Part shown: positions 1 through 64,000 of the stretch, piece by piece
Numbering within the stretch: the first letter of the stretch is position 1
How the letters are laid out: every line of letters begins with the position of its first letter
NCBI GenBank assembly: GCA_916610825.1
Contig: OU744453.1
Coordinates: 15,751,807 to 15,815,806, forward strand
Length of the DNA: 64,000 bases
Reading direction: 5' to 3'
Origin: Haliclystus octoradiatus
Lineage: Eukaryota; Cnidaria; Staurozoa; Stauromedusae; Haliclystidae
The notes under the pieces: model-generated
Told to the model about the DNA's origin: nothing
Database searches by the model: none
What the model saw: only the letters and a program-made list of their open reading frames with translations
Position numbers and translations under genes: made by a program

Positions 1-73
1 GTAGCGACAGCTGGTCATATTTGCCCTTTTAAACAAAGATAATAATCATAATATGCATCCATACAGAACATAC

Positions 74-3000
74 CTTTCTTCAACTTCCCAAATCTTCTAC
101 CAAGTGCCAATAAAAACTCACTGGAATTTGAATAGTCTGGGACACCGTATTTCTCCATAATCTTCAAATCAAGAAAAAATACAATTAAAATCATAGCACA
201 TAGATTTTATCCATTAAATAGTCAAGCTATAGAAAACGTAATATAATTGGTTGACATTGTATTTGTAACTATTAATAGAAATTAAATTTTCACCAGTTTA
301 ATAATCTAGTATAGCTATAAAAATGTTATCAAAATGATCCCTCTTACAGATATCACATAAAAGTACGGATTACATGATCTTAGGAATACAGGAATACAAG
401 AATCAGAAAAACAACAAACAAAACCTGATAAAAGTTAGCTAACACGAATAATTGACTTTCTGAAGGCCTCAAATTCAAAAATGGAACAGTCTCAGGAATT
501 TCAGAAGTCCAGTACTAGGTTACTTACAAAGCACTTTTTTGTTAAAAAAAAATAGTCTACATGGTTTACTTTTCTCGGAATCTATCGTTACTGATTAGGG
601 AAAAAGAACTACCAGTTTGGAATCATGAAAAAGTCAGAAAGGTACGGAAATATTTTTATATTACAGTGAAACCTGTATATAACAGCCAGCTATGAGAGGT
701 AGATAAATGGACCACTATAGACAGGTGACCTTCAAGGTTTGATTCAATGGAAAATACGATTTGAGACATTGCAAGAGTGATCACTATAGACAGGTGGCCA
801 CTGTATAGAGGTGACCATTATAACAGGTTTGACTGTATTACCTGTTGCTTATTACATCGTTGTAAGATTGCTTCAACCGGAGTTATTGGGTCAACTAGTC
901 GTTCTACCTGTTAAGAAAATGTTTTTCTTCACTAATCATATATGGATTACAAATTTTAATTGAAAACAATAGGCCTACTTAGGGAGCACTCACATTTGAT
1001 GTCAACCTATTTTGGGTCATATTTAATCCTCCTCCCCTTACAGTCAATTGATGTCAACTTCTGTCAACACCCCATCCCCATTGATGTCAACTTCCAGCTA
1101 TTCCCCTAACAATTGAAAATTCCAGAACAAAATCGCCAATGAAAACACTAGAGAAGTTTTTTTATGTTTTCTTGCTTTCAAGTGAGTTATCCATATGTCT
1201 ACTTTATATTTTCTACTATCAACTTTTCATCAACCGATCACCCTTACCGGTTGACGTCAATTGTGAATGCTCTCTTATGCTACAGCCAGAAATATATGCT
1301 TGCAGATTGGAATGAGTAAAATAACTGTATAGGGTTTTATATTCCACTTGTAAACAGTGTGCAGGGATAAGTAGACAAGGCCAATAATGATCTGCTTTTC
1401 AAATCTGTTATAGTACCTTTACTTCATTATTTTTTTGTCCACAAATGGAGTCAGCTTTTATTGCCGGGGTAGTTAGATTTGTTGGTATTTTTAAAGTGTG
1501 TGTGCGTTTAATAGCCGGATGCCCTTCCTGGCCCAAACCAATTGTGCTCCAGCCAGGGATTGAACCCAAGACCCTGCGGGCCAGGGTCAATTGCCCTTTA
1601 ACCACTATACTAAGACCGCACAATGTTCAAACAACCTCAAACGTTAATGTGACACGATTACGGAGATTTGTATCCAATTTATCCATCAATCGTATCCATA
1701 TCGTTAAAAACACTTAATTCCCCATTCCAAAGGCAAAGCATCGAAAACATTATACTCGTTCTTACAGTGAAATTTTTTTTGAGTTTTATCAGCAAATCTG
1801 TTTACGTGATAAAATGCTTTTTTTTTTTGTCTTTAATAGAGAAGTGATACGTTTACAAGCAGAGTTTGAAAATATTGATTTGAACAATCAAACTGTCAGT
1901 TATTACAGTTACTGTAATCCTCATCAAACAAGCATGACCAAAACATCAATATATGTATAAAGTGGACTGTAAAATGTAGGTAAAAACCAACCCTCATTGT
2001 GTTTCTAAGAATAATCTGTGTGCTTGATTTTCCGCTAGCCATAACAACACCAGGACTATCTAATAGCTTGACATGTTTATCAAGTTGAACCTCTTGCATA
2101 GATCTGAAAATTGAAAATCGAAACACATTAACATCAATAGACTATTCATGTTACAAATATCTGATGATCAAGCTATGCTGTAGTATATTCTATGCATTAT
2201 TGCTATCTGCCTAATATCAGATTCTTGAAATCTATCTATGGGGTAATTTTGATCGCAAATTAGATCAAATAAATCGTGCTTGTGACAACTGGTCTCATTA
2301 TCATTATTCATTTAGAACACCTGGTAAGATCTTATAAACTTTTTCATACAACTGCCAATTCAGTACTTAGTATATAAAGCTATAGTGAAATATGTACATA
2401 ATCCAGCTTATATATATGATCAAGAAAATGTGGACATTACATGTGGCATATATATGACGCTATTAATTTAATGACGACTACGGACGGTATATATATACAG
2501 GTAGCTGCTTCATGAAGGTGAGCTGTAAAGCATGTTTCAAAACTTTCAATGTGTCATGTGCAACTTCACTAGAGCAATGAAGCTTCCTCGATTGAAGAAC
2601 TGTAAATGTTATGGTGAATGGAATAGATTGAACTATAGCGAATTGCCGCGCCTTGAAAACCAGGGCCAAGATTCCACGCAGTCTGTTGAGATGGAACAGT
2701 AGGCCTACATCTATTGCATAGCACCACAATGTAATAACTGTACATAATAGCCTTTGATAGAGTGGAACCAGGGTCCAACAGAAGGTCCAGCCTAATGGAA
2801 TCCTAGAGGAGTTTCAACATTTTTTCTGAACTTTTTTTTGAAGTTTGACCAATAAATCATAAAAGTATCAATGTTCTTCTGGAGCTGCTCCAGCCTCCCG
2901 GAATCTAGGACTCAAGGATTCCTACTTTTGTCGGACTCTGGGTTGAACTGGTAATACAGTACCTACATTTGTAGATTGTTTCTGGAAGTATATATATATA

Positions 3001-6000
3001 CCATACCTTGTTAACCCAGGGGTAGAGCCAACGTTACATGACCGACTTCGTTTTAAACTATTGATAACACTAAAATAAAAACAAGTCACATATATGTTTA
3101 TACTAGCTGCATTTGAAGAAATAAAGATGTATAGGGAAGCAAATGTAGACAAAGATTCATAGACCGAGCGGCACATATCTATAACGACAGGTTTCTTCTG
3201 GCAACTTTAAATTTCTGTTTAGAAAATATTTCTTGTTTTGATCAAAATTCATTGTGAAGCTTTCCAAATTCCAAAATCCAATTTACATTCCATGAATCAC
3301 AATCAAATTTACTATTTTTACAATTCTGAGAAACTGCAGCATGTGAGTTTGTGTTTCCTATGGTTTTCAAACCTATGGAAGCATGACCAAAACATCAATA
3401 GACTATATGTAGGCCTATAAAGAGGACTGTCAACTGTTATTTAAATTCATTATAAGTGAGTTCCACTATCAAATTTAACTAAACAAGAAACAGAAAAGTA
3501 TTTAGGGTATTTTTATAAACAATTGTATGCAGAGTCCGACAAAAGGTTCAGCCTTCTGGAATCATAAAGGTATGTCAACATTCTGTTGATATTCGACCGA
3601 TAAAAAGTAAAAGTATCAATTTTATTCTGAATTTCCTCCAACCGTCTGGAATCTAGGATTCCAGGATTCCTACTTATGTTGTACCCTGCATTTAACTGTG
3701 AATTTGAAGATGCCCATCTAAGAAACCTGCTGTTTTTATCTCTGTGGCGCTCGGTTTGAAATGTCCGATTGTTAACTAACCTGCTTTTTCCAACATTAGG
3801 AAAACCTACAAAAAATAAAGGCAAAAGAGAGTAGGCAAAGCAAGGAGTTTAATTATTAATCTATATAAGGGACTGGATTAAGAGCACCTTTAACACTTGT
3901 CGTGCCGAACCCGAGTATACTCGGGGTAGCAGGACCCACGTCAGCAGGCCGAACCAGAGTATACTCGGGATAGAAACGTCATTCAAATTTTGTCCAATCA
4001 TGTCTGCTGCTTCCAGCGGATATGTGATATTTATTGTTCTTTCTAACCAATAGGGATTAAGCTTTATTTAGAACACTGCCTCGTGCTATATAAGCAAGGG
4101 TAGGTAGAGCAATTTCATTTTCAAAATGTCAAGAAGATACACGGCTGAGGAAGCCGCGCGCGTCATTCACGAAAATATTTTCAATGATTCTGATTCAGAA
4201 GATGATATGTTTGAAGTTGATAATGATTATTCTGATGTTGAAGATGATGTTTACAATGATACTGTTGAAGATTCTTCTTTTCTTGACGAATCTGGTGATG
4301 TAGATTCAACATTAGAGGCGTTCATCGATTTGCCTGAAATATCCAACGCGACAGAAAATGTTCAGAAAACAACAACTTCGGAGCCGCAAACTTCAAATAT
4401 ATCAAAGGACTGCCGCTGAAAGAAAGTGATAGAAAAGGCTGTTGAATTTACACAAAGCAATTTCAATTGGAAGGACAAAAAAGATAATGTGTGGACTAGT
4501 GATTCAAAAGTTGTTACTGCCCCACATTTCAATGGCGTTCCAATGTATAAAACTCCAACAGATGATCCTTCAAACCCGTTATCTTGGTGTAAATTATTTC
4601 TGTAAAGTAAACTGTTGAATTGATAAACATTTTGGTTACGGAAACGAACCGATATGCCTCGCAGTTTATAGCGAAAGAGAAGTCACGTATTCAGAACACT
4701 GCTGAAAAACTTAGCTATCGACTTACTTATTGGAAGCCAGTTGTTGTTGATGAAATGTGGACATTTATTGGCCTTTTTATTGCTACTGGCATTATCCAGA
4801 AAGGTAGACTGGCTGATTACTGGAGTACTGACGACCTGCTTGAAACGCCGTACTTCCGTAATCACATGTCAAGAAATCGTTTTCAAGCAATCCTTCGATT
4901 TTTTCATTTTGCAGATAACGAACATTTAGATAAATCAGACCGTTTAGCAAAGATTAGACCAGTATACGATTTATTATGTTCTCTATTTACGTCAAACTAC
5001 ACGCTAAATGAAAACTTGGCCCTAGATGAAGGCACGTTAGCATTCAGAGGACGATTGAAATTCCGGGTTTATAACCCTATGAAACCAGATAAGTATGGAA
5101 TAAAAGGGTACATCGTATCAGAAGCATCAACTGGATACTTGTGGCGCTACGATATGTATTGTGGTGGTGGTATTACATTACAAGATCGTGTGTGCAATTT
5201 ACTAGAGCCAGCTAAAGGTAAAAATTATTTTGTTTTTATGGACAACTTCTACAACTCTGTGTCACTACTGCAAACATTACAGAAGGATAAAATCTATGCA
5301 GCGGGCACACTAAGAGCTAAACGTGGTCAACCCTCTTGCATGGATAAGGCAGGGAAATCATTAAAAGTTGGAGAACAAATATTTGCCTTTACTGGAGATA
5401 TCCTGGTAACCTACTGGATGGATAAGCGACTTGTAAAAACAATTAGCAATTTTCATTCGCCTATTATGCTAGAGTCAGGAAAAAGAAACCGCGATCAATC
5501 AATCGTTATGAAACCAAAAACTGTCCTGGATTACAACAAGTATATGAACGGTGTGGATAAATCTGATCAGATGATAAAGTATTTTCCTATGGTACGTGGT
5601 ACATTGAAATGGACTGTCAAGTTTATTTTATATTTATTGCAAATTAGTCTTTTCAACGCATCAGTTATGTTCAAAAAAGAAAATCCAAAAAGTGATTTAC
5701 GTTCATTTCTAATTTCTGTTATAAAGAATATCCACGCTCAACATTCAAGTAGAAAAAGACCAGCTTCTTCACAAGATGTAGAGCCAGAACAGCAACCATG
5801 TACTTCAAATCGTCCACCAGTTATCGATCCATGTTCTCGTCTACAAGGTTCGTTTTCTGATCATTTGATTGTTGACATTCCGCCTACTGAAAAGAAACAA
5901 AGACCAACGCGTGTGTGTCGCGTCTGCTCGAAAGATGGCAAACGTCATGAGACAAGAACGATGTGTCAGACTTGTAATGTGCCTTTACATAGTAAATCTT

Positions 6001-9000
6001 GCTTTATCTTTACCATTCTAAGAACAAATATTAAACTAATAATTTTTTTATGTATTCCTGTTTTTAAAGTTTTTTATTTATGATTTTTGGTCAAAATATG
6101 GACCCAATATATTTTTGTTTACATATATTTGACTACTTCTTTCGCGTTTGTTTGAATATTACTTCTTTCTGAGTACATATAATAGAAACAAGATTGATTA
6201 GTTTGATAGAATAGTATAATGAGAATCAAATTACAAAAGTTGAGCTTCATAAATATTGCAGAACCCGAGATATTTGGGAAACCGAACTTTTATTGTTTTT
6301 CGAGAAATTTTCAAAATTGCGTCGGCCTGTGGTGAAAGGATTTCGTAAATATGTCGGCATCATAAGTGTTAAGAATCACATCAAATTTTGTGTACTCAAA
6401 ACGGCAGCCATGGAATCTTCATTTTCGTCTACTGGAACATTCCATAGAGTCTTTTATATAGATCCAATGCCTGTAATCTTCAAGATTACAGTCAAATTTG
6501 TTATAATGGTCACCTCTACAAAAGTGGCCACTATTAATGATCATTCTTGGTACGGTGTGTCTAAAATTGTATCGAATCTGAAACAAATTTTGAGTTTAAT
6601 ATTTTGAACTATTCGTATTCCTCTTGGAATCATTTTCCATTTAATGCTTGCCTTGATTCTTAATAGTAGAACAAAGATAAAAACTTATTTTCAGCAGATG
6701 AGCTTTATCGTTCGTTAAAATAGTTTGAAAGTGTTGGGGGATTCCCTGAGATCGGAATCATCTTAACTCTTAGGTCTACCAAGACACATGATACACATTA
6801 ACATTATTTGCTTGCTTTTATGAATGCAAATAAATAATGCTAATACATCGCATCTTAAATATATGATAATAGTGTATTTCAAATTATTATAGGCTATCAC
6901 AGATACTATTTACGTGCAGGTGTGAAGCTTGTTGCTTGTGATATAAACAACCTCTGAACCAGCAAACACTTTTTCTTATAGAAGTTATAGGGTACCGTAA
7001 CTGTTTGCCAGATAGTTAAAGTGGGAATAAACCCCCAGACTATCTTTACATATGTGGTAGAACCCGACGTGAAAAAAACAATGGCGTAATTTTTTTTTCG
7101 ATCTGGAAATTATTTCTTGGCGAAAAACGCCTTCAAAGTGGTGTTTTGACCCAAATGTCGCTGAGAAAAAAAAGGGATTGGATCTAGCTTTATGACGACA
7201 AAGTCACAAGTCGTGCGGTTTGTCTAACAGACTCAAGAGTGTGCTGATCACGCGACGTTATCTTTGAGGTGACCTAGCTCTGAGAAGTCATACAAAAAAA
7301 ATTTCTGACAAGGCTGAGCCATGAACAAACATATAAACTCGCGAATTACGTAAAAAAGATACAATTTGTGATTTCAGGAGCAGAATAAAATCTATTGAAA
7401 CGCTCAGTCTAAATAATTTCTCGTAGCGTCATTAAGCGCGATGAATCTGATATAGATTGCGGATTAACACAAATGTCAGGCGGTGCGAGTGTTCCTTTGT
7501 GACTAGTCTAGCGACACATATTAGTTACGTATTCTGGGTGACCGCAGTACTTCTCAAATCTTAATTAGTAGACACGTACCCTTCGAAATAGCTTTATCCT
7601 ACGCTATATAAGTTATATAGCTATTTTTAACTCTATCTGCAAGTTGTTCTCGTGTAAATATTTCTAGAAGATATCCTTTTCAAGATCTAGATGTAAATGT
7701 AAACTGACTCGATTTGCACAGTCATGCACAGACGACTTTTCCTCGAGATAGATGGTACTGCAAAGTATTAATTGTACTTTTTCGGATTTATTTAAGTATT
7801 ACCAAATTATTAAATAGACATTTTTCAATTATCATTTCAAAATTTAATTTTGAAATCGATGTTTGTCTAGTGAAACTTAAACCATGTAATCGTATAGTTT
7901 ATACGACTGTTGATAGATATATTACACCCAATAGTCTAACAAAGTGTTCATCATTTATTTACCAAGCATTCAATTATTATAAAACCATCGAAAATTCTTC
8001 AGTACATTACACTGTAAAATTCTATAAAATATCGGAAAATAGTACAAAAATGATATGAGGGCTTGGACGTTCTTATTCAAGTTTACAGCCATATATACTA
8101 GAACTACAGTAATGCATAATCTAGCATTTTTCGGTTTTGCGGTATATCTTCATTGCATAAATTGTTACCCTCTCTATCAACGTTATCTGATTAACAAAAT
8201 TAGGGTTTTGCAATGTGAAGTCTCGTTCCTGATTACACATACGCCACCAATTTTTTTTACCATACTAGCTAGTATTCATTCCTTTGGCTAGAAAGTAGAA
8301 CATATGTTAGCATTATGTCACAATCTGTAGTTTATAGGATGTAGTAATACAGTGCATAAGCTACTTTGCACAAAATACCTTTCTACAGATACGATAAATC
8401 AGATGGACAGATTTCGTTTCTGTGAAAAGAGGACTATAAACCAACCTTTAATAGCGTTTCCCACCGTACATTTTGATATTTACGCTCAAAAGAATACTCA
8501 ATTTTCAGTCCAGACATATGCTTACAAACAATAAATTCTACTTAGCTAGCTTTTGTGGTCACCAGAGAATCTTTTGATATGTGTTAAATATGTGTGAGAA
8601 TGATATGTCAAAATATAATCTGTATAACGCGCGCTACGAATGAAATATTTTCTGATTTTTATTTTCTTCAAATTCGTGAACTTTAAAATCATTAAATCAT
8701 CTGGAATTTTGCTACTCTTGAGTTTATATGTTCTTCCTTACCTCAGTTTTGTGGGAGAGAATAATAGATTGCCGTTACAGAGCTACGCCATCTCAAACAT
8801 AACATCGCGTGATTAATCCGATCTAAAGTCTATTAGAAAAACCACACGACTTGTGACTTTGTCGTCATAAAGCTAGATCCAATCCCTTTTTTTTCCTCAG
8901 CGACATTTGGGTCAAAACACCACTTTGAAGGCATTTTTCACCAAGAAATAATTTCCAGATCGAAAAAAAAATTACGCCGTTGTTTTTTTCACGTCGGGTT

Positions 9001-12000
9001 CTACTACATGTGTAAAGATAGTCTGGGGGTTTATTCCCACTTTAAGCTTTGAATTTGAAGATTGGAAAATCTTTTCATCATAATTATTCATTCAGATACC
9101 GATAAGCTTGGAGCAGTTTTTCACGGGATTGTACACATAATATGCAAAATATAATAGGTTATACAGTCATAATGGTCACCTCTATACAGCGGCCACCTGT
9201 CTATAGTAGTCACGCTAACAATGTTTGAAATAGTATTTTCTATTGAATCAACCATGTACATAAAGGTCACCTGCATATAGTGGTCAATTTATCTACCTCC
9301 CATAGATGGCTGTTATATACAGGTTTCACTGTAGTAGAAAAAGGGATTATTAGCAGAGAGATTATATTTAAATACATACCTACAATACCAACGCTAATGG
9401 ATGTTTTAATGCCTTTACTTCTACAATAATTGCCTAGTAATTTCATCAATGTTCCAGCCCCTGTACATGCACTTGAATTTAAAACATCTTGAGACGCCAT
9501 ATCAATTGAAAGTTTAGTTTGCGACTGTGAACAAAAAAGTCGAATTGAAAATTATTGCATATATATTCAAGTACAAGGAATAAAGGGCTGTATTCACATT
9601 TACTATATACAAGGCATGTTGGAAGATAAAAGTGACAGTGCTGATATCAAGCAGAAGATTCTGAAGTGTCTTTCCAACTTTTCAAGTTTTTCTTATGTAG
9701 CAGTATAAAAATGAAACACATTTCAGAATCAAGCCCGCATAAAATGCATTATAGGTGCACTTCAAAAATGTTCTAATGTGAAAAACCTGGGGTCAAATGA
9801 TTTGTTTTTTCCCTGTTATTCGTGAATCTGAATACACTGGTGTTGGCGTTTTTTCATCAATATTGTTGGGGCGGCCACTGGCCAAACAAAACTTTTATTT
9901 TCATCGACACAGATAATAATCTGAGGTGTGGCGACAAGTCAAACTAACCATGTCATTGTAGACCAATCAAAGGAAGGCTCATATTGTCATCAATGTTGGT
10001 GAAAAATTGAGCACAGACCAAATGAACTGACGCCAACATTGCGATGCCAGCAAAATGACTTTTCATTTCTGCCAACATTGGCGAAATTTGGTCGATTTTT
10101 CATTGACGTTGGTGGAATAAAAAGTATTCTGGCGGAGAAAATAATTAAGAGAAGATAAATGTATAAACTTACGAGTTTACTTTTCTGATTCTGAGTAGAT
10201 GCCTTGAAGGCTAATGTCGGAAATTCATTTCTGAAGTATTTTAACCATTTTTCTACAATATCTCTTGGAACAAGATCTGAAAATAAATATTGATACATAT
10301 TTTCTACAAGCACAATCAATCATATCAATTACAATCGGATCAACCCTATTTACAACAATCAACCAGATAAAATGTAAGAGGACAAAACAAAGGAGCGTCT
10401 CACCCCAAATGAATTGGGTCTATGACACAGGCTCATATTCAATGTTTAGTGATTGAATCTTTATTTAGAAAATAGTCTTAAGTACAGCATCAGCATATGA
10501 CAGTATCGACTTGTAAGTTGTAACAATATTGGAAATGTATCAGTATTAGCTAGAATGGACATAATTTATCGATCCGTCCAGAGATTTCTAGGCTAGAAAT
10601 TGCCATAAAATATAAACATCGACAATTGACAGATCATAAAAATAATAATAATAGGTTTTATCATATTTTATGACAATAAATAGCTTTTAAACAAAAACTA
10701 TGAAACGGTTTGGATAATGTAATAAAATCGAAACATTTTGTAAGCAAAAATTAAAATCCTGAAAGGAAAAAATATTTTATCAGACCCTAACAGACACTCT
10801 TCCCCTGTCACAGAGCTACCAACTGGTGCATAATATAGTGCAGAGAACATACCAATCTTATTAAGTAGTAGGATCAATCGTTTATTTACACCAGCACTCA
10901 TCACAATTTCTTCCAGCTATAAACATAATTATATAAATGAAGTTTGTTAGTCAAATAATTGAGTTGGAACAATTTGAAAAGGCTACTTTTATTCAAAGGT
11001 GGTTCAGAATTCAAAAGAAATTACATCTTAACACCTAAGAATGATAAAATATAAAATATGCAGAAATTACAAACAGCAGTTGTAGTATCAATAGCTTTGC
11101 TCCTTACATAGTTTTATTCTCAGCACGTTAATGATGATTACGAGAACAATTCAGGAGAATAGAAGACACATATGCTATCACAAAGTGAAGGATCCATAAC
11201 ATAACATAATATGTCTGCATCCAAGTTATAATTATCCCCTGCGGAATTATTCATGAGTTCATGAACACTTTACCAACAATTCATGAATTATTCATAAACA
11301 GTTCATAAATATGTTATAAACAAAATCACTACATGACATAATTAACATATGCATAATTACCTGTGGGCAACGGCATCCCAATGGATCTCTGGCGTCCAAG
11401 ACTTCAATAACAACATCAGCAGCATCAACAACCTTTATATCAGATAAATTAGTTTATATATATAGGCTATATATAAAAAAATATATCTACAGTATTGCCC
11501 AATGTGAATTCATTCTACCCATGGGCATATCACTTTTACATTCCTATCTATATAATCAGGCAACGCCTATATGGTTACAATATGTCAACATTTTTATGAA
11601 TTAAACTATTATATGAACACTTTCTTTCTCTGGCGAAAACAAATGCTGCATCAGTTCAGATATTAAAATAGAATAACTCATAACGCTGTGCTTTCCATGA
11701 AATAATTAGCCTACCTTTTTAAATTCTTTGAAATGAGCTTTTGCTGATTGCTCTATCAAACAAAAATTAAAAGACATATTCAAAGGCATCATTCAAGTAT
11801 TTAACAATGCAGGTACTAGCCTACTGAGTAAATTTATCTGGTTAACCAATATTAGGTAACATACGTCCAAACGAGATGGTACTAATTGTGTAAATATGTA
11901 ATTATATGGCTGATGTGATGGTCAATCAGCATCACAGCATAGAGGTCTAAGAATACGATTCAAATTTGACTCAATCCGCAGAAAGTTTTGTCCAATTCAA

Positions 12001-15000
12001 CTCGATGAAGACCCCTATCATAACCAACAGAAATGAAATTTCATCTATGATTATGCTTGGCATAGAAGCAATATTTGAAAAAATTTAGAGAAGAGTAGAA
12101 AAGCAAGAAAAAAACTCACAATGGCACCTTTCATCCTATATGTCATGCTCCTCAATATTTATAGTCATGTTTATGCAATCCCAGATTCCAAAAGACTGAA
12201 GCAAATGAAGAAAAAAATTTGTAAGCCAAACTTAGACAAAAAATCCAGAAAAAGTGTTCAAAACTGTCAAAAGACCTGCAAAAAACAGTTCAGGAGTTCA
12301 TGGACAGTTCATGAACGTCAAATGGTCTACATTTTCATGAACTGTTTATGAACCCTAACAGACAGTTCACGGGCAGTTTATAAACAGTTTATGAACAGTT
12401 CATGAAAATTGTTCATGAACTCTTCATGAACTCCTTTGAAAAGAAATAATTGATGATTAATCTCAGCTTGGCGATTAGACATACAAAAAGGGTCCGGCAA
12501 AAGGTTCAGCCTTCTGGAATCCTAGAGGCATTTCAACATTTTCCACTGAATGTTTTTGCTGATGTTTGACCAATAAATCATAAAAATATCAAACATGAAT
12601 TTGCTCTAGCCTTCTTGGATCTAGGATTCAAGGATTCATACTTTTCTCGGACCCTCTATCCCAATAATTAAACATCTTACCTTTGTCTGTGCCTTTCATA
12701 AACTCATCATCGATCATTTGCTCCTGATAAAAAAATTAAAATGATAAATACTAGCTATGATATCAATATTAGATATATAATTACTGTAAATTTAAATTTC
12801 AAATACAGCAAAAAAGAAGTAAAAATAATTAATACAATATAGCAGATTAGGTATAATAAACTAAACTCCAGAAGACGAGTTCAAATAATTCACAAGAAAG
12901 ATGATATGATTTATAGGTCAAACTTTCACAAAACATTTTGAAGAAAATGTTGCAATGTTCTAGGATTCATTGAGCCTGAACACTTTGTCTGATCATGTTA
13001 TTGCTGTTTTCTATATTGACGACACCCAAGCGTGTCACAAACGTTTTGACATTCCGGGAACTGTGTTGCTCAATTGTTGTAAGCCTTCTGGGATTGAATT
13101 TATAGTGCTTCATAGTTTTGAAGAATTGATCTGGAAATTTCAGAAATTTGACTTATTTTGAAGCAATATGCATGGATTTCAAAACGTAAAAATATGAAAT
13201 CCAAAAATAATAAATTTTAAAATAAGAAAATAATCATGATAAAATTGGAAACCTTCTTATTTTGTGCTGGCCTTCCAGGAACCAGGTTCCCAGGATCCCG
13301 CACTTTGTGACAGCCTGCGACACACGGTTAAATTTGCGTTTGAAATTTCTAAATAAACGCAGTAATAGGCTAAGGATAAACAAATCATCAGCTGCCGTAG
13401 TTTCAAAGTTTGATGTGATTTTCAATCGAAGTGTCTATTTGACCGGCAGTCGCAGTCATTATGGATTCAACTGCGTGTGCGTAGACAGTCGACTACGTCA
13501 TTCACTTGATCACGTGTTTCACTCGTCCCAGGGTTAGGGTTAGGTTTAGGGTCCGATCACATGATAACCACCCGTTTAGGGGTAGGGTTAGGATCTGGTC
13601 ACGTGACAATCACCCGGTCAAGGTTTAATTCATTTCTGTTTCATCAGCTCTCGTCCGTTGGCGTAGCTCATTCAGAATGCATCTGACCAGTGTGCAAGTC
13701 ATGCTGGTTCGAGTCCAGGTCGTTCCAAATTTTCAATTTATTCTCATTATTTATATTCCAAAATGTTTGTAAGTTACTGTTCATTCATGATACGCATGCG
13801 TTGGTATCCATAATGGCTGTGACTTCCGGTAAAATAGTCACTGCAATTTTCAATAGGGCTTTTTCATATTGGCCACATTGGTGTTCCATAACAATACAAT
13901 GAAATATATAGACTATATTATACAATTATACAAGGAAATAAGGAATAGAACTGCATTCCTAAAAATATTTGATCATTGTCATCAGAAAAATCAAATTTTC
14001 TGAAATGAATTTAACCTAATAAAAACTTAAATCTTAAAGTTACGTTTTATACACGGTAGGCCTAGTTATAGTTATAGTTTTCAGATATTGTTATATTTAC
14101 CATATTTACATTAGGCCTATAGGTATTTATATTATTATATTATTATAGGGCTCTACCGAAAATCATGCAAATGCTTCAGTGTTTGACAAAGTCCGGAAAC
14201 TTGGAAACCTGGTTTGCGGAAGGCTAGCAAAATGCTGGATATAAAGCTAAAATAACTAAAAAATTTTGAAAATTCTTTTTCTCAATTTTTCATTTTTATG
14301 TAAGTAAATTTACTCGACGTCTATCGCCTATCCAAAAAGATAAAGTTTGTAGAAGGTCAGTGTCTGATAATTAAGATATATTCTTCCAGAATTTTAACAA
14401 ATTTTCAACATGTTATTCTGAATTTTTTTTGGAGAGGATTGACCTATAAATCAGACAATTATCCAGTTTCTCCTGAATTTGCTCTTGCCTTCCAGGATCT
14501 AGGATCTCAGGGTCCCCACTTTTGTCGACTTCTGCGGAAAGTAAAACATTTTGTCGGATACTTGTTGTGCCCCTCCCTTCCTATTCCGAAGAATAAATTT
14601 CATTCAGTGATGACAGAAAGGACAGGTGATATAATATTCTACCTGCTTGTCAAAATCTTTAGTTCTTTTTTCAGCATCTTTAACCATTGATTCTAATTTA
14701 CGTCTTTTACTAAATTCCTTTTGTCTTTTTTCTTTAGCATGGGCCTTCTGTTCTTCTGCCTGGAAATTAATTCACAAACAAGATGCAATCAATCAATGAA
14801 ATATTGATAAAGGGGTAATGGCAGAGTCTGATAAAATAATCTATTTTCCAGGATTCTAAGTTTCATTTCCAAATTTTCAAGGTGGAATTACATCATATAA
14901 ACGTTTTTGCAGTGTTTTCTTTCAAAGGGCTACTTTAACAAATACATGATAATAATGATTATTCTTCCTTAACATTACAGAAACTTGGATGTAGCTATTT

Positions 15001-17835
15001 TCGTCCTGGAACCCCCCTTCCCCACTTTATTGAACCCTTGAAAAGGCTGAGTTTGAACATGGGAAGAAGTTTGAATAATCTCTCAATATGAAAAATAAAA
15101 ATACAAAGGTAAGGAAAAACATAGGCTGCCTATCATTGCCAAATTTTTAGATAATTTCTTCATTGGGTGGGTCAAATGTAATGTAATTACCATTTGGAGA
15201 CATTCCTCTGTTTTTGACATTACTGTATTATGGTGTTGAATGAAATGCTCAAGGCATTTAAATCCGAAAAAATTCAGATTTATCATTCTGCATAATGAAT
15301 CTGATCCGATAAAATCCAACATTCGAATAACTCATTAAATTAAAATTAAGAATCTTGAATCTTGAATGATTCAAACTTACTCGATCTCTCCTGTCTTTGA
15401 TTTCATTTAAAAGCTCTTCCTTAAATGGAAACATGTTAGGAATTCCAGGATCTTTTTTGGACTCTACAATTATATAACATAGCAAACATCAAAAGTGCGA
15501 AATAAAATATTAATCAATCACAGTCAAACCTGTTATAGCAGGCACCTCTATACAGCAGCTACCTGTCTACAGTGAACACTTTTGCAATGCCTAAAATAGT
15601 ATTTTCTATTGAGTCAAACCTGTATATAAAGGCCACCTGTCTATAGTGGTCGATTTTCCTACCTCTGGTAGCTGGCTGTAATATACAGGCTTCATTGTAC
15701 AAATGTATGGTAGCATTAAGAACCAAGAAAATCAGTTTTTATTAAACCAATATCGGTGTGAAGTATGAGCCTTCTTCTGATTGGCCGGCAATGACATAGC
15801 TCGACTCAGGATTGGCAGGCTCAATTGATTAGTCAACAGGATGGACACTCCAAGATGTTGGTAAAAATGACAACATCATCATTCATCACCAAGGTCAGTG
15901 AAATATATAGTCAAAATCACTGTTGATGAATTGATTTGTTTGACTTACTTAGTCTGGATCCTGGGTTCTTCTTTTCATTTTTCCTCAATTTTCTCTGATG
16001 CTCATTGACCTATTGTTAATATATGCAAGATTATAAATTAAACAGAATAACATGAGATTATGTATGCATCAATCCAGATAATGGATTCGAACAGAGTGCT
16101 TGATTAAAAAGTTCAATTGTTTAATAGCATTTGTATAAAGATTCTGCAATATAAATTCATGTACTGTATCTCTTTTTATGAAAGGCACATGAATGTTCTG
16201 GATTGAAAATAATTAAGAAGCTAAGTTCTTTTTAATAAATTTGCAGGCAATCACTAACACTAACAAAATACTAGCCATTTTTCAGATCTTTCCAAGTTTA
16301 CAGAATTAACATGACTGGTTTGGACAGCTTGATCCTTTCTACAACTATACATATTTAGAGAAGAAAACTTGTGAATTTAAGATGCGTCGTTACGTAGGTT
16401 TAGCCCATGCGTACATATTATTTGATATTTAATAAAACTGAATGTAATTAGTGTGTTTTTTGTCAGTAGGCTGGTGTTTGGAGATCAGACTGTTTCAGGT
16501 AAAATTATAAATGTAGAGAATTGGAAGACGTATAAATAAACAATTTATGAGCTATTAATAAAGTTATTGAATTTAAATATGTCTCTTGTTTTGTTATATG
16601 CTGAACTGATGTTCTTTAAATCAAATACTCCTGTTCGAAAAAAAGTAAACTAAATCGGAGAGCCCGATACAACGACCAAGACGAAATTTATTGCTTTAGG
16701 CATGAAACATTCACACCTTGCTACATGAAATGGTGATATAGAACGTGTAGATTCGTTCAAGTATCTAGGTTCTGTACTCCAATCTCTTTCAGATGATTTA
16801 ACCCTACATAGAGGCAAGGCCTAGGCAGCCATTGGAGGTTTAAAAAAATTCTGGGCATCCAATGTCAACACTGACGTTAAAGTTATGACTGTTCAGACGC
16901 ACAATAGAACCTGTTCTATTATATGCATCTGAAATGTTGGTTCTATCAGCCACACGATTGACTTAACTAAGCTAATAACGCCGTGCTTCTGCATGCTTTA
17001 GGATATATATTGGCCCAATTTACTGTCTACTGCTAAACTTGGGAAACTTTCCCCTTCTGCCCCTGCTATTGTCAGATATCTTTTTCAGGTCACATTGAGA
17101 TCAAAGATGTATGATATCCCTCCCTCACTAGCAACCAAAGGAGATGTTTTGACAGGGCTATGGGCAAGTAGTATCTTTTCATAATATTTTGTATCGTGAA
17201 TTGTCTTATTTACAAGTTTCTTTGTCAGCTATGTTTGACTGTGATTTGTGGTGTTTTTTGTGTAGCAAATATGTTAGGTGAAAGAAGGACGACATAGAAT
17301 CAGTAGAAATTAGAAAGAATGCTGCTATTGGGTAAGATATTTGCATGGGATTACTTTTGCTGAATGAATTGGAATTTTCAACAATTCTTAGTACACCTTT
17401 TTGAAACAAATATTTGTCCAGATACTGCTAAGATAACGTCCACCATATAATGGCCTAGGCGTACTAGCCGCAATGAGTAGGCATACAGACTGTAGGCAGA
17501 CAGGCATTACTCATCAGTTGGAACCGTCTAGTCGTCTATCTATGCAATAAAAACTTCGTATTACGGGCATTTATTGGGAAAGGCCTACTTCATCTCATCT
17601 ATAGTAGCCTCAATAAGTCAGCCAATAGTTATAAATCAAACTTCAAGAAGCTTACTCTTTTGATATTCTTGTATCGTAGTCTAGCTGATATTCGTTTACT
17701 TTGCTTCTCTACAAAAAATAAGTCAAATTATTAATTCCAAATGTCATCAAAATTGATTAACTTGGCATAAAGTGAAACTAATTCCATCAATAATAATATT
17801 AGCCAAACTTCAAATTACGTACTTGCTCGCACCAT
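74..17835 (-). CDS. GNL3: Nucleostemin-family GTPase (GNL3/GNL3L-like), 3'-partial, 16 exons
   Basis: Nucleolar, circularly permuted GTPase of the YlqF/nucleostemin family, known for roles in ribosome biogenesis and proliferation. I assembled exons (transcript order) 17823-17835, 17656-17708, 15949-16009, 15381-15463, 14643-14759, 12681-12723, 11715-11752, 11361-11432, 10853-10916, 10173-10276, 9380-9524, 3781-3805, 3007-3069, 1992-2103, 842-907, 74-161; all have GT/AG borders and matching phases, giving about 382 residues. The order is a basic N-terminus (MVRAKKQSKR), the KKDPGIPN motif, a charged coiled-coil stretch, [11 protein letters not shown], then G4 (NKID), G1 (GFPNVGKSS) and G3 (DSPG): G4 before G1 is the hallmark permutation. 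The ATG is chosen because a 13-nt exon gives the family-like basic start in the right phase. The C-terminus lies left of the window. GNL3 versus GNL3L cannot be decided; invertebrates often have one ancestor-like gene. Confidence 0.93.
664..835. mobile_element. Pogo/Tc1-mariner-like MITE, copy 1
   Basis: Short element with terminal inverted repeats starting CAGTGAAACCTGTATATAAC and ending in the complement of CAGTCAAACCTGTTATAA, flanked by TA on both sides. Internal blocks of the type CACTATAGACAGGTG recur in every copy in the window. No coding capacity. It begins 6 nt from the edge of exon 842-907, right after the 5' splice site. Confidence 0.8.
982..1274. mobile_element. MITE with TTA target duplication (PIF/Harbinger-like)
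   Basis: Inverted ends GGGAGCACTCACATTTGATG and the complement of GAGAGCATTCACAATTGACG, flanked by TTA (979-981 and 1275-1277). The 3-bp TWA duplication suggests PIF/Harbinger. The block TTGATGTCAACTT recurs internally. Lies in a GNL3-like intron. Confidence 0.6.
1490..1622 (-). mobile_element. tRNA-derived SINE, copy 1
   Basis: On the minus strand a tRNA-like head has an A-box-like TTAGTATAGTGG and a B box GGGTTCAATCCC, followed by the block AGGAAGGGCATCCGG, which is widespread in metazoan SINE/RTE tails. A second copy lies at 51170-51320. Confidence 0.7.
1992..2103 (-). CDS. GNL3: GNL3-like exon with the G3 (DSPG) motif
   Basis: Encodes [20 protein letters not shown] and then ILRNTMR, matching the nucleostemin segment after the P-loop. 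The acceptor is TTTTCAG and the donor reads AGG|GTTGGT. It splices in phase to 842-907 ([16 protein letters not shown]), then to 74-161 ([10 protein letters not shown] and [15 protein letters not shown]). Confidence 0.92.
2769..2940. mobile_element. hAT-type MITE family A, copy 1
   Basis: About 170-bp element with ends CAGGGTCCAACAGAAGG and the complement CAGAGTCCGACAAAAG; the interior TGACCAATAAATCATAAAA is shared with other copies. The 8-bp flanks AGTGGAAC and GGTTGAAC are similar. No coding capacity. Confidence 0.7.
3530..3688. mobile_element. hAT-type MITE family A, copy 2
   Basis: Ends CAGAGTCCGACAAAAGG and the complement of a diverged GTTGTACCCTG; interior GGTTCAGCCTTCTGGAATC shared with 12489 and 36794. 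No clear target duplication, so an older copy. Confidence 0.65.
3781..3805 (-). CDS. GNL3: 25-nt microexon with the G1 P-loop (GFPNVGKS)
   Basis: A 25-nt exon between TTTTTGTAG and GTTAGT. It completes VGFPNVGKS with one base from exon 9380-9524 and supplies two bases of the next serine codon to exon 3007-3069 ([15 protein letters not shown]). The upstream intron (5.6 kb) contains a piggyBac relic and a 2-kb TTAA element, so this tiny exon would be easily missed by gene finders. Confidence 0.92.
3890..6290 (+). mobile_element. piggyBac transposon, degenerate
   Basis: Starts at TTAA (3890-3893) followed by CACTTGTCGTGCCGAACCC; the 16-bp palindrome CCCGAGTATACTCGGG occurs at the end and is repeated (one mismatch) near 3950, as subterminal repeats of this superfamily often are. 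A TATA-like CTATATAAG lies near 4088, just before the transposase ATG. No good right terminus is seen; a weak match GAACCCGAGATATTTGGG near 6263 may be its remains. Inserted in the largest GNL3-like intron in the opposite orientation. Confidence 0.8.
4126..6083 (+). pseudogene. piggyBac transposase (PGBD-like), broken by stop and frameshift
   Basis: Frame 1 (4126-4419) encodes an acidic, Ser/Asp-rich N-terminus. It ends at a stop, but the following codons still read like transposase ([16 protein letters not shown]) to a second stop near 4603. The DDE core continues in another frame at 4620-6083. Recognisable are [15 protein letters not shown] (first D), [17 protein letters not shown] (second D), [17 protein letters not shown] (third D region) and a C-terminal cysteine-rich zinc domain starting [17 protein letters not shown]. 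All DDE aspartates are present, but two stops and a frameshift make the copy inactive. Confidence 0.9.
7016..9045. mobile_element. 2-kb TTAA-flanked element with about 200-bp TIRs, no transposase
   Basis: Bases 7020-7215 and 8847-9041 form near-perfect inverted repeats beginning AGTGGGAATAAACCCCCAG and flanked by TTAA (7016-7019, 9042-9045). TTAA insertion suggests a piggyBac-type integrase. The roughly 1.6 kb interior has only short ORFs (e.g. 7714-8058) that resemble nothing I recognise. Non-autonomous element with unidentified cargo. A degenerate relative lies near 25630-25830. Confidence 0.75.
9164..9331. mobile_element. Pogo-like MITE, copy 2
   Basis: Starts CAGTCATAATGGTCACC after TA and ends AGGTTTCACTG before TA. 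Carries the shared interior GAAATAGTATTTTCTATTGA. Its edge is 48 nt from GNL3-like exon 9380-9524, on the intron side of the donor. Confidence 0.78.
10173..10916 (-). CDS. GNL3: GNL3-like exons carrying the G4 (NKID) motif
   Basis: Two exons, 10853-10916 and 10173-10276, join across a phase-1 intron so that AAT AAG ATT G + AT restores N-K-I-D, the guanine-specificity motif, followed by [14 protein letters not shown]. The spliced text continues into [11 protein letters not shown], a stretch strongly conserved in nucleostemins. Donors are GTATGT and GTAAGT. Confidence 0.93.
11225..12435. repeat. Two clusters of GTTCATGAAC-type palindromic repeats
   Basis: Around 11250-11310 and 12290-12435 the motif GTTCATGAAC and variants (TTCATGAATTATTCATAAAC, CAGTTTATGAACAGTTCATG) repeat many times in both orientations in the GNL3-like introns. 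A degenerate short-period repeat or the ends of an old foldback element; no gene product. Confidence 0.5.
12489..12655. mobile_element. hAT-type MITE family A, copy 3
   Basis: Starts AGGGTCCGGCAAAAGG and ends TCTCGGACCCT; same interior (TTTGACCAATAAATCATAAA) as the other copies. Sits 26 bp from GNL3-like exon 12681-12723. Confidence 0.7.
13531..13592 (+). repeat. Interstitial telomere-like GGGTTA tract
   Basis: Contains GGGTTAGGGTTAGGTTTAGGG and, after a short gap, TTAGGGGTAGGGTTAGG. Too short and degenerate for a telomere; consistent with an interstitial telomeric sequence or a simple repeat. Confidence 0.5.
13655..13730 (+). repeat. tRNA-like sequence, probably SINE head
   Basis: GCGTAGCTCATTCAG resembles an A box and GGTTCGAGTCC is a B box, spaced as in a tRNA. 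The acceptor arms do not pair convincingly, so I treat it as a SINE head or tRNA pseudogene. Confidence 0.4.
14390..14536. mobile_element. hAT-type MITE family A, copy 4 (decayed)
   Basis: Right half matches the family (CTTCCAGGATCTAGGATCTC, then CCACTTTTGTCGACTTCTG); the left end is heavily diverged. Confidence 0.5.
15521..15697. mobile_element. Pogo-like MITE, copy 3
   Basis: Begins CAGTCAAACCTGTTATAGC and ends with the complement of CAATGAAGCCTGTATATTAC; interior TATTTTCTATTGAGTC is shared. Its edge is 57 nt from GNL3-like exon 15381-15463. Confidence 0.78.
16655..17170 (+). pseudogene. Non-LTR retrotransposon fragment (RT thumb region)
   Basis: Translation across shifts gives [13 protein letters not shown], then [20 protein letters not shown] and LLYASEM, the typical region downstream of the YADD box in LINE reverse transcriptases (YLG, then LLYxSE). 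Several stops and frameshifts; 5' truncated. Lies in a GNL3-like intron in the opposite orientation. Confidence 0.6.
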
Positions 17836-19060
17836 ATCTGTTATTATCTATACGCTCTTATTAAAATCCAAATAAATCAACCGTTTTCTACTTGCAAAAT
17901 TTCAAATCACAATGTGGCTGTCCTTACGAAATCCAAAACATGTGTTTCTATAATCGATAAAACGAGGCATGGTAGAGAAAAGAGAGGCTGGTTCTATGTT
18001 CCTTACTGAACCTGAGTACAACGACCAATATACCTTATTTTTGAGTCCATCCAAACAAATTTTCTGCTTATTAAATAATAATTATTGACTGGTTTCTCCT
18101 TTCTGAATGCAATTTGATTTATTTAGAAAATATTATTGAATCAAGGCCCATCCGAATGATGATCTCCATCCAATGTTTGCTTCCATAGAAAGTGTCCAAT
18201 GAATTCTGAAATCGCAACATCATTGCAAACACCTTAATCATGTTTTATTCTGCGCAAACAAATTTAATTGCTTTTACTGTAGTTTCGTTTTTCCTATCTG
18301 AAGAAAATGACACACAAATAATACCCAGTATGTCCTTGACTATTTATTATTATTATTGTAACATTCAGATTTGTAAATGTCCTATCCGTGCACAAATGCA
18401 CCAAAATTTAACTGCCAGCCGTTATTTCCTCCAAAATAGCTATGATCAACATTGATTATTTCAAAAATCTTGGGTAGGTATTCAATTTATCCTGCTCTAG
18501 AATATGTGTCGTCCGAGGGCGCGCGAGCACAAGCAAACATATAGAAGAGAGAGAACTTATAAAAAGCGTCTGTCGTAAAACATGTGAAACGAGGATCGAT
18601 AGAATTTATCAAAACATCTTTATCTTTGTCAAATTATAACTGAAAATTGAAATTAGCATATCAGTTCAACATTTCAGACCAAAGTGGACGGATTACAAAG
18701 ATACTGTAATCATTCCTCCTTTGCAAGTTGACGGATAGGAGGCTGCATGTTCTTCAGCACGGAGATTGGGAACGATTTTTTAATGGAAAATCTATCCCAT
18801 AATCCTGTATTTCATCATCACGTGACATGCTTTCAACCAATCATGTCGTCAAACAATATTTTTACGTCGTTTCAGAACGTGAGGAGAAACAAAGCTTGAA
18901 ATTTTGGCGACTCCAAGATTTGACACGATATTTTTGACTTGGGAGTTGATGTTGCTGTTTTGATATTACTGTTATATTTCTACATAGGATCAACATTTCG
19001 ATTGACACAATACTCCAGTTTATCGTTTTTGTTATTGTGCAACAAATCCTTGAATATCGA
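17836..19060. other. Upstream region of the GNL3-like gene, no recognised gene
   Basis: Holds the expected promoter of the minus-strand GTPase gene, but I see no TATA box near 17836. A CG-rich patch near 18510 (GGGCGCGCGAGC) is the only base-composition anomaly. No ORF here resembles a known protein. Confidence 0.35.
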
Positions 19061-19168
19061 ATGAGATTGCATCCAAAAGAGTTTGGCGGGAAACTTGATT
19101 TTAACCAAGAAAATCACATGATTTATATCTGTTATTGGAATTTCTCCTTAAATTTCAAGATCATTGAG
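19061..19168 (+). CDS. Possible first coding exon, unassigned
   Basis: An open ATG frame of 36 codons (starting MRLHPKEFGGKLDFNQ, ending NFSLNFKIIE) ends exactly at a strong donor, GAG|GTGAGT. It could be the first exon of the plus-strand gene at 26784-29362: its phase-0 end would join a possible acceptor before ATG at 26822 but not the better acceptor at 26783. Speculative; no homology recognised. Confidence 0.25.
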
Positions 19169-19169
19169 G

Positions 19170-20274
19170 TGAGTTAATAATTATACACTTTTCTTATTGT
19201 TCTGGTTATGTTGATAGTCATCCGAATGTTTATATCATGCTAATATCTGCACACGTTTTTGTTGACATGAGGTCGCGGAGCTAGTTCGTTGCCATTATTT
19301 TTATCACATTTTACATCGGCATAACGGCTTTAATTTCTGATCATTCGAAAACAATTTGTGCCTCTACCTGAGTTGAGAAATGTTATCTTGGTAGATATGT
19401 TGTTATAATGTTCCAAAGTAAAGTTGTTTCTAGGAGAGTCAGAAATAACTGATTACAAAGATCAATCACGAAGTGTAGTCAATTCTGTGTTTTGTTATTT
19501 TCGCCCCGGTCTGATGCCTAACAATAGACATTATTATGTTATTATTATCACCAAGTAGCGTTTGTATGCTATGCACATCGCTCCAACTCAAACTTTTCCG
19601 TAATATTGTCTCACTCGACTTTCCAGGAAATAAATTTTTACTAAAATATTTGAACACCCCTAATGCTAAATGAGTGTTCACTGGCAATAATATCGTGCAG
19701 TTCAAGAATTCTAATCTCGATTTTGGCTTTTGTTTTGATTAAAATATCACCTCAACCAATTATTAGTGCTCCAATAGCAAAAATTGCTTCATGTCATCAC
19801 TCAAAATTCATTCAAGTTTTGAAACATATCTTTCTTAACATAAAATCTTTTCAGTGTTAAATTCCTTTCTTTTTTATTTGCTACTGTTGACTATTTCCAA
19901 GGATGATTGTCCCAGCCTTGGCGGGAGCAGCAAAGTGCCCTTTGCCAAAATAGTTCCATACTTTTTGATCAAACTTAATGATGTATCCTACAATATTTGT
20001 GAGTAAACACTAATAGTCAGTATTTTTTCATGAAAATTTGCATATTTTCAGCTTGATGTATCTGTCATTGAGGATTTACACTGAATCAGGTATTCAGCTG
20101 TCAGTCGATATTGTTAGAAATTAGAACTATTCTGTACGAAAAGTCTACTATTCGGCAAATAATCAACCAAATTTTGAGTCAATTTTGATCTGTTTTGGTT
20201 ATTTAAAATCGATTTTGTTTGGTTTATTACGCTGCTTTACGCATGCTGGAATTATCATATTATTGCCTGACAGC
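19170..20274. other. Gene-free stretch
   Basis: AT-rich sequence with only short ORFs lacking recognisable motifs. No repeats with clear ends. Confidence 0.4.
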
Positions 20275-20282
20275 ATTTCTTC

Positions 20283-21182
20283 TAGGGGTGAGAAGATAAT
20301 GAAATTTATCGATGTTCAATGCCGATTAGTTAGCCGCCGATTAGTCATAACAATCGGTCCATTAATCGGTTTTTGCTGATTGTTTCCATCCAAACAAATC
20401 AAAACAAAAAATCAGGAGACAACACATAATCGTAGATCATGAGTTTGTAATACGAATTACAGTATACTGTGTATACAAATGCCAAGTATTCAATTAGCTG
20501 AATAAAACAAATGGAAATAAGTTTTCCAAATTTGATGATAGCAGAAGTTTGCCTGTCAACACAACGAAGCGGACAACGAAGCGACATTTCCCCCCAAATA
20601 ATTTGTATATCTTTCAAGCTACAAGAGTGCTTCATCCAAAATAATAAAAATAAAATATCTGTACAAACATTCTTTAAACATCAAACTACTTTAACTATTT
20701 TCTAAACTGTTTCCTACAAATTAAAACCCAACGACCGCTTTTTCTTTCTTATTACAATTATTAATTCAACAATGCTGACGTGTTTATTCATCAACGCTAA
20801 TATGTTGACCTTTTTCACTTTATAACAATAGAAGGTGTCAAATGGCATGACGAATCATTCAAACGTTTTGAATAGCTTTTGAATTTCAAAACGATGTAAC
20901 AATTCAGAGAGACTAACGTTCTGAATTACAAAAAGGTGTAAACAAAATAGAGCGACTGTACTGGGTGATATCAACTTTTTAAGTAAGATAGCAAAACATT
21001 AAAATAATGAATTTTCAAATAGAAAAATTTGTTATGAATTTCATTATCTAAAAACAGTCGCCAATCGGTGAAACAATTGACAAAGTGGTTGATTTGTCAA
21101 TACCGATTATTTTCCGATTAGTAAAAATTGGAGCCGATGATCGGCAAAACAGGTTGTTTTCAGAACAATCGTCTCACCCCTA
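20283..21182. mobile_element. Non-autonomous hAT element, 900 bp
   Basis: Inverted ends TAGGGGTGAGAAGAT and the complement TAGGGGTGAGACGATTGTTC, flanked by a perfect 8-bp duplication ATTTCTTC (20275-20282, 21183-21190), diagnostic of hAT. Interior rich in CGATTA/AATCGG repeats. No transposase; short ORFs only. Sister copy at 24207. Confidence 0.88.
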
Positions 21183-21732
21183 ATTTCTTCATACAAATTA
21201 TTTTGTATCTTTGCCTCATTTAACGTTTTGGAAAATGTTTGCTACAGTGTGATGACTTTCCTTTAAAATCACAAAAAGAACATTTTGAACAACATCCCAA
21301 GGAGAAATATATTTGAATATCAAGAGTACAGAGTAAAGTTTTTACAGTTTTTACATTGATTGGAATGTTAAATGAAATGTCATTTTAAACTGTCTGTTTG
21401 ACATCAGATATTGATTAACTGAGTTTGAGTTCCAAATCAATCGAATGATTCACAAATCATCATATCTGTTTGTTATGTTGATAAGGAGTATTTTTGTTGA
21501 CCATTCAAACACGCAAAAAACATCGGCTTTAAATATTTTGTTTTTGTTGTGATTTTTGTTGTTTCATTTTGGCCTACTGTATTCCAAAGAAAATATTTCT
21601 GAAAGAAAAAAGGTTTCATTTATTGAAGAAGAATTTTCAAATTAATAAAGATTTTACAGTAGGCCTATTTTGTTGAGCATTGGATGTCACCAAGGTCGAG
21701 CTTTAAACGAGATATATATATATATATAATAA

Positions 21733-21826
21733 TTAATAAACGAAAAAATCAGACATTCATATTTGCTACTATTAGTTTCACGCCAAGGCGATCATCAGGA
21801 AATTTATTTCTTCGTTTATTAATTAT
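21733..21826. repeat. Foldback enclosing one hammerhead motif
   Basis: AATTAATAAACGAA and TTCGTTTATTAATT bracket a segment with a minus-strand hammerhead core. To the left is a (TA)n tract, to the right an AGCTCTGC...GAGCACTA module. Same design as 56075-56170, different flank sequence. Confidence 0.6.
21762..21803 (-). ncRNA. Hammerhead ribozyme motif, solitary
   Basis: Minus strand reads CUGAUGA, stem II CGCC/GGCG, GAAAC, short stem III ACU/AGU, then cleavage-site A. Stem I is imperfect. The pair at the base of stem II is U-U rather than G-C, as in several relatives here. Resembles the minimal type I hammerheads known in Penelope-like elements. Confidence 0.6.
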
Positions 21827-21950
21827 TAAACAGCTCTGCATTTATGGCATTGAGCACTATTGAAACAGCAAAGACAACACAAGTACCTTAATATTACTGC
21901 TACTATATATATCGATGCCATAAATGCAGAGCTGTTTAATAATTAATAAA
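21811..21950. repeat. Inverted-repeat module around AGCTCTGCATTTATGGCAT
   Basis: GTTTATTAATTATTAAACAG and AGCTCTGCATTTATGGCAT at 21811-21849 recur inverted at 21914-21950. The interior has GAGCACTATTGAAACAG. The same AGCTCTGC/GAGCACTA module flanks the Penelope copies at 56178, 58364, 58530, 58903 and 59050. Confidence 0.6.
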
Positions 21951-22262
21951 CTTAGATTTTATTGATTATTGTATTGCTAAATTTAATCGCCTTACGACTA
22001 ACAATGAAAATCCACAAAAGAACAATACAATCAATATTATAATTGTAATAGTATGAGAATACTGTGTGTAAGCAGGATTGAAATATATGACACAAGAGAT
22101 TGAGTTGAGATATTATTCGTGAGAGCACCAAACAAGGAATGAGTTTACAAGTGTCGAGGGACAGTATTCACATGAGTTAAAATGAATGAATGATAATTAG
22201 TAATATGACGTTACAGGAAGTTATGACAATGATTACAACACAATTACAATACTACTACAATA

Positions 22263-22700
22263 ATGCCGTATAAAGACCAGATATCGGCCAACTCTTTACG
22301 TAAACAATTAGGAACTCTGAGTGTTGAAGTCGGTCAACAGTTTAGACCGATATTTAAAAGTAGAAAATTGAATGATGAATCCGGGAGCCGAGACCGATTT
22401 TACTGTCTCGTCAATGCGTTGTGTATGAATTCAAGTGTGACTCGTGAGATGTGAGTTATGTCGGTTTTACATGCCGACACCTTCATCAACGCCTTGCTGA
22501 ACACGGTGGATCGAGCTCGGCTGTTGGACAACACTTACATTCACACAATATATGACTATCAGTGATTTACAACATCTGTTTCAGTAGTGAGAAAATGTAA
22601 GAACAAGTTTGACTGTTTGGTTCACGGAATGCTAATCATCCACGAAGGAAACCGACTATCAACACTCAGAGTGACTCTATCCGTTCTCGTCTCCTTTTGT
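22263..22700 (+). pseudogene. Penelope-like element C-terminus with GIY-YIG remnant
   Basis: Across shifts: PYKDQISANSLRKQLGTLSV, QQFRPIFKSRKLND, then YVGFTCRHLHQRLAEHGG, AVGQHLHS and KFDCLVHGMLIIHEGN, ending LSTLRVTLSVLVSF. This is the layout upstream of and within the GIY-YIG endonuclease of Penelope-like retroelements of a different subfamily from the 56-58 kb copy. Multiple frameshifts and stops. It lies 300 bp from the ribozyme array at 23007. Confidence 0.65.
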
Positions 22701-22969
22701 AAATATATGCATAATAGAACATGTTGTAATTGAATAGGTTTCCTTTCTGTTTCATTGTTTTATTTTTAGCACTATTTTTAACAATTAGAATGTATTAAGT
22801 TTTTAGATCCTTAGCCTATAAGTAATTTGTAAGTTAATATTTATTTCTTTTGAACTGACGATGGTATAATGTATAATACCGAACATTTTTCAACAACCAC
22901 TACTTGTAGATTTTTGTCGCTATGTTTTGCTTTGAAATGTTTTAACAAAGAAAGTTTTGATCAATAATA

Positions 22970-22971
22970 AT

Positions 22972-23006
<35 letters not shown>
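22970..23006. repeat. (AAT)n microsatellite, left flank of the ribozyme array
   Basis: Uninterrupted AAT/ATA triplets directly abut the first 260-bp unit; a similar tract resumes at 23787. The array appears inserted into, or seeded from, this microsatellite. Confidence 0.85.
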
Positions 23007-23007
<1 letters not shown>

Positions 23008-23056
23008 GCAGCAGACATGTACATGTTTCTGGCCATTAGCCTTCATCAGTACTGCT
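23007..23056 (-). ncRNA. Hammerhead ribozyme, array unit 1
   Basis: Minus strand: stem I AGCAGUA pairs with UGCUGCU (7 bp, one G-U); core CUGAUGA; stem II GGC/GCC closed by an A-A mismatch at its base; GAAAC; stem III ACAU/AUGU; cleavage triplet GUC. Cleavage is predicted between plus positions 23014 and 23013. Unit 1 differs from units 2 and 3 by one base that lengthens stem III. Confidence 0.8.
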
Positions 23057-23266
23057 CAGTGAGCGAACAAGGAACTGACTTCATTATACACCTAAGTCAA
23101 GATGAGTTATAAATGTGGTGAAAAAATTCATCACATGAAAAAAACATCTGTGCCATACCAGGGTGCTCAAACTACCGAAGTAGTGGGCAATGCATAATGC
23201 AAATAGTATAGGCACATCCCGAGTCGAGAGTGCTCAAAATTGCGCATGCGCAATTGAGACATACAT

Positions 23267-23316
23267 AGCAGCAGACAAGTACATGTTTCTGGCCATTAGC
23301 CTTCATCAGTACTGCT
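23267..23316 (-). ncRNA. Hammerhead ribozyme, array unit 2
   Basis: Same architecture as unit 1, 260 bp away: 7-bp stem I, CUGAUGA, stem II GGC/GCC, GAAAC, 3-bp stem III (ACA/UGU) with hexaloop UGUACU, cleavage triplet GUC. Confidence 0.8.
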
Positions 23317-23526
23317 CAGTGAGCGAACAAGGAACTGACTTCAGTATACACCTAAGTCAAGATGAGTTATAAATGTGGTGAAAAAATTCATCACATGAAA
23401 AAAACATCTGTGCCATACCAGGGTGCTCAAACTACCGAAGTAGTGGGCAATGCATAATGCACATAGTATAGGCACATCCCGAGTCGAGTGTGCTCAAAAT
23501 TGCGCATGCGCAATTGAGACATACAT

Positions 23527-23576
23527 AGCAGCAGACAAGTACATGTTTCTGGCCATTAGCCTTCATCAGTACTGCT
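23527..23576 (-). ncRNA. Hammerhead ribozyme, array unit 3
   Basis: Identical to the unit 2 ribozyme, 260 bp further on. Intact core in all three units implies a recent or conserved array. Confidence 0.8.
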
Positions 23577-24206
23577 CAGTGAGCGAACAAGGAACTGACT
23601 TCAGTATACACCTAAGTCAAGATGAGTTATGAATGTGGTGAAAAAATTCATCACATGAAAAAAACATCTGTGCCATACCAGGGTGCTCAAACTACCGAAG
23701 TAGTGGGCAATGCATAATGCAAATAGTATAGACACATCCCGAGTCGAGAGTGCTCAAAATTGCGCTTGCGCAATTGAGACATACATAATAATAATGATAA
23801 TAATAATAATAATAATAATAATGATAATATTATACACTTATTGTATGGCAGCGAGGGAGATAAAACTCACTATTTCCCGAGTCAGTCATTCATTAAGTGC
23901 TTTAGCATATTACGACCTATGGTATTTAACTAGACAATGATGACGCAACCAATAGTAATGATTTATTTTAATTATTCATAGTAGGCCTACAGAACACGCT
24001 GCAACTCACAGCAATAACAATAACACATAAAAGAATTAAGAGGAAAGCATAATTAAAACTTTTCGCATTATTGAGCTTAAGGAGTAAAGATGGCTCTAAA
24101 GAAACACTAAATCTAGTATAGCGTTTGCAATTTCAATTCACTGAAAATGAGAATGACAAATCTTAATATAAAGCTAATGTAACTACATATTTTGATATCA
24201 ATTTAT

Positions 24207-24932
24207 TAAGGATGAGACGATAATGAAATTTGCCGATGTTCGATGCCGATTAGTTAACCGCCGATTAGTCATAACAATCGGTCGATTAATCGGTTTTTGC
24301 CGATTGTTTCCAATACAACAAATCAAATTTCAAAACAAAAGAACAGGAGAAAACACATGATGACCGTAGATGTAAATCATGAGTTTATAATATGAAATTA
24401 CATTTTATATGCAAGTCTGCAATTAGCTGAATTAAACAAGAAATATCGTTATGTTTTTTCAAATTGATGATAGCAAAAGTTTGCCTGTCCACACAACGAA
24501 GCGGGCAACGTTAAACGAATGGACTTCAACTATTTTAAAACTGTTTCCTGCAAAGTAGAACCTGACGGCCGCTTTTTCATTGTCAATAAAATTATTCATT
24601 CGACCACTTTATAACAATAGAAGGTGTCAAGTGGCATGACAAATCATTCGAACGTTTTGAATAGGTTTTGAATTACAAAACGATGTAAACAAAACAGAGC
24701 GACTGCACTGAGCGATATAAACTTTTAATTAAGTTTAAGATGACATCAAAACATTAAATTAATAAATTTTCGAATAAAGAAATTTTTGTATTGAATTTCA
24801 TTGTCTGAAAACAATCGGTTCAACGATTGACAAAGTGGTTGATTTGCCGATGCCGATTATTTTCCGAATAGTAAAAATTGGCGCTGATTATCGGCAAATC
24901 CGATTGTTTTCAGAACAATCGTCTCATCCCTA
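24207..24932. mobile_element. Non-autonomous hAT element, 726 bp (sister of 20283)
   Basis: Ends TAAGGATGAGACGATAATG and the complement TAGGGATGAGACGATTGTTC, flanked by perfect 8-bp CAATTTAT (24199-24206, 24933-24940). Shares long blocks with 20283-21182 (GCCGATTAGTTAACCGCCG-like) but is internally shorter. No transposase. Confidence 0.88.
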
Positions 24933-25133
24933 CAATTTATCAAATTGAAACCTTGGTTATAGTTTTATTCACATCTAAGCTTTTATTTGCAACAGCAGCC
25001 TATACCGTCTGGATAAAAATATACATATTTTGATTGTGCAATATCTAATGTAAGCTATCTATCTGAGCATCGAATACATTGCAGGCCTACAACTTGCGTT
25101 GGATCATTTGAATCAGAAATGGCGGCAGTATGG

Positions 25134-25340
25134 TTAAAGGGGCAAAATTGACCGGCGACCGCTGCGAGCACAAGTTGAATTTATGCTTAGCGTAATTCAA
25201 CCGTCTCGCTTTGAAACAATTGTTATACACAGGCCTAACTTGTAATAAAATTCATGTCAACAATGAACATTGTGTTATAACAATAAGCGTGCACGTGATC
25301 CTAAGTGCGAAGCGCCTGCCGGTCATTTTTGCTCCTTTAA
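25134..25340. mobile_element. 207-bp MITE with TTAA ends, copy 1
   Basis: TTAA, then AGGGGCAAAATTGACCGGC, and at the other end GCCGGTCATTTTTGCTCC then TTAA. TTAA duplication suggests piggyBac-type mobilisation. A 207-bp copy in the opposite orientation lies at 54428-54634. Confidence 0.82.
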
Positions 25341-25344
25341 TCAA

Positions 25345-26545
25345 ACTTGACCCATTTGGTCAATCATTGGCAATTTTCACACCTTTTCCAAAAGTTTGAG
25401 GTGTCATAAAAATGTTACTGTTTGAAATTTTGATGTCAAATTTGGAAATTCAAAGTTTAAAATCGATCGTGAAAGTGAATAATGTTTAAAAACTATAGAA
25501 AAAGGAAAAGTACATGTTAAGCCTTATCTCAGGCTACCAAATAAAATTCACTTTTGTAGTAATTAATAATCTGACATCTGAATTAATATCGGGTAACAAA
25601 GTCTAACACTTCTTAAAAAATTTAAAAGTGACCTTGTTGTTGTTTGTCATAAAGATGGATCCAATCACTTTTTTCTCTGCAAGATTTGATGTAGAATACC
25701 CCCTTTGGTCGCACTTTACACCAACAAGGAAATTCCAGATTGAAATAAAATTAAGTCATTGTAATTTTCAGACTCAAATGCATGTTGTATTAAATTATAG
25801 TTTCTAAGGTGATTTCCACTTTAACTAGTTACAAAAGAACAATAATGGTAACTGTCTTTCGTGATTGATTAGATCATGTGTGAACTATGCTTGCCAGGGC
25901 AGGCAATTATATTTCTCTTCTCCTCCAGCATTACTTCCATTTTCTCACTGTCTTGTTAAACAAATCTGTCTGCGGATATGATATAATGGCGGATATAACT
26001 ATCTATAACTACTGTAATAAGAATTACTGATAGAACTCAAACTGACAGTATAAGTTTCAAACTAACAATCAATTGAGTTATAAAAACAGCCTATAGTTCC
26101 ATTTATTTTTTTCAGATAATTGGATTCTTGGCCTTTGCCTATACAGTGTTGAACTGTTCATGATTGATTGTTTCTCACTCTTTCCAGTTAAAATTTTTTT
26201 TTGATCTAATGCTTAGGCAACTGGCATATCTTTCCAAAACCATAGGTCGGTCTTGTTTGCTGGAGGTGTGACACTTTCTTATACACATCAACTTTAATGA
26301 AAATATTGCGTCTGAATAATTTATTTGAGTGTGATGTATATTAAGTAGAATAATTGAAGTCAATGGAATAATATCAGTGCTTTGCAACTAGACCTACAGA
26401 GTCATATGTTCAGTCCCAGGTAGAAGAACTAATTGTTTTAGTCAGGCAGGGCATACGGCCATAAAATACGAACATGCTTCAAAATGCTAATCAATTAATC
26501 TCAGTAAAAATACTTTAAACTTATTTGTAGATAAACACGAAATGT
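25345..26545. other. Gene-free stretch with a decayed TIR relative
   Basis: Bases about 25630-25830 resemble the TIR of the 7016-9045 element (GATGGATCCAATCACTTTTT, then TTTCCACTTTAACTAG) but are heavily diverged. The rest shows no gene or clear repeat. Confidence 0.4.
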
Positions 26546-26550
26546 AGATA

Positions 26551-26727
26551 CAGTCAAACCTCTTATACCTGTCACCTCTGTAAAGTGGCCACCTTTCTAT
26601 AGTGGTCACTCTTTTAATGTCTAAATTAGTACTTTCTATTTAATCAAACCTGTATATAAAGACCACCTGTCTATAGTGATAAATTTGTATTCCTCTCGTA
26701 GCTGGCTGTTATATGCAAGTTTCACTG
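26551..26727. mobile_element. Pogo-like MITE, copy 4
   Basis: CAGTCAAACCTCTTATACC after TA, ending AAGTTTCACTG before TA. Ends 56 nt before the terminal exon at 26784, so it occupies the branch-point side of that intron. Confidence 0.8.
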
Positions 26728-26783
26728 TAGTTAATATCCCCTACTTCACATTAGATTATTTGTGGTTTTATTTGTCTTTACAG

Positions 26784-29362
26784 TTGATGTCTCAAAAGTT
26801 TGTCCTTCTGCAAGTCATAAGATGCTTTCCGGCTATAGAGATATAATTCGAAAAGATTCAGCGGCAGACTATGTTCACATTGTTGATGAAGAAACGGCAA
26901 ACAATGCTGCCCGATCAATATTTAATGCAATCAAATTCGAAACAACAACAAATCAATCAAGTTCAACTGCAGCAAATATCGATTGTTTGAAAAAAGTAAA
27001 TCATATGAAGAGTAAGGAAGAAGAGAATCAGAACATAACTCTAAACTCAACCAATCAGAAACCTGAAAATGGAGATATTCAACCTACTAAACCTGAGAAT
27101 AGAAATATTCAACCTACGAAACCTGAAAATGGAGATATTCAACCTACTAAACCTGAGAATAGAAATATTCAACCTACGAAACCTGAAAATGGAGATATTC
27201 AACTTACCAAACCTGAAAATGGAAATAGTCGTCCTCCAAAGCGCAAAATTGAGGTCGCAATCAAACCAGAAGAAGTGAAGAAGCCTCGTACGGATTTGCC
27301 ATTAATACCTGCTGAAGTTGGTGATGGAATTAATTTTGAAATCAGCAATCCAGGTTCATCGAAAGAGCATGTTACAACTGTATTACCCAAGCGTTCCCGT
27401 ACGCGTCAATCCAAATCCAATCCTTTGGAAAATATATCTACTACTAAAGCAAAACAAAACAGATCAGACGATAGGCAGGCTAAAAGTGAAACGCCTGCCA
27501 AAACTGTTAATGACTTGTCCAAAAGTTCTAAATACTTGACCAAATCAGTAGGTAAGCAGCCTAAAAGTGAAACATATGCAAAAGCTCTTAATGAATTATC
27601 AAAAAGTCCTAAACTCTTGACTAAATCAGATGTTAAGAAGTCCGTTAAAAATGAAACTCCTGCCAAAACCATTAACGAATTGTCCAAAGGTTCTAAACTC
27701 TTCACCATCAGCAAAGAAGGAAAGAATCGTCTCAAGCGTGCCTTCCAAGGAATTCTGGCTCCAAAGAACTTGACTATCAAATGCCAAGATATTGGCAAAA
27801 CATTAGAAAGGATACCACTGGAAGAGATTGTCGATCATGGAGTTCCTTCCCGTAAAAAGTTTAGAAGTACTTTGAGATGTGATTCTGTCTCAGGATTATC
27901 TTCAAAGTCACCGGTTAAGAAAGATAATGTTGATATGAAGAAAGACAATGTTGATATAGAAACATCTACACCTGAAAGACCGTTAACAAACAAGAAGGTG
28001 CCAATAGATCCGTCAAAACTTGTTTTTGATACTGAAAAGTTAAAGAAATTTAACTCAGTTGTGTCGAAATGCAAAGGGTTGAAGTCAATGACATCGGCAT
28101 CTAGTTCTTCAAATACTGCACGAGGCAAACTTTTTACCATTGCTACAAGTGTAAGTAACACTGGTTGTGAATCAAATAGTAGGAATGAACAACACAAAGC
28201 AGAAAATTCATCATCAAAGTGCGATTCCAGTCATGATGTACCTAGGTGTAAGGATCATGCTTACTGTAACAACAAGCGACTAACAAGTTTTATGAAGGAA
28301 AGAAGTACAGCTTTACAAGAGTTGAAAAGGCTAAGTGGTGATGTAGCACAAAGCAAAAGAAAGATAATGAAACAACCAATTCCTAAAATTCAATCAAAAC
28401 GTGATAACCCTGTCACATCCAATAGAGCTGTTGCTTCTACACATTCAAAATCTTCTGCAGCATCACCTACTACGTCCAACACTCAAAATTATACATTTCA
28501 TCATAATGGCCCCAAACAGAGTAACTCCCAATTAGTTATCCAAAGACCTCTTGCTAAGCTAACTCCAAAACTCCCGATTTCTAGGGTAACAACTAACCAG
28601 CTGACAACTGTTACTACCCAACGTATTGCATCTGCATATAATGCTAATGCCTTGAACAACGACATGATTAGCAAAATGATGGTTGTTGGAAACTCTTTCA
28701 TATTTCCTAGACCTAATCCAACAAATTCTCTGTTGCATCCGACGCTGGGGAACATTTCTACTACCGCTCAGGCAAGTACAGGATTATCCAGTCCTTCTAA
28801 TACAACAGTTGCACACCCGATGGTCACATGTGCTCCACCATCCAGTAGCATCACAAATGCAGCTACAATATTAAAGCCTGGTAATGTGATACCAACATTG
28901 GTACCCCTAAGTTCAAATCCACAGCTACTGACCAAACCAAATACTCATTTCTATGTGAAAAGCAAAGACGGTTTATATATTAGAGTTGCGAATCCTTCCT
29001 TTCGTCCGAATTTCACGCAACAAGTTTTGCAAGCGAAACAAACAGACTCTGCAGACATGTCATTTCCCAGAATTGTAAGCGTCCAATCCATTCAAAAGTC
29101 TGGGGCAAAAGTCAGATCAGTTCCTCTTAGTATTAAAACCCATATTCCTACACATCATACTGTTAAAAATCCTATTACCGCGGAAATACGCAAAGTTGAT
29201 GTACCAACCCCAATCCAAACTACGTCCTGGAAATCGAAACATCAAAAATTTGATTTTATCCCTATGCGGAACAGTACACGAATGAAATGTATGATTGGTC
29301 TCGATTTTGCTGTGACAAGATTACTAGAATATAATGAAAATCCAGCACTAGATATTACCTGA
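26784..29362 (+). CDS. Terminal exon of a large unrecognised basic, Ser/Thr/Lys-rich protein
   Basis: A single open frame of about 860 codons starts at a good acceptor (TTTGTCTTTACAG|TTGATG) and ends in TGA; the first in-frame Met after the acceptor is at 26822 (MLSGYRDIIRKDSAADYVHI). After a conserved-looking N-terminal block come five to six 10-residue repeats of the type KPENGDIQPT (27057-27230, about 30 bp each, alternating in pairs), lysine-rich segments with nuclear-localisation-like KRKIE and KKPR, repeated SETPAKTxNELSK blocks, and Asn/Ser/Thr-rich C-terminal half. The end is KCMIGLDFAVTRLLEYNENP. I recognise no domain; composition suggests a disordered nuclear or chromosomal protein. 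Upstream exons are not established. Confidence 0.8.
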
Positions 29363-29521
29363 TGTATGTGGAATTTAATAATAGGACATACTTATGTAAT
29401 TTTAAACAATTAGCCTATCTTATAAAACCACAAAATTAAATTTTTTATATTACGTCGTTTTTGAAATTGTTTTGTTTCAATAACTTGCATGACAATTATT
29501 ATGTTATTTTCTTTCATTTTT

Positions 29522-29533
29522 AATAAATAAAAT
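29522..29533 (+). promoter_or_regulatory. Polyadenylation signal for the 26784-29362 gene
   Basis: Overlapping AATAAA hexamers lie 160 bp after the stop codon in AT-rich DNA, a plausible 3' UTR end. Confidence 0.5.
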
Positions 29534-29835
29534 ATTCCCCCAAATGTACAAATCAAATTTTTGATCGAAATGATAACATTAGATTTGCTAGTGCAAAACA
29601 CTTATAAATGCTATGGTTATTTTTTCTTCAATAATTTGAGAAATAGTATTTTCAATCAATACATATATATAGCCATTTGCTAAAGCTTGGGCCAAACGGA
29701 CGAACATTTTTATAAAACATCCACCGAGCATGAATGTTTGGTGTCATGTTTGTTCGTTTGGTAGGTTTACCGAACGTAAACGTTCTGTTCAATATTCGTC
29801 GTACAAATTTCTTTTCGATTCTTCTGGGTGTTCTT

Positions 29836-29915
29836 TAGTCTGCGTTACAGACCGCGATTCATTTACCAAAGAATAGGTGATTGAATGCATGAATTGCGGT
29901 CTGTAACGCAGGCTA
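29836..29915. mobile_element. 80-bp foldback mini-element
   Basis: TAGTCTGCGTTACAGACCGC and the inverted GCGGTCTGTAACGCAGGCTA enclose a short loop. Perfect-ended hairpin with no coding capacity; likely a minimal MITE. Confidence 0.55.
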
Positions 29916-30328
29916 GATGTTCTTCGGATGCAGCGGAATGTTGAAGACCGTCTCGGTTGACGGAAATTGTAATCCACGCAGACCTGACGACGTAATTGCC
30001 GCGGCTTTATCGCACATCCACAGTTTATTTTTGTCAGCCGCTAATACAAACATCCTGATGACGTATTATGAACGAAAAGTAACTTAGTAAACACTTGCAG
30101 CATAAATAATGAGTAAATAGTAACAATACAAGAACCGGCAAGAATTGCACACAAGTCAGACGCACTATTCACCACGGCACTATGTCCGAGAAAGCTGATA
30201 AACAGAAATGTATTTAAACTCAACCGGGTTGTTATGACATGATCGAAACCCTAAAGTCCTACCAATGTAAAAGTGCAATATCGGTCATTGTCAGAAATGA
30301 GATGTCCGCATTCGTGCATGCCTAATCA

Positions 30329-31185
30329 AGGGCCATTTACACTGCAGGAAAATAGGCACGGTACTCGTCAATTAACACATCAAAGGTGTGAAGGTGTCAA
30401 GTGTTTTTGAGCACGGGCCAAGCAAAAACACTGTCTAAACGGCTTTTTCAGACATTGAAAAGCGGCACCGTGCCTACTATTTTGATCGGGCCGAGATCAT
30501 TTCTCGAGGTAGTCTCGGCCCGCTTAAAAAGTGGGCACCGTGCCGTTTTGCAGTAATTATGACGTCATCGTAGAAGTTGCGTCTCTTTACAGTGGAATTC
30601 TGAGGTTTTCTAATAAAATCAGTAACAGACTAAAGATTACCAAAGCTAGATAAGCACATTGAGCATATTTTGTTACGTATTTCTTTTGAAAATTAATGAA
30701 GTTTCTGTAGTATAAAGTTTAATTATGCAAATTGTAACTACGAGTGCGGAGCGTAAATTTAGATGTGTCTTTTGTCACAGAAATACTGATCTGGCGTGGT
30801 AGTATGTTCAGGAGGTGAAAGACTAACCCAAATCTATTTGAATTTTGCTCAATGGAGATAGGAATGTAACAAAAATTTAAATATTATAATTGATGAAAAA
30901 CATAGTGATTTTCAGTTCAACGGAATCCTTACAAGTTATTTAACATAATTGAATCTCAATTTATCGAATTTCACCTGTAAAACCATTAAATAACGAGAAA
31001 CCTATAATTCAGTTTGTAAGTTTTCAATCTCGGCCCGCGTAAAAATAGGCACCGGCGATCTTGAAAAGAGGTGTTAATAAGCTGTGTAAACCCTGAAAAA
31101 AAACAGCACGGGCCGCATTCTTGTTAACACCTCGAGTGTTAATTGACGAGTACCGTGCCTTTTTTGCTGCAGTGTAAATGGCCCT
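30329..31185. mobile_element. 857-bp TIR element with TCA duplication
   Basis: Ends AGGGCCATTTACACTGCAG and its complement, flanked by TCA (30326-30328, 31186-31188). Subterminal inverted blocks contain GGCACGGTACTCGTCAATTA and CGGGCCGAG/CTCGGCCCG hairpins. 3-bp duplication and GGGCC ends suggest PIF/Harbinger or a relative. No transposase seen. Confidence 0.7.
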
Positions 31186-31530
31186 TCAGTGTTAAGTGTG
31201 ACTTATCGCTACCCAGTTCCGTACAGAATTTGTACTACAGTAAAAGGCAGAATATCGATGTATTATTGATGTATTTATCTTAAAATCAACCTAAATTTTA
31301 TAGGGAAAAGTCATAGGATATATTATATATGGCATTATGACTTGTATTTATACATTTCATTGGGCATTTTTTGTAAGAATAGTCCCCTTAATTCGAATTT
31401 TCCTTTGCTATAGTATTCGTAGCATGAATTTTGGTTTGATATTGTTCTTTGCTTGGATCAGTGTACAAGACGCGTGGTTACGAAATTCAAATTTCATTGA
31501 CTTTTCAGCCAAAAAGATAATAGCTGTTTA

Positions 31531-33508
31531 CAGGCGCGGATCCAGAGGGGTGCAAGTATGGCAAATGACACCCCTAAAGTTTTTAGTGAAATTTTAAGAG
31601 ACGTCATTATAAATAGCGTCATCGTTCGTTCTTCTGAATAAATATATTTTTATATTTTTATCAAACTTATCTTTCCTTTTTATCTTCTATTCGATCATTT
31701 TTAAGTATAAATTCTCAATATTTAATTTTCGTATTTATTTTGTAATAAATTATTGTAGATGATCGTAATGATCGCATTCGTATTGAATTTCGTTCAGAGT
31801 TATGATTTCTTCAGTAGTTGTATTAGATTACGTAATATACTGACGTGATTCAAGCGGTGTTGCGGTATGCTGCGGCAGTAGAAAAGATCCACAACAACCT
31901 CACGATTACAGTTTTGCGGTCGTAGAAAATCTATTGTTTATCATTCCGTCTATTGTTTCTGTTTCTCATTTTTTTAACAATTGACATACTCGTTGCCAGC
32001 GTGTTGCCAAGGAAAGAACAGGACTGCCATACTCATCCGGGAGCTATTTTGACCGCCTATCCCACTTCTTTTGTTCGTTCGAGTCACCGATTGGCGAATT
32101 GGTAGAAAAAATAACAATTGACACCCCCACGTGATAATTTTGACACACTAAATTTGAGGAAAATTTTGCCTGTATGTCAAGGTCGTAATTTTTAAAATAT
32201 GTTCGCAAAGCTGTTCGCAGAAGTTGCACGCCTTGATATCTGATTGGATAAATTCAAAGCAGCTTCATATGCAACTTCACGTGGCGCTTCTTTTAGCAAA
32301 TAGTTCTGCAGTTTTATTTAACGGTCTTTGTCTCGTGTGACTATCAGCATGGAAGCATCAGAACAAATTATAGCAACTCTACAAACCATGTTTATTTCAA
32401 TGGCCATGAAGAAAGATTTTATTTATTTTATGAACGCTTTCCTCGAATTATTACGAATTGATTGCCAATAATCATCAACGAGATATTTTTGAAAGATGGA
32501 TTTGGAAAGCCGATGGATCCACTTGCAGAAATATGTGCAAGAATTATATATGAAATTGTACAAACTTGTAGATAACTCGGAGAATGCAATGTGTAAGTAC
32601 CTCTGTTATATTAATATTGTTTATATACTCGTTCATATATGTCGCTTTTCAACCTGAACTCAAATGTGTCAAATTTTCCAAGGTCAACAGAAGATAAATA
32701 AATCTGAACCTTGCAAAAGCAACCATAGTACAGAGGGCTAAGTCAGATGAACCATTACAAACCCTCATTTTTGTTTGAAATAAATGTAATTGTAGTTTTT
32801 ATTTGATTTGATTTAATTTAATTTTCTAAGAATGAAATTCAAAATGAGTGTCTAAGTGTTCATAGAGCAATCAGCATGTCCCTATTTATATCTCTAGAAA
32901 TTGATTTAAATATAGCCCGACATCAAAATTAGTTTACCTAAAGTAGAAAGCAAAACAAGCCGGCCCCGCTGTTGACATAAAAAACGGGGGCAGTACGGGA
33001 AGCGCGATACTACAACTTCGAATCTAATATAATACTGTAATGGGTTTAGATTTTCGCTTAGAAAAATATTGTGGTTCTATATACCTTGCAAAAGTCGTTC
33101 CTGAAATAGAATATGAATTTAGCCTTGTCACCAATTTGAGGGATATTATACTAAACCCCTTTAATACGTGTACGTATTCATAGTAGGCCTAAGTTCATAT
33201 AAATATTCCTTAATTGTGGATTGCCATTTTTCAATATTGCAGATTGTACCTGAATTGTACAGTGGAGATTGAAGACTAGTTCTTGGTGAAGAGAAATTCG
33301 ATAAAATTATATAAATTTATTGCAAGATAGCCATTCCAATGTAACATTTATTGTAATTGTATGTTTATCATTATGTGATTCTTTGACTGACTCAAATCTT
33401 CTCGCTCAATCTTTCTTTGGTATACAAAATGGGCGTGGTCAACAATGGGTGTGGCAAGTGACGTAATTAATTTTGACCCCCATAAAATAATTCCTGGATC
33501 CGCGCCTG
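31531..33508. mobile_element. 1978-bp hAT-type element without transposase
   Basis: Ends CAGGCGCGGATCCAGAGG and the complement CAGGCGCGGATCCAGG, flanked by perfect 8-bp GCTGTTTA (31523-31530, 33509-33516). The interior has no hAT transposase or BED finger that I can see; only short ORFs. Confidence 0.87.
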
Positions 33509-33821
33509 GCTGTTTAAACTTGTTTATGACAAAGAAGGATCATAACTATATTCACAAAAACTAACAGTAACAATAGTTGCGTAAATCTATAATAATTAGT
33601 TCGAAATATTTGAAAATGTAGCGTTAATACTTTGAATTCCTTTTAATTTCATTCATCTAATATTTCACAGTATTTATATTACGCGCTTACTAACGCGCGA
33701 TTTAACGGAAGTTCTGAATTTGCGTTTAAGCCCAATTTGCATTCAAACGAATATTCGTTCAACTTCACAAGCGTAGAAATTCCATGGTCTACTGCAGATA
33801 TATATGTTCCTCATTTGATAA

Positions 33822-35994
33822 TTAGAATTGCAGAGATTCAAGAACTGCAGAATTTTTGATAGGTTCTTGATCCATTTTCTCTTCACTGTTGACGTCTTTT
33901 GGATAGTAGTACTTTTGGACGAGAGAATGATCAGCCCTGCCACAAAGGTATCCATTTTCACAATCAAGTTGACCAAAATTTAAGTGGACGATTGACAAAC
34001 TACCGAAGCATGTACCACCTTTGCTAAGACAACGCCAAGCTACAAGGAAAATACAAAACTATTAATAGAGTCAACAATGATCTGCAGCCTTGTTTGAATA
34101 AAGTTTGAATTCTGGACCAGATTTCAAATTCGATTATAAGAAAGTTTTATTTTTCTATATCAATGTATATTGAAGGCTTATGAAAACAATACAATCGGCT
34201 AATCATTTTCAACTAAAATTATCACCGTCCATAATCCTTTTTTTAAAATCATCTTTATTACTTAATTTTGATCTTCCTTATTATTCTATTTACAGACCTA
34301 TATTGCCCTCTTCACTTGGTTTTTTTATGGTCTCTAACTATAACGGCGATATTGTAAACTCCTAATAACAGGAAGCGTAAACTATGACGTGTTTGAGACT
34401 ATACAAATCGAAATTAAAATGACCTTTCAGGCCCGTAAATAAAATGATAATTAAGAGTGAAGGTTCTTCTTCCCTTTCGACAAAAAAAAATCCAGTAATT
34501 TCGTGCTAAATATTTGATCAAACCTATTTAACGATTAGACAACGAGCCCGAGTTGGCTACCGTCGAATAGTCACTGAGGTCCTCCGAGGTGACTATTCAG
34601 GACGGTATTTCCTTTGTTTTCTCGGGCACGGAATTTATAAGACTCTCGTATAAAATTGATTCAAATAATTTTGCGAATCGCTTGTTTACTTGCAGAATTT
34701 TGCAAGGGAACTTGCCAGTGTTCACTATGAGAAAATAGTGAACGATTGAGCAACCAATCAGAATGCAGATCATCGAATAGTACCCTAGTCGGTTTTGACT
34801 AATTATAAATAGCTACGATTTGGTGACATTGGGTTTCGCGCGCAAAATTATGACTTCCCAAAAAATCCTCAAATTTGCATGATGCTGGCAATTATGTTGT
34901 ATCAAAATGGAAATAATTAATTATCATCATCATCATCACCATTTTTTATTCAGAAACCTGATAAGTTTTTCAATAATGTTTTATAATTCATATGAAAAGG
35001 TAATTTGTAAAAATACATTGTTGGAATTACCCAGTTAAGGACACCAAAATATATTATTCCGGAATCGAGTAGACCATGCAAAGTAAATAGGAAAGACAAT
35101 CATTTTTTTATTTGAGATCTTATAAGCTGATTTACTTAATGTTGAAAGTACCATATTTAACATATAGGCGTATCTGTTCTAGAAAATGGACCATTTCTTT
35201 TTCACGAGAATTAAGTTACGATTTTTTGAAGTCTAGACTTTGTTATTTTTCCATGGTTAGCTCTTTTGTCATTTCAACATGAGTTCCGACTTTCAAAGGA
35301 GCACTATTTCTGAAATATGGTACTTTCAACATTAAAAAACTCAGCTTATAAGATTCCGAATCGAAAAACTATGGTCGTAATTCCTGTTTATTATGCACGG
35401 GCCATTCGTTTTTTGGTGTCATGTGCACTTGAAGCTAATTGCTTGCACATTACACCAAAAAGCTAATAGCTTGAAGCTAATAGCACATTGATTGGATGCT
35501 GCATCTTTGAATTATTTCTTATTATTAAGATTCACACACGCTCATGGCGTTCATTCCCTTCAGAGTCCCGACTAACATTTCAAAACGAAAAAGAAATTCA
35601 AAATACAGTAAAATCCGGCATTAACGGTTCCGATTTTAACGATATTCTGTCAATAACAGTAAGCGAAAAAAATCCTTTGCCGGTATGAGATTTCAAATTT
35701 TGGAGCTTTTGGGTATCCCATTTTTGACATTTTCAATAATTTTTTGAAGAAATTTGCATCCTTTTTGTGAATTTACCTAAAGTCAATCAACCTGCTAGAA
35801 CTTTTTGGGTAGCATCAATAGAAGGTTTGGAACTTTTTGGGTACTTTACCTTTTTCGAAAGTGGCACCTCCCCGTCCCTAAAGAGCCGGAGTTACCCCCC
35901 GAGCATTCTATCCAGTCATTATAAGTGAAAGACCTAATAGAAAGATAAAATGTTAACTGCGTGCAGTCAAAATTAATTTCATCAAAGCTTTCAT
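33822..35994 (-). CDS. Small secreted cysteine-rich protein, family member 0 (two exons)
   Basis: Exon 1 (35958-35994) begins MKALMKLILTAR, a short hydrophobic leader, and ends in phase 1 at GTTAAC. The last exon (33822-34039) opens after TTCCTTGTAG and encodes WRCLSKGGTCFGS, then FGQLDCENGYLCGR, ending after a 35-residue charged tail. Together 84 residues. The four-cysteine block is a clear paralogue of the last exons at 42149-42270 and 48132-48253. Unlike those genes I find no middle exon; phases allow exon 1 to splice directly to the last exon. The upstream sequence (36090-36140) resembles that upstream of members 1 and 2, supporting this start. Function unknown. Confidence 0.55.
34050..35110. 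other. Intronic stretch of family member 0
   Basis: No exon seen. A short hairpin at about 34558-34606 pairs CTACCGTC...AATAGTCAC with GTGACTATT...GACGGTA. A (CAT)n run lies near 34925. Confidence 0.4.
35113..35362. mobile_element. MITE with about 44-bp inverted termini
   Basis: GATCTTATAAGCTGATTTAC then TTAATGTTGAAAGTACCATA is repeated inverted at 35316-35361. Target duplication unclear. Non-coding. Confidence 0.6.
35690..35905. mobile_element. Fragment of the GGGGGTAACTCC-ended element family
   Basis: Blocks CTTTTTGGGTAGCATC, GAAAGTGGCACCTCCCC and terminal GGAGTTACCCCCCGAG match the type seen at 46449-46865. One end missing. Confidence 0.45.
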
Positions 35995-36149
35995 CTCAGT
36001 GAATATTTCGCACGTTAATTCGGTATATCACAGGTGATAAATAATAAACTTAAAGGGCAAAATAGTGAACAGCTATACCATAATTTTAATGATGCAATAA
36101 AAGTTGGATCATTGAAAAAGCTCACCTTCTATAAAGCACGTTGCTTTAG

Positions 36150-36793
36150 TTAACTATAATAGACTCCCTTAATTTCAAATCTATTAAAAACTTGATATTC
36201 TGCTTTTACTAGCCATAGCTTTGTGTGCAGCACTAAAGAGCTTTCTCACATCGATCTTTTCGATATACACAACCAGAGTTATCTTTCTTTTCTTATAAAT
36301 AATTCTCCAGGGAATTTATAAGGGTATACAAGGAATTCAGCTATTTTTGTTTGCTATATTTTGCTGCTGTAAGAAGACCCAAACTCTCTCAGTGGATGAT
36401 GTCATTGGAGCAATGATCCTACGCCCTCTTCCAATCAGCAACAAACGGCTGAGAACCCCTGAAAATCTAAAAGCCCATCTTCCGTCGTCTCTTGAGCACC
36501 AGGCAAAACAGTTAACATTCCATTTTCGTTTTCGCTCAACCCTTTCAACCAAAATATTCTTTAAATTAGGGATTTCTGGAATTTGAGTATCAGTCAGCAC
36601 CCATAGATTAGATAGAGATGAACACTCGAATAAAAAATCCCATATCTCTGCGCACCCATGAATTATTCTCTATTTATTCTAGGATTCACATTTAGAAGCT
36701 TCAAATCAAAGTATTGGTTAACAAATGCGTCCGCTTTTAACTTTCTGACAGTGTCTGCATCGATTGGTTTTTAGAGCTAAGATTAGAATGACG
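36150..36793. other. No recognised gene
   Basis: Contains overlapping open frames on both strands (36337-36600) without motifs. A minus-strand frame reading MLTVLPGAQETTEDGLLDFQ looks protein-like but is short and unsupported by splice context. Confidence 0.3.
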
Positions 36794-37359
36794 CAGGGTC
36801 CGACAAGAGGTTTAGCCTTCTGGAATCCTAGAGGCATTTCAACATTTTCTTCTGAACTTTTTTGTTGATGTTTGACCAATAAATCATTAAAAAAGTCAAT
36901 TTTCTTCTGAATTTTGTCTAGCCTTCCGGGATCTAGGATCCCAGGATCCCCACTTTTGTTAATAAAAAGTAATGTGGACGGTGTCGCCCTACCGAAGGCA
37001 CCCGTACCACTCCTCTATTTCTAGAGAAGTGGCTCTTTTCGCTAAGAGCAATGATGTTAAACGCTCCTTAGATCTCAGCCGCGACACTGCAGATCAATTT
37101 CAACAGATTTCATGGCAGATAGGCCTTGATTGTCAATGCGCAACGATGCGCCGCAGCTACTCACAATGCAATTCCTTCTGAACCATTCCATCCGCCATCC
37201 TTAGATGGTACTCATTTGATGTTTCAGATAAAGTTAAGGCTGAGTTGACCTGAGGGGGATTTGAACCACAGTCGATCAGATATGATACGATCTGAAGTTC
37301 GGTTGCTCTGCCAACTGAGCTAATCACCCCTTACAAACCCCCACTTTTGTTGGACGCTG
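36794..37359. mobile_element. hAT-type MITE family A, copy 5, interrupted by a SINE
   Basis: CAGGGTCCGACAAGAGG at the left and the complement of GTTGGACGCTG at the right, with perfect 8-bp GAATGACG duplications (36786-36793, 37360-37367). This copy proves the family is hAT-like. A SINE interrupts it near the right end. Confidence 0.85.
36961..37338 (-). mobile_element. tRNA-derived SINE family S, complete copy
   Basis: Minus strand starts with a tRNA-like head: GATTAGCTCAGTTGGCAGAG (A box) and GGTTCAAATCC (B box), followed by a roughly 290-bp unrelated body. Flanked by the 13-bp duplication CCCCACTTTTGTT, one copy of which is MITE sequence, showing it inserted after the MITE. Related copies: 39405, 46264, 47445, 48445. 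Confidence 0.85.
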
Positions 37360-37367
37360 GAATGACG

Positions 37368-38272
37368 TCTGATCAAGTACCAATTCAAAGTCCGACTGTA
37401 TTGTTCCCAGCAAATCTACAATCTGTGGAGTATAGTATACAGTCCCATAGAAAAAGTCAAACAATAAGACAGACACTCTAAACGTCAGATAATTATTGGA
37501 AATACTCTATAATTATTCACCATGATAAAATGAACTAATTAGAGTCCAAAAATATTTTGAAATATGCACTGGAAGTAGTTCCAGGCTCTTATCATTAAAA
37601 TTCAGATATAAATGAATAGGGCCTGTCTTTAAATAAAGTATCTTGCATTTATGACTTAGAAATCATATTTACGGTGCGTATAGAAGCCTTCTTCGTACAT
37701 TTGTTAGCGGAAACGTGTTTTTAAGAAGAACCAACCAACTTTATTGAATTATGCATCAAAGAACGCGATGAAAAATTATATAAGCTACTATGAAGTTTGA
37801 TAAGCAATCAAAGCAACCGAAGTTACTCTGCTAGATTGTTTGTAGCCATGCCTTTCATCATGAAATTTGTACTAATAAAGACTTAAACCATAAACCTAAA
37901 GCAAGTTGCTACTATCAAGAGTGTAATGGAAATGCGAGTAACCTCTATCACATCATGAAATTTCCACAAATTCTTTTATGTAACCAATATATCTAAAACA
38001 AGGAAGCATTAAAACAAACATTACATATTTCCTATAATAATAAAGTACCAAATTTACTATGCGTTGATTGTACTGAACAATAATTAAAAAAAAAACAATA
38101 ATGACAATAATAACTAACTAACAACAACAATAAAACCAATTTTATGAAACTAATAGATATCTTATCCTTTATCCTTTGATTATTTCAAATATTATTAATG
38201 CAATTTTTAATTGTAATAACCATGATGTGTAACTCATAAAAAGTTTTAATTCGAACTGATATGCAAAAACAT
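37368..38272. other. Gene-free stretch
   Basis: AT-rich, with no ORF or terminal repeats that I can support. Confidence 0.4.
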
Positions 38273-39404
38273 GACACTGTTATGATAGACAAACATCTTT
38301 TGTATCATTGTTATTATGCAAAGCATGGGCATTAAAGAGATATCTACCGCGTGCACTGTAATCTTTACTTGTAATCGTAGTTATGTTATGAAGATTGTTA
38401 CATTTGAAAGTATGAAGTTGACTGTTTATTGAGTTTTATAAATTGATAATAATATCATCCACCGTTCTAGTAGTTCCAATGGATAAGGAGTTAAATCTAA
38501 CAGGTTATGGACCCAGGAATCAATGGAAAACCTTACGTTCGACGGTGATGAGAGGAAGTTTGATATATGGAAGATAAAAATACTCGGCTACATGAAGCTC
38601 AGAAAACTAAAAGATGCACTTATAGATACAAGTGATATAGACGAAGAGAAAAACGAACAAGCATTTTCTGCGTTGATACAGTTTTTAGATGATAGATCAC
38701 TATCACTAGTGATGAAAGATGCTCGTGACAACGGAAGAGCAGCTTTCAGAATATTAAAAGAACATTACGCTGGTAGTGGCAAGCCAAGAATTAAAACACT
38801 GTATATACACAATTAACAACTTTGTGCAAGACAAACACAGAGACCATAACAGACTTTACTATAAGAGCTGAAAATGCTGCCAGAGCCCTAAAAGCCACAG
38901 ATGAAATTGTAAAAGATGTCTTTTGATTGCCATTGTACTGAAAGGTCTGCCAGACGATTCAAAAACCTTCATTGCAGCCTTCGTCACATAATGTACCACC
39001 TTACAAGATTTTCAAAAGTTTAAACAATCGCTGAGAAACTTTGAGGAAACAGAGGCAACTAGGAAAGGTAATACAACAACTGAAGATACAGTTTTGAAAG
39101 TCCAATCAGCTTATTCTTCTAATTATATAATAAAATGTTTTAATTGTGGAAACAAAGGCCATAAGGCATCAAAATGCCGGAAACCAAAAAAAAAATAGAT
39201 GATGCAATATATGCAGCACTTCAACCCATGATACAAATTTGTCTCGGAGACAGCAAACACACAACGCAGACAAAGATAAGGTACAAAGGGCGGCTGACTG
39301 GGATGTACCAAAAACACGATTTCTCATTCAAAATTAGCGGAGGAGAGGCAAATCTTATAACAAACAATGAAACATACCTAGTTGATTGTGGTGTAAACAT
39401 AATA

Positions 39405-39770
39405 AGTAATGTAGACGGTGTCGCCCTACCGAAGGCACCCGTACCACTCCTCTATTTCTAGATCAGTAGCTTTTTTCGCTGAGAGCAATGATTTTAAACG
39501 CTCTTTGTTGATCTCAGCCGCGACACTGCAGATCAATTTCAACAGATTTCATGGCAGATTGGTCTTGATTGTCAATGCGCAACGATGCGCCGCAGCTACT
39601 CACAATGCAATTCCCTCTGGACCATTCCATCCGCCATCTTCAGATGGTACTCATTTGATGGTTCAGATAAAGTCAAGGCTGAGTTGACATTAAGGGGAGA
39701 TTTGAACCACGGTCGATATGATCTGATCTGAAGTTCGGTAATTGCTCTGCCATCTGAGCTAATCGTCCTA
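39405..39770 (-). mobile_element. SINE family S, nested in Copia
   Basis: Same body as 36961-37338 (GTAGACGGTGTCGCCCTACC at the tail, tRNA-like B-box TTTGAACCA and A-box CTGAGCTAAT complements at the head). Splits the Copia frame between gag and protease. Confidence 0.82.
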
Positions 39771-41045
39771 AATTTGTTGATTGTTGATAATCCTCCTCTA
39801 AAAGATTGTGGTGCAACAACTCACATTGTTAACACAGACAATAATTTCATCTATTTTGATCCCTCTTTTAAACCGGAAGAACACTTTATCGAATTGGCAG
39901 ATGGGACAAGGTCAAATAATGTTGAGAGGAAGAGAGAGGAAATGTGACAATAACATTGCGCACAAATGGGGGTAAATTGGTCAAAGCCACACTGTATAAC
40001 GCACTATACATGCCAGCATACCCTCAATGCATCTTTTCTGTCCAAGCGTCTACAAAACTCGGTGCTAAGATCAACTTTTGATGAGAATAAAGCAGAGTTA
40101 AATGATAAAGATGGGTCAGTTTTTCTATACAGCAGCATGGACATTATATTACTTGAGGGCATTAAAAAGGTACACCCACATGTTTTCGGTATGGAAATTA
40201 ATGACATTGAACATTTCAATTGCGAGACATGCACACTTGCGAAACAACTGAACACTTGCGAAACAATTGAACACCCGAAGTAGCAACCCTGATGTAAGAG
40301 CAACGACACCACTAGAATTAGTGCACACCGACTTAGCAGGACCAATTGACCCTATTGCCAGAGATGGCTACAAATACGCTATCGAATTTAATGATGACTA
40401 CTCAGGATGTTTATTTGCGTACTTTTGAAAGCAGAAATCCGACGCTGCAAAAGCAACTGAAAAATTCCTTGCCGATATCGCCCCTTATGGTAAAGTGAAA
40501 ACATCAAATTTTTATGCAGATGTATTTCCTGCAGGTGATGTCACACGAATACGTAGCGATAACGGAGGCGAGTATATATCCGGAGACTTTAATTCTTTAT
40601 TAATCAAATACAGCATCAAACACGAATTCAGTTCACCACACTCACCACATCAAAATGGGACACCAGAAAGAAGCTGTCGAACTTTATTTCAAATGGCCAG
40701 AACCTTATTAATCGAATCTAGTCTACCGAAAAATATTTTGGGCATATGCAGTGATGATGGCTACATTTCAGAAACAGATGCTATAACCATCGTATCAATA
40801 GTACCTCGTATGGTCTCGTCACCGGAGTAAAACCATTTGTCACCGACATGCACATCTTTGAGAGTATATGCTACACCTATGTCAACAATGCCAAATAACT
40901 AGAGCCCCGAAGCAAAAAGGGTGTTTTCGTTGCGTATGATAAATTATTTGGTGTACAACACTGATACAAATGCAGGTGGAAAACATCACCTAGTGAAATT
41001 CACAGACAAATTTGAAATCAAGGAACAGCAACAAGTTGAAGAACC

Positions 41046-41089
41046 CAGAGCCATCTATTTACAAATCTGTTTGTAAATAGATGGCTCTG
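41046..41089. mobile_element. 44-bp MITE reduced to its TIRs
   Basis: CAGAGCCATCTATTTACA, an 8-nt centre, then its exact complement. Flanks GAAGAACC and GAAGAGCC (7 of 8 match) look like a hAT duplication. Same TIR as the 212-bp element at 52256. Confidence 0.8.
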
Positions 41090-42148
41090 GAAGAGCCTGG
41101 TGAACTGTTTCCCGACATTGACACTGGATGTGAAAACCAACAAGAAAGGGAGCTACTCCAACAGTTTAATCTCCAAGATATAGAGCAATCTCAGAGACGT
41201 TATCCACAAAGAAATTGAACACCGCCTATAGCTACTTAAGAGAATTCGATACATCCAATAATGATGATGACGAGAATATTTACATGGTCAATTTGGATTG
41301 CTTTTATGTCATGAAAGAATACCAAAATGTTATGAAGAGGAAATACAAGAACAAGACATTTTGAGACGGAGAGCGGCAATGAAAGATGAAATTGATTCGT
41401 TAATCACAAACGACACATCCTCCTTAGCAAAACGACCAGGCGAGAAAAATGAAATGGATGTTAAACGTGTTTATCTACATGCTCCTTTGGAATGTAATGT
41501 TCACATCCAAGAACCTCCTGGATATCACAACAGCAAAGAGAACAAAGAAAGCCTGTGTTGGAAAATAAATAAATCACTCTATGGTTTGAAACGAAGTGGC
41601 AGAATCTGGCAAAATATGTTATATGCTTATCATAGTGAATTGGATTTTAACCAAGCCAGTGCGGATTTGTGTGTCTTCACTAATTTGGATGAGAACGGAG
41701 TTATCATATTACTAGTATGGGTTGATGATATTATTATAGCATATTAGCTATTTGGCTAAATTAGTTATAAGCAGTAACATTTTTAATTACATTGCTATGG
41801 TGTTATTCTATCTTCATATTTAGAGAAAGTTGTTGTCAAGAGGGAGTGTTATGATTGACAGACATCTTTTGTATCATTGTTATTATGCAGAGCATGCGCA
41901 TTAAGGAGATATCTACCGCGTGCTCTGTAATCTTTACTTGTTATCGTAGTTATGAAGATTGTTATTATTAAAAGTATGAAGCTGACTGTTTATTGAGTTA
42001 TATAGTGATAACAATATTATCCATCGTTCTAGTAGATCCAATGGATGAGGAGCTAAATCTAACAGACACATCAATCAATCAATCAACCAGAATTCACTTT
42101 TTCTTCACTACCCTCGTCTGGACACTTGATAATGGACTTTAGTTAGAA

Positions 42149-44067
42149 TTAAGCAATTAGGATCACGTAGCAAAGTTGTCCTTTCTTGCAATCAATTTGA
42201 CCAATGCTAGATAGTGAATTGTTAGGTTTATTCTTATGACATTCACCACTCAATTTGTAACAAGTCCAGACTATGGAGAAAAGTCAGAATACAAATTAGT
42301 TTGATATAGCGGTTAGGATCTTTAGCAATGGTATCGCTCATGACAGATTCGAGACCAGGCGTAGAACCGTGAAAGTGAAATTCTTTCTAATACATTTCTG
42401 TTTATAAATGACGTCATATTATTGATGCTATAAATTATCGTTTCATTGCACCAACACAATTATTATTATTATTATCTTTTTTTTTTAATTCAAACTTTTA
42501 AACGTGCAAATCACGTCAGTATATAAATAGGCTTTAGCTCGTTATTTTGTAAAACGTACCCACGCGGTAACTGCGGCATTCTTGTATTGCCACAGTAAAA
42601 TACGAGGTTAAATAAATAAAATGAATGAATGAACACAATGTTTTGACTATACTAGATCACAGAGGAGAAACTATAACCCCGATTGTCGACAGATGAATAT
42701 TGAGACAGAATATTATACTAGAAAATCAATCAATTGAAAATTGCCTTATCTAAATATTCCTAATTGTGCTGTTGTACCACCCACAGATTTCAGAAGGAGT
42801 GTTAAACGAATTCTATAAAAAATTCAGCGAAAAATTATCAAATTTTATATAGTGCAAATATCCAGTTGCATTTCTCCTATAGACACATTTTTCAATATTT
42901 AATAAATTCCACAATACCCTAGGATAATTTCACCTATAGAACTTGATACAGAGCCACTTGTACTTGAAGGATTCAAAACACTTTCTCCATTAGTTGTAGT
43001 TTGACTCATCTGCTGAGTTTGTTCTGCTTCTGATTGTGGAGCTTGTTGTGAACACGAAGACATGGATGGATGACTGAATAGACTCTCTGTTGATCTGTAG
43101 CCACTTGAAACACCGTACGGCATAGCATGGCATGATTTTGATATGAAATATATTGTATTATAGACCACTGTTGTGAATGGGTCAGCGTCTCTAGCTGCGA
43201 TTTCATTGGAGTATGCAGAGTTGAGAAAATAGGCTAAAATATAATGAAAATTTGGTTGTTGAAATTTGATTTTGATACAGGCACATTGCAATATACATAA
43301 TACCCTAATTCATTAATTTCAATTTAATCTACATAATTTCTGTAGTTCTCAGCCGAAATATCATTTATAAATATTCAGGAGTTTAAAGTTTAAAGAAGCC
43401 GTCATTTGTTGTTAAATGCAGACAATTAGCTCACTATATGATACATGTTATACTGCCGTGATATCTACATTATAATGACGGCTTCTGATGATCACAAAAT
43501 AAACGCAAAGGCTCTATGTGTCTATGACCATTGAAATATAGTATCTTCCTATAATGAGCAGAAAGCATGACCATCAGACTCAGAGCAGCAGTAAAAAAAG
43601 AGTAATTCTTTGACTCCATTATATAACTTCATTCGCTGTTCTGTTCTATAGAAAACCTTATTCAATTTACATTCAGCGCTATATATCTTTAACTGCTATA
43701 ATATAATAGCTCACATAATTGATGCTCTATCATCACTCTATGGAGATGGGCGCAAACCAATATTTTATAATGTTACTACTGTAGAGTCAAACCTGCTATA
43801 GCGTTCACCTGCTATAGCGTTCACCTCTATACAGCGAAATCGTGTCAATGATGCTAAATACTCTGGATATGTCTGAAGTAGTATTTTCTATTGAAACAAA
43901 CCTTTGAACTAAGTTCACCTGTATAATAAAGGTTAATTTATCTCGATTACTCGATGTTAAATACATGTTTGACTGTATGGTGTATATACATGATACTAGA
44001 AATAATTCCTTAAATATCGTATATAAAACCTACCCAATGCCATCAATATAAATGAGATAGCTTCCAT
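42149..44067 (-). CDS. Small secreted cysteine-containing protein, family member 1 (three exons)
   Basis: Exons 44034-44067 (leader MEAISFILMAL), 42934-43233 and 42149-42270 join with consistent phase-1 introns to a 151-residue protein. The leader plus AYFLNSA is a good signal peptide. Exon 2 encodes the family core DADPFTTVVYNTIYFISKSC, then SSGYRSTESLFSHPSMSSC, followed by a Gln/Ser/Thr-rich linker. Exon 3 encodes WTCYKLSGEC, then GQIDCKKGQLCY, four cysteines. I recognise no named family. Paralogues: 48132-49879 (complete), 33822-35994 (last exon), 62357-62614 (middle exon). The 4-Cys tail suggests a disulfide-stabilised secreted peptide; role unknown. Confidence 0.75.
43784..43975. mobile_element. 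Pogo-like MITE, copy 5
   Basis: GAGTCAAACCTGCTATAGC after TA, ending ATGTTTGACTG before TA; contains a short internal duplication CTATAGCGTTCACCTG. Ends 58 nt from exon 1 of family member 1, inside intron 1. Confidence 0.75.
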
Positions 44068-44573
44068 CTTACTGTAAGGTACAAGCAAGCCCTTTCATTC
44101 TGTCATTGAAGAGACAAGATCTCGATGTTTTATTACATATTTCAAACAACATAATCAACTTTAAATTAATGATCATTACCAAAGTGATTAAAAGGTTCAT
44201 CTTCCACAAAGCGTTGCTATAGTATAAATAATAACAAATAAGATATTCACCTAGTAGCTAAACCAAACTACTTATGATTAATTATGAGATTAAATAACAT
44301 TGTTTCCATGTTAAGCGATACCATTTCTGAAATTATGAATAATCATTATGAATTTCATTGACAATGGTTTGTTTTCCAATGCAATACTCAGGAATAAATT
44401 CAGCTTCGCATGAATCATTAGCTTATGAATATTGTTCCAATAAATGATATCCAGGTAATTCCTATATAGAGCCTGCATATGCCAATTGTCATGTACAGAA
44501 ATATAATAGCTACTTCAATAAGTCGAAATCAACCGGCTTTTCATTGCAGTAAGATATTATAATAGAACCAAGA

Positions 44574-45160
44574 TAGTCTAACTCAGATTTGTGTTTCAAA
44601 TTTAAAAACAACATCTTTGTCCGACATCAATAACATCCTCGAAAGTCTATCTTTGTAGACCCAATATCGATCATTTCCAAACATTTTGATCTGTTCTGAC
44701 ACAGCAAAATCATAAGCTATTTTATTATCATGTCGTTTTGATGCAAAATAATTTCCGGGAGTCAGATTTTCAATGAAACAGAACCGGGTTTCATGATTTC
44801 ATCTGAACCGCGCGAAGAAATATTTTATTTTTCACAAAAAAGCAAGTTTGTTTGCTTGATAATCTGAGCCCCGAAATTTTTCTCATCAAAACGAGATGAC
44901 TTTAAAATAGCATTTGAGGCCAATTCTCAATGATTCTGCCTTGTCAGAACAGATCAAATGTTTGGAAATGATCGATATTGGGTCTACAAAGATAGACTTT
45001 TGAGGATGGTATTGATGTCGGACGAAGATGTTGTTTTTAAATTTGAATTATTCAATACTTGAGGATGTTAAATACATTTTATTTGGTTGATTTTCACAAA
45101 GGTAAAATAACATTATGGCCTGTTTAAAAATCTTTAAAACACAAATCTGAGTCAGAATTA
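44574..45160. mobile_element. Foldback element of about 590 bp
   Basis: Outer ends CTAACTCAGATTTGTGTTT and its complement, plus an inner inverted block (ACATCTTTGTCCGACATCAA and CCAATATCGATCATTTCC, complement at 44955-45040). Diverged related sequence at 61440-61640. Non-coding. Confidence 0.65.
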
Positions 45161-45164
45161 TGTC

Positions 45165-45715
45165 AAGTATAGGATATAATTTGGACAACTAAATGCTACT
45201 TGTTAGTCCACATTTCACTCTATATACATTCTAAGTTTTACTCGCCGCTTTGATGTTTAACGACATTGTTCTTTTTGGAGTTTGTTGCGGATATTGATAT
45301 AACTAGTACATCGTTGATGATCCAATGAGGAAATAAAGGCAATCTTACTTTCTTGTTGGTGTTGCTATGGATTAATTATGTTATTGGCAAATAATCCAGG
45401 TATAGTCGAATGGGCTGACACATTACATTTTGTTTTTTGATTTGCTTTTCAAACTTCCAAGTTTAGATTTGACACTTATTATGGAGCACTTTATGTGCAA
45501 TAGAAGCTCTTGAAGAATTTGTTTGTAATTATGGGTAATTATTAGCAATATATACCTTAATATACATGTGCGTGGCAAGTGCATATCAAATGCTTTACAA
45601 AATTTTATAAAATAATATTATTTACAATTGAATGGCATGCTGACAACCAAAAACAGGAACAAATCGACCATCCGTGAAGTAGTATATATAATACAGTGAT
45701 TTGTGAGGTTCTTTG
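45165..45715. other. Segment duplicated near 51735
   Basis: GTTTAACGACATTGTTCTTTTT and CGTTGATGATCCAATGAGG recur in diverged form at 51735-51850, part of the same duplication that copied family members 1 and 2. No exon seen. Confidence 0.4.
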
Positions 45716-45717
45716 TG

Positions 45718-45985
45718 CCCGGGTGGGGGAGGGGGGTACTTTGATATTTTTTAGACAGGGGTGTGCCATTTTCAAAAATTTAGGAAACCCTGAAGTTTCA
45801 CAGCAGGGAGGAAGGAGACCCTAAAAATATTTCATGTTTTTACGAGTAAAACAAAGAAAAGTTCCAGAAAATTTCGGAAATCTCTAAATTGACATCCTAA
45901 AATTTCACAAGAAGTTGGAAAAAGGCACCCCTTAGAACTGTACGTCACCATATAGCCAATTTATGGAATTCCCCTAACCCGGGTC
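45718..45985. mobile_element. Element with CCCGGGTGGGGG / CTAACCCGGG ends
   Basis: G/C-homopolymer termini around an interior with GGGGTGTGCCATTTTC and AAAAGGCACCCCTTAG, a style common among invertebrate TIR elements. Class not assigned. Confidence 0.45.
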
Positions 45986-46263
45986 TTTGTCTATAAAATA
46001 TGTTGAGCAAAACAGACGCATATGTGTCCGTCTATACTGTTAAGTTAAGCGTATTTGGCCACTGTCCGAATTAAAAAGAATTACATAATCTTGCAAACCC
46101 CGCTACGTTTCATGATTGAACTGCCATTACAGAGATATCTCAAACCTAGGTTTTCATTCGACCGAATGCTAATACCAAATTAATCGTTTGTAGGGATATT
46201 TCACGACAATCATTTGGCTGAAATTTGCAATTAAAATAATTTGAGCAAGAGCTGAGCAAGAAC

Positions 46264-47090
46264 CCGTACCATGCTTTTAGAAGAGTGTAAGGTCTAAAGG
46301 AGTGGCTCTTTTGCGCAGAGCAGTGATTGAAGATGGTCATTACTTGGTCTAAGACACGACAATGAAGATCCATTCCAAAAGATTTCCTGCAGATTTTGTT
46401 TTGATTGGTTTTAATACGTATTTCCACGTTGCTAAGTTAGTGGAAGTACCCCAGGGGGTAACTCCAAATGCCGCATTGACGGGGGGGGGGTGCCACTTTG
46501 AAAAGATGTGTGCCATCTTGGAAAGATGTGAAGTACCCGAAAAGTCTCAAAAATCCTTCAAAAGCTACCCAAATGGGTATAAAAAAAACTGAATATGCTA
46601 CTCCAAAAGTGCAGGGAGAGTACTCCAATATAGGCTCTATGGGGGGATGGCCATTTTTATCGGTAAATATTCAAATTCAGTTTACAGTTTTTAGCTTTCA
46701 AATTCAATTTTTCACAAATTCTCTAAAAAAGTTCGAAATTGGAGCCAAAACTATTGATATTCTAAAATTTCCTACCCAAAAAGTATACTTCTCAGCTGGA
46801 ATATGGACCCAAAAAAAGTGGCACGTGCCCGTATAGCAGCAGTATGGGAGTTACCCCCCAGGGGAAAGTACACACCGCATCACATGACATTACAATCTAT
46901 AGCAGGATGCCGGATCTCTTCCTAATGCAATTCTCTCTGGATTATTGCATATGTAATAAGAACATCATGCGCATTTCATGTTCAGATAAATTCAAGGCTG
47001 AGTTGATCTACGGATGATTTCCAAACACAGTCCATTCGACCCTAAATCCAGTTTCTCTACCATCTGAGCTAATCCATTGTCTGAGGGACA
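46264..47090 (-). mobile_element. SINE family S, diverged and interrupted
   Basis: Body matches at 46300-46440 and 46870-47085 (GGCTGAGTTGATCTACGG, CCATCTGAGCTAATCC at the tRNA-like end), split by the element at 46449-46865. Confidence 0.65.
46449..46865. mobile_element. GGGGGTAACTCC-ended TIR element
   Basis: CCCCAGGGGGTAACTCC at the left and GGGAGTTACCCCCCAGGGG at the right; flanks GAAGTA and AAAGTA may be a short duplication. Inserted in the SINE. The 112-residue ORF inside is repeat-derived. Confidence 0.6.
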
Positions 47091-47444
47091 TCACTCTAAA
47101 GATTCGATATGTCACTATAAGGACGATATATTTGAATAACTTACTCCAAAACCTATCTTAACGAAGATAATGCATCACAAATCATGACCTCCAGTCACTA
47201 TATTTTCAATGTTAGACAAACAATCGGATAACACATGTGCAGAAATTGTCCAGATTCTCAGCTGTTCATTCAGATAAAAGTCGATAGCATGATGAAATAT
47301 TTGAGCATGTTATCATTTTGATCAAAATAAGTGTCAAATGAAAGATATACATCTATATCTATCCGTATACCTATAAAGGCAAATTTCAGAAGGTTTGTGT
47401 TCGCGTGGTCCGATTTTAACGTGAGACATAACTCAGAAACGAAA

Positions 47445-47905
47445 GGACTAGCTCAGATGACAGAGCAACCGAACTTCAGATCTGATTATATCTGATTGAC
47501 TGTGGTTATAATCTACCGAAGGTCAACTCATCATTGACTTTTGACTTGCTCCAATTCTCACTTATTTTTATGACGATTTTGATATGTTGGTAAGTGACAT
47601 ATTATTAAATGACCGCTTACCAACCATCAAATCTCGGCACATCAAAGTAAGCGGGACTTGGAGCCAGTCAACATTGACTTTATTATCTAAAAACATCTAA
47701 GCATGTCGGATGGAATGGTCAAGAGGGAATTTATTTGTGAGAAGCTGCGGTGCATCGTTGCACATTGACAATCGAGACCTGTCTGCCATGAGATCTGGTG
47801 AAATTGATCTGCAGTGTCACAGATGAGATCATAAAGGAGCATTTAACACGGGATTTAACATCGTTGCTCTGAGTGAAAACATTCCGTTTCTATTACTTAC
47901 CACTT
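47445..47905 (+). mobile_element. SINE family S, diverged, with a 130-bp insertion
   Basis: Plus strand head GACTAGCTCAGATGACAGAG, then a degenerate B-box region and body ending near GTTGCTCTGAGTG. Bases about 47540-47665 are foreign and have weak inverted ends. Confidence 0.6.
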
Positions 47906-48131
47906 GATCCAGTTTTCTGCTGTATTCAAATTCTAGTATATCGCTTGAATCGTTGCTTTCTATTCGTGGCTAGGACATCTTTCGAATTTTTGATTCTTTC
48001 TGTTTAGGAAAACGAAATAAAACATATTGTTTTTTTTACTGTTTCAACAGTATTATTTAATTTTATTTTTTCATTCAATTTATTACATTTATTGATAAAA
48101 ATTTTCTTACTAACAATTTATTTTAGCTCGA

Positions 48132-49879
48132 TCAAAATGGTATTACAAACTTCAAACAAATTGATCCTTTATCGCAATCAAGTTGGCCAAAGCTTATGTG
48201 TGGGCGTGATTTGTCTTTTGAGCATTTTCCACCTTTGAAGAGACATTTCACAGCTGTCGATTGAACAACAAAACATTACTTTATGATCATGCAAAGTTAT
48301 AAATATACTAGCTACAGTGTATCGTTGTTTGATCGCTCATATATGTAACATTCCTTCAGATTAATCATGATAGTGCGTTGTCGAACAGACACATTTACTA
48401 ATGTTAACGCTAACGCCAGTTTACACGAGCACATTTCCTGTGGCACATACGTGGTTCAAATCCCCCTAAGGTCAACTCAGCCTTGACTTTATCTGAAACA
48501 TCCAATGAGTACCAACTGAAGATGGTCGATGGAATGGTCCAGAGGGAATTGCATTGTGAGTAGCTGCGGTGCATCGTTGCGCATTGACAATCAAGACCTA
48601 CCTGCCATGAGATCTGTTGAAATTGATCTGCAGTATCGCGGCTGAGATCAACAAAGAGCGTTAAAAATCATTGATCTCACCGAAAAAAGCCACTCATCTA
48701 GAAATAGAGGAGTGCTACGGGTGCCTTTGGTAGTGTGACTCCGTCTACATGACATAATTTTTACTTCGTTTGCAAGATTATTTAATTAATTTTTGTTATC
48801 AAAAGAAAGGGATAATATATACCACAAATCTTTTATCCTGACCAAAATTTACACCCCAAATAACTAGAAAAATGTATAAGTATAGAAACTGAGTGTGCTT
48901 TATAATTTTTTCTATCCGAAACGTATCTATACCTGGAAACATACCCCTTATACTATAGGAAATAAGAAGTAACAAGCAATTTGCAAGGCTGTATATTTCA
49001 CACAATGTTAATAAATAGCATGAATTACAGGCTTCAAAGCAAGAATATATATGACTTCTGAAGTCACAAAAGTGTAACCTGTCAATGAAGATTGAACCCT
49101 TTTGTGTGTCATTTTCGAACTTTAATATATGCATGGTCTAACCTTCGATAATTTTCTTTAAAATTGAACTTGATACAGTTCCACTTGTACTTGAAGGAGT
49201 TGGATCAATCGTTGTACTGATGTTTTGAGTTTGAGTTGGTTCTGAAGATTGTGTAACTTGTTGTGAACACGAGGACATGGATGGATGACTGAATAGACTC
49301 TCTGTTGATCTGTAACCGCTGGACATACCATACGGTATTGCATGACATGACTTTGATATGAAATAGATTGTATTATAGACCACTGTTGTGAACGGGTCAG
49401 CGTCTCTAGGCTCAATCTCATTGGAGTATGCAGAAATGGGAAAATAGGCTAAAATATAAAAAGATTAGATATCTGAAGTAATTCATTATGTAATTCATCT
49501 GCGGATTTAGAATTAATGTTTTCACACTATACTGAAACGTGATATTTTATCAAATAAACATTTGCAGTATGCCTGTGTTGTAGGAGAGACCCGATTTTGA
49601 TGGCAATTGAGCTCGCTCCCAATCGAATTAGATTCGCCAGCCGCGTTATAGACATGCGAACTTAACTATTAATTCAGCCAATGGACCACCTGATATAACA
49701 GGTTTCTTCTGTCAATGGAAATGTTCACTATCACTAAGATTGACAATTTAGTAAATACTTCTATGGACACAATCAAAGTTTTCCTGTTGAGAATATTGGA
49801 TAATATCAAATACATCTTGAAATAGATATCTATGAGATTACTTACTCAATGCCATCAGTATAAATGTAAAAGCTTCCAT
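48132..49879 (-). CDS. Small secreted cysteine-containing protein, family member 2 (three exons)
   Basis: Exons 49846-49879 (leader MEAFTFILMAL), 49143-49448 and 48132-48253 splice in phase 1 to a 153-residue protein. Exon 2 has the same core as member 1 (VVYNTIYFISKSCHAIPYG, YRSTESLFSHPSMSSC) and a Ser/Thr/Gln linker. Exon 3 gives VKCLFKGGKCSKD, then SFGQLDCDKGSICLKF; like member 1 it is exactly 122 nt. Intron 2 contains a SINE. Upstream, 49880-50030 matches the region upstream of member 1, so promoter and gene duplicated together. Function unknown. Confidence 0.75.
48445..48755 (+). mobile_element. SINE family S, 5'-truncated, in intron 2 of family member 2
   Basis: Starts at the B-box GTGGTTCAAATCCCCC and runs through the body to TGTGACTCCGTCTACATG. 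The A-box half is missing. Confidence 0.78.
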
Positions 49880-50034
49880 CTTACTGTAAAGTACAAGCAA
49901 GCCCTGCCATTGAATCATTGAATAGACAAGAGCTCATTGTTATATATACAGCATACAAAACACCATCAGCCTTTAATTAAATTAATGATCATTAGCAAAG
50001 TGATTAAAAAGTTCACCTTCCAAAATGTGTTACT

Positions 50035-51165
50035 ATAGTGAATAACAACAAAGAATTAATTTTTTAATTGTGTGATTCAACGAAGTCAATTATTTCTATA
50101 CATATGTTTATAGGGTAATATTTAGGGTAACATAGGGTAATATGTTTTTGTGAAATTATCTGAAATTATAGTCAGGGCATCTAATACATTTTTTTGCTAT
50201 TTTCTATTCTTGTTTGTTTGCTTGTGTATTTAATTTTGTAATTCATTTATTGATAGGTGTTAATACAAAAAGCATTAGGACTATTCTTATATTTGACTTG
50301 AAAATGAGTTTTATTTCGAAGTGGTACTAACATTCAATTTCGTTCACAACAGTATGAATGCGACTGCATTACTCAGGAGAATGTCGATCTTCATATCAAT
50401 CGCTACATCTAATTGAGCTATTGGTGCTATTTCATAAGCATGCATCAGTTCAAACTATGCATAGTAGCTACTTCAACAGCCATCAGTACGACAGCTCATC
50501 AGTAACTGGACTGAAGAAAAACCAATGTCTTAAAATGGGTGTTTCTACGAAGTTCACGAAGCTACTCTGTCCTCAACTTGTGCCGTCATTCGAGGCCAAA
50601 AGGCATGCTCTCTAGCAAATGACAGGCTTTTGCTTTCTCCCATATGTGAGCTATGAATTTCTTTTTGTGACGTAGTCACTTAATTATAAACATGTAAATA
50701 CTTACTGTGATTATTGTGCAACTACTAAAGTCATATGATCTTAGAATAATCTTGTAATATATGTTGAAATATAGTCAGTTCTATTCAGACATAATGCAAG
50801 CGTGTTCTCTGTCTAGAACGACACCACACTTTTAAAATTGCATTCCTTATACTTGTCGGAACAACCAAACGATTTAAATATAATACCTCTATCAACACCC
50901 ATCTCTTTTCTGCAATTCCATTACGTTTTTACTGCATCATCAACTTGACTTCGGTCAGATGGCCAACCAAAGGTTACTGAATTACTGAATTACTTTCCAA
51001 ACCAAGGTTATCAACCATATTCACAGCAATAGCATGATCAATATCTTCTTTACTATTAGGTTGATGAAGGGCTGCTCTGCTCAAACAATCGGGTACCGAT
51101 TTTGTTTTTTGGATTTATCATTTATCCACAAACCGGGTAAGCTTGCAGCTTTTTTTCACCGGGGT
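50035..51165. other. Intergenic, partly duplicated from the 44300-44530 region
   Basis: AATTGAGCTATTGGTGCTAT and CATAGTAGCTACTTCAACAG at 50400-50490 recur at 51440-51500 and, more diverged, near 44500. No coding exon seen. Confidence 0.4.
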
Positions 51166-51169
51166 GGGT

Positions 51170-51320
51170 GGTTGGTTAAATTGGTTAGTATTTCGAAGCT
51201 CGTGTGCGTTTATAACCGGATGCCCTTCCTGACGCCAACCTATAGTGCTCCGACCAGGGATTGAACCCGAGACCCTGCGAGCTGTGGTCCAACGCTCTAG
51301 CCACTACACCAAGTCCGCAC
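51170..51320 (-). mobile_element. tRNA-derived SINE, copy 2
   Basis: Minus strand: GGACTTGGTGTAGTGGCTAG (A box), GGGTTCAATCCC (B box), then GTCAGGAAGGGCATCCGG. Same family as 1490-1622. Confidence 0.75.
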
Positions 51321-51989
51321 TTGGTCAGCCATGCTTGGTCAGTGTCCATAGCATCAACTGAAGACGAGGAAGAGCATCATTTAGATTCTTTTCAAATATC
51401 GCTTCAAGTGGCCGATGATCACCGATATTATTTTTTCTAATTGAGCTGTTGGCGCTAATCATAAGCATGCATCAGTTCGAACTAAATATAGTAGGTACTT
51501 CAACAGTCATACAAGAGTTAAATCAAATTAAGTACAACAGTGTGGATTCAGGAAGTATAAAAAGTAGTCCATAATTTTGCACTTCGTCTATTTCAGTTTG
51601 ATTTCACACTCCTTTCAAGTGTACTTAGGTTGTTTTGACCTTGATTTCTATTAGCCAATGACATTGTCTCCGAATGATTAATTATTATTCCGTATCTTAC
51701 ATTGTGCATATGTAATCTTGCTTGCGTATTCCTTTGATGTTTAATGACATTGTTTTTACCTGGAGCTTTGAAGGCTGTGATAGCGATGTATTGCTGATCC
51801 AACGAGGCAATAAATATAGAGGTATTGGCTTTTTGGTGTTTCAGCCATGGTTTCATTATTTTAATCACAATTAATAATCAGCTACTATAGTAATTCCATA
51901 TTAGTTCGTACATATTTTTCATGTGGTATATATTTATTACGAGGTATTTCTAATTCAATTTGAAAACTTGTATGGGAGCTTAGAAAAAT

Positions 51990-52130
51990 GAACAAAATGT
52001 AAATATTGAAGAGACAAGATCTCCATGTTTTATCTTGAGAACCAACAATATCATCAACTTTAAATTATTGATCATTACAAAAATAAATAAAAAGTTCATC
52101 TTTCAGAAAGCGTTAATATATGAACAACAG
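51990..52130 (-). other. Orphan copy of the secreted-family upstream region
   Basis: GAAGAGACAAGATCTCCATG and TTTAAATTATTGATCATTAC match 44100-44200, upstream of member 1, but the expected leader exon near 51930 has no ATG. Looks like the remains of a lost family member. Confidence 0.5.
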
Positions 52131-52255
52131 CAAAGCATATATAATAATCATGAATAATGCATAGTTTTCATAATTTCCGTGACTGGTACAAGTCAGAACA
52201 TCATCTTTCCTATAACTTTGCGAGCAGGAAAGCTCACCATATAAATCCTGTTAGC

Positions 52256-52467
52256 CCAGAGCCATCTATTTACAAGAGATGGATACACCCATTCGTGTGC
52301 CGCTATCGTCTCGTATTGGACAGATGTCAGTCACGTGATTTTTGGACGCCATTATTGATCTTTGAAACAGGGTTCTCATTTCAAGTGAAACTGTTAAAAA
52401 CGTGCTTGGTCCAGGCTAGGAAGATCAAAAATGGGGTATGTGTCCCAACTGTAAATAGATGGCTCTG
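52256..52467. mobile_element. 212-bp hAT-type MITE
   Basis: Perfect TIRs CAGAGCCATCTATTTACA; flanks TGTTAGCC and TGTTAACC (7 of 8). Parent form of the 44-bp element at 41046. Confidence 0.82.
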
Positions 52468-53369
52468 TGTTAACCTCCTGCTTGCGGGCTGCGCATTGGC
52501 TCCTGTGTCTTCGCTCTTGCGATCCGTGTTACTTGCATGATATCTGATTAATTATGTATATATATATATGATATAAATAAGCATATGATGTATAGCTTAA
52601 AAACGGATCTATACTGCACCACAAATTTGAAAAAAAAAACATGCCCACAGACTATCAAAATGCAAATAGTAAAAATGTTCATTTGACATTTAATGTTAAA
52701 TCTCATTTAGAAGTTTTGTGAGCCTTGTGGACATCAGCTTAAGTACATAGTGATGTGTGCAGGAAAATGAATGAAGTTTATGAACTGTCATTTGGCACTT
52801 TGGAATATTCTTAACATTTATTGATAATTTCACCCGTTTTAAATGGGTTAAGATTACAAAGTAAGGATCTAGTAAGCCACCAAAATAATGTTCTGATGAG
52901 TATAGTTTATGTTATTGATTTGCTACCAACGTTCTTTTATCAGCGCAAAATAGTCCGTTGATGGGATGTAACGATCCATCAACCTTGCACGGGAACATCG
53001 AAAGAGAAAACGTGCAGAAGAACAATCTCTCGTAGCAACTAGATATTAGGAAGTCAGGAGCGGTTTTAGCGAAAATTCGTAGCATAATCATAAATTGATG
53101 CAGCTTTCGAAGACTCAGTTTCAATGAAAAAGGCGTATTTCAATGCTCATATTACTTGATTTAACATATTCTTCAAATCTGACTATAGGAGATCAGGCTG
53201 GCTCTATTTGTCGTAAAGTACTGGCACTGGTGAGCTGGCACTTCATCAGCTCTTTCAAGACTTCACCACTATTTCCCAGTTGACGTAAGAAAAACAGAAG
53301 TTCTCACTGAGAACTTTCATCTTTCCTCACTACGATTTTTGCAACATTCTACTGGGAAGCGGCAAAACA

Positions 53370-53785
53370 AGTTTAATGAAGAGGATGGACCAATCTTTCT
53401 GGCGGGCAGCTAGATCAGTTATTTGCCTACAGCGCGATCATCCATCATCTGATTGCTTCGACCAAGTAGGATCCCCAACGTCAATAAGGAAAAGATAACA
53501 TCAGCAGTAACATTAGCTTGGAATGTTAGACAAATACTATCGCCAGATTATCTATCTGCCTCATTAATTCCAACAAAAACAAGATAGAACTAGAGCAGCA
53601 ACAAGACAAGAATATGAAATGGCGAGTACAAGAACAAGAATAGGTAAAAGAGCATCAAGCAGCATTGCAGCCAATGTATTTAATCATCTATTGAGAGAAT
53701 ACATTGAAGTACCAAACTCTACGAACAGGAACTCTCTCAAGCTGCAGTTGGAAATCTCAATCTTTTACATGACTTTTAATCTGTT
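53370..53785 (+). pseudogene. Non-LTR retrotransposon 3' ORF fragment
   Basis: Across frames: RAARSVICLQRDHPSSDCFD, then LSPDYLSASLI and EMASTRTRIGKRASSSIAAN, FNHLLREYIE. This resembles the extreme C-terminus of CR1/Jockey-type polymerases (RAAR.I, then AP.YL, then R.R...FS.....WN.LP). Frameshifted and truncated. Confidence 0.5.
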
Positions 53786-53799
53786 ACATAATTTGGTTA

Positions 53800-54425
53800 T
53801 TTAATTTTTAATATATCTGTAAATAGTTTCAATATTTTAAAAGCAATTTTTAATTTTTTTTAATTGTTCTTCACTCGCTATTCTATAAAACATGCCATAG
53901 GCAGCTACTTTTTTTTAATATTGTTTCAGAAAACTGTAGTATAGAATGTGAGGATAAATAATATCCAGCCGTGATTTGAAGTGGTTTTCCAGATCCCGTT
54001 GGTGTATTGGTGCAGCTTGTTGAGAATTGTTCTTTTTAAACAATATGTGTCAATGTAAAGGGGTAGCAAAGCAGTAATAATTTTGTAAGAGGTAGCAATA
54101 TATAAAACATCGTGCAATTTGAGTCAAAAATACTGGTCTCATTTTCAATCTGTGCTACAAGGTTGAAGAATCAATTCAATACATTCTCCAGCATATAACA
54201 TATAGCCTTCGTGATCGGATTTTATACTTCATTGCTGAATCTTTTTCTTTATACAAAAATTGCAATTCAGGACTTTACTTGAAGGGCTAGGTACCAAAAC
54301 CTGTTCAATCTAATCTAGTATGTAATTAGACAACGCTTTGTACACTGCACATGATTCACTCTACTCAGGTAATTTAATGTCTTTAATCACCCTCAAACTT
54401 AGGAGATACTCGAAGAATGTGAACT
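53800..54425. other. Gene-free stretch
   Basis: AT-rich; only short ORFs and homopolymer runs. Confidence 0.4.
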
Positions 54426-54427
54426 AG

Positions 54428-54634
54428 TTAAAGGAGCAAAAATGACATGCAGGCACTACGCAAATAGGATCACGTGCATGTTTATTGTTCGTAACACAAT
54501 GTACATTGTTGACATGAATTTATAACAGATTAGGCCTGCGTATAACAATAGTTTCAAAGCGAGACGGTTGAATTACGCTAAGTATAAATTAAACTTGTGC
54601 TCGCAGCGGTCGCCGGTCAATCTTGCCCCTTTAA
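54428..54634. mobile_element. 207-bp MITE with TTAA ends, copy 2
   Basis: Inverted relative to 25134-25340, same length, TTAA at both ends; ends AGGAGCAAAAATGACATGC and the complement of AGGGGCAAGATTGACCGGC. Confidence 0.82.
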
Positions 54635-55082
54635 TTTGTTTTAACTTAATTTTTCGAAAAAATATGTTCCTGTCTGGAGTAACAGGTTCTAAAGTGCGAA
54701 CAAATATTAATAACATCAGAGAAAGCTTCGTAAATTGCGCAAGACATCAACCATCAACCCTGAAAAGATTGATCTAATTTGTCTCCGAACTCAACCATTT
54801 TTCAGCCTTTTGATGTGCATCGATTGCCTCAAGTTATATATTAACATCCTGGTCGATTAAGTCAGTGAGTCAGGTATATACAGGTATACAGAGCTAATCA
54901 CTGATATGTCTCACATATCAAGACATACATGCAGATATGCAGACATATTTAGTGACTATAGAGGAGAATGACAAACAAAGTCAACACACACAATGACATA
55001 TATATTATTTTATATTTCCACATGTAATAGATTTAACATTACGTTAGCTATACTATAATAATGTTATGATTCATGAAACAGA

Positions 55083-55657
55083 TTAAAAACACAGAGTTAA
55101 TAGTAATGCAATATAAGGATTTACATGTGCAAGCAGTAAAATACGTTTAGGTACTTTCTTTGTAATACATCTACAAAGTTGACGTGCATTTTTTAATGGA
55201 TTCTGATAAGGATTAAGTACGTTTAATCCAATTGCACGACGAAGTGATTCTTGAGCCATGTGACAATTATTTTTAAATAAATCATACGATTTTGTCATAA
55301 TACTTTGCATTTTTGTCTGAGCAAATGATGGTGTAATTATTCTTTTAACTTTTGCACCATAGTATTGCCTTGTTGCTCCTCGATTGTAAGTATCACCTAG
55401 ATAATCGGTCAGTCGGATATTGTAGGCACGACGTATTCTAGCAATAATTGGATTTGATGTTATTTTATATTTAGCCTTATATAAATGTGCTATACCATCT
55501 GCCATATATTCAAGAATACATTCTGTACCGTCTTTCAGTTTAAGAATTAAACCAGAATGGGCAATAGAACAGGCTGAACCGATCTTCTTCAATGCTGAAA
55601 GTGGGCGACGATAGACGTAGACACGATCAATTGGGGAATTTGAGCCACATCCGGGAG
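55083..55657 (-). CDS. Possible permuted papain-fold (NlpC/P60, LRAT or PPPDE-like) protein, terminal exon
   Basis: A 575-nt exon follows a clear acceptor (CTTGTTTCAG) and encodes 191 residues to a stop. It reads PGCGSNSPIDRVYVYRRPLS, then CSIAHSGLILKLKDGTECIL with EY shortly after, and later SYDLFKNNCHMAQESLRRAI. A histidine in an AHSGL-type strand followed about 100 residues later by NNCH is the order of catalytic His and Cys in circularly permuted NlpC/P60-superfamily hydrolases (LRAT, PPPDE, YiiX-like). The C-terminus is hydrophobic (ILLLAHVNPYIALLLTLCF), possibly a membrane anchor. Upstream exons not found; family assignment is inference. Confidence 0.5.
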
Positions 55658-56074
55658 CTGAAACAAGATCAAATGTAACACATTATAAATAAAAGTTATG
55701 AAAGGATAAGTTAGTACTTCAACAAATGTTTGGTGTATACTGTGTATGTCTGCAAAATTATCACAAAACATTTCAAACTCTTGATGTTGGGAGAATTTCT
55801 TTGCGCCATTGATTTATTATTGTTATTAAAAATGGCACATGACACAACACAACAATCAATATGTAATGACAGATGTAACTATTTTCTGTCCCTTCTTCTG
55901 GGAACGGAAGGAGTAATGAAAAGAGGACTTATGCTATAAGAAAATATTTTATAGAATCATATCTATCTCCTTTCATGTAAAATTAATCTTTATATTAACC
56001 TAGACAGGCATATCAACATCCATAGCATATTTATGTATCTATCTATCTATATATATATATATATAATTAAATTA

Positions 56075-56170
56075 ATTGGAAAAACACAAAATATCAAACA
56101 TTCATTTTTGCTACTTCAAGTTTCACGCCTAAGCGATCATCAGGCAATCCAGTTTTTCCAATTAATTTAA
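56075..56170. repeat. Foldback enclosing one hammerhead motif, copy 2
   Basis: TTAATTGGAAAAAC and GTTTTTCCAATTAA bracket a minus-strand hammerhead. (TA)n on the left, AGCTCTGC...GAGCACTA module on the right: same order as at 21733. Confidence 0.65.
56107..56147 (-). ncRNA. Hammerhead ribozyme motif, solitary copy 2
   Basis: Stem I UUGC/GCAA; CUGAUGA; stem II CGC/GCG with loop UUAG and a U-U at its base; GAAAC; stem III ACU/AGU with loop UGA; cleavage after A of GUA. Confidence 0.65.
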
Positions 56171-56298
56171 TTATTTATAGCTCTGCATTCTGCATTTACA
56201 AATGTCATTGAGCACTATGAAAACAGTACAGACAACATAAGTACTATTATATATATATATATATATATAGATATAAAATAAGAAAAGAGACGTTTTCT

Positions 56299-56338
56299 CC
56301 GTTACTCGAAGTTTCGCGCTGTAGCGCTCCTCAGACGG
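56299..56338 (-). ncRNA. Hammerhead ribozyme at the left end of the Penelope twin
   Basis: 40-nt type I motif: stem I CCGU/ACGG, CUGAGGA core, stem II GCGC/GCGC with loop UACA, GAAAC, stem III ACU/AGU with loop UCG, cleavage after GUA. All core positions canonical, including the G-C at the base of stem II. Confidence 0.85.
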
Positions 56339-56527
56339 TTTTATTCATATAAAAAACATTTCTAAATTCACCAAAGATATATACATGATAAAAGTTTACA
56401 CGCCTATTGATTAAATTGCTGTTCTATTGTTATTTACTGCTATGTTAGTTTCCGTAGTAAATTATTATATGCTATTGTTTGTTTCCGTAGTAAATTATTA
56501 TATGGTATTGTTCTATTTATGTTTTAT

Positions 56528-57480
56528 CTAATTCCTTGAAATTTTTCGAATAAATTTGTTTTCGTGCCTGCATTTAGAAACCAGCTCAGATCTTCTATTT
56601 AATAAGTTCTTGTTTTTGTAAAACGTTATAAAAAATTTTTCCTCTAAACAGAGATGGCATTTTTTCAATATGTTGTCGTATGGCACTGCCGTTGATAGAA
56701 TTGACCATTTGACGAAGAATGATTTTCCGTTATCTTTTAATGACCAGATGTATTTAGACAACTCAGTGCGATTTTCATATTTTCTGTTGGTAAATGACGA
56801 CTTATGTTTCGTAAAACGATCTTTGAATGCTCCTTCAGTAAGGCCGATGTAGTTGTGGCCGTTTGCGTCCTCAGGTGTGGTTACGTTGGCATTATATATT
56901 ATGCTGGTTGTCAAGCATTTGTTGTCAAGAGGGCAGTTTATTTTGGAGCGGCAATTGCATTGTTTTGTTGCTTGTTCTTTGTTGTCGGCGTTCAATAATT
57001 TTCTGTTGTGGCTTCTCAGAATTGTTTCTATGTTTGCCATGCAGCAGTAGCTGACTTTTACATTATTTTTATTAAAAAGTTTGTGGTATTTGTGCTGTTT
57101 CGGAAAATGTTTGTTCAGTAAAAGTATAAATTTTCTGGCTATGTCTGTGTCAACATTTTTGCTGAATGGTGGGTTGAACCAAATTATTTTTCTTTTTCTA
57201 TTCCTTTTAGCTGCAGTGGTGGTGGGTCGTTGATTGTAGGTAAAATCGGCGTCATAGCCGCTAGATCTTAGCGCGCATATGTAAGGGGATTTTGACCTTT
57301 CAAAAGCATCGTTGTTGCAGGAAAGGTCAGATATTCTCTGGTTGATTGAAGCTGGTATCTGTTTGATGACGTTGGGTGGGTGATTAGACTCTGCATTAAT
57401 GTATAGGGGCTCGTCGTTTGGTTTTCTGTATGGTTGGTATGTTCCGTCTTTGAGGTTAAGCGTTATATCTAAAAAATTGA
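56528..57480 (-). CDS. Penelope-like RT C-terminus plus GIY-YIG endonuclease (left copy, 5'-truncated)
   Basis: Open from the junction: FLDITLNLKDGTYQPYRKPN and NHPPNVIKQIPASINQRISD are the conserved end of the Penelope-type reverse transcriptase. Then comes the linker NKHFPKQHKYHKLFNKNNV, a Cys motif CNCRSKINCPLDNKC, and GIY-YIG with NYIGLTEGAFKDRFTKHKSS and ELSKYIWSLKD. Ends RKISRN. No start codon is expected, since the 5' part of the RT is missing. The frame is intact over its whole length. Confidence 0.88.
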
Positions 57481-57489
57481 TTATATTAT

Positions 57490-58101
57490 ATGATTATATT
57501 GATTTATTTACTGAACAAACATTTTCCGAAACAGCACAAATACCACAAACTTTTTAATAAAAATAATGTAAAAGTCAGCTACTGCTGCATGGCAAACATG
57601 GAAACAATTCTGAGAAGCCACAACAGAAAATTATTGAACGCCGACAACAAAGAACAAGCAACAAAACAATGCAATTGCCGCTCCAAAATAAACTGCCCTC
57701 TTGACAACAAATGCTTGACAACCAGCATAATATATAATGCCAACGTAACCACACCTGAGGACGCAAACGGCCACAACTACATCGGCCTTACTGAAGGAGC
57801 ATTCAAAGATCGTTTTACGAAACATAAGTCGTCATTTACCAACAGAAAATATGAAAATCGCACTGAGTTGTCTAAATACATCTGGTCATTAAAAGATAAC
57901 GGAAAATCATTCTTCGTCAAATGGTCAATTCTATCAACGGCAGTGCCATACAACAACATATTGAAAAAATGCCATCTCTGTTTAGAGGAAAAATTTTTTA
58001 TAACGTTTTACAAAAACAAGAACTTATTAAATAGAAGATCTGAGCTGGTTTCTAAATGCAGGCACGAAAACAAATTTATTCGAAAAATTTCAAGGAATTA
58101 G
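57490..58101 (+). CDS. Penelope-like GIY-YIG endonuclease (right copy, more truncated)
   Basis: From about 57507 identical to the left copy apart from a few changes (ANMETILR versus ANIETILR, PYNN versus PYDN). Begins inside the linker, so it retains the Cys motif and the complete GIY-YIG domain but no RT. The apparent N-terminal MIILIY is junction sequence. Confidence 0.85.
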   Translation: MIILIYLLNKHFPKQHKYHKLFNKNNVKVSYCCMANMETILRSHNRKLLNADNKEQATKQCNCRSKINCPLDNKCLTTSIIYNANVTTPEDANGHNYIGLTEGAFKDRFTKHKSSFTNRKYENRTELSKYIWSLKDNGKSFFVKWSILSTAVPYNNILKKCHLCLEEKFFITFYKNKNLLNRRSELVSKCRHENKFIRKISRN

Positions 58102-58290
58102 ATAAAACATAAATAGAACAATACCATATAATAATTTACTACGGAAACAAACAATAGCATATAATAATTTACTACGGAAACTAACATAGCAGTAAATAAC
58201 AATAGAACAGCAATTTAATCAATAGGCGTGTAAACTTTTATCATGTATATATCTTTGGTGAATTTAGAAATGTTTTTTATATGAATAAAA

Positions 58291-58330
58291 CCGTCTGAGG
58301 AGCGCTACAGCGCGAAACTTCGAGTAACGG
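58291..58330 (+). ncRNA. Hammerhead ribozyme at the right end of the Penelope twin
   Basis: Exact inverted copy of 56299-56338. Preceded by ATGAATAAAA and followed by GAGAAAACGTCTC. Confidence 0.85.
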
Positions 58331-58451
58331 AGAAAACGTCTCTTTTCTTATTTTATATCTATACAGCTCTGCTTACCGGTATTGAGCACTATATTGATGT
58401 TTTGCTCTTAATAAATAAATTTATTTATTTACTAAATCAACATTATTATTA

Positions 58452-58491
<40 letters not shown>

Positions 58492-58580
58492 AAGTAATTG
58501 TGTGGGCAAAACATCAATTTGAGTGCTCAATGCTAAAAGCAGAGCAATATAAATAGTAGATCAAAGATCACGAGTTTATT

Positions 58581-58620
58581 CCGTTACTCTGAGCTTCGCG
58601 TAAAGACGCTCTTCAGACGG
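58581..58620 (-). ncRNA. Hammerhead motif, P2 left arm (variant)
   Basis: Stem I CCGU/ACGG, CUGAAGA, stem II GCGU/ACGC, GAAG in place of GAAA, GUA cleavage site. The A-to-G change puts a G-U pair at the base of stem III; activity may be reduced. Confidence 0.65.
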
Positions 58621-58642
58621 TTTTATTAAATATTTAATAAAA

Positions 58643-58682
58643 CCGTCTGAAGAGTGTCTTTACGCGAAACTCAGAGTAACGG
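58643..58682 (+). ncRNA. Hammerhead ribozyme, P2 right arm
   Basis: Stem I CCGU/ACGG, CUGAAGA, stem II GUGU/ACGC (one G-U), GAAAC, stem III ACU/AGU with loop CAG, cleavage after GUA. Confidence 0.75.
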
Positions 58683-58706
58683 AATAAACTCGTGATCTTT
58701 GATCTA

Positions 58707-58748
<42 letters not shown>

Positions 58749-58776
58749 AAAGAAGTCAAAAACTACACATTCATAA

Positions 58777-58816
58777 TTGTTACTAATAGTTTCATACTTA
58801 CGCAATCATCAGACAA
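58777..58816 (-). ncRNA. Hammerhead motif, P3 left arm
   Basis: Stem I UUGU/ACAA, CUGAUGA, stem II UGC/GUA-type with mismatch, GAAAC, stem III ACU/AGU, GUA. One base differs from the right arm, weakening stem II. Confidence 0.6.
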
Positions 58817-58828
58817 ATAAACTAATGA

Positions 58829-58868
58829 TTGTCTGATGATTGCGTAAGCATGAAACTATTAGTAACAA
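58829..58868 (+). ncRNA. Hammerhead ribozyme, P3 right arm
   Basis: Stem I UUGU/ACAA, CUGAUGA, stem II UGC/GCA with loop GUAA and a U-U base, GAAAC, stem III ACU/AGU with loop AUU, cleavage after GUA. Confidence 0.65.
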
Positions 58869-58953
58869 TTATGAATGTGTAGTCTTTGACTTCTTTTATT
58901 ATATTTAGCTCTGTCCAATGATATCGAGCACTATTTTTTGCTATTAGATAATA

Positions 58954-59001
<48 letters not shown>

Positions 59002-59127
59002 ATAATATAATAATAAAGATAGATTTATCTATCGTCAGATGTGATAGTGCTCAATACCGATTAAACATTGGCAGAGCTGTAATACATAAGGATGGTGACT
59101 GAGTCAAAGAAAACACATTCTTAATTT

Positions 59128-59167
59128 CTGTTACTATAGTTTCACGCAGTGTGCGATCATCAGACAG
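59128..59167 (-). ncRNA. Hammerhead ribozyme, P4 left arm
   Basis: Stem I CUGU/ACAG, CUGAUGA, stem II CGCA/UGCG with loop CAC and a U-U base, GAAAC, stem III AC/GU with loop UAUA, cleavage after GUA. Confidence 0.65.
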
Positions 59168-59209
59168 TTGATACTCAATCAACAGAGTATCAACTCAATT
59201 GAGTATCAA

Positions 59210-59249
59210 CTGTCTGATGATCGCACACTGCGTGAAACTATAGTAACAG
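59210..59249 (+). ncRNA. Hammerhead ribozyme, P4 right arm
   Basis: Exact inverted copy of the motif at 59128-59167. Confidence 0.65.
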
Positions 59250-59314
59250 AAATTAAGAATGTGTTTTCTTTGACTCAGTCACCATCCTTATGTATATATA
59301 TATATATATATATA

Positions 59315-59487
59315 TTAAACAAATAGTTCATAATTTCTGTGAACTATGCTCTGATAGCACCACGAGAGGCACGTAAGGAGAAAACGAGAAGGCATCAGAA
59401 AATTACGAGCCGCCTCGGCGAGCTTTACGTGCCTCTCCTAGTGCTATCAGAGCATAGTTCACGGAAAGTATGAACTATTTGGTTTAG
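59315..59487. repeat. Foldback P5, no hammerhead
   Basis: GAACTATGCTCTGATAGCAC and its complement GTGCTATCAGAGCATAGTTC form long arms with GAGAGGCACGT/ACGTGCCTCTC inside. It adjoins P4 through a (TA)n tract but lacks CUGANGA/GAAA, so it is probably a different foldback element. Confidence 0.6.
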
Positions 59488-59489
59488 AA

Positions 59490-62330
59490 CATAGCCAACC
59501 CCGATTTGTGAATGTTTTATACGTTTTTCAAAGCATTTTCTGACCTTACAATCCATGATCAAGTATGTAATTCTCCTATTTTCGTGACGTCACAGGAAGA
59601 AAGCTGAGTCGAGAGCTGTACACTTGCTTTTTTGAAATCAACTAAAAGCTGCGAGGAAAAATTGATATCGAGAAATTTATATTCCTCTTCTTGATATTAA
59701 AAGAATGGATGCGTAACATCGTTTTCTTACATAGTCATGGATTCGTATCTTTAAACAATATTTTCTATTTTTTATGTGTGTTATTCATTATGGAAAACTG
59801 ACTGGGAAAACTTGAAAAGGAAGGAAAATGTTTCTTACCTATAATTTGAAGAATTTCGTAAAAAGCCGTGACGCGAAGAAAGAAATGAAACAACGAAAGA
59901 TTTATTGACTAAATGTTTGCTAATTGCCTATTTAAAAGAGCAGATTATTGAATTGATGATAACTCTTTAGAATGCTGCTAACTTTCATTTGGAGAAATGG
60001 TTTAATTATTTGAAATTTTAGCGGTTGATTTTGTGTAGCCTATGTTATGGTTTTGGTAGTTTACGAAAAGCTTATCTTTCTACGACAGGAATTTAGTTTT
60101 TATACTCATATCTAGGAACTTGCAAAATTGACCATAAAATGGATGAGGGGATGTATTAATGAAATGAAGTTATGTTATGTTATGTTATGTTTTCACAATT
60201 ATCAATAAAGTAAAAGTTATGGAAATTGTTTTTGAATTGTTAATTTGTGCAAAATACTTTAAACATGTTTGTTTACTGGCTCAGATATTTCTCCTGCAAG
60301 CCATTTGATTTATTTTGAACAACTTAGAAAATGAAATTGTATATAACTCTGCACATATTCGCTGTATTTGCTTTTTACTTTTAATTACTTGCTGTTTATA
60401 ATGCCATATTTAAATAATTATCGGTTGTTTGGTATTTTCATAAATTTCTTGAAATCGACGGGGTCAAGCTCGGCTATGGTGAAATGGCGTTATTGGCGTT
60501 AACCAATCAAATTGCAAGAATAAATCGTAGCAGATCCTTGATATGTTCTAAATATATATATAGGACACAATGTATGTATGAAATGAATACAATTTATTAA
60601 GAAAGCATGAGAGACAAGAGACGTTTAGAAGTTCAAGCGTTTTACTATCATAAAATGTCAGTCATCGTACATTATACGTAAGGTAGATGACGTATGAGCT
60701 CTCTGGGATATGCATCAGATGTTCCAAGTACACATCATTTACATTGACACTCAAATAAAGTGATTGAATTGAATTGAATCGCCTATAAATTATTAACAGA
60801 CTATTTGTCAAGCGTTTGATCCATTTGAAGAAAATTGCTTTTTAACTACTAAAATCTTTGTATCTTACATACTTCTTAATAAATGCTAATAATTTCCGAA
60901 CGGTGTCCAGGAATGCCTAGAAATAATGCTTGAACTGTCTAATAGACATCTTTAACTTCATTGGAAAAGATGACGATTTTTGATACTCCGACGTAAAGCC
61001 CTATTCTCATTTTGATATTCGCTCTGGATTTGAAAAAGTGAAATGATCAGAAATAGTTATCCTAATGTACGCAGTAAAAGTTGGGTCTAATAAGGAAAAT
61101 GATTCAATCAATCTCAATAAGATACGACACCAGATCACTGTATCAACAAAGAACAAAACAAGTTATGAAATCGCAATCGATCGTGCAATTCGAAACACAG
61201 ATTATAACAGCCATATACGGCACTGAAAGTCGAACTCATTGCATTTTTCTATTCAATTATTCTCGGCCGCCATTATGTATGTTGCCCCTCGATTTTTACG
61301 CCTATTTTATAAATAAATAAGATAATAGGCAACAAACATAATGGCCGTTAATTGACCAATCAAAATAATCGAACGTCGGCGCCGTATCTGGTTGTTAGAG
61401 TCTGTGGTTCGAAAGCTCTCATTTTCAATAATTCTACTCAAAAAATGTTGATACATTTTTGTGAAAATGTCGCAAGTGAGATCAACAAAGACATATTATT
61501 GAGGATGTTATTGATACCAACCGGAGAAGCTATTGCTAAATTTGAATTTCTGTTTATATGTTTGAAGATGTTAATTATAGTTTAATCGACTTACTTCTGT
61601 AAACGTAAGATGATTTTATGACAGTTTTAAAACTCTTGAAAAATCAAATATGAGCGGCACAAGCTTTTTTCTCATCATATATTATAATGAAGTTGAGATT
61701 CGAACAAAGTTAAAGTCGAACTGTGTTTGTGTACATCGGTACTGCGCATGTCTAGGCCACTCCAAAAATATCTTTGTACTTACAGCTTTGTTCACAACAA
61801 AGCTTTTCGAAATATTTGAACTGGTTTATTTCCATGCACTTTATGAATCCCGGTTTTGGAAATTTCGATAGCAATTTCGAACTGAAAAAGGCCTACTAGA
61901 GGGTAATCAGCTTGTTTAACAAGACCCGAATTTCAAAACAAAGACATTGAATTAAATTAAATTTGTCAAAAAAGGCCAATACGAAAACACTGGTTGTTGA
62001 TTGATCTATCAAATATTTTCAAAACTTCCATAAAGTCAACTTCACCTAATGAAATATCAACATACAAATATATATAGGCTTTGCAAGTAACGCATTCAGC
62101 TATAATTTTGTGAATAATCCGTCAACCGTAATCTCTTCGTTTAGCATTATCAATGTAAGCAGCCTTTTGGCAGATAACGAACACAAGCACTCGAATTCAG
62201 TCCCAAAAATATTTCGAATTCGAATTGACATGGAACTCCGAATCTAAATATCCCTATTAAAATATCTTGGTGCCATATACGTATATAGGATCGTATAACA
62301 ATGGATTTCATGCTGTTGGATTTCCTCTTT
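59490..62330. other. Gene-free stretch with minor repeats
   Basis: No exon supported. A short direct GTTATGTTAT repeat lies near 60170; 61440-61640 resembles the foldback at 44574. I searched here for the last exon of the secreted-protein family and did not find it. Confidence 0.4.
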
Positions 62331-62356
62331 CATTCTCCATTTGAATCAGTACTTAC

Positions 62357-62614
62357 TTTTGGTTGAGGAAAATGAGCTTGAAACAGTGCTAGAGCTTGGA
62401 GTTGGATTAACACCCTTCGTAGTTTGACGCTTACACGAGGACATCGATGGATGACTAAATAGACTTTTTGTAGATCTGTAGCCACTTGAAATTCCACGGG
62501 ACATCGGACTACATGATTTTGATATAAAATAGATTGTGTTGTAAACCACTGTTGTGAATGGGTCAGCATCTCCACTCTCGATTTCATTGGAGTTTGCAAG
62601 ATCGGCAAACAAAA
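62357..62614 (-). CDS. Secreted-protein family member 3, middle exon only
   Basis: A 258-nt exon between CTTGTTTAG and GTAAGT with the family phases. Encodes LFADLANSNEIESGDADPFT, VVYNTIYFISKSC, SSGYRSTKSLFSHPSMSSC and a Ser/Thr linker. I find no leader exon to the right or four-Cys exon to the left, so this is either a gene with long introns and diverged outer exons or a pseudogene. Confidence 0.55.
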
Positions 62615-62749
62615 CTAAACAAGATGACAATAACTGGTAAAATTGTTTGAATAATCAAAACATAAAATGGGATTGTCGTTATTGCTATTTTTATTCTTGT
62701 TGTTTTATCTGTAAACATTCTTAAAATTTTCTTTGATAACAATGTGACT

Positions 62750-62829
62750 CAATAGCTAGCAGCAAATAAATTTATTAATAAGCCGAAGCGTTGTTCATTC
62801 TTAATAAATCTATTTGCTGCTAGCTATTG
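62750..62829. mobile_element. 80-bp foldback mini-element
   Basis: CAATAGCTAGCAGCAAATA and its complement enclose a short loop with further TTATTAA pairing. Non-coding hairpin just upstream of the family member 3 exon. Confidence 0.55.
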
Positions 62830-62977
62830 CGTCAAAAATTCAGGAACTTGAGGAAATAAAAAGGAGGAATACAGGGAAACCTACCACTGATATGTAAACC
62901 ACCCTTCAAATTAAAAAATGTAATGCCTGTTATAGAAGAATTTAATTAATACTGAAGATAGTTGATAATGATATAAT

Positions 62978-63764
62978 CATAGACTTATTAGAACATCTAG
63001 ACCGCTAACTTCTGACGTCACAGTGTCCGCTCGAAAACCATCGAATAAACGAAATCCGCCATGTTGACATTTTCAAAATGCCATTTAAAATATTAGGAAA
63101 CTGACAAATGGAGTGAGTGTAATAAGCCATTGTGAGTGCAATTGAATACCGATCGTCATCAAATTTCAATAAGTTGAAGATAATAGATTTTGCTAGACAA
63201 TGGACATGTTAAATCCGATTGGTAACCGAGAGTGAAAGATTAACCGAGATTAGCGAAAAAGTAGAACGAACTACTTTCCGAGATATTGTTGTAAATTTTT
63301 TTTTTAAATTCAATTAATGATGTAAACATATTTCAAAGTATCTAATCAAAAGATAATCATGATAGCATGATTATTCATACAAATTAAAGTATAATAATCT
63401 ATTTAGATGTTACAAAAAATGGTGTGTTCAGCTAAAAAATGCCCGTTAATTCATTTATGTAGCTGCTAATCATGTCACCAATCGGATTGATCACGTCCAT
63501 TGTCTAGACAAATCTATGATCTTCAAATGATTGCAATTTGATGACGATCGGTCTTCCAATGCGCTCACAATACCTTATTTCCTCCTCTCCATTTGCTTGT
63601 TTCCTAATGTTTTAAATGGAATTTTGAAAGCCTGGTGAGACCAACATGGCGGATATTCTTTGCGTTTTTTGAAATTTCGCGAAATTTTGGTGGACATTCG
63701 ATTTTAGGGCTTGTTAATTGATGACGTCAGAAGTTAGCAGTCTAGATGTTCTAATAAGTCTATG
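62978..63764. mobile_element. 787-bp long-TIR element with 8-bp duplication
   Basis: CATAGACTTATTAGAACATC at the left and its complement at the right; the two arms match in blocks over about 240 bp (CTAACTTCTGACGTCA, GATCGTCATCAAATT, CAATGGACATG-like). Flanks GATATAAT and GATGTAAT (7 of 8) suggest hAT. No coding capacity. Confidence 0.75.
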
Positions 63765-64000
63765 GATGTAATGGACAATGCTTGGATAGATCCGCGTAAT
63801 TTTGAAAGTTTGATTTATTGCTGATATACTATGTCCAAGTAGAATGCTGCAAGGCGGAATGACACGAGCAATGTCTGTTTGCTATATAATGTGATTTATC
63901 TTAGTACATATTTTTATTCTTTTTTTAGCTGAAAAATCGTACTGATGGATAAATTCCAAGTTTCTTATACTAGCAAGTCAATACATGCGAATCTGAATCG

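Follow-up and report, generated by a model that had tools for sequence, protein, structure and literature searches.

The window, a 64,000-nucleotide stretch of the Haliclystus octoradiatus genome (contig C10, positions 15751807 to 15815806; the genome searched amounts to 262 Mb in 33 contigs), contains a tandem array of three head-to-tail units at 23007-23266, 23267-23526, and 23527-23786. Unit alignment gave 260 bp for each, or exactly 3 x 260 bp for the array, and TRF reported a period of 260 with 3.0 copies, 98% matches, and no indels (23005-23787). An earlier note, made from the letters alone, had described three exact units; this holds for their length and not for their sequence, as the units are 98 to 99% alike and seven alignment columns vary. 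The AAT microsatellite that the same note saw on both sides was recovered by TRF as AAT/ATA arrays at 22963-23007 and 23785-23829, which are probably the insertion target and lie outside the element itself. The GC content is 0.36 over the region around the array (22001-24000), and no open reading frame (ORF) of at least 130 amino acids (aa) overlaps the array. The features of this region are as follows.

22963..23006, no strand: AAT microsatellite on the element's 3' side in transcript sense (TRF, whose array ends at 23007), read as insertion target
23007..23786, minus strand (transcript sense): array of three 260-bp units classed here as a retrozyme (TRF, unit alignment, family search)
23787..23829, no strand: ATA/AAT microsatellite on the element's 5' side (TRF, whose array begins at 23785), read as insertion target
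23007..23056, minus strand: hammerhead of unit 1, stem III of 4 bp (ACAU..AUGU), predicted cut 23014 (C)/23013 (U) (descriptor scan, fold)
23267..23316, minus strand: hammerhead of unit 2, predicted cut 23274 (C)/23273 (U) (descriptor scan)
23527..23576, minus strand: hammerhead of unit 3, predicted cut 23534 (C)/23533 (U) (descriptor scan)

Every unit carries at its end, on the minus strand, the motif AGCAGUA-CUGAUGA-A-GGC-UAAUG-GCC-A-GAA-ACA..UGU-C-UGCUGCU, which can be drawn as a hammerhead-like fold of type I: stem I has 7 bp (AGCAGUA/UGCUGCU), stem II has 3 bp (GGC/GCC) and a UAAUG loop, stem III has 3 to 4 bp, and the triplet is GUC. The minus-strand hammerhead claimed for each unit was borne out, as our descriptor matches in all three, and the parts listed at first reading (7-bp stem I, CUGAUGA, GGC/GCC, stem III, and GUC) are all present; what was overlooked is an A.A mismatch at 10.1/11.1, at the base of stem II next to the core, in all three window units. 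Of the 11 sites that the type I descriptor finds in the window, 3 belong to the array; in 60 shuffled versions of the full window with dinucleotides preserved, the descriptor matched once, and never with 7 or more base pairs in stem I. This descriptor, in which the mismatch at the stem II base is optional, was composed after the motif had been seen, so it serves as a check on chance and not as a blind discovery. The covariance-model scan that the earlier note had called for gave no such agreement, with no Rfam hammerhead at the gathering threshold over the whole window nor at E<=10 over 22900-23900. This silence says little, because the canonical hammerheads of another family of the same genome (L088) also fall below the gathering score of 34, at 25.2 and 21.7 bits. 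A genome search with RF00163 gave no match anywhere, its 14 controls included, and is thus uninformative. Only the unit 1 version of the isolated 51-nucleotide (nt) motif adopts the hammerhead at minimum energy; the unit 2 version prefers a non-hammerhead structure. Modelled as a 260-nt circle, the unit is 65 to 72% paired, and holding the hammerhead in it costs 1.2 kcal/mol for units 2 and 3 and 4.7 kcal/mol for unit 1. The ribozyme may be weak because its closing pair is A.A and the best-tolerated mismatch there is U.U, which, in the available text of PMC3088659, supports more cleavage than other mismatches at this position and has a natural case.

The genome-wide search suggested earlier revealed a dispersed family. 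A core word with up to three mismatches matches 449 + 443 = 892 times and a body word from another part of the unit 280 + 291 times, with no match for either control (reversed, in the case of the core), and pieces range from under one unit to about 12 units. The exact core gave 0 matches in a viral and 0 in a prokaryote contig collection. Conservation was assessed in 92 unit copies from the window and 40 loci picked by the body word, not by the ribozyme (40 of 64 places drawn among the body-word matches listed). Only 8 of 1062 pair cells in stems I to III are broken in the body-selected copies, so the freely mutated stem I and core that would have spoken against a ribozyme were not found, and A faces A at 10.1/11.1 in 80 of the 85 units scored at both places. 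Since the copies are mostly similar and young-looking, the retention of pairs is at best a faint sign of selection, and we do not rely on the identity to the majority (0.987 in the hammerhead region versus 0.963 in the rest of the unit), because the difference is small and copies decay after insertion.

The insertions have a characteristic anatomy. In 51 of 67 mapped pieces there is a common 3' end right after the 3' strand of stem I (TGCTGCT), 7 nt past the predicted cut, while the 5' ends vary and are scattered round the unit; the copied RNA would thus hold an uncut hammerhead at its 3' end. AT, ATT, or AAT microsatellites of at least 12 nt lie within 30 bp of the 5' end in 34 of 66 insertions with the common 3' end and of the 3' end in 41 of these 66, against 0.6% of random 30-mers of the window. 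Exact target site duplications (TSDs) of 11 to 15 bp flank 7 of the 19 insertions with complex flanks, two of which (L103 and L116) actually run into a further unit, and 3 of 342 mismatched flank pairs reached at least 8 bp as a control. This set leaves out pieces that lack the common 3' end or lie too near the end of a stretch. No poly(A) was seen in the listed flanks and there is no LTR, the TSDs being longer than 4 bp. A common 3' end, variable 5' ends, and TSDs are the signature of retroposition, from which the copies appear to have arisen, most simply by target-primed copying.

The hammerhead model sets the cut between unit positions 253 and 254, so that the fresh 5' end would be U254. 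Eight of the 67 mapped pieces begin at 253-255, compared with 0.8 expected under uniform starts, although one of them (L063) is doubtful, as TGTC precedes its start. We also counted, genome-wide, exact unit-start matches whose preceding base differs from that of the unit, and obtained 31 junctions at 254 versus 2 at 255, 7 at 253, and 6 at 252. The 254 class was inspected in full and the other three only in part (three of the six at 252 are unit junctions within arrays by coordinates). Among the 31, 27 are clear 5' ends with unrelated, mostly AT-rich DNA in front, one (L114) is doubtful, having bases that resemble the hammerhead GAAACATGT before its start, and three (L100, L102, and L121) are C-to-T changes inside arrays and not 5' ends. 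For 17 of these 27, the distance to the end of the next TGTCTGCTGCT is 265 to 270 bp, so that an insertion of this class typically comprises one unit and a 7-nt repeat; L103 and L116, among these 17, go on into a further unit. L049 is a dimer, and in 9 of the 27 the common 3' end is not seen in the stretch examined. A true start at 255 with the T supplied by an AT target was considered and rejected, as targets ending in A should then fill the 255 class, which holds only 2. An RNA 5' end at the cut is the simplest cause of the peak at 254, with transcription starting at that very nucleotide as its main rival, and we regard the peak as strong, though indirect, evidence of cleavage in vivo.

Other ends are informative as well. 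Three insertions (L096, L099, and L116) have extra TGCTGCT-like filler at the 5' junction, which we read as if the enzyme had run off the RNA end and restarted. All six pattern matches for 3' ends at the cut were inspected; five look like point changes or rearrangements and were discarded, and only L084 looks real, being also the only cut-to-cut insertion, to within one nucleotide. Elsewhere than 253-255 lie 59 of the 67 5' ends, including a second cluster at the unit boundary (259-3) with 7 of 67, the window's array among them. The short pattern for starts at 260 gave 75 matches versus 36 for the reversed control; it is too short to be compared with the longer patterns and only hints at a second class of 5' ends. 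The first letters of the unit, ATGTATG, match the ends of AT-rich targets, and the boundary cluster may come from microhomology placing the joins or from a stop after whole turns of a circle.

The units of an array tend to be close copies of each other. In 9 of the 14 arrays that have at least two full units the within-array distance is 0.00 to 0.4% (L056 has 7 units at 0.00%), whereas the distance between arrays has a median of 2.7% and a mean of 6.35%. The other five arrays are the window's (1.79%), L034 (1.54%), L048 (1.24%), L067 (0.77%), and L032 (5.77%), an old 12-unit array whose variants are partly shared among its units, a pattern that suggests local exchange. Variant A39C occurs in all three window units and in no other among the 86 units compared. 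This distance set is confined to unit pieces of at least 241 columns, and its C4 count of 13 contains some units twice, because the loci overlap. Such an array would be best explained by repeated passage of the enzyme around a circular RNA, and expansion in place is possible.

We class the 260-bp repeat, as far as its sequence allows, as a non-LTR (animal) retrozyme, an already known kind of element, in agreement with the retrozyme reading first proposed for the array, which the dispersed family, the retroposition anatomy, the kept fold, and the 5' ends at the predicted cut all support. It is a 260-bp non-coding tandem unit with a type I hammerhead in each copy, no LTR, TSDs of more than 4 bp, and a low GC content, the value of 0.36 being that of the surrounding 2 kb and not of the unit alone. 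Penelope-like elements encode a reverse transcriptase (RT) and a GIY-YIG endonuclease; the unit, with no ORF of at least 130 aa, encodes neither. Animal non-LTR retrozymes have been described in coral, mussel, and axolotl (Cervera and de la Pena 2020, PMC7229834), and those in the accessible part of that work share with ours the non-coding tandem repeats (about 170 to 400 bp) with a type I hammerhead per unit, the dimers to multimers, the lack of LTRs, TSDs of more than 4 bp when present, and co-resident Penelope-like elements. They differ in that the axolotl HHR_Amex2 has U.U at 10.1/11.1 instead of A.A, in that they come with RNA evidence while our family is known from genome sequence, and in that 5' ends at the cleavage nucleotide and a common 3' start site 7 nt beyond are not described in that part of PMC7229834. 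Mussel hammerheads also lack most of the conserved nucleotides of the loop-loop contacts between stems I and II (PMC7229834, same part). The plant LTR retrozymes, as treated there, are likewise non-autonomous hammerhead retroelements, with circular RNAs, but have type III hammerheads, LTRs, and a 4-bp TSD. What distinguishes our family is the unusual mismatched core together with the informative insertion ends; in a literature search that covered titles, the beginnings of abstracts, and accessible text, mostly of open-access papers, we came across no description of retrozyme insertions ending at the cleavage nucleotide.

The genome also harbors canonical hammerheads. Cores of the form CTGATGAG..CGAAAC occur 115 + 147 times (reversed control, 1), at loci that include a 183-bp tandem family (L088 and L089) and Penelope-type minimal hammerheads (L090 to L093). 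The 183-bp repeat resembles the 260-bp family in its tandem units and, as judged by eye at two loci, in a 3' end that closely follows stem I and in flanks that look like TSDs, but has a canonical G-C closing pair and a longer stem II, and BLAST found no match between the two units. With a pattern ending in a GUA cut we collected 39 distinct minimal hammerheads from the fetched loci. Among 38 of them, 32 have a paired stem I, of which there are four versions (CCGU/ACGG, UUGC/GCAA, CUGU/ACAG, and UUGU/ACAA), bearing in mind that the pattern itself fixes two letters of its 3' strand. Positions 10.1/11.1 are U.U in 20, G-C in 17, and U-A in 2, so mismatched closing pairs are common in this genome and the A.A of the 260-bp family fits the pattern. 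In 17 of the 39, some tens of bases after the hammerhead lead to AT or AAT microsatellites (by eye). The window has its own elements of this type.

57490..58101, plus strand: candidate helper remnant, Penelope-like C-terminal ORF of 203 aa (ORF and inverted-repeat analysis; homologues beside arrays)
58291..58330, plus strand: Penelope-type minimal hammerhead, stem I CCGU/ACGG, core CUGAGGA, about 190 nt downstream of the 203-aa ORF (descriptor scan)
58825..58872, plus strand: Penelope-type hammerhead with U.U at 10.1/11.1; inverted partner core at 58812 on the minus strand (descriptor scan)
59210..59249, plus strand: Penelope-type hammerhead with U.U at 10.1/11.1; partner core at 59163 on the minus strand (descriptor scan)

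The 203-aa ORF, which we take to be Penelope-like from its motifs, had no match in Pfam, and a PDB search gave nothing sensible. It lies largely inside one arm of an 866-nt inverted repeat (56266-57131/57498-58363), the other arm of which holds an ORF at 56528-57040 on the minus strand, and a perfect 98-nt inverted repeat (59082-59179/59198-59295) has the hammerhead at 59210-59249 in one of its arms. An interpretation of the palindromic Penelope-type cores as the termini of DNA transposons was dropped when ORFs were found in the 866-nt arms. Relatives of the 203-aa ORF occur in 7 of 40 array loci, as 10 clusters in 118 kb of flank; the controls for this count are weak, the 64-kb window holding a single locus and ten other loci, 20.8 kb in all, holding none. 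An undoubted ORF with RT plus GIY-YIG exists elsewhere in the genome (L131); a pattern search of its 4.1 kb found no hammerhead core, and BLASTP found no similarity between its protein and the Penelope-like ORF of the window.

A relevant precedent is the Penelope-like RT of Anolis (Poseidon), which begins synthesis inside its RNA and prefers ATT or AT-rich DNA (PMC11167929). Poseidon-type elements, in what is available of that study, thus share with the 260-bp family a hammerhead near a fixed internal RT start, AT-rich or ATT targets, and tandem copies, and differ in encoding their own RT and endonuclease. In the same portion of the study, mutation of the hammerhead did not prevent insertion, cutting by the hammerhead required the presence of protein, and none of the reads stopped at the cut, in contrast to the insertion ends at the predicted cut in our family. 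These results (PMC11167929, same portion) count against cleavage being generally required.

From the family, the insertion anatomy, the ends, and the pairing, all read directly in the genome sequence, we infer the cleavage chemistry, the circular template, and the helper of the following mechanism. The array would be transcribed and each unit of the RNA would fold into a type I hammerhead. Part of the RNA would cut itself after GUC, making U254 one 5' end of the copied RNA, an end to which the junctions point indirectly. An RT, most likely that of a Penelope-like helper, would start at a fixed internal site, whose position at the 3' edge of stem I of an uncut hammerhead is seen in the copies, and proceed toward the 5' end of the RNA. 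The target would be AT-rich DNA that has been opened, with (AT)n, (ATT)n, or (AAT)n preferred, and would be entered with the duplications of 11 to 15 bp seen where the flanks allow. A linear RNA reaching from an uncut hammerhead back to the previous cut would yield a 267-bp insertion, one unit plus 7 nt, and premature stops would yield 5'-truncated copies. Several rounds on one template, most simply a circular RNA, would produce near-identical arrays like that of the window, which starts at the unit boundary and not at the cut. We consider this explanation as a whole, a non-autonomous non-LTR retrozyme insertion with self-cut RNA, an internal start, and a likely Penelope-like helper, to be probable, and slightly less so in view of the second 5'-end cluster at the unit boundary. 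Against it stand the minority of starts at the cut site, the prevalence of A.A as closing pair, the silence of Rfam, the better non-hammerhead fold of the unit 2 motif, the Anolis hammerhead mutants that still inserted, the single cut-to-cut insertion (L084), and the lack of a Pfam match for the candidate helper ORF.

Some of these observations could be accommodated by an ordinary SINE-like element whose transcription starts at 254 and whose hammerhead is a dead relic, as SINEs too have 5'-truncated copies, a fixed 3' end, and TSDs, and the A.A mismatch could signal a dead ribozyme. Nevertheless, the start would then fall by coincidence on the one nucleotide predicted by the hammerhead (31 versus 2 to 7 at its three neighbors), few pair cells are broken in the body-selected copies, and two simple patterns match no A or B box in a doubled unit; we find this improbable. 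Spread of a satellite by DNA-level exchange between microsatellites, without any RNA stage, would account for the microsatellites at both flanks and for the partly shared variants of the 12-unit array L032, a sign of local exchange. It is, however, hardly credible in view of the common 3' end in 51 of 67 pieces, the variable 5' ends, the exact TSDs, and the hundreds of genome-wide matches.

For the retrozyme itself, the mover and the template have to be considered. A LINE could have moved it instead of a Penelope-like element, as TSDs of 11 to 15 bp and 5' truncation fit LINE-type target-primed copying and Pfam matches nothing in the Penelope-like ORF of the window. However, the listed flanks contain no poly(A), the internal start and AT-rich/ATT targets resemble those in the available part of the Anolis study (PMC11167929), Penelope-type hammerheads are co-resident and also reach AT/AAT microsatellites (17 of 39, by eye), and ORF clusters accompany the arrays (10 in 118 kb, against the weak controls above). 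We therefore regard a LINE as an unlikely, though respectable, candidate and a Penelope-like element as the most likely helper. As to the template, all copies, arrays included, could derive from linear RNAs without a circle; the 267-bp class requires a linear 5' end, and two multi-unit copies (L045, with 4 units, and L049, with 2) also start at 253-254. The near-identical units of 9 of 14 arrays and the A39C variant confined to the window speak instead for one template unit or later homogenization, which leaves the linear-only account doubtful, yet a more serious contender than the LINE. Returning to the self-cut retrozyme RNA, it is tempting to speculate, with slightly more conviction than for a linear-only origin, that selection has favored partial cutting, since the start signal would be lost if the ribozyme were fully active, and that the insertion ends archive cleavage in vivo.

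The ends of the copies would thus provide a record of cleavage at one nucleotide and of a fixed start site for reverse transcription, in a family whose target preference resembles that of a Penelope-like enzyme, and they suggest that the hammerhead motif is functional in vivo and contributes to the spread of the repeat. Such end-mapping needs no RNA and can be applied to any genome with retrozymes.

Last, the window contains several other features. Perfect or near-perfect inverted repeats (56266-57131/57498-58363, 58547-58716, 58738-58907, and 59082-59295) bear in their arms Penelope-type cores on opposite strands, several with U.U at 10.1/11.1, and adjoin AT microsatellites; they are apparently paired, inverted Penelope-like remnants. 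Single Penelope-type cores with the U.U closing mismatch are found at 21798 (with a broken stem I) and 56143, both on the minus strand. On the plus strand, an open frame of 866 aa (26762-29362) has internal tandem repeats of 30/60 bp and 81 bp (27058-27227 and 27480-27707; TRF) and no Pfam match above the cut-off. Also on this strand, a 487-aa ORF (4620-6083) matches DDE_Tnp_1_7 (PF13843) and is presumably a PiggyBac-type transposase, and a 149-aa ORF (41298-41747) matches RVT_2, which we take to be a fragment of a Copia-type reverse transcriptase.
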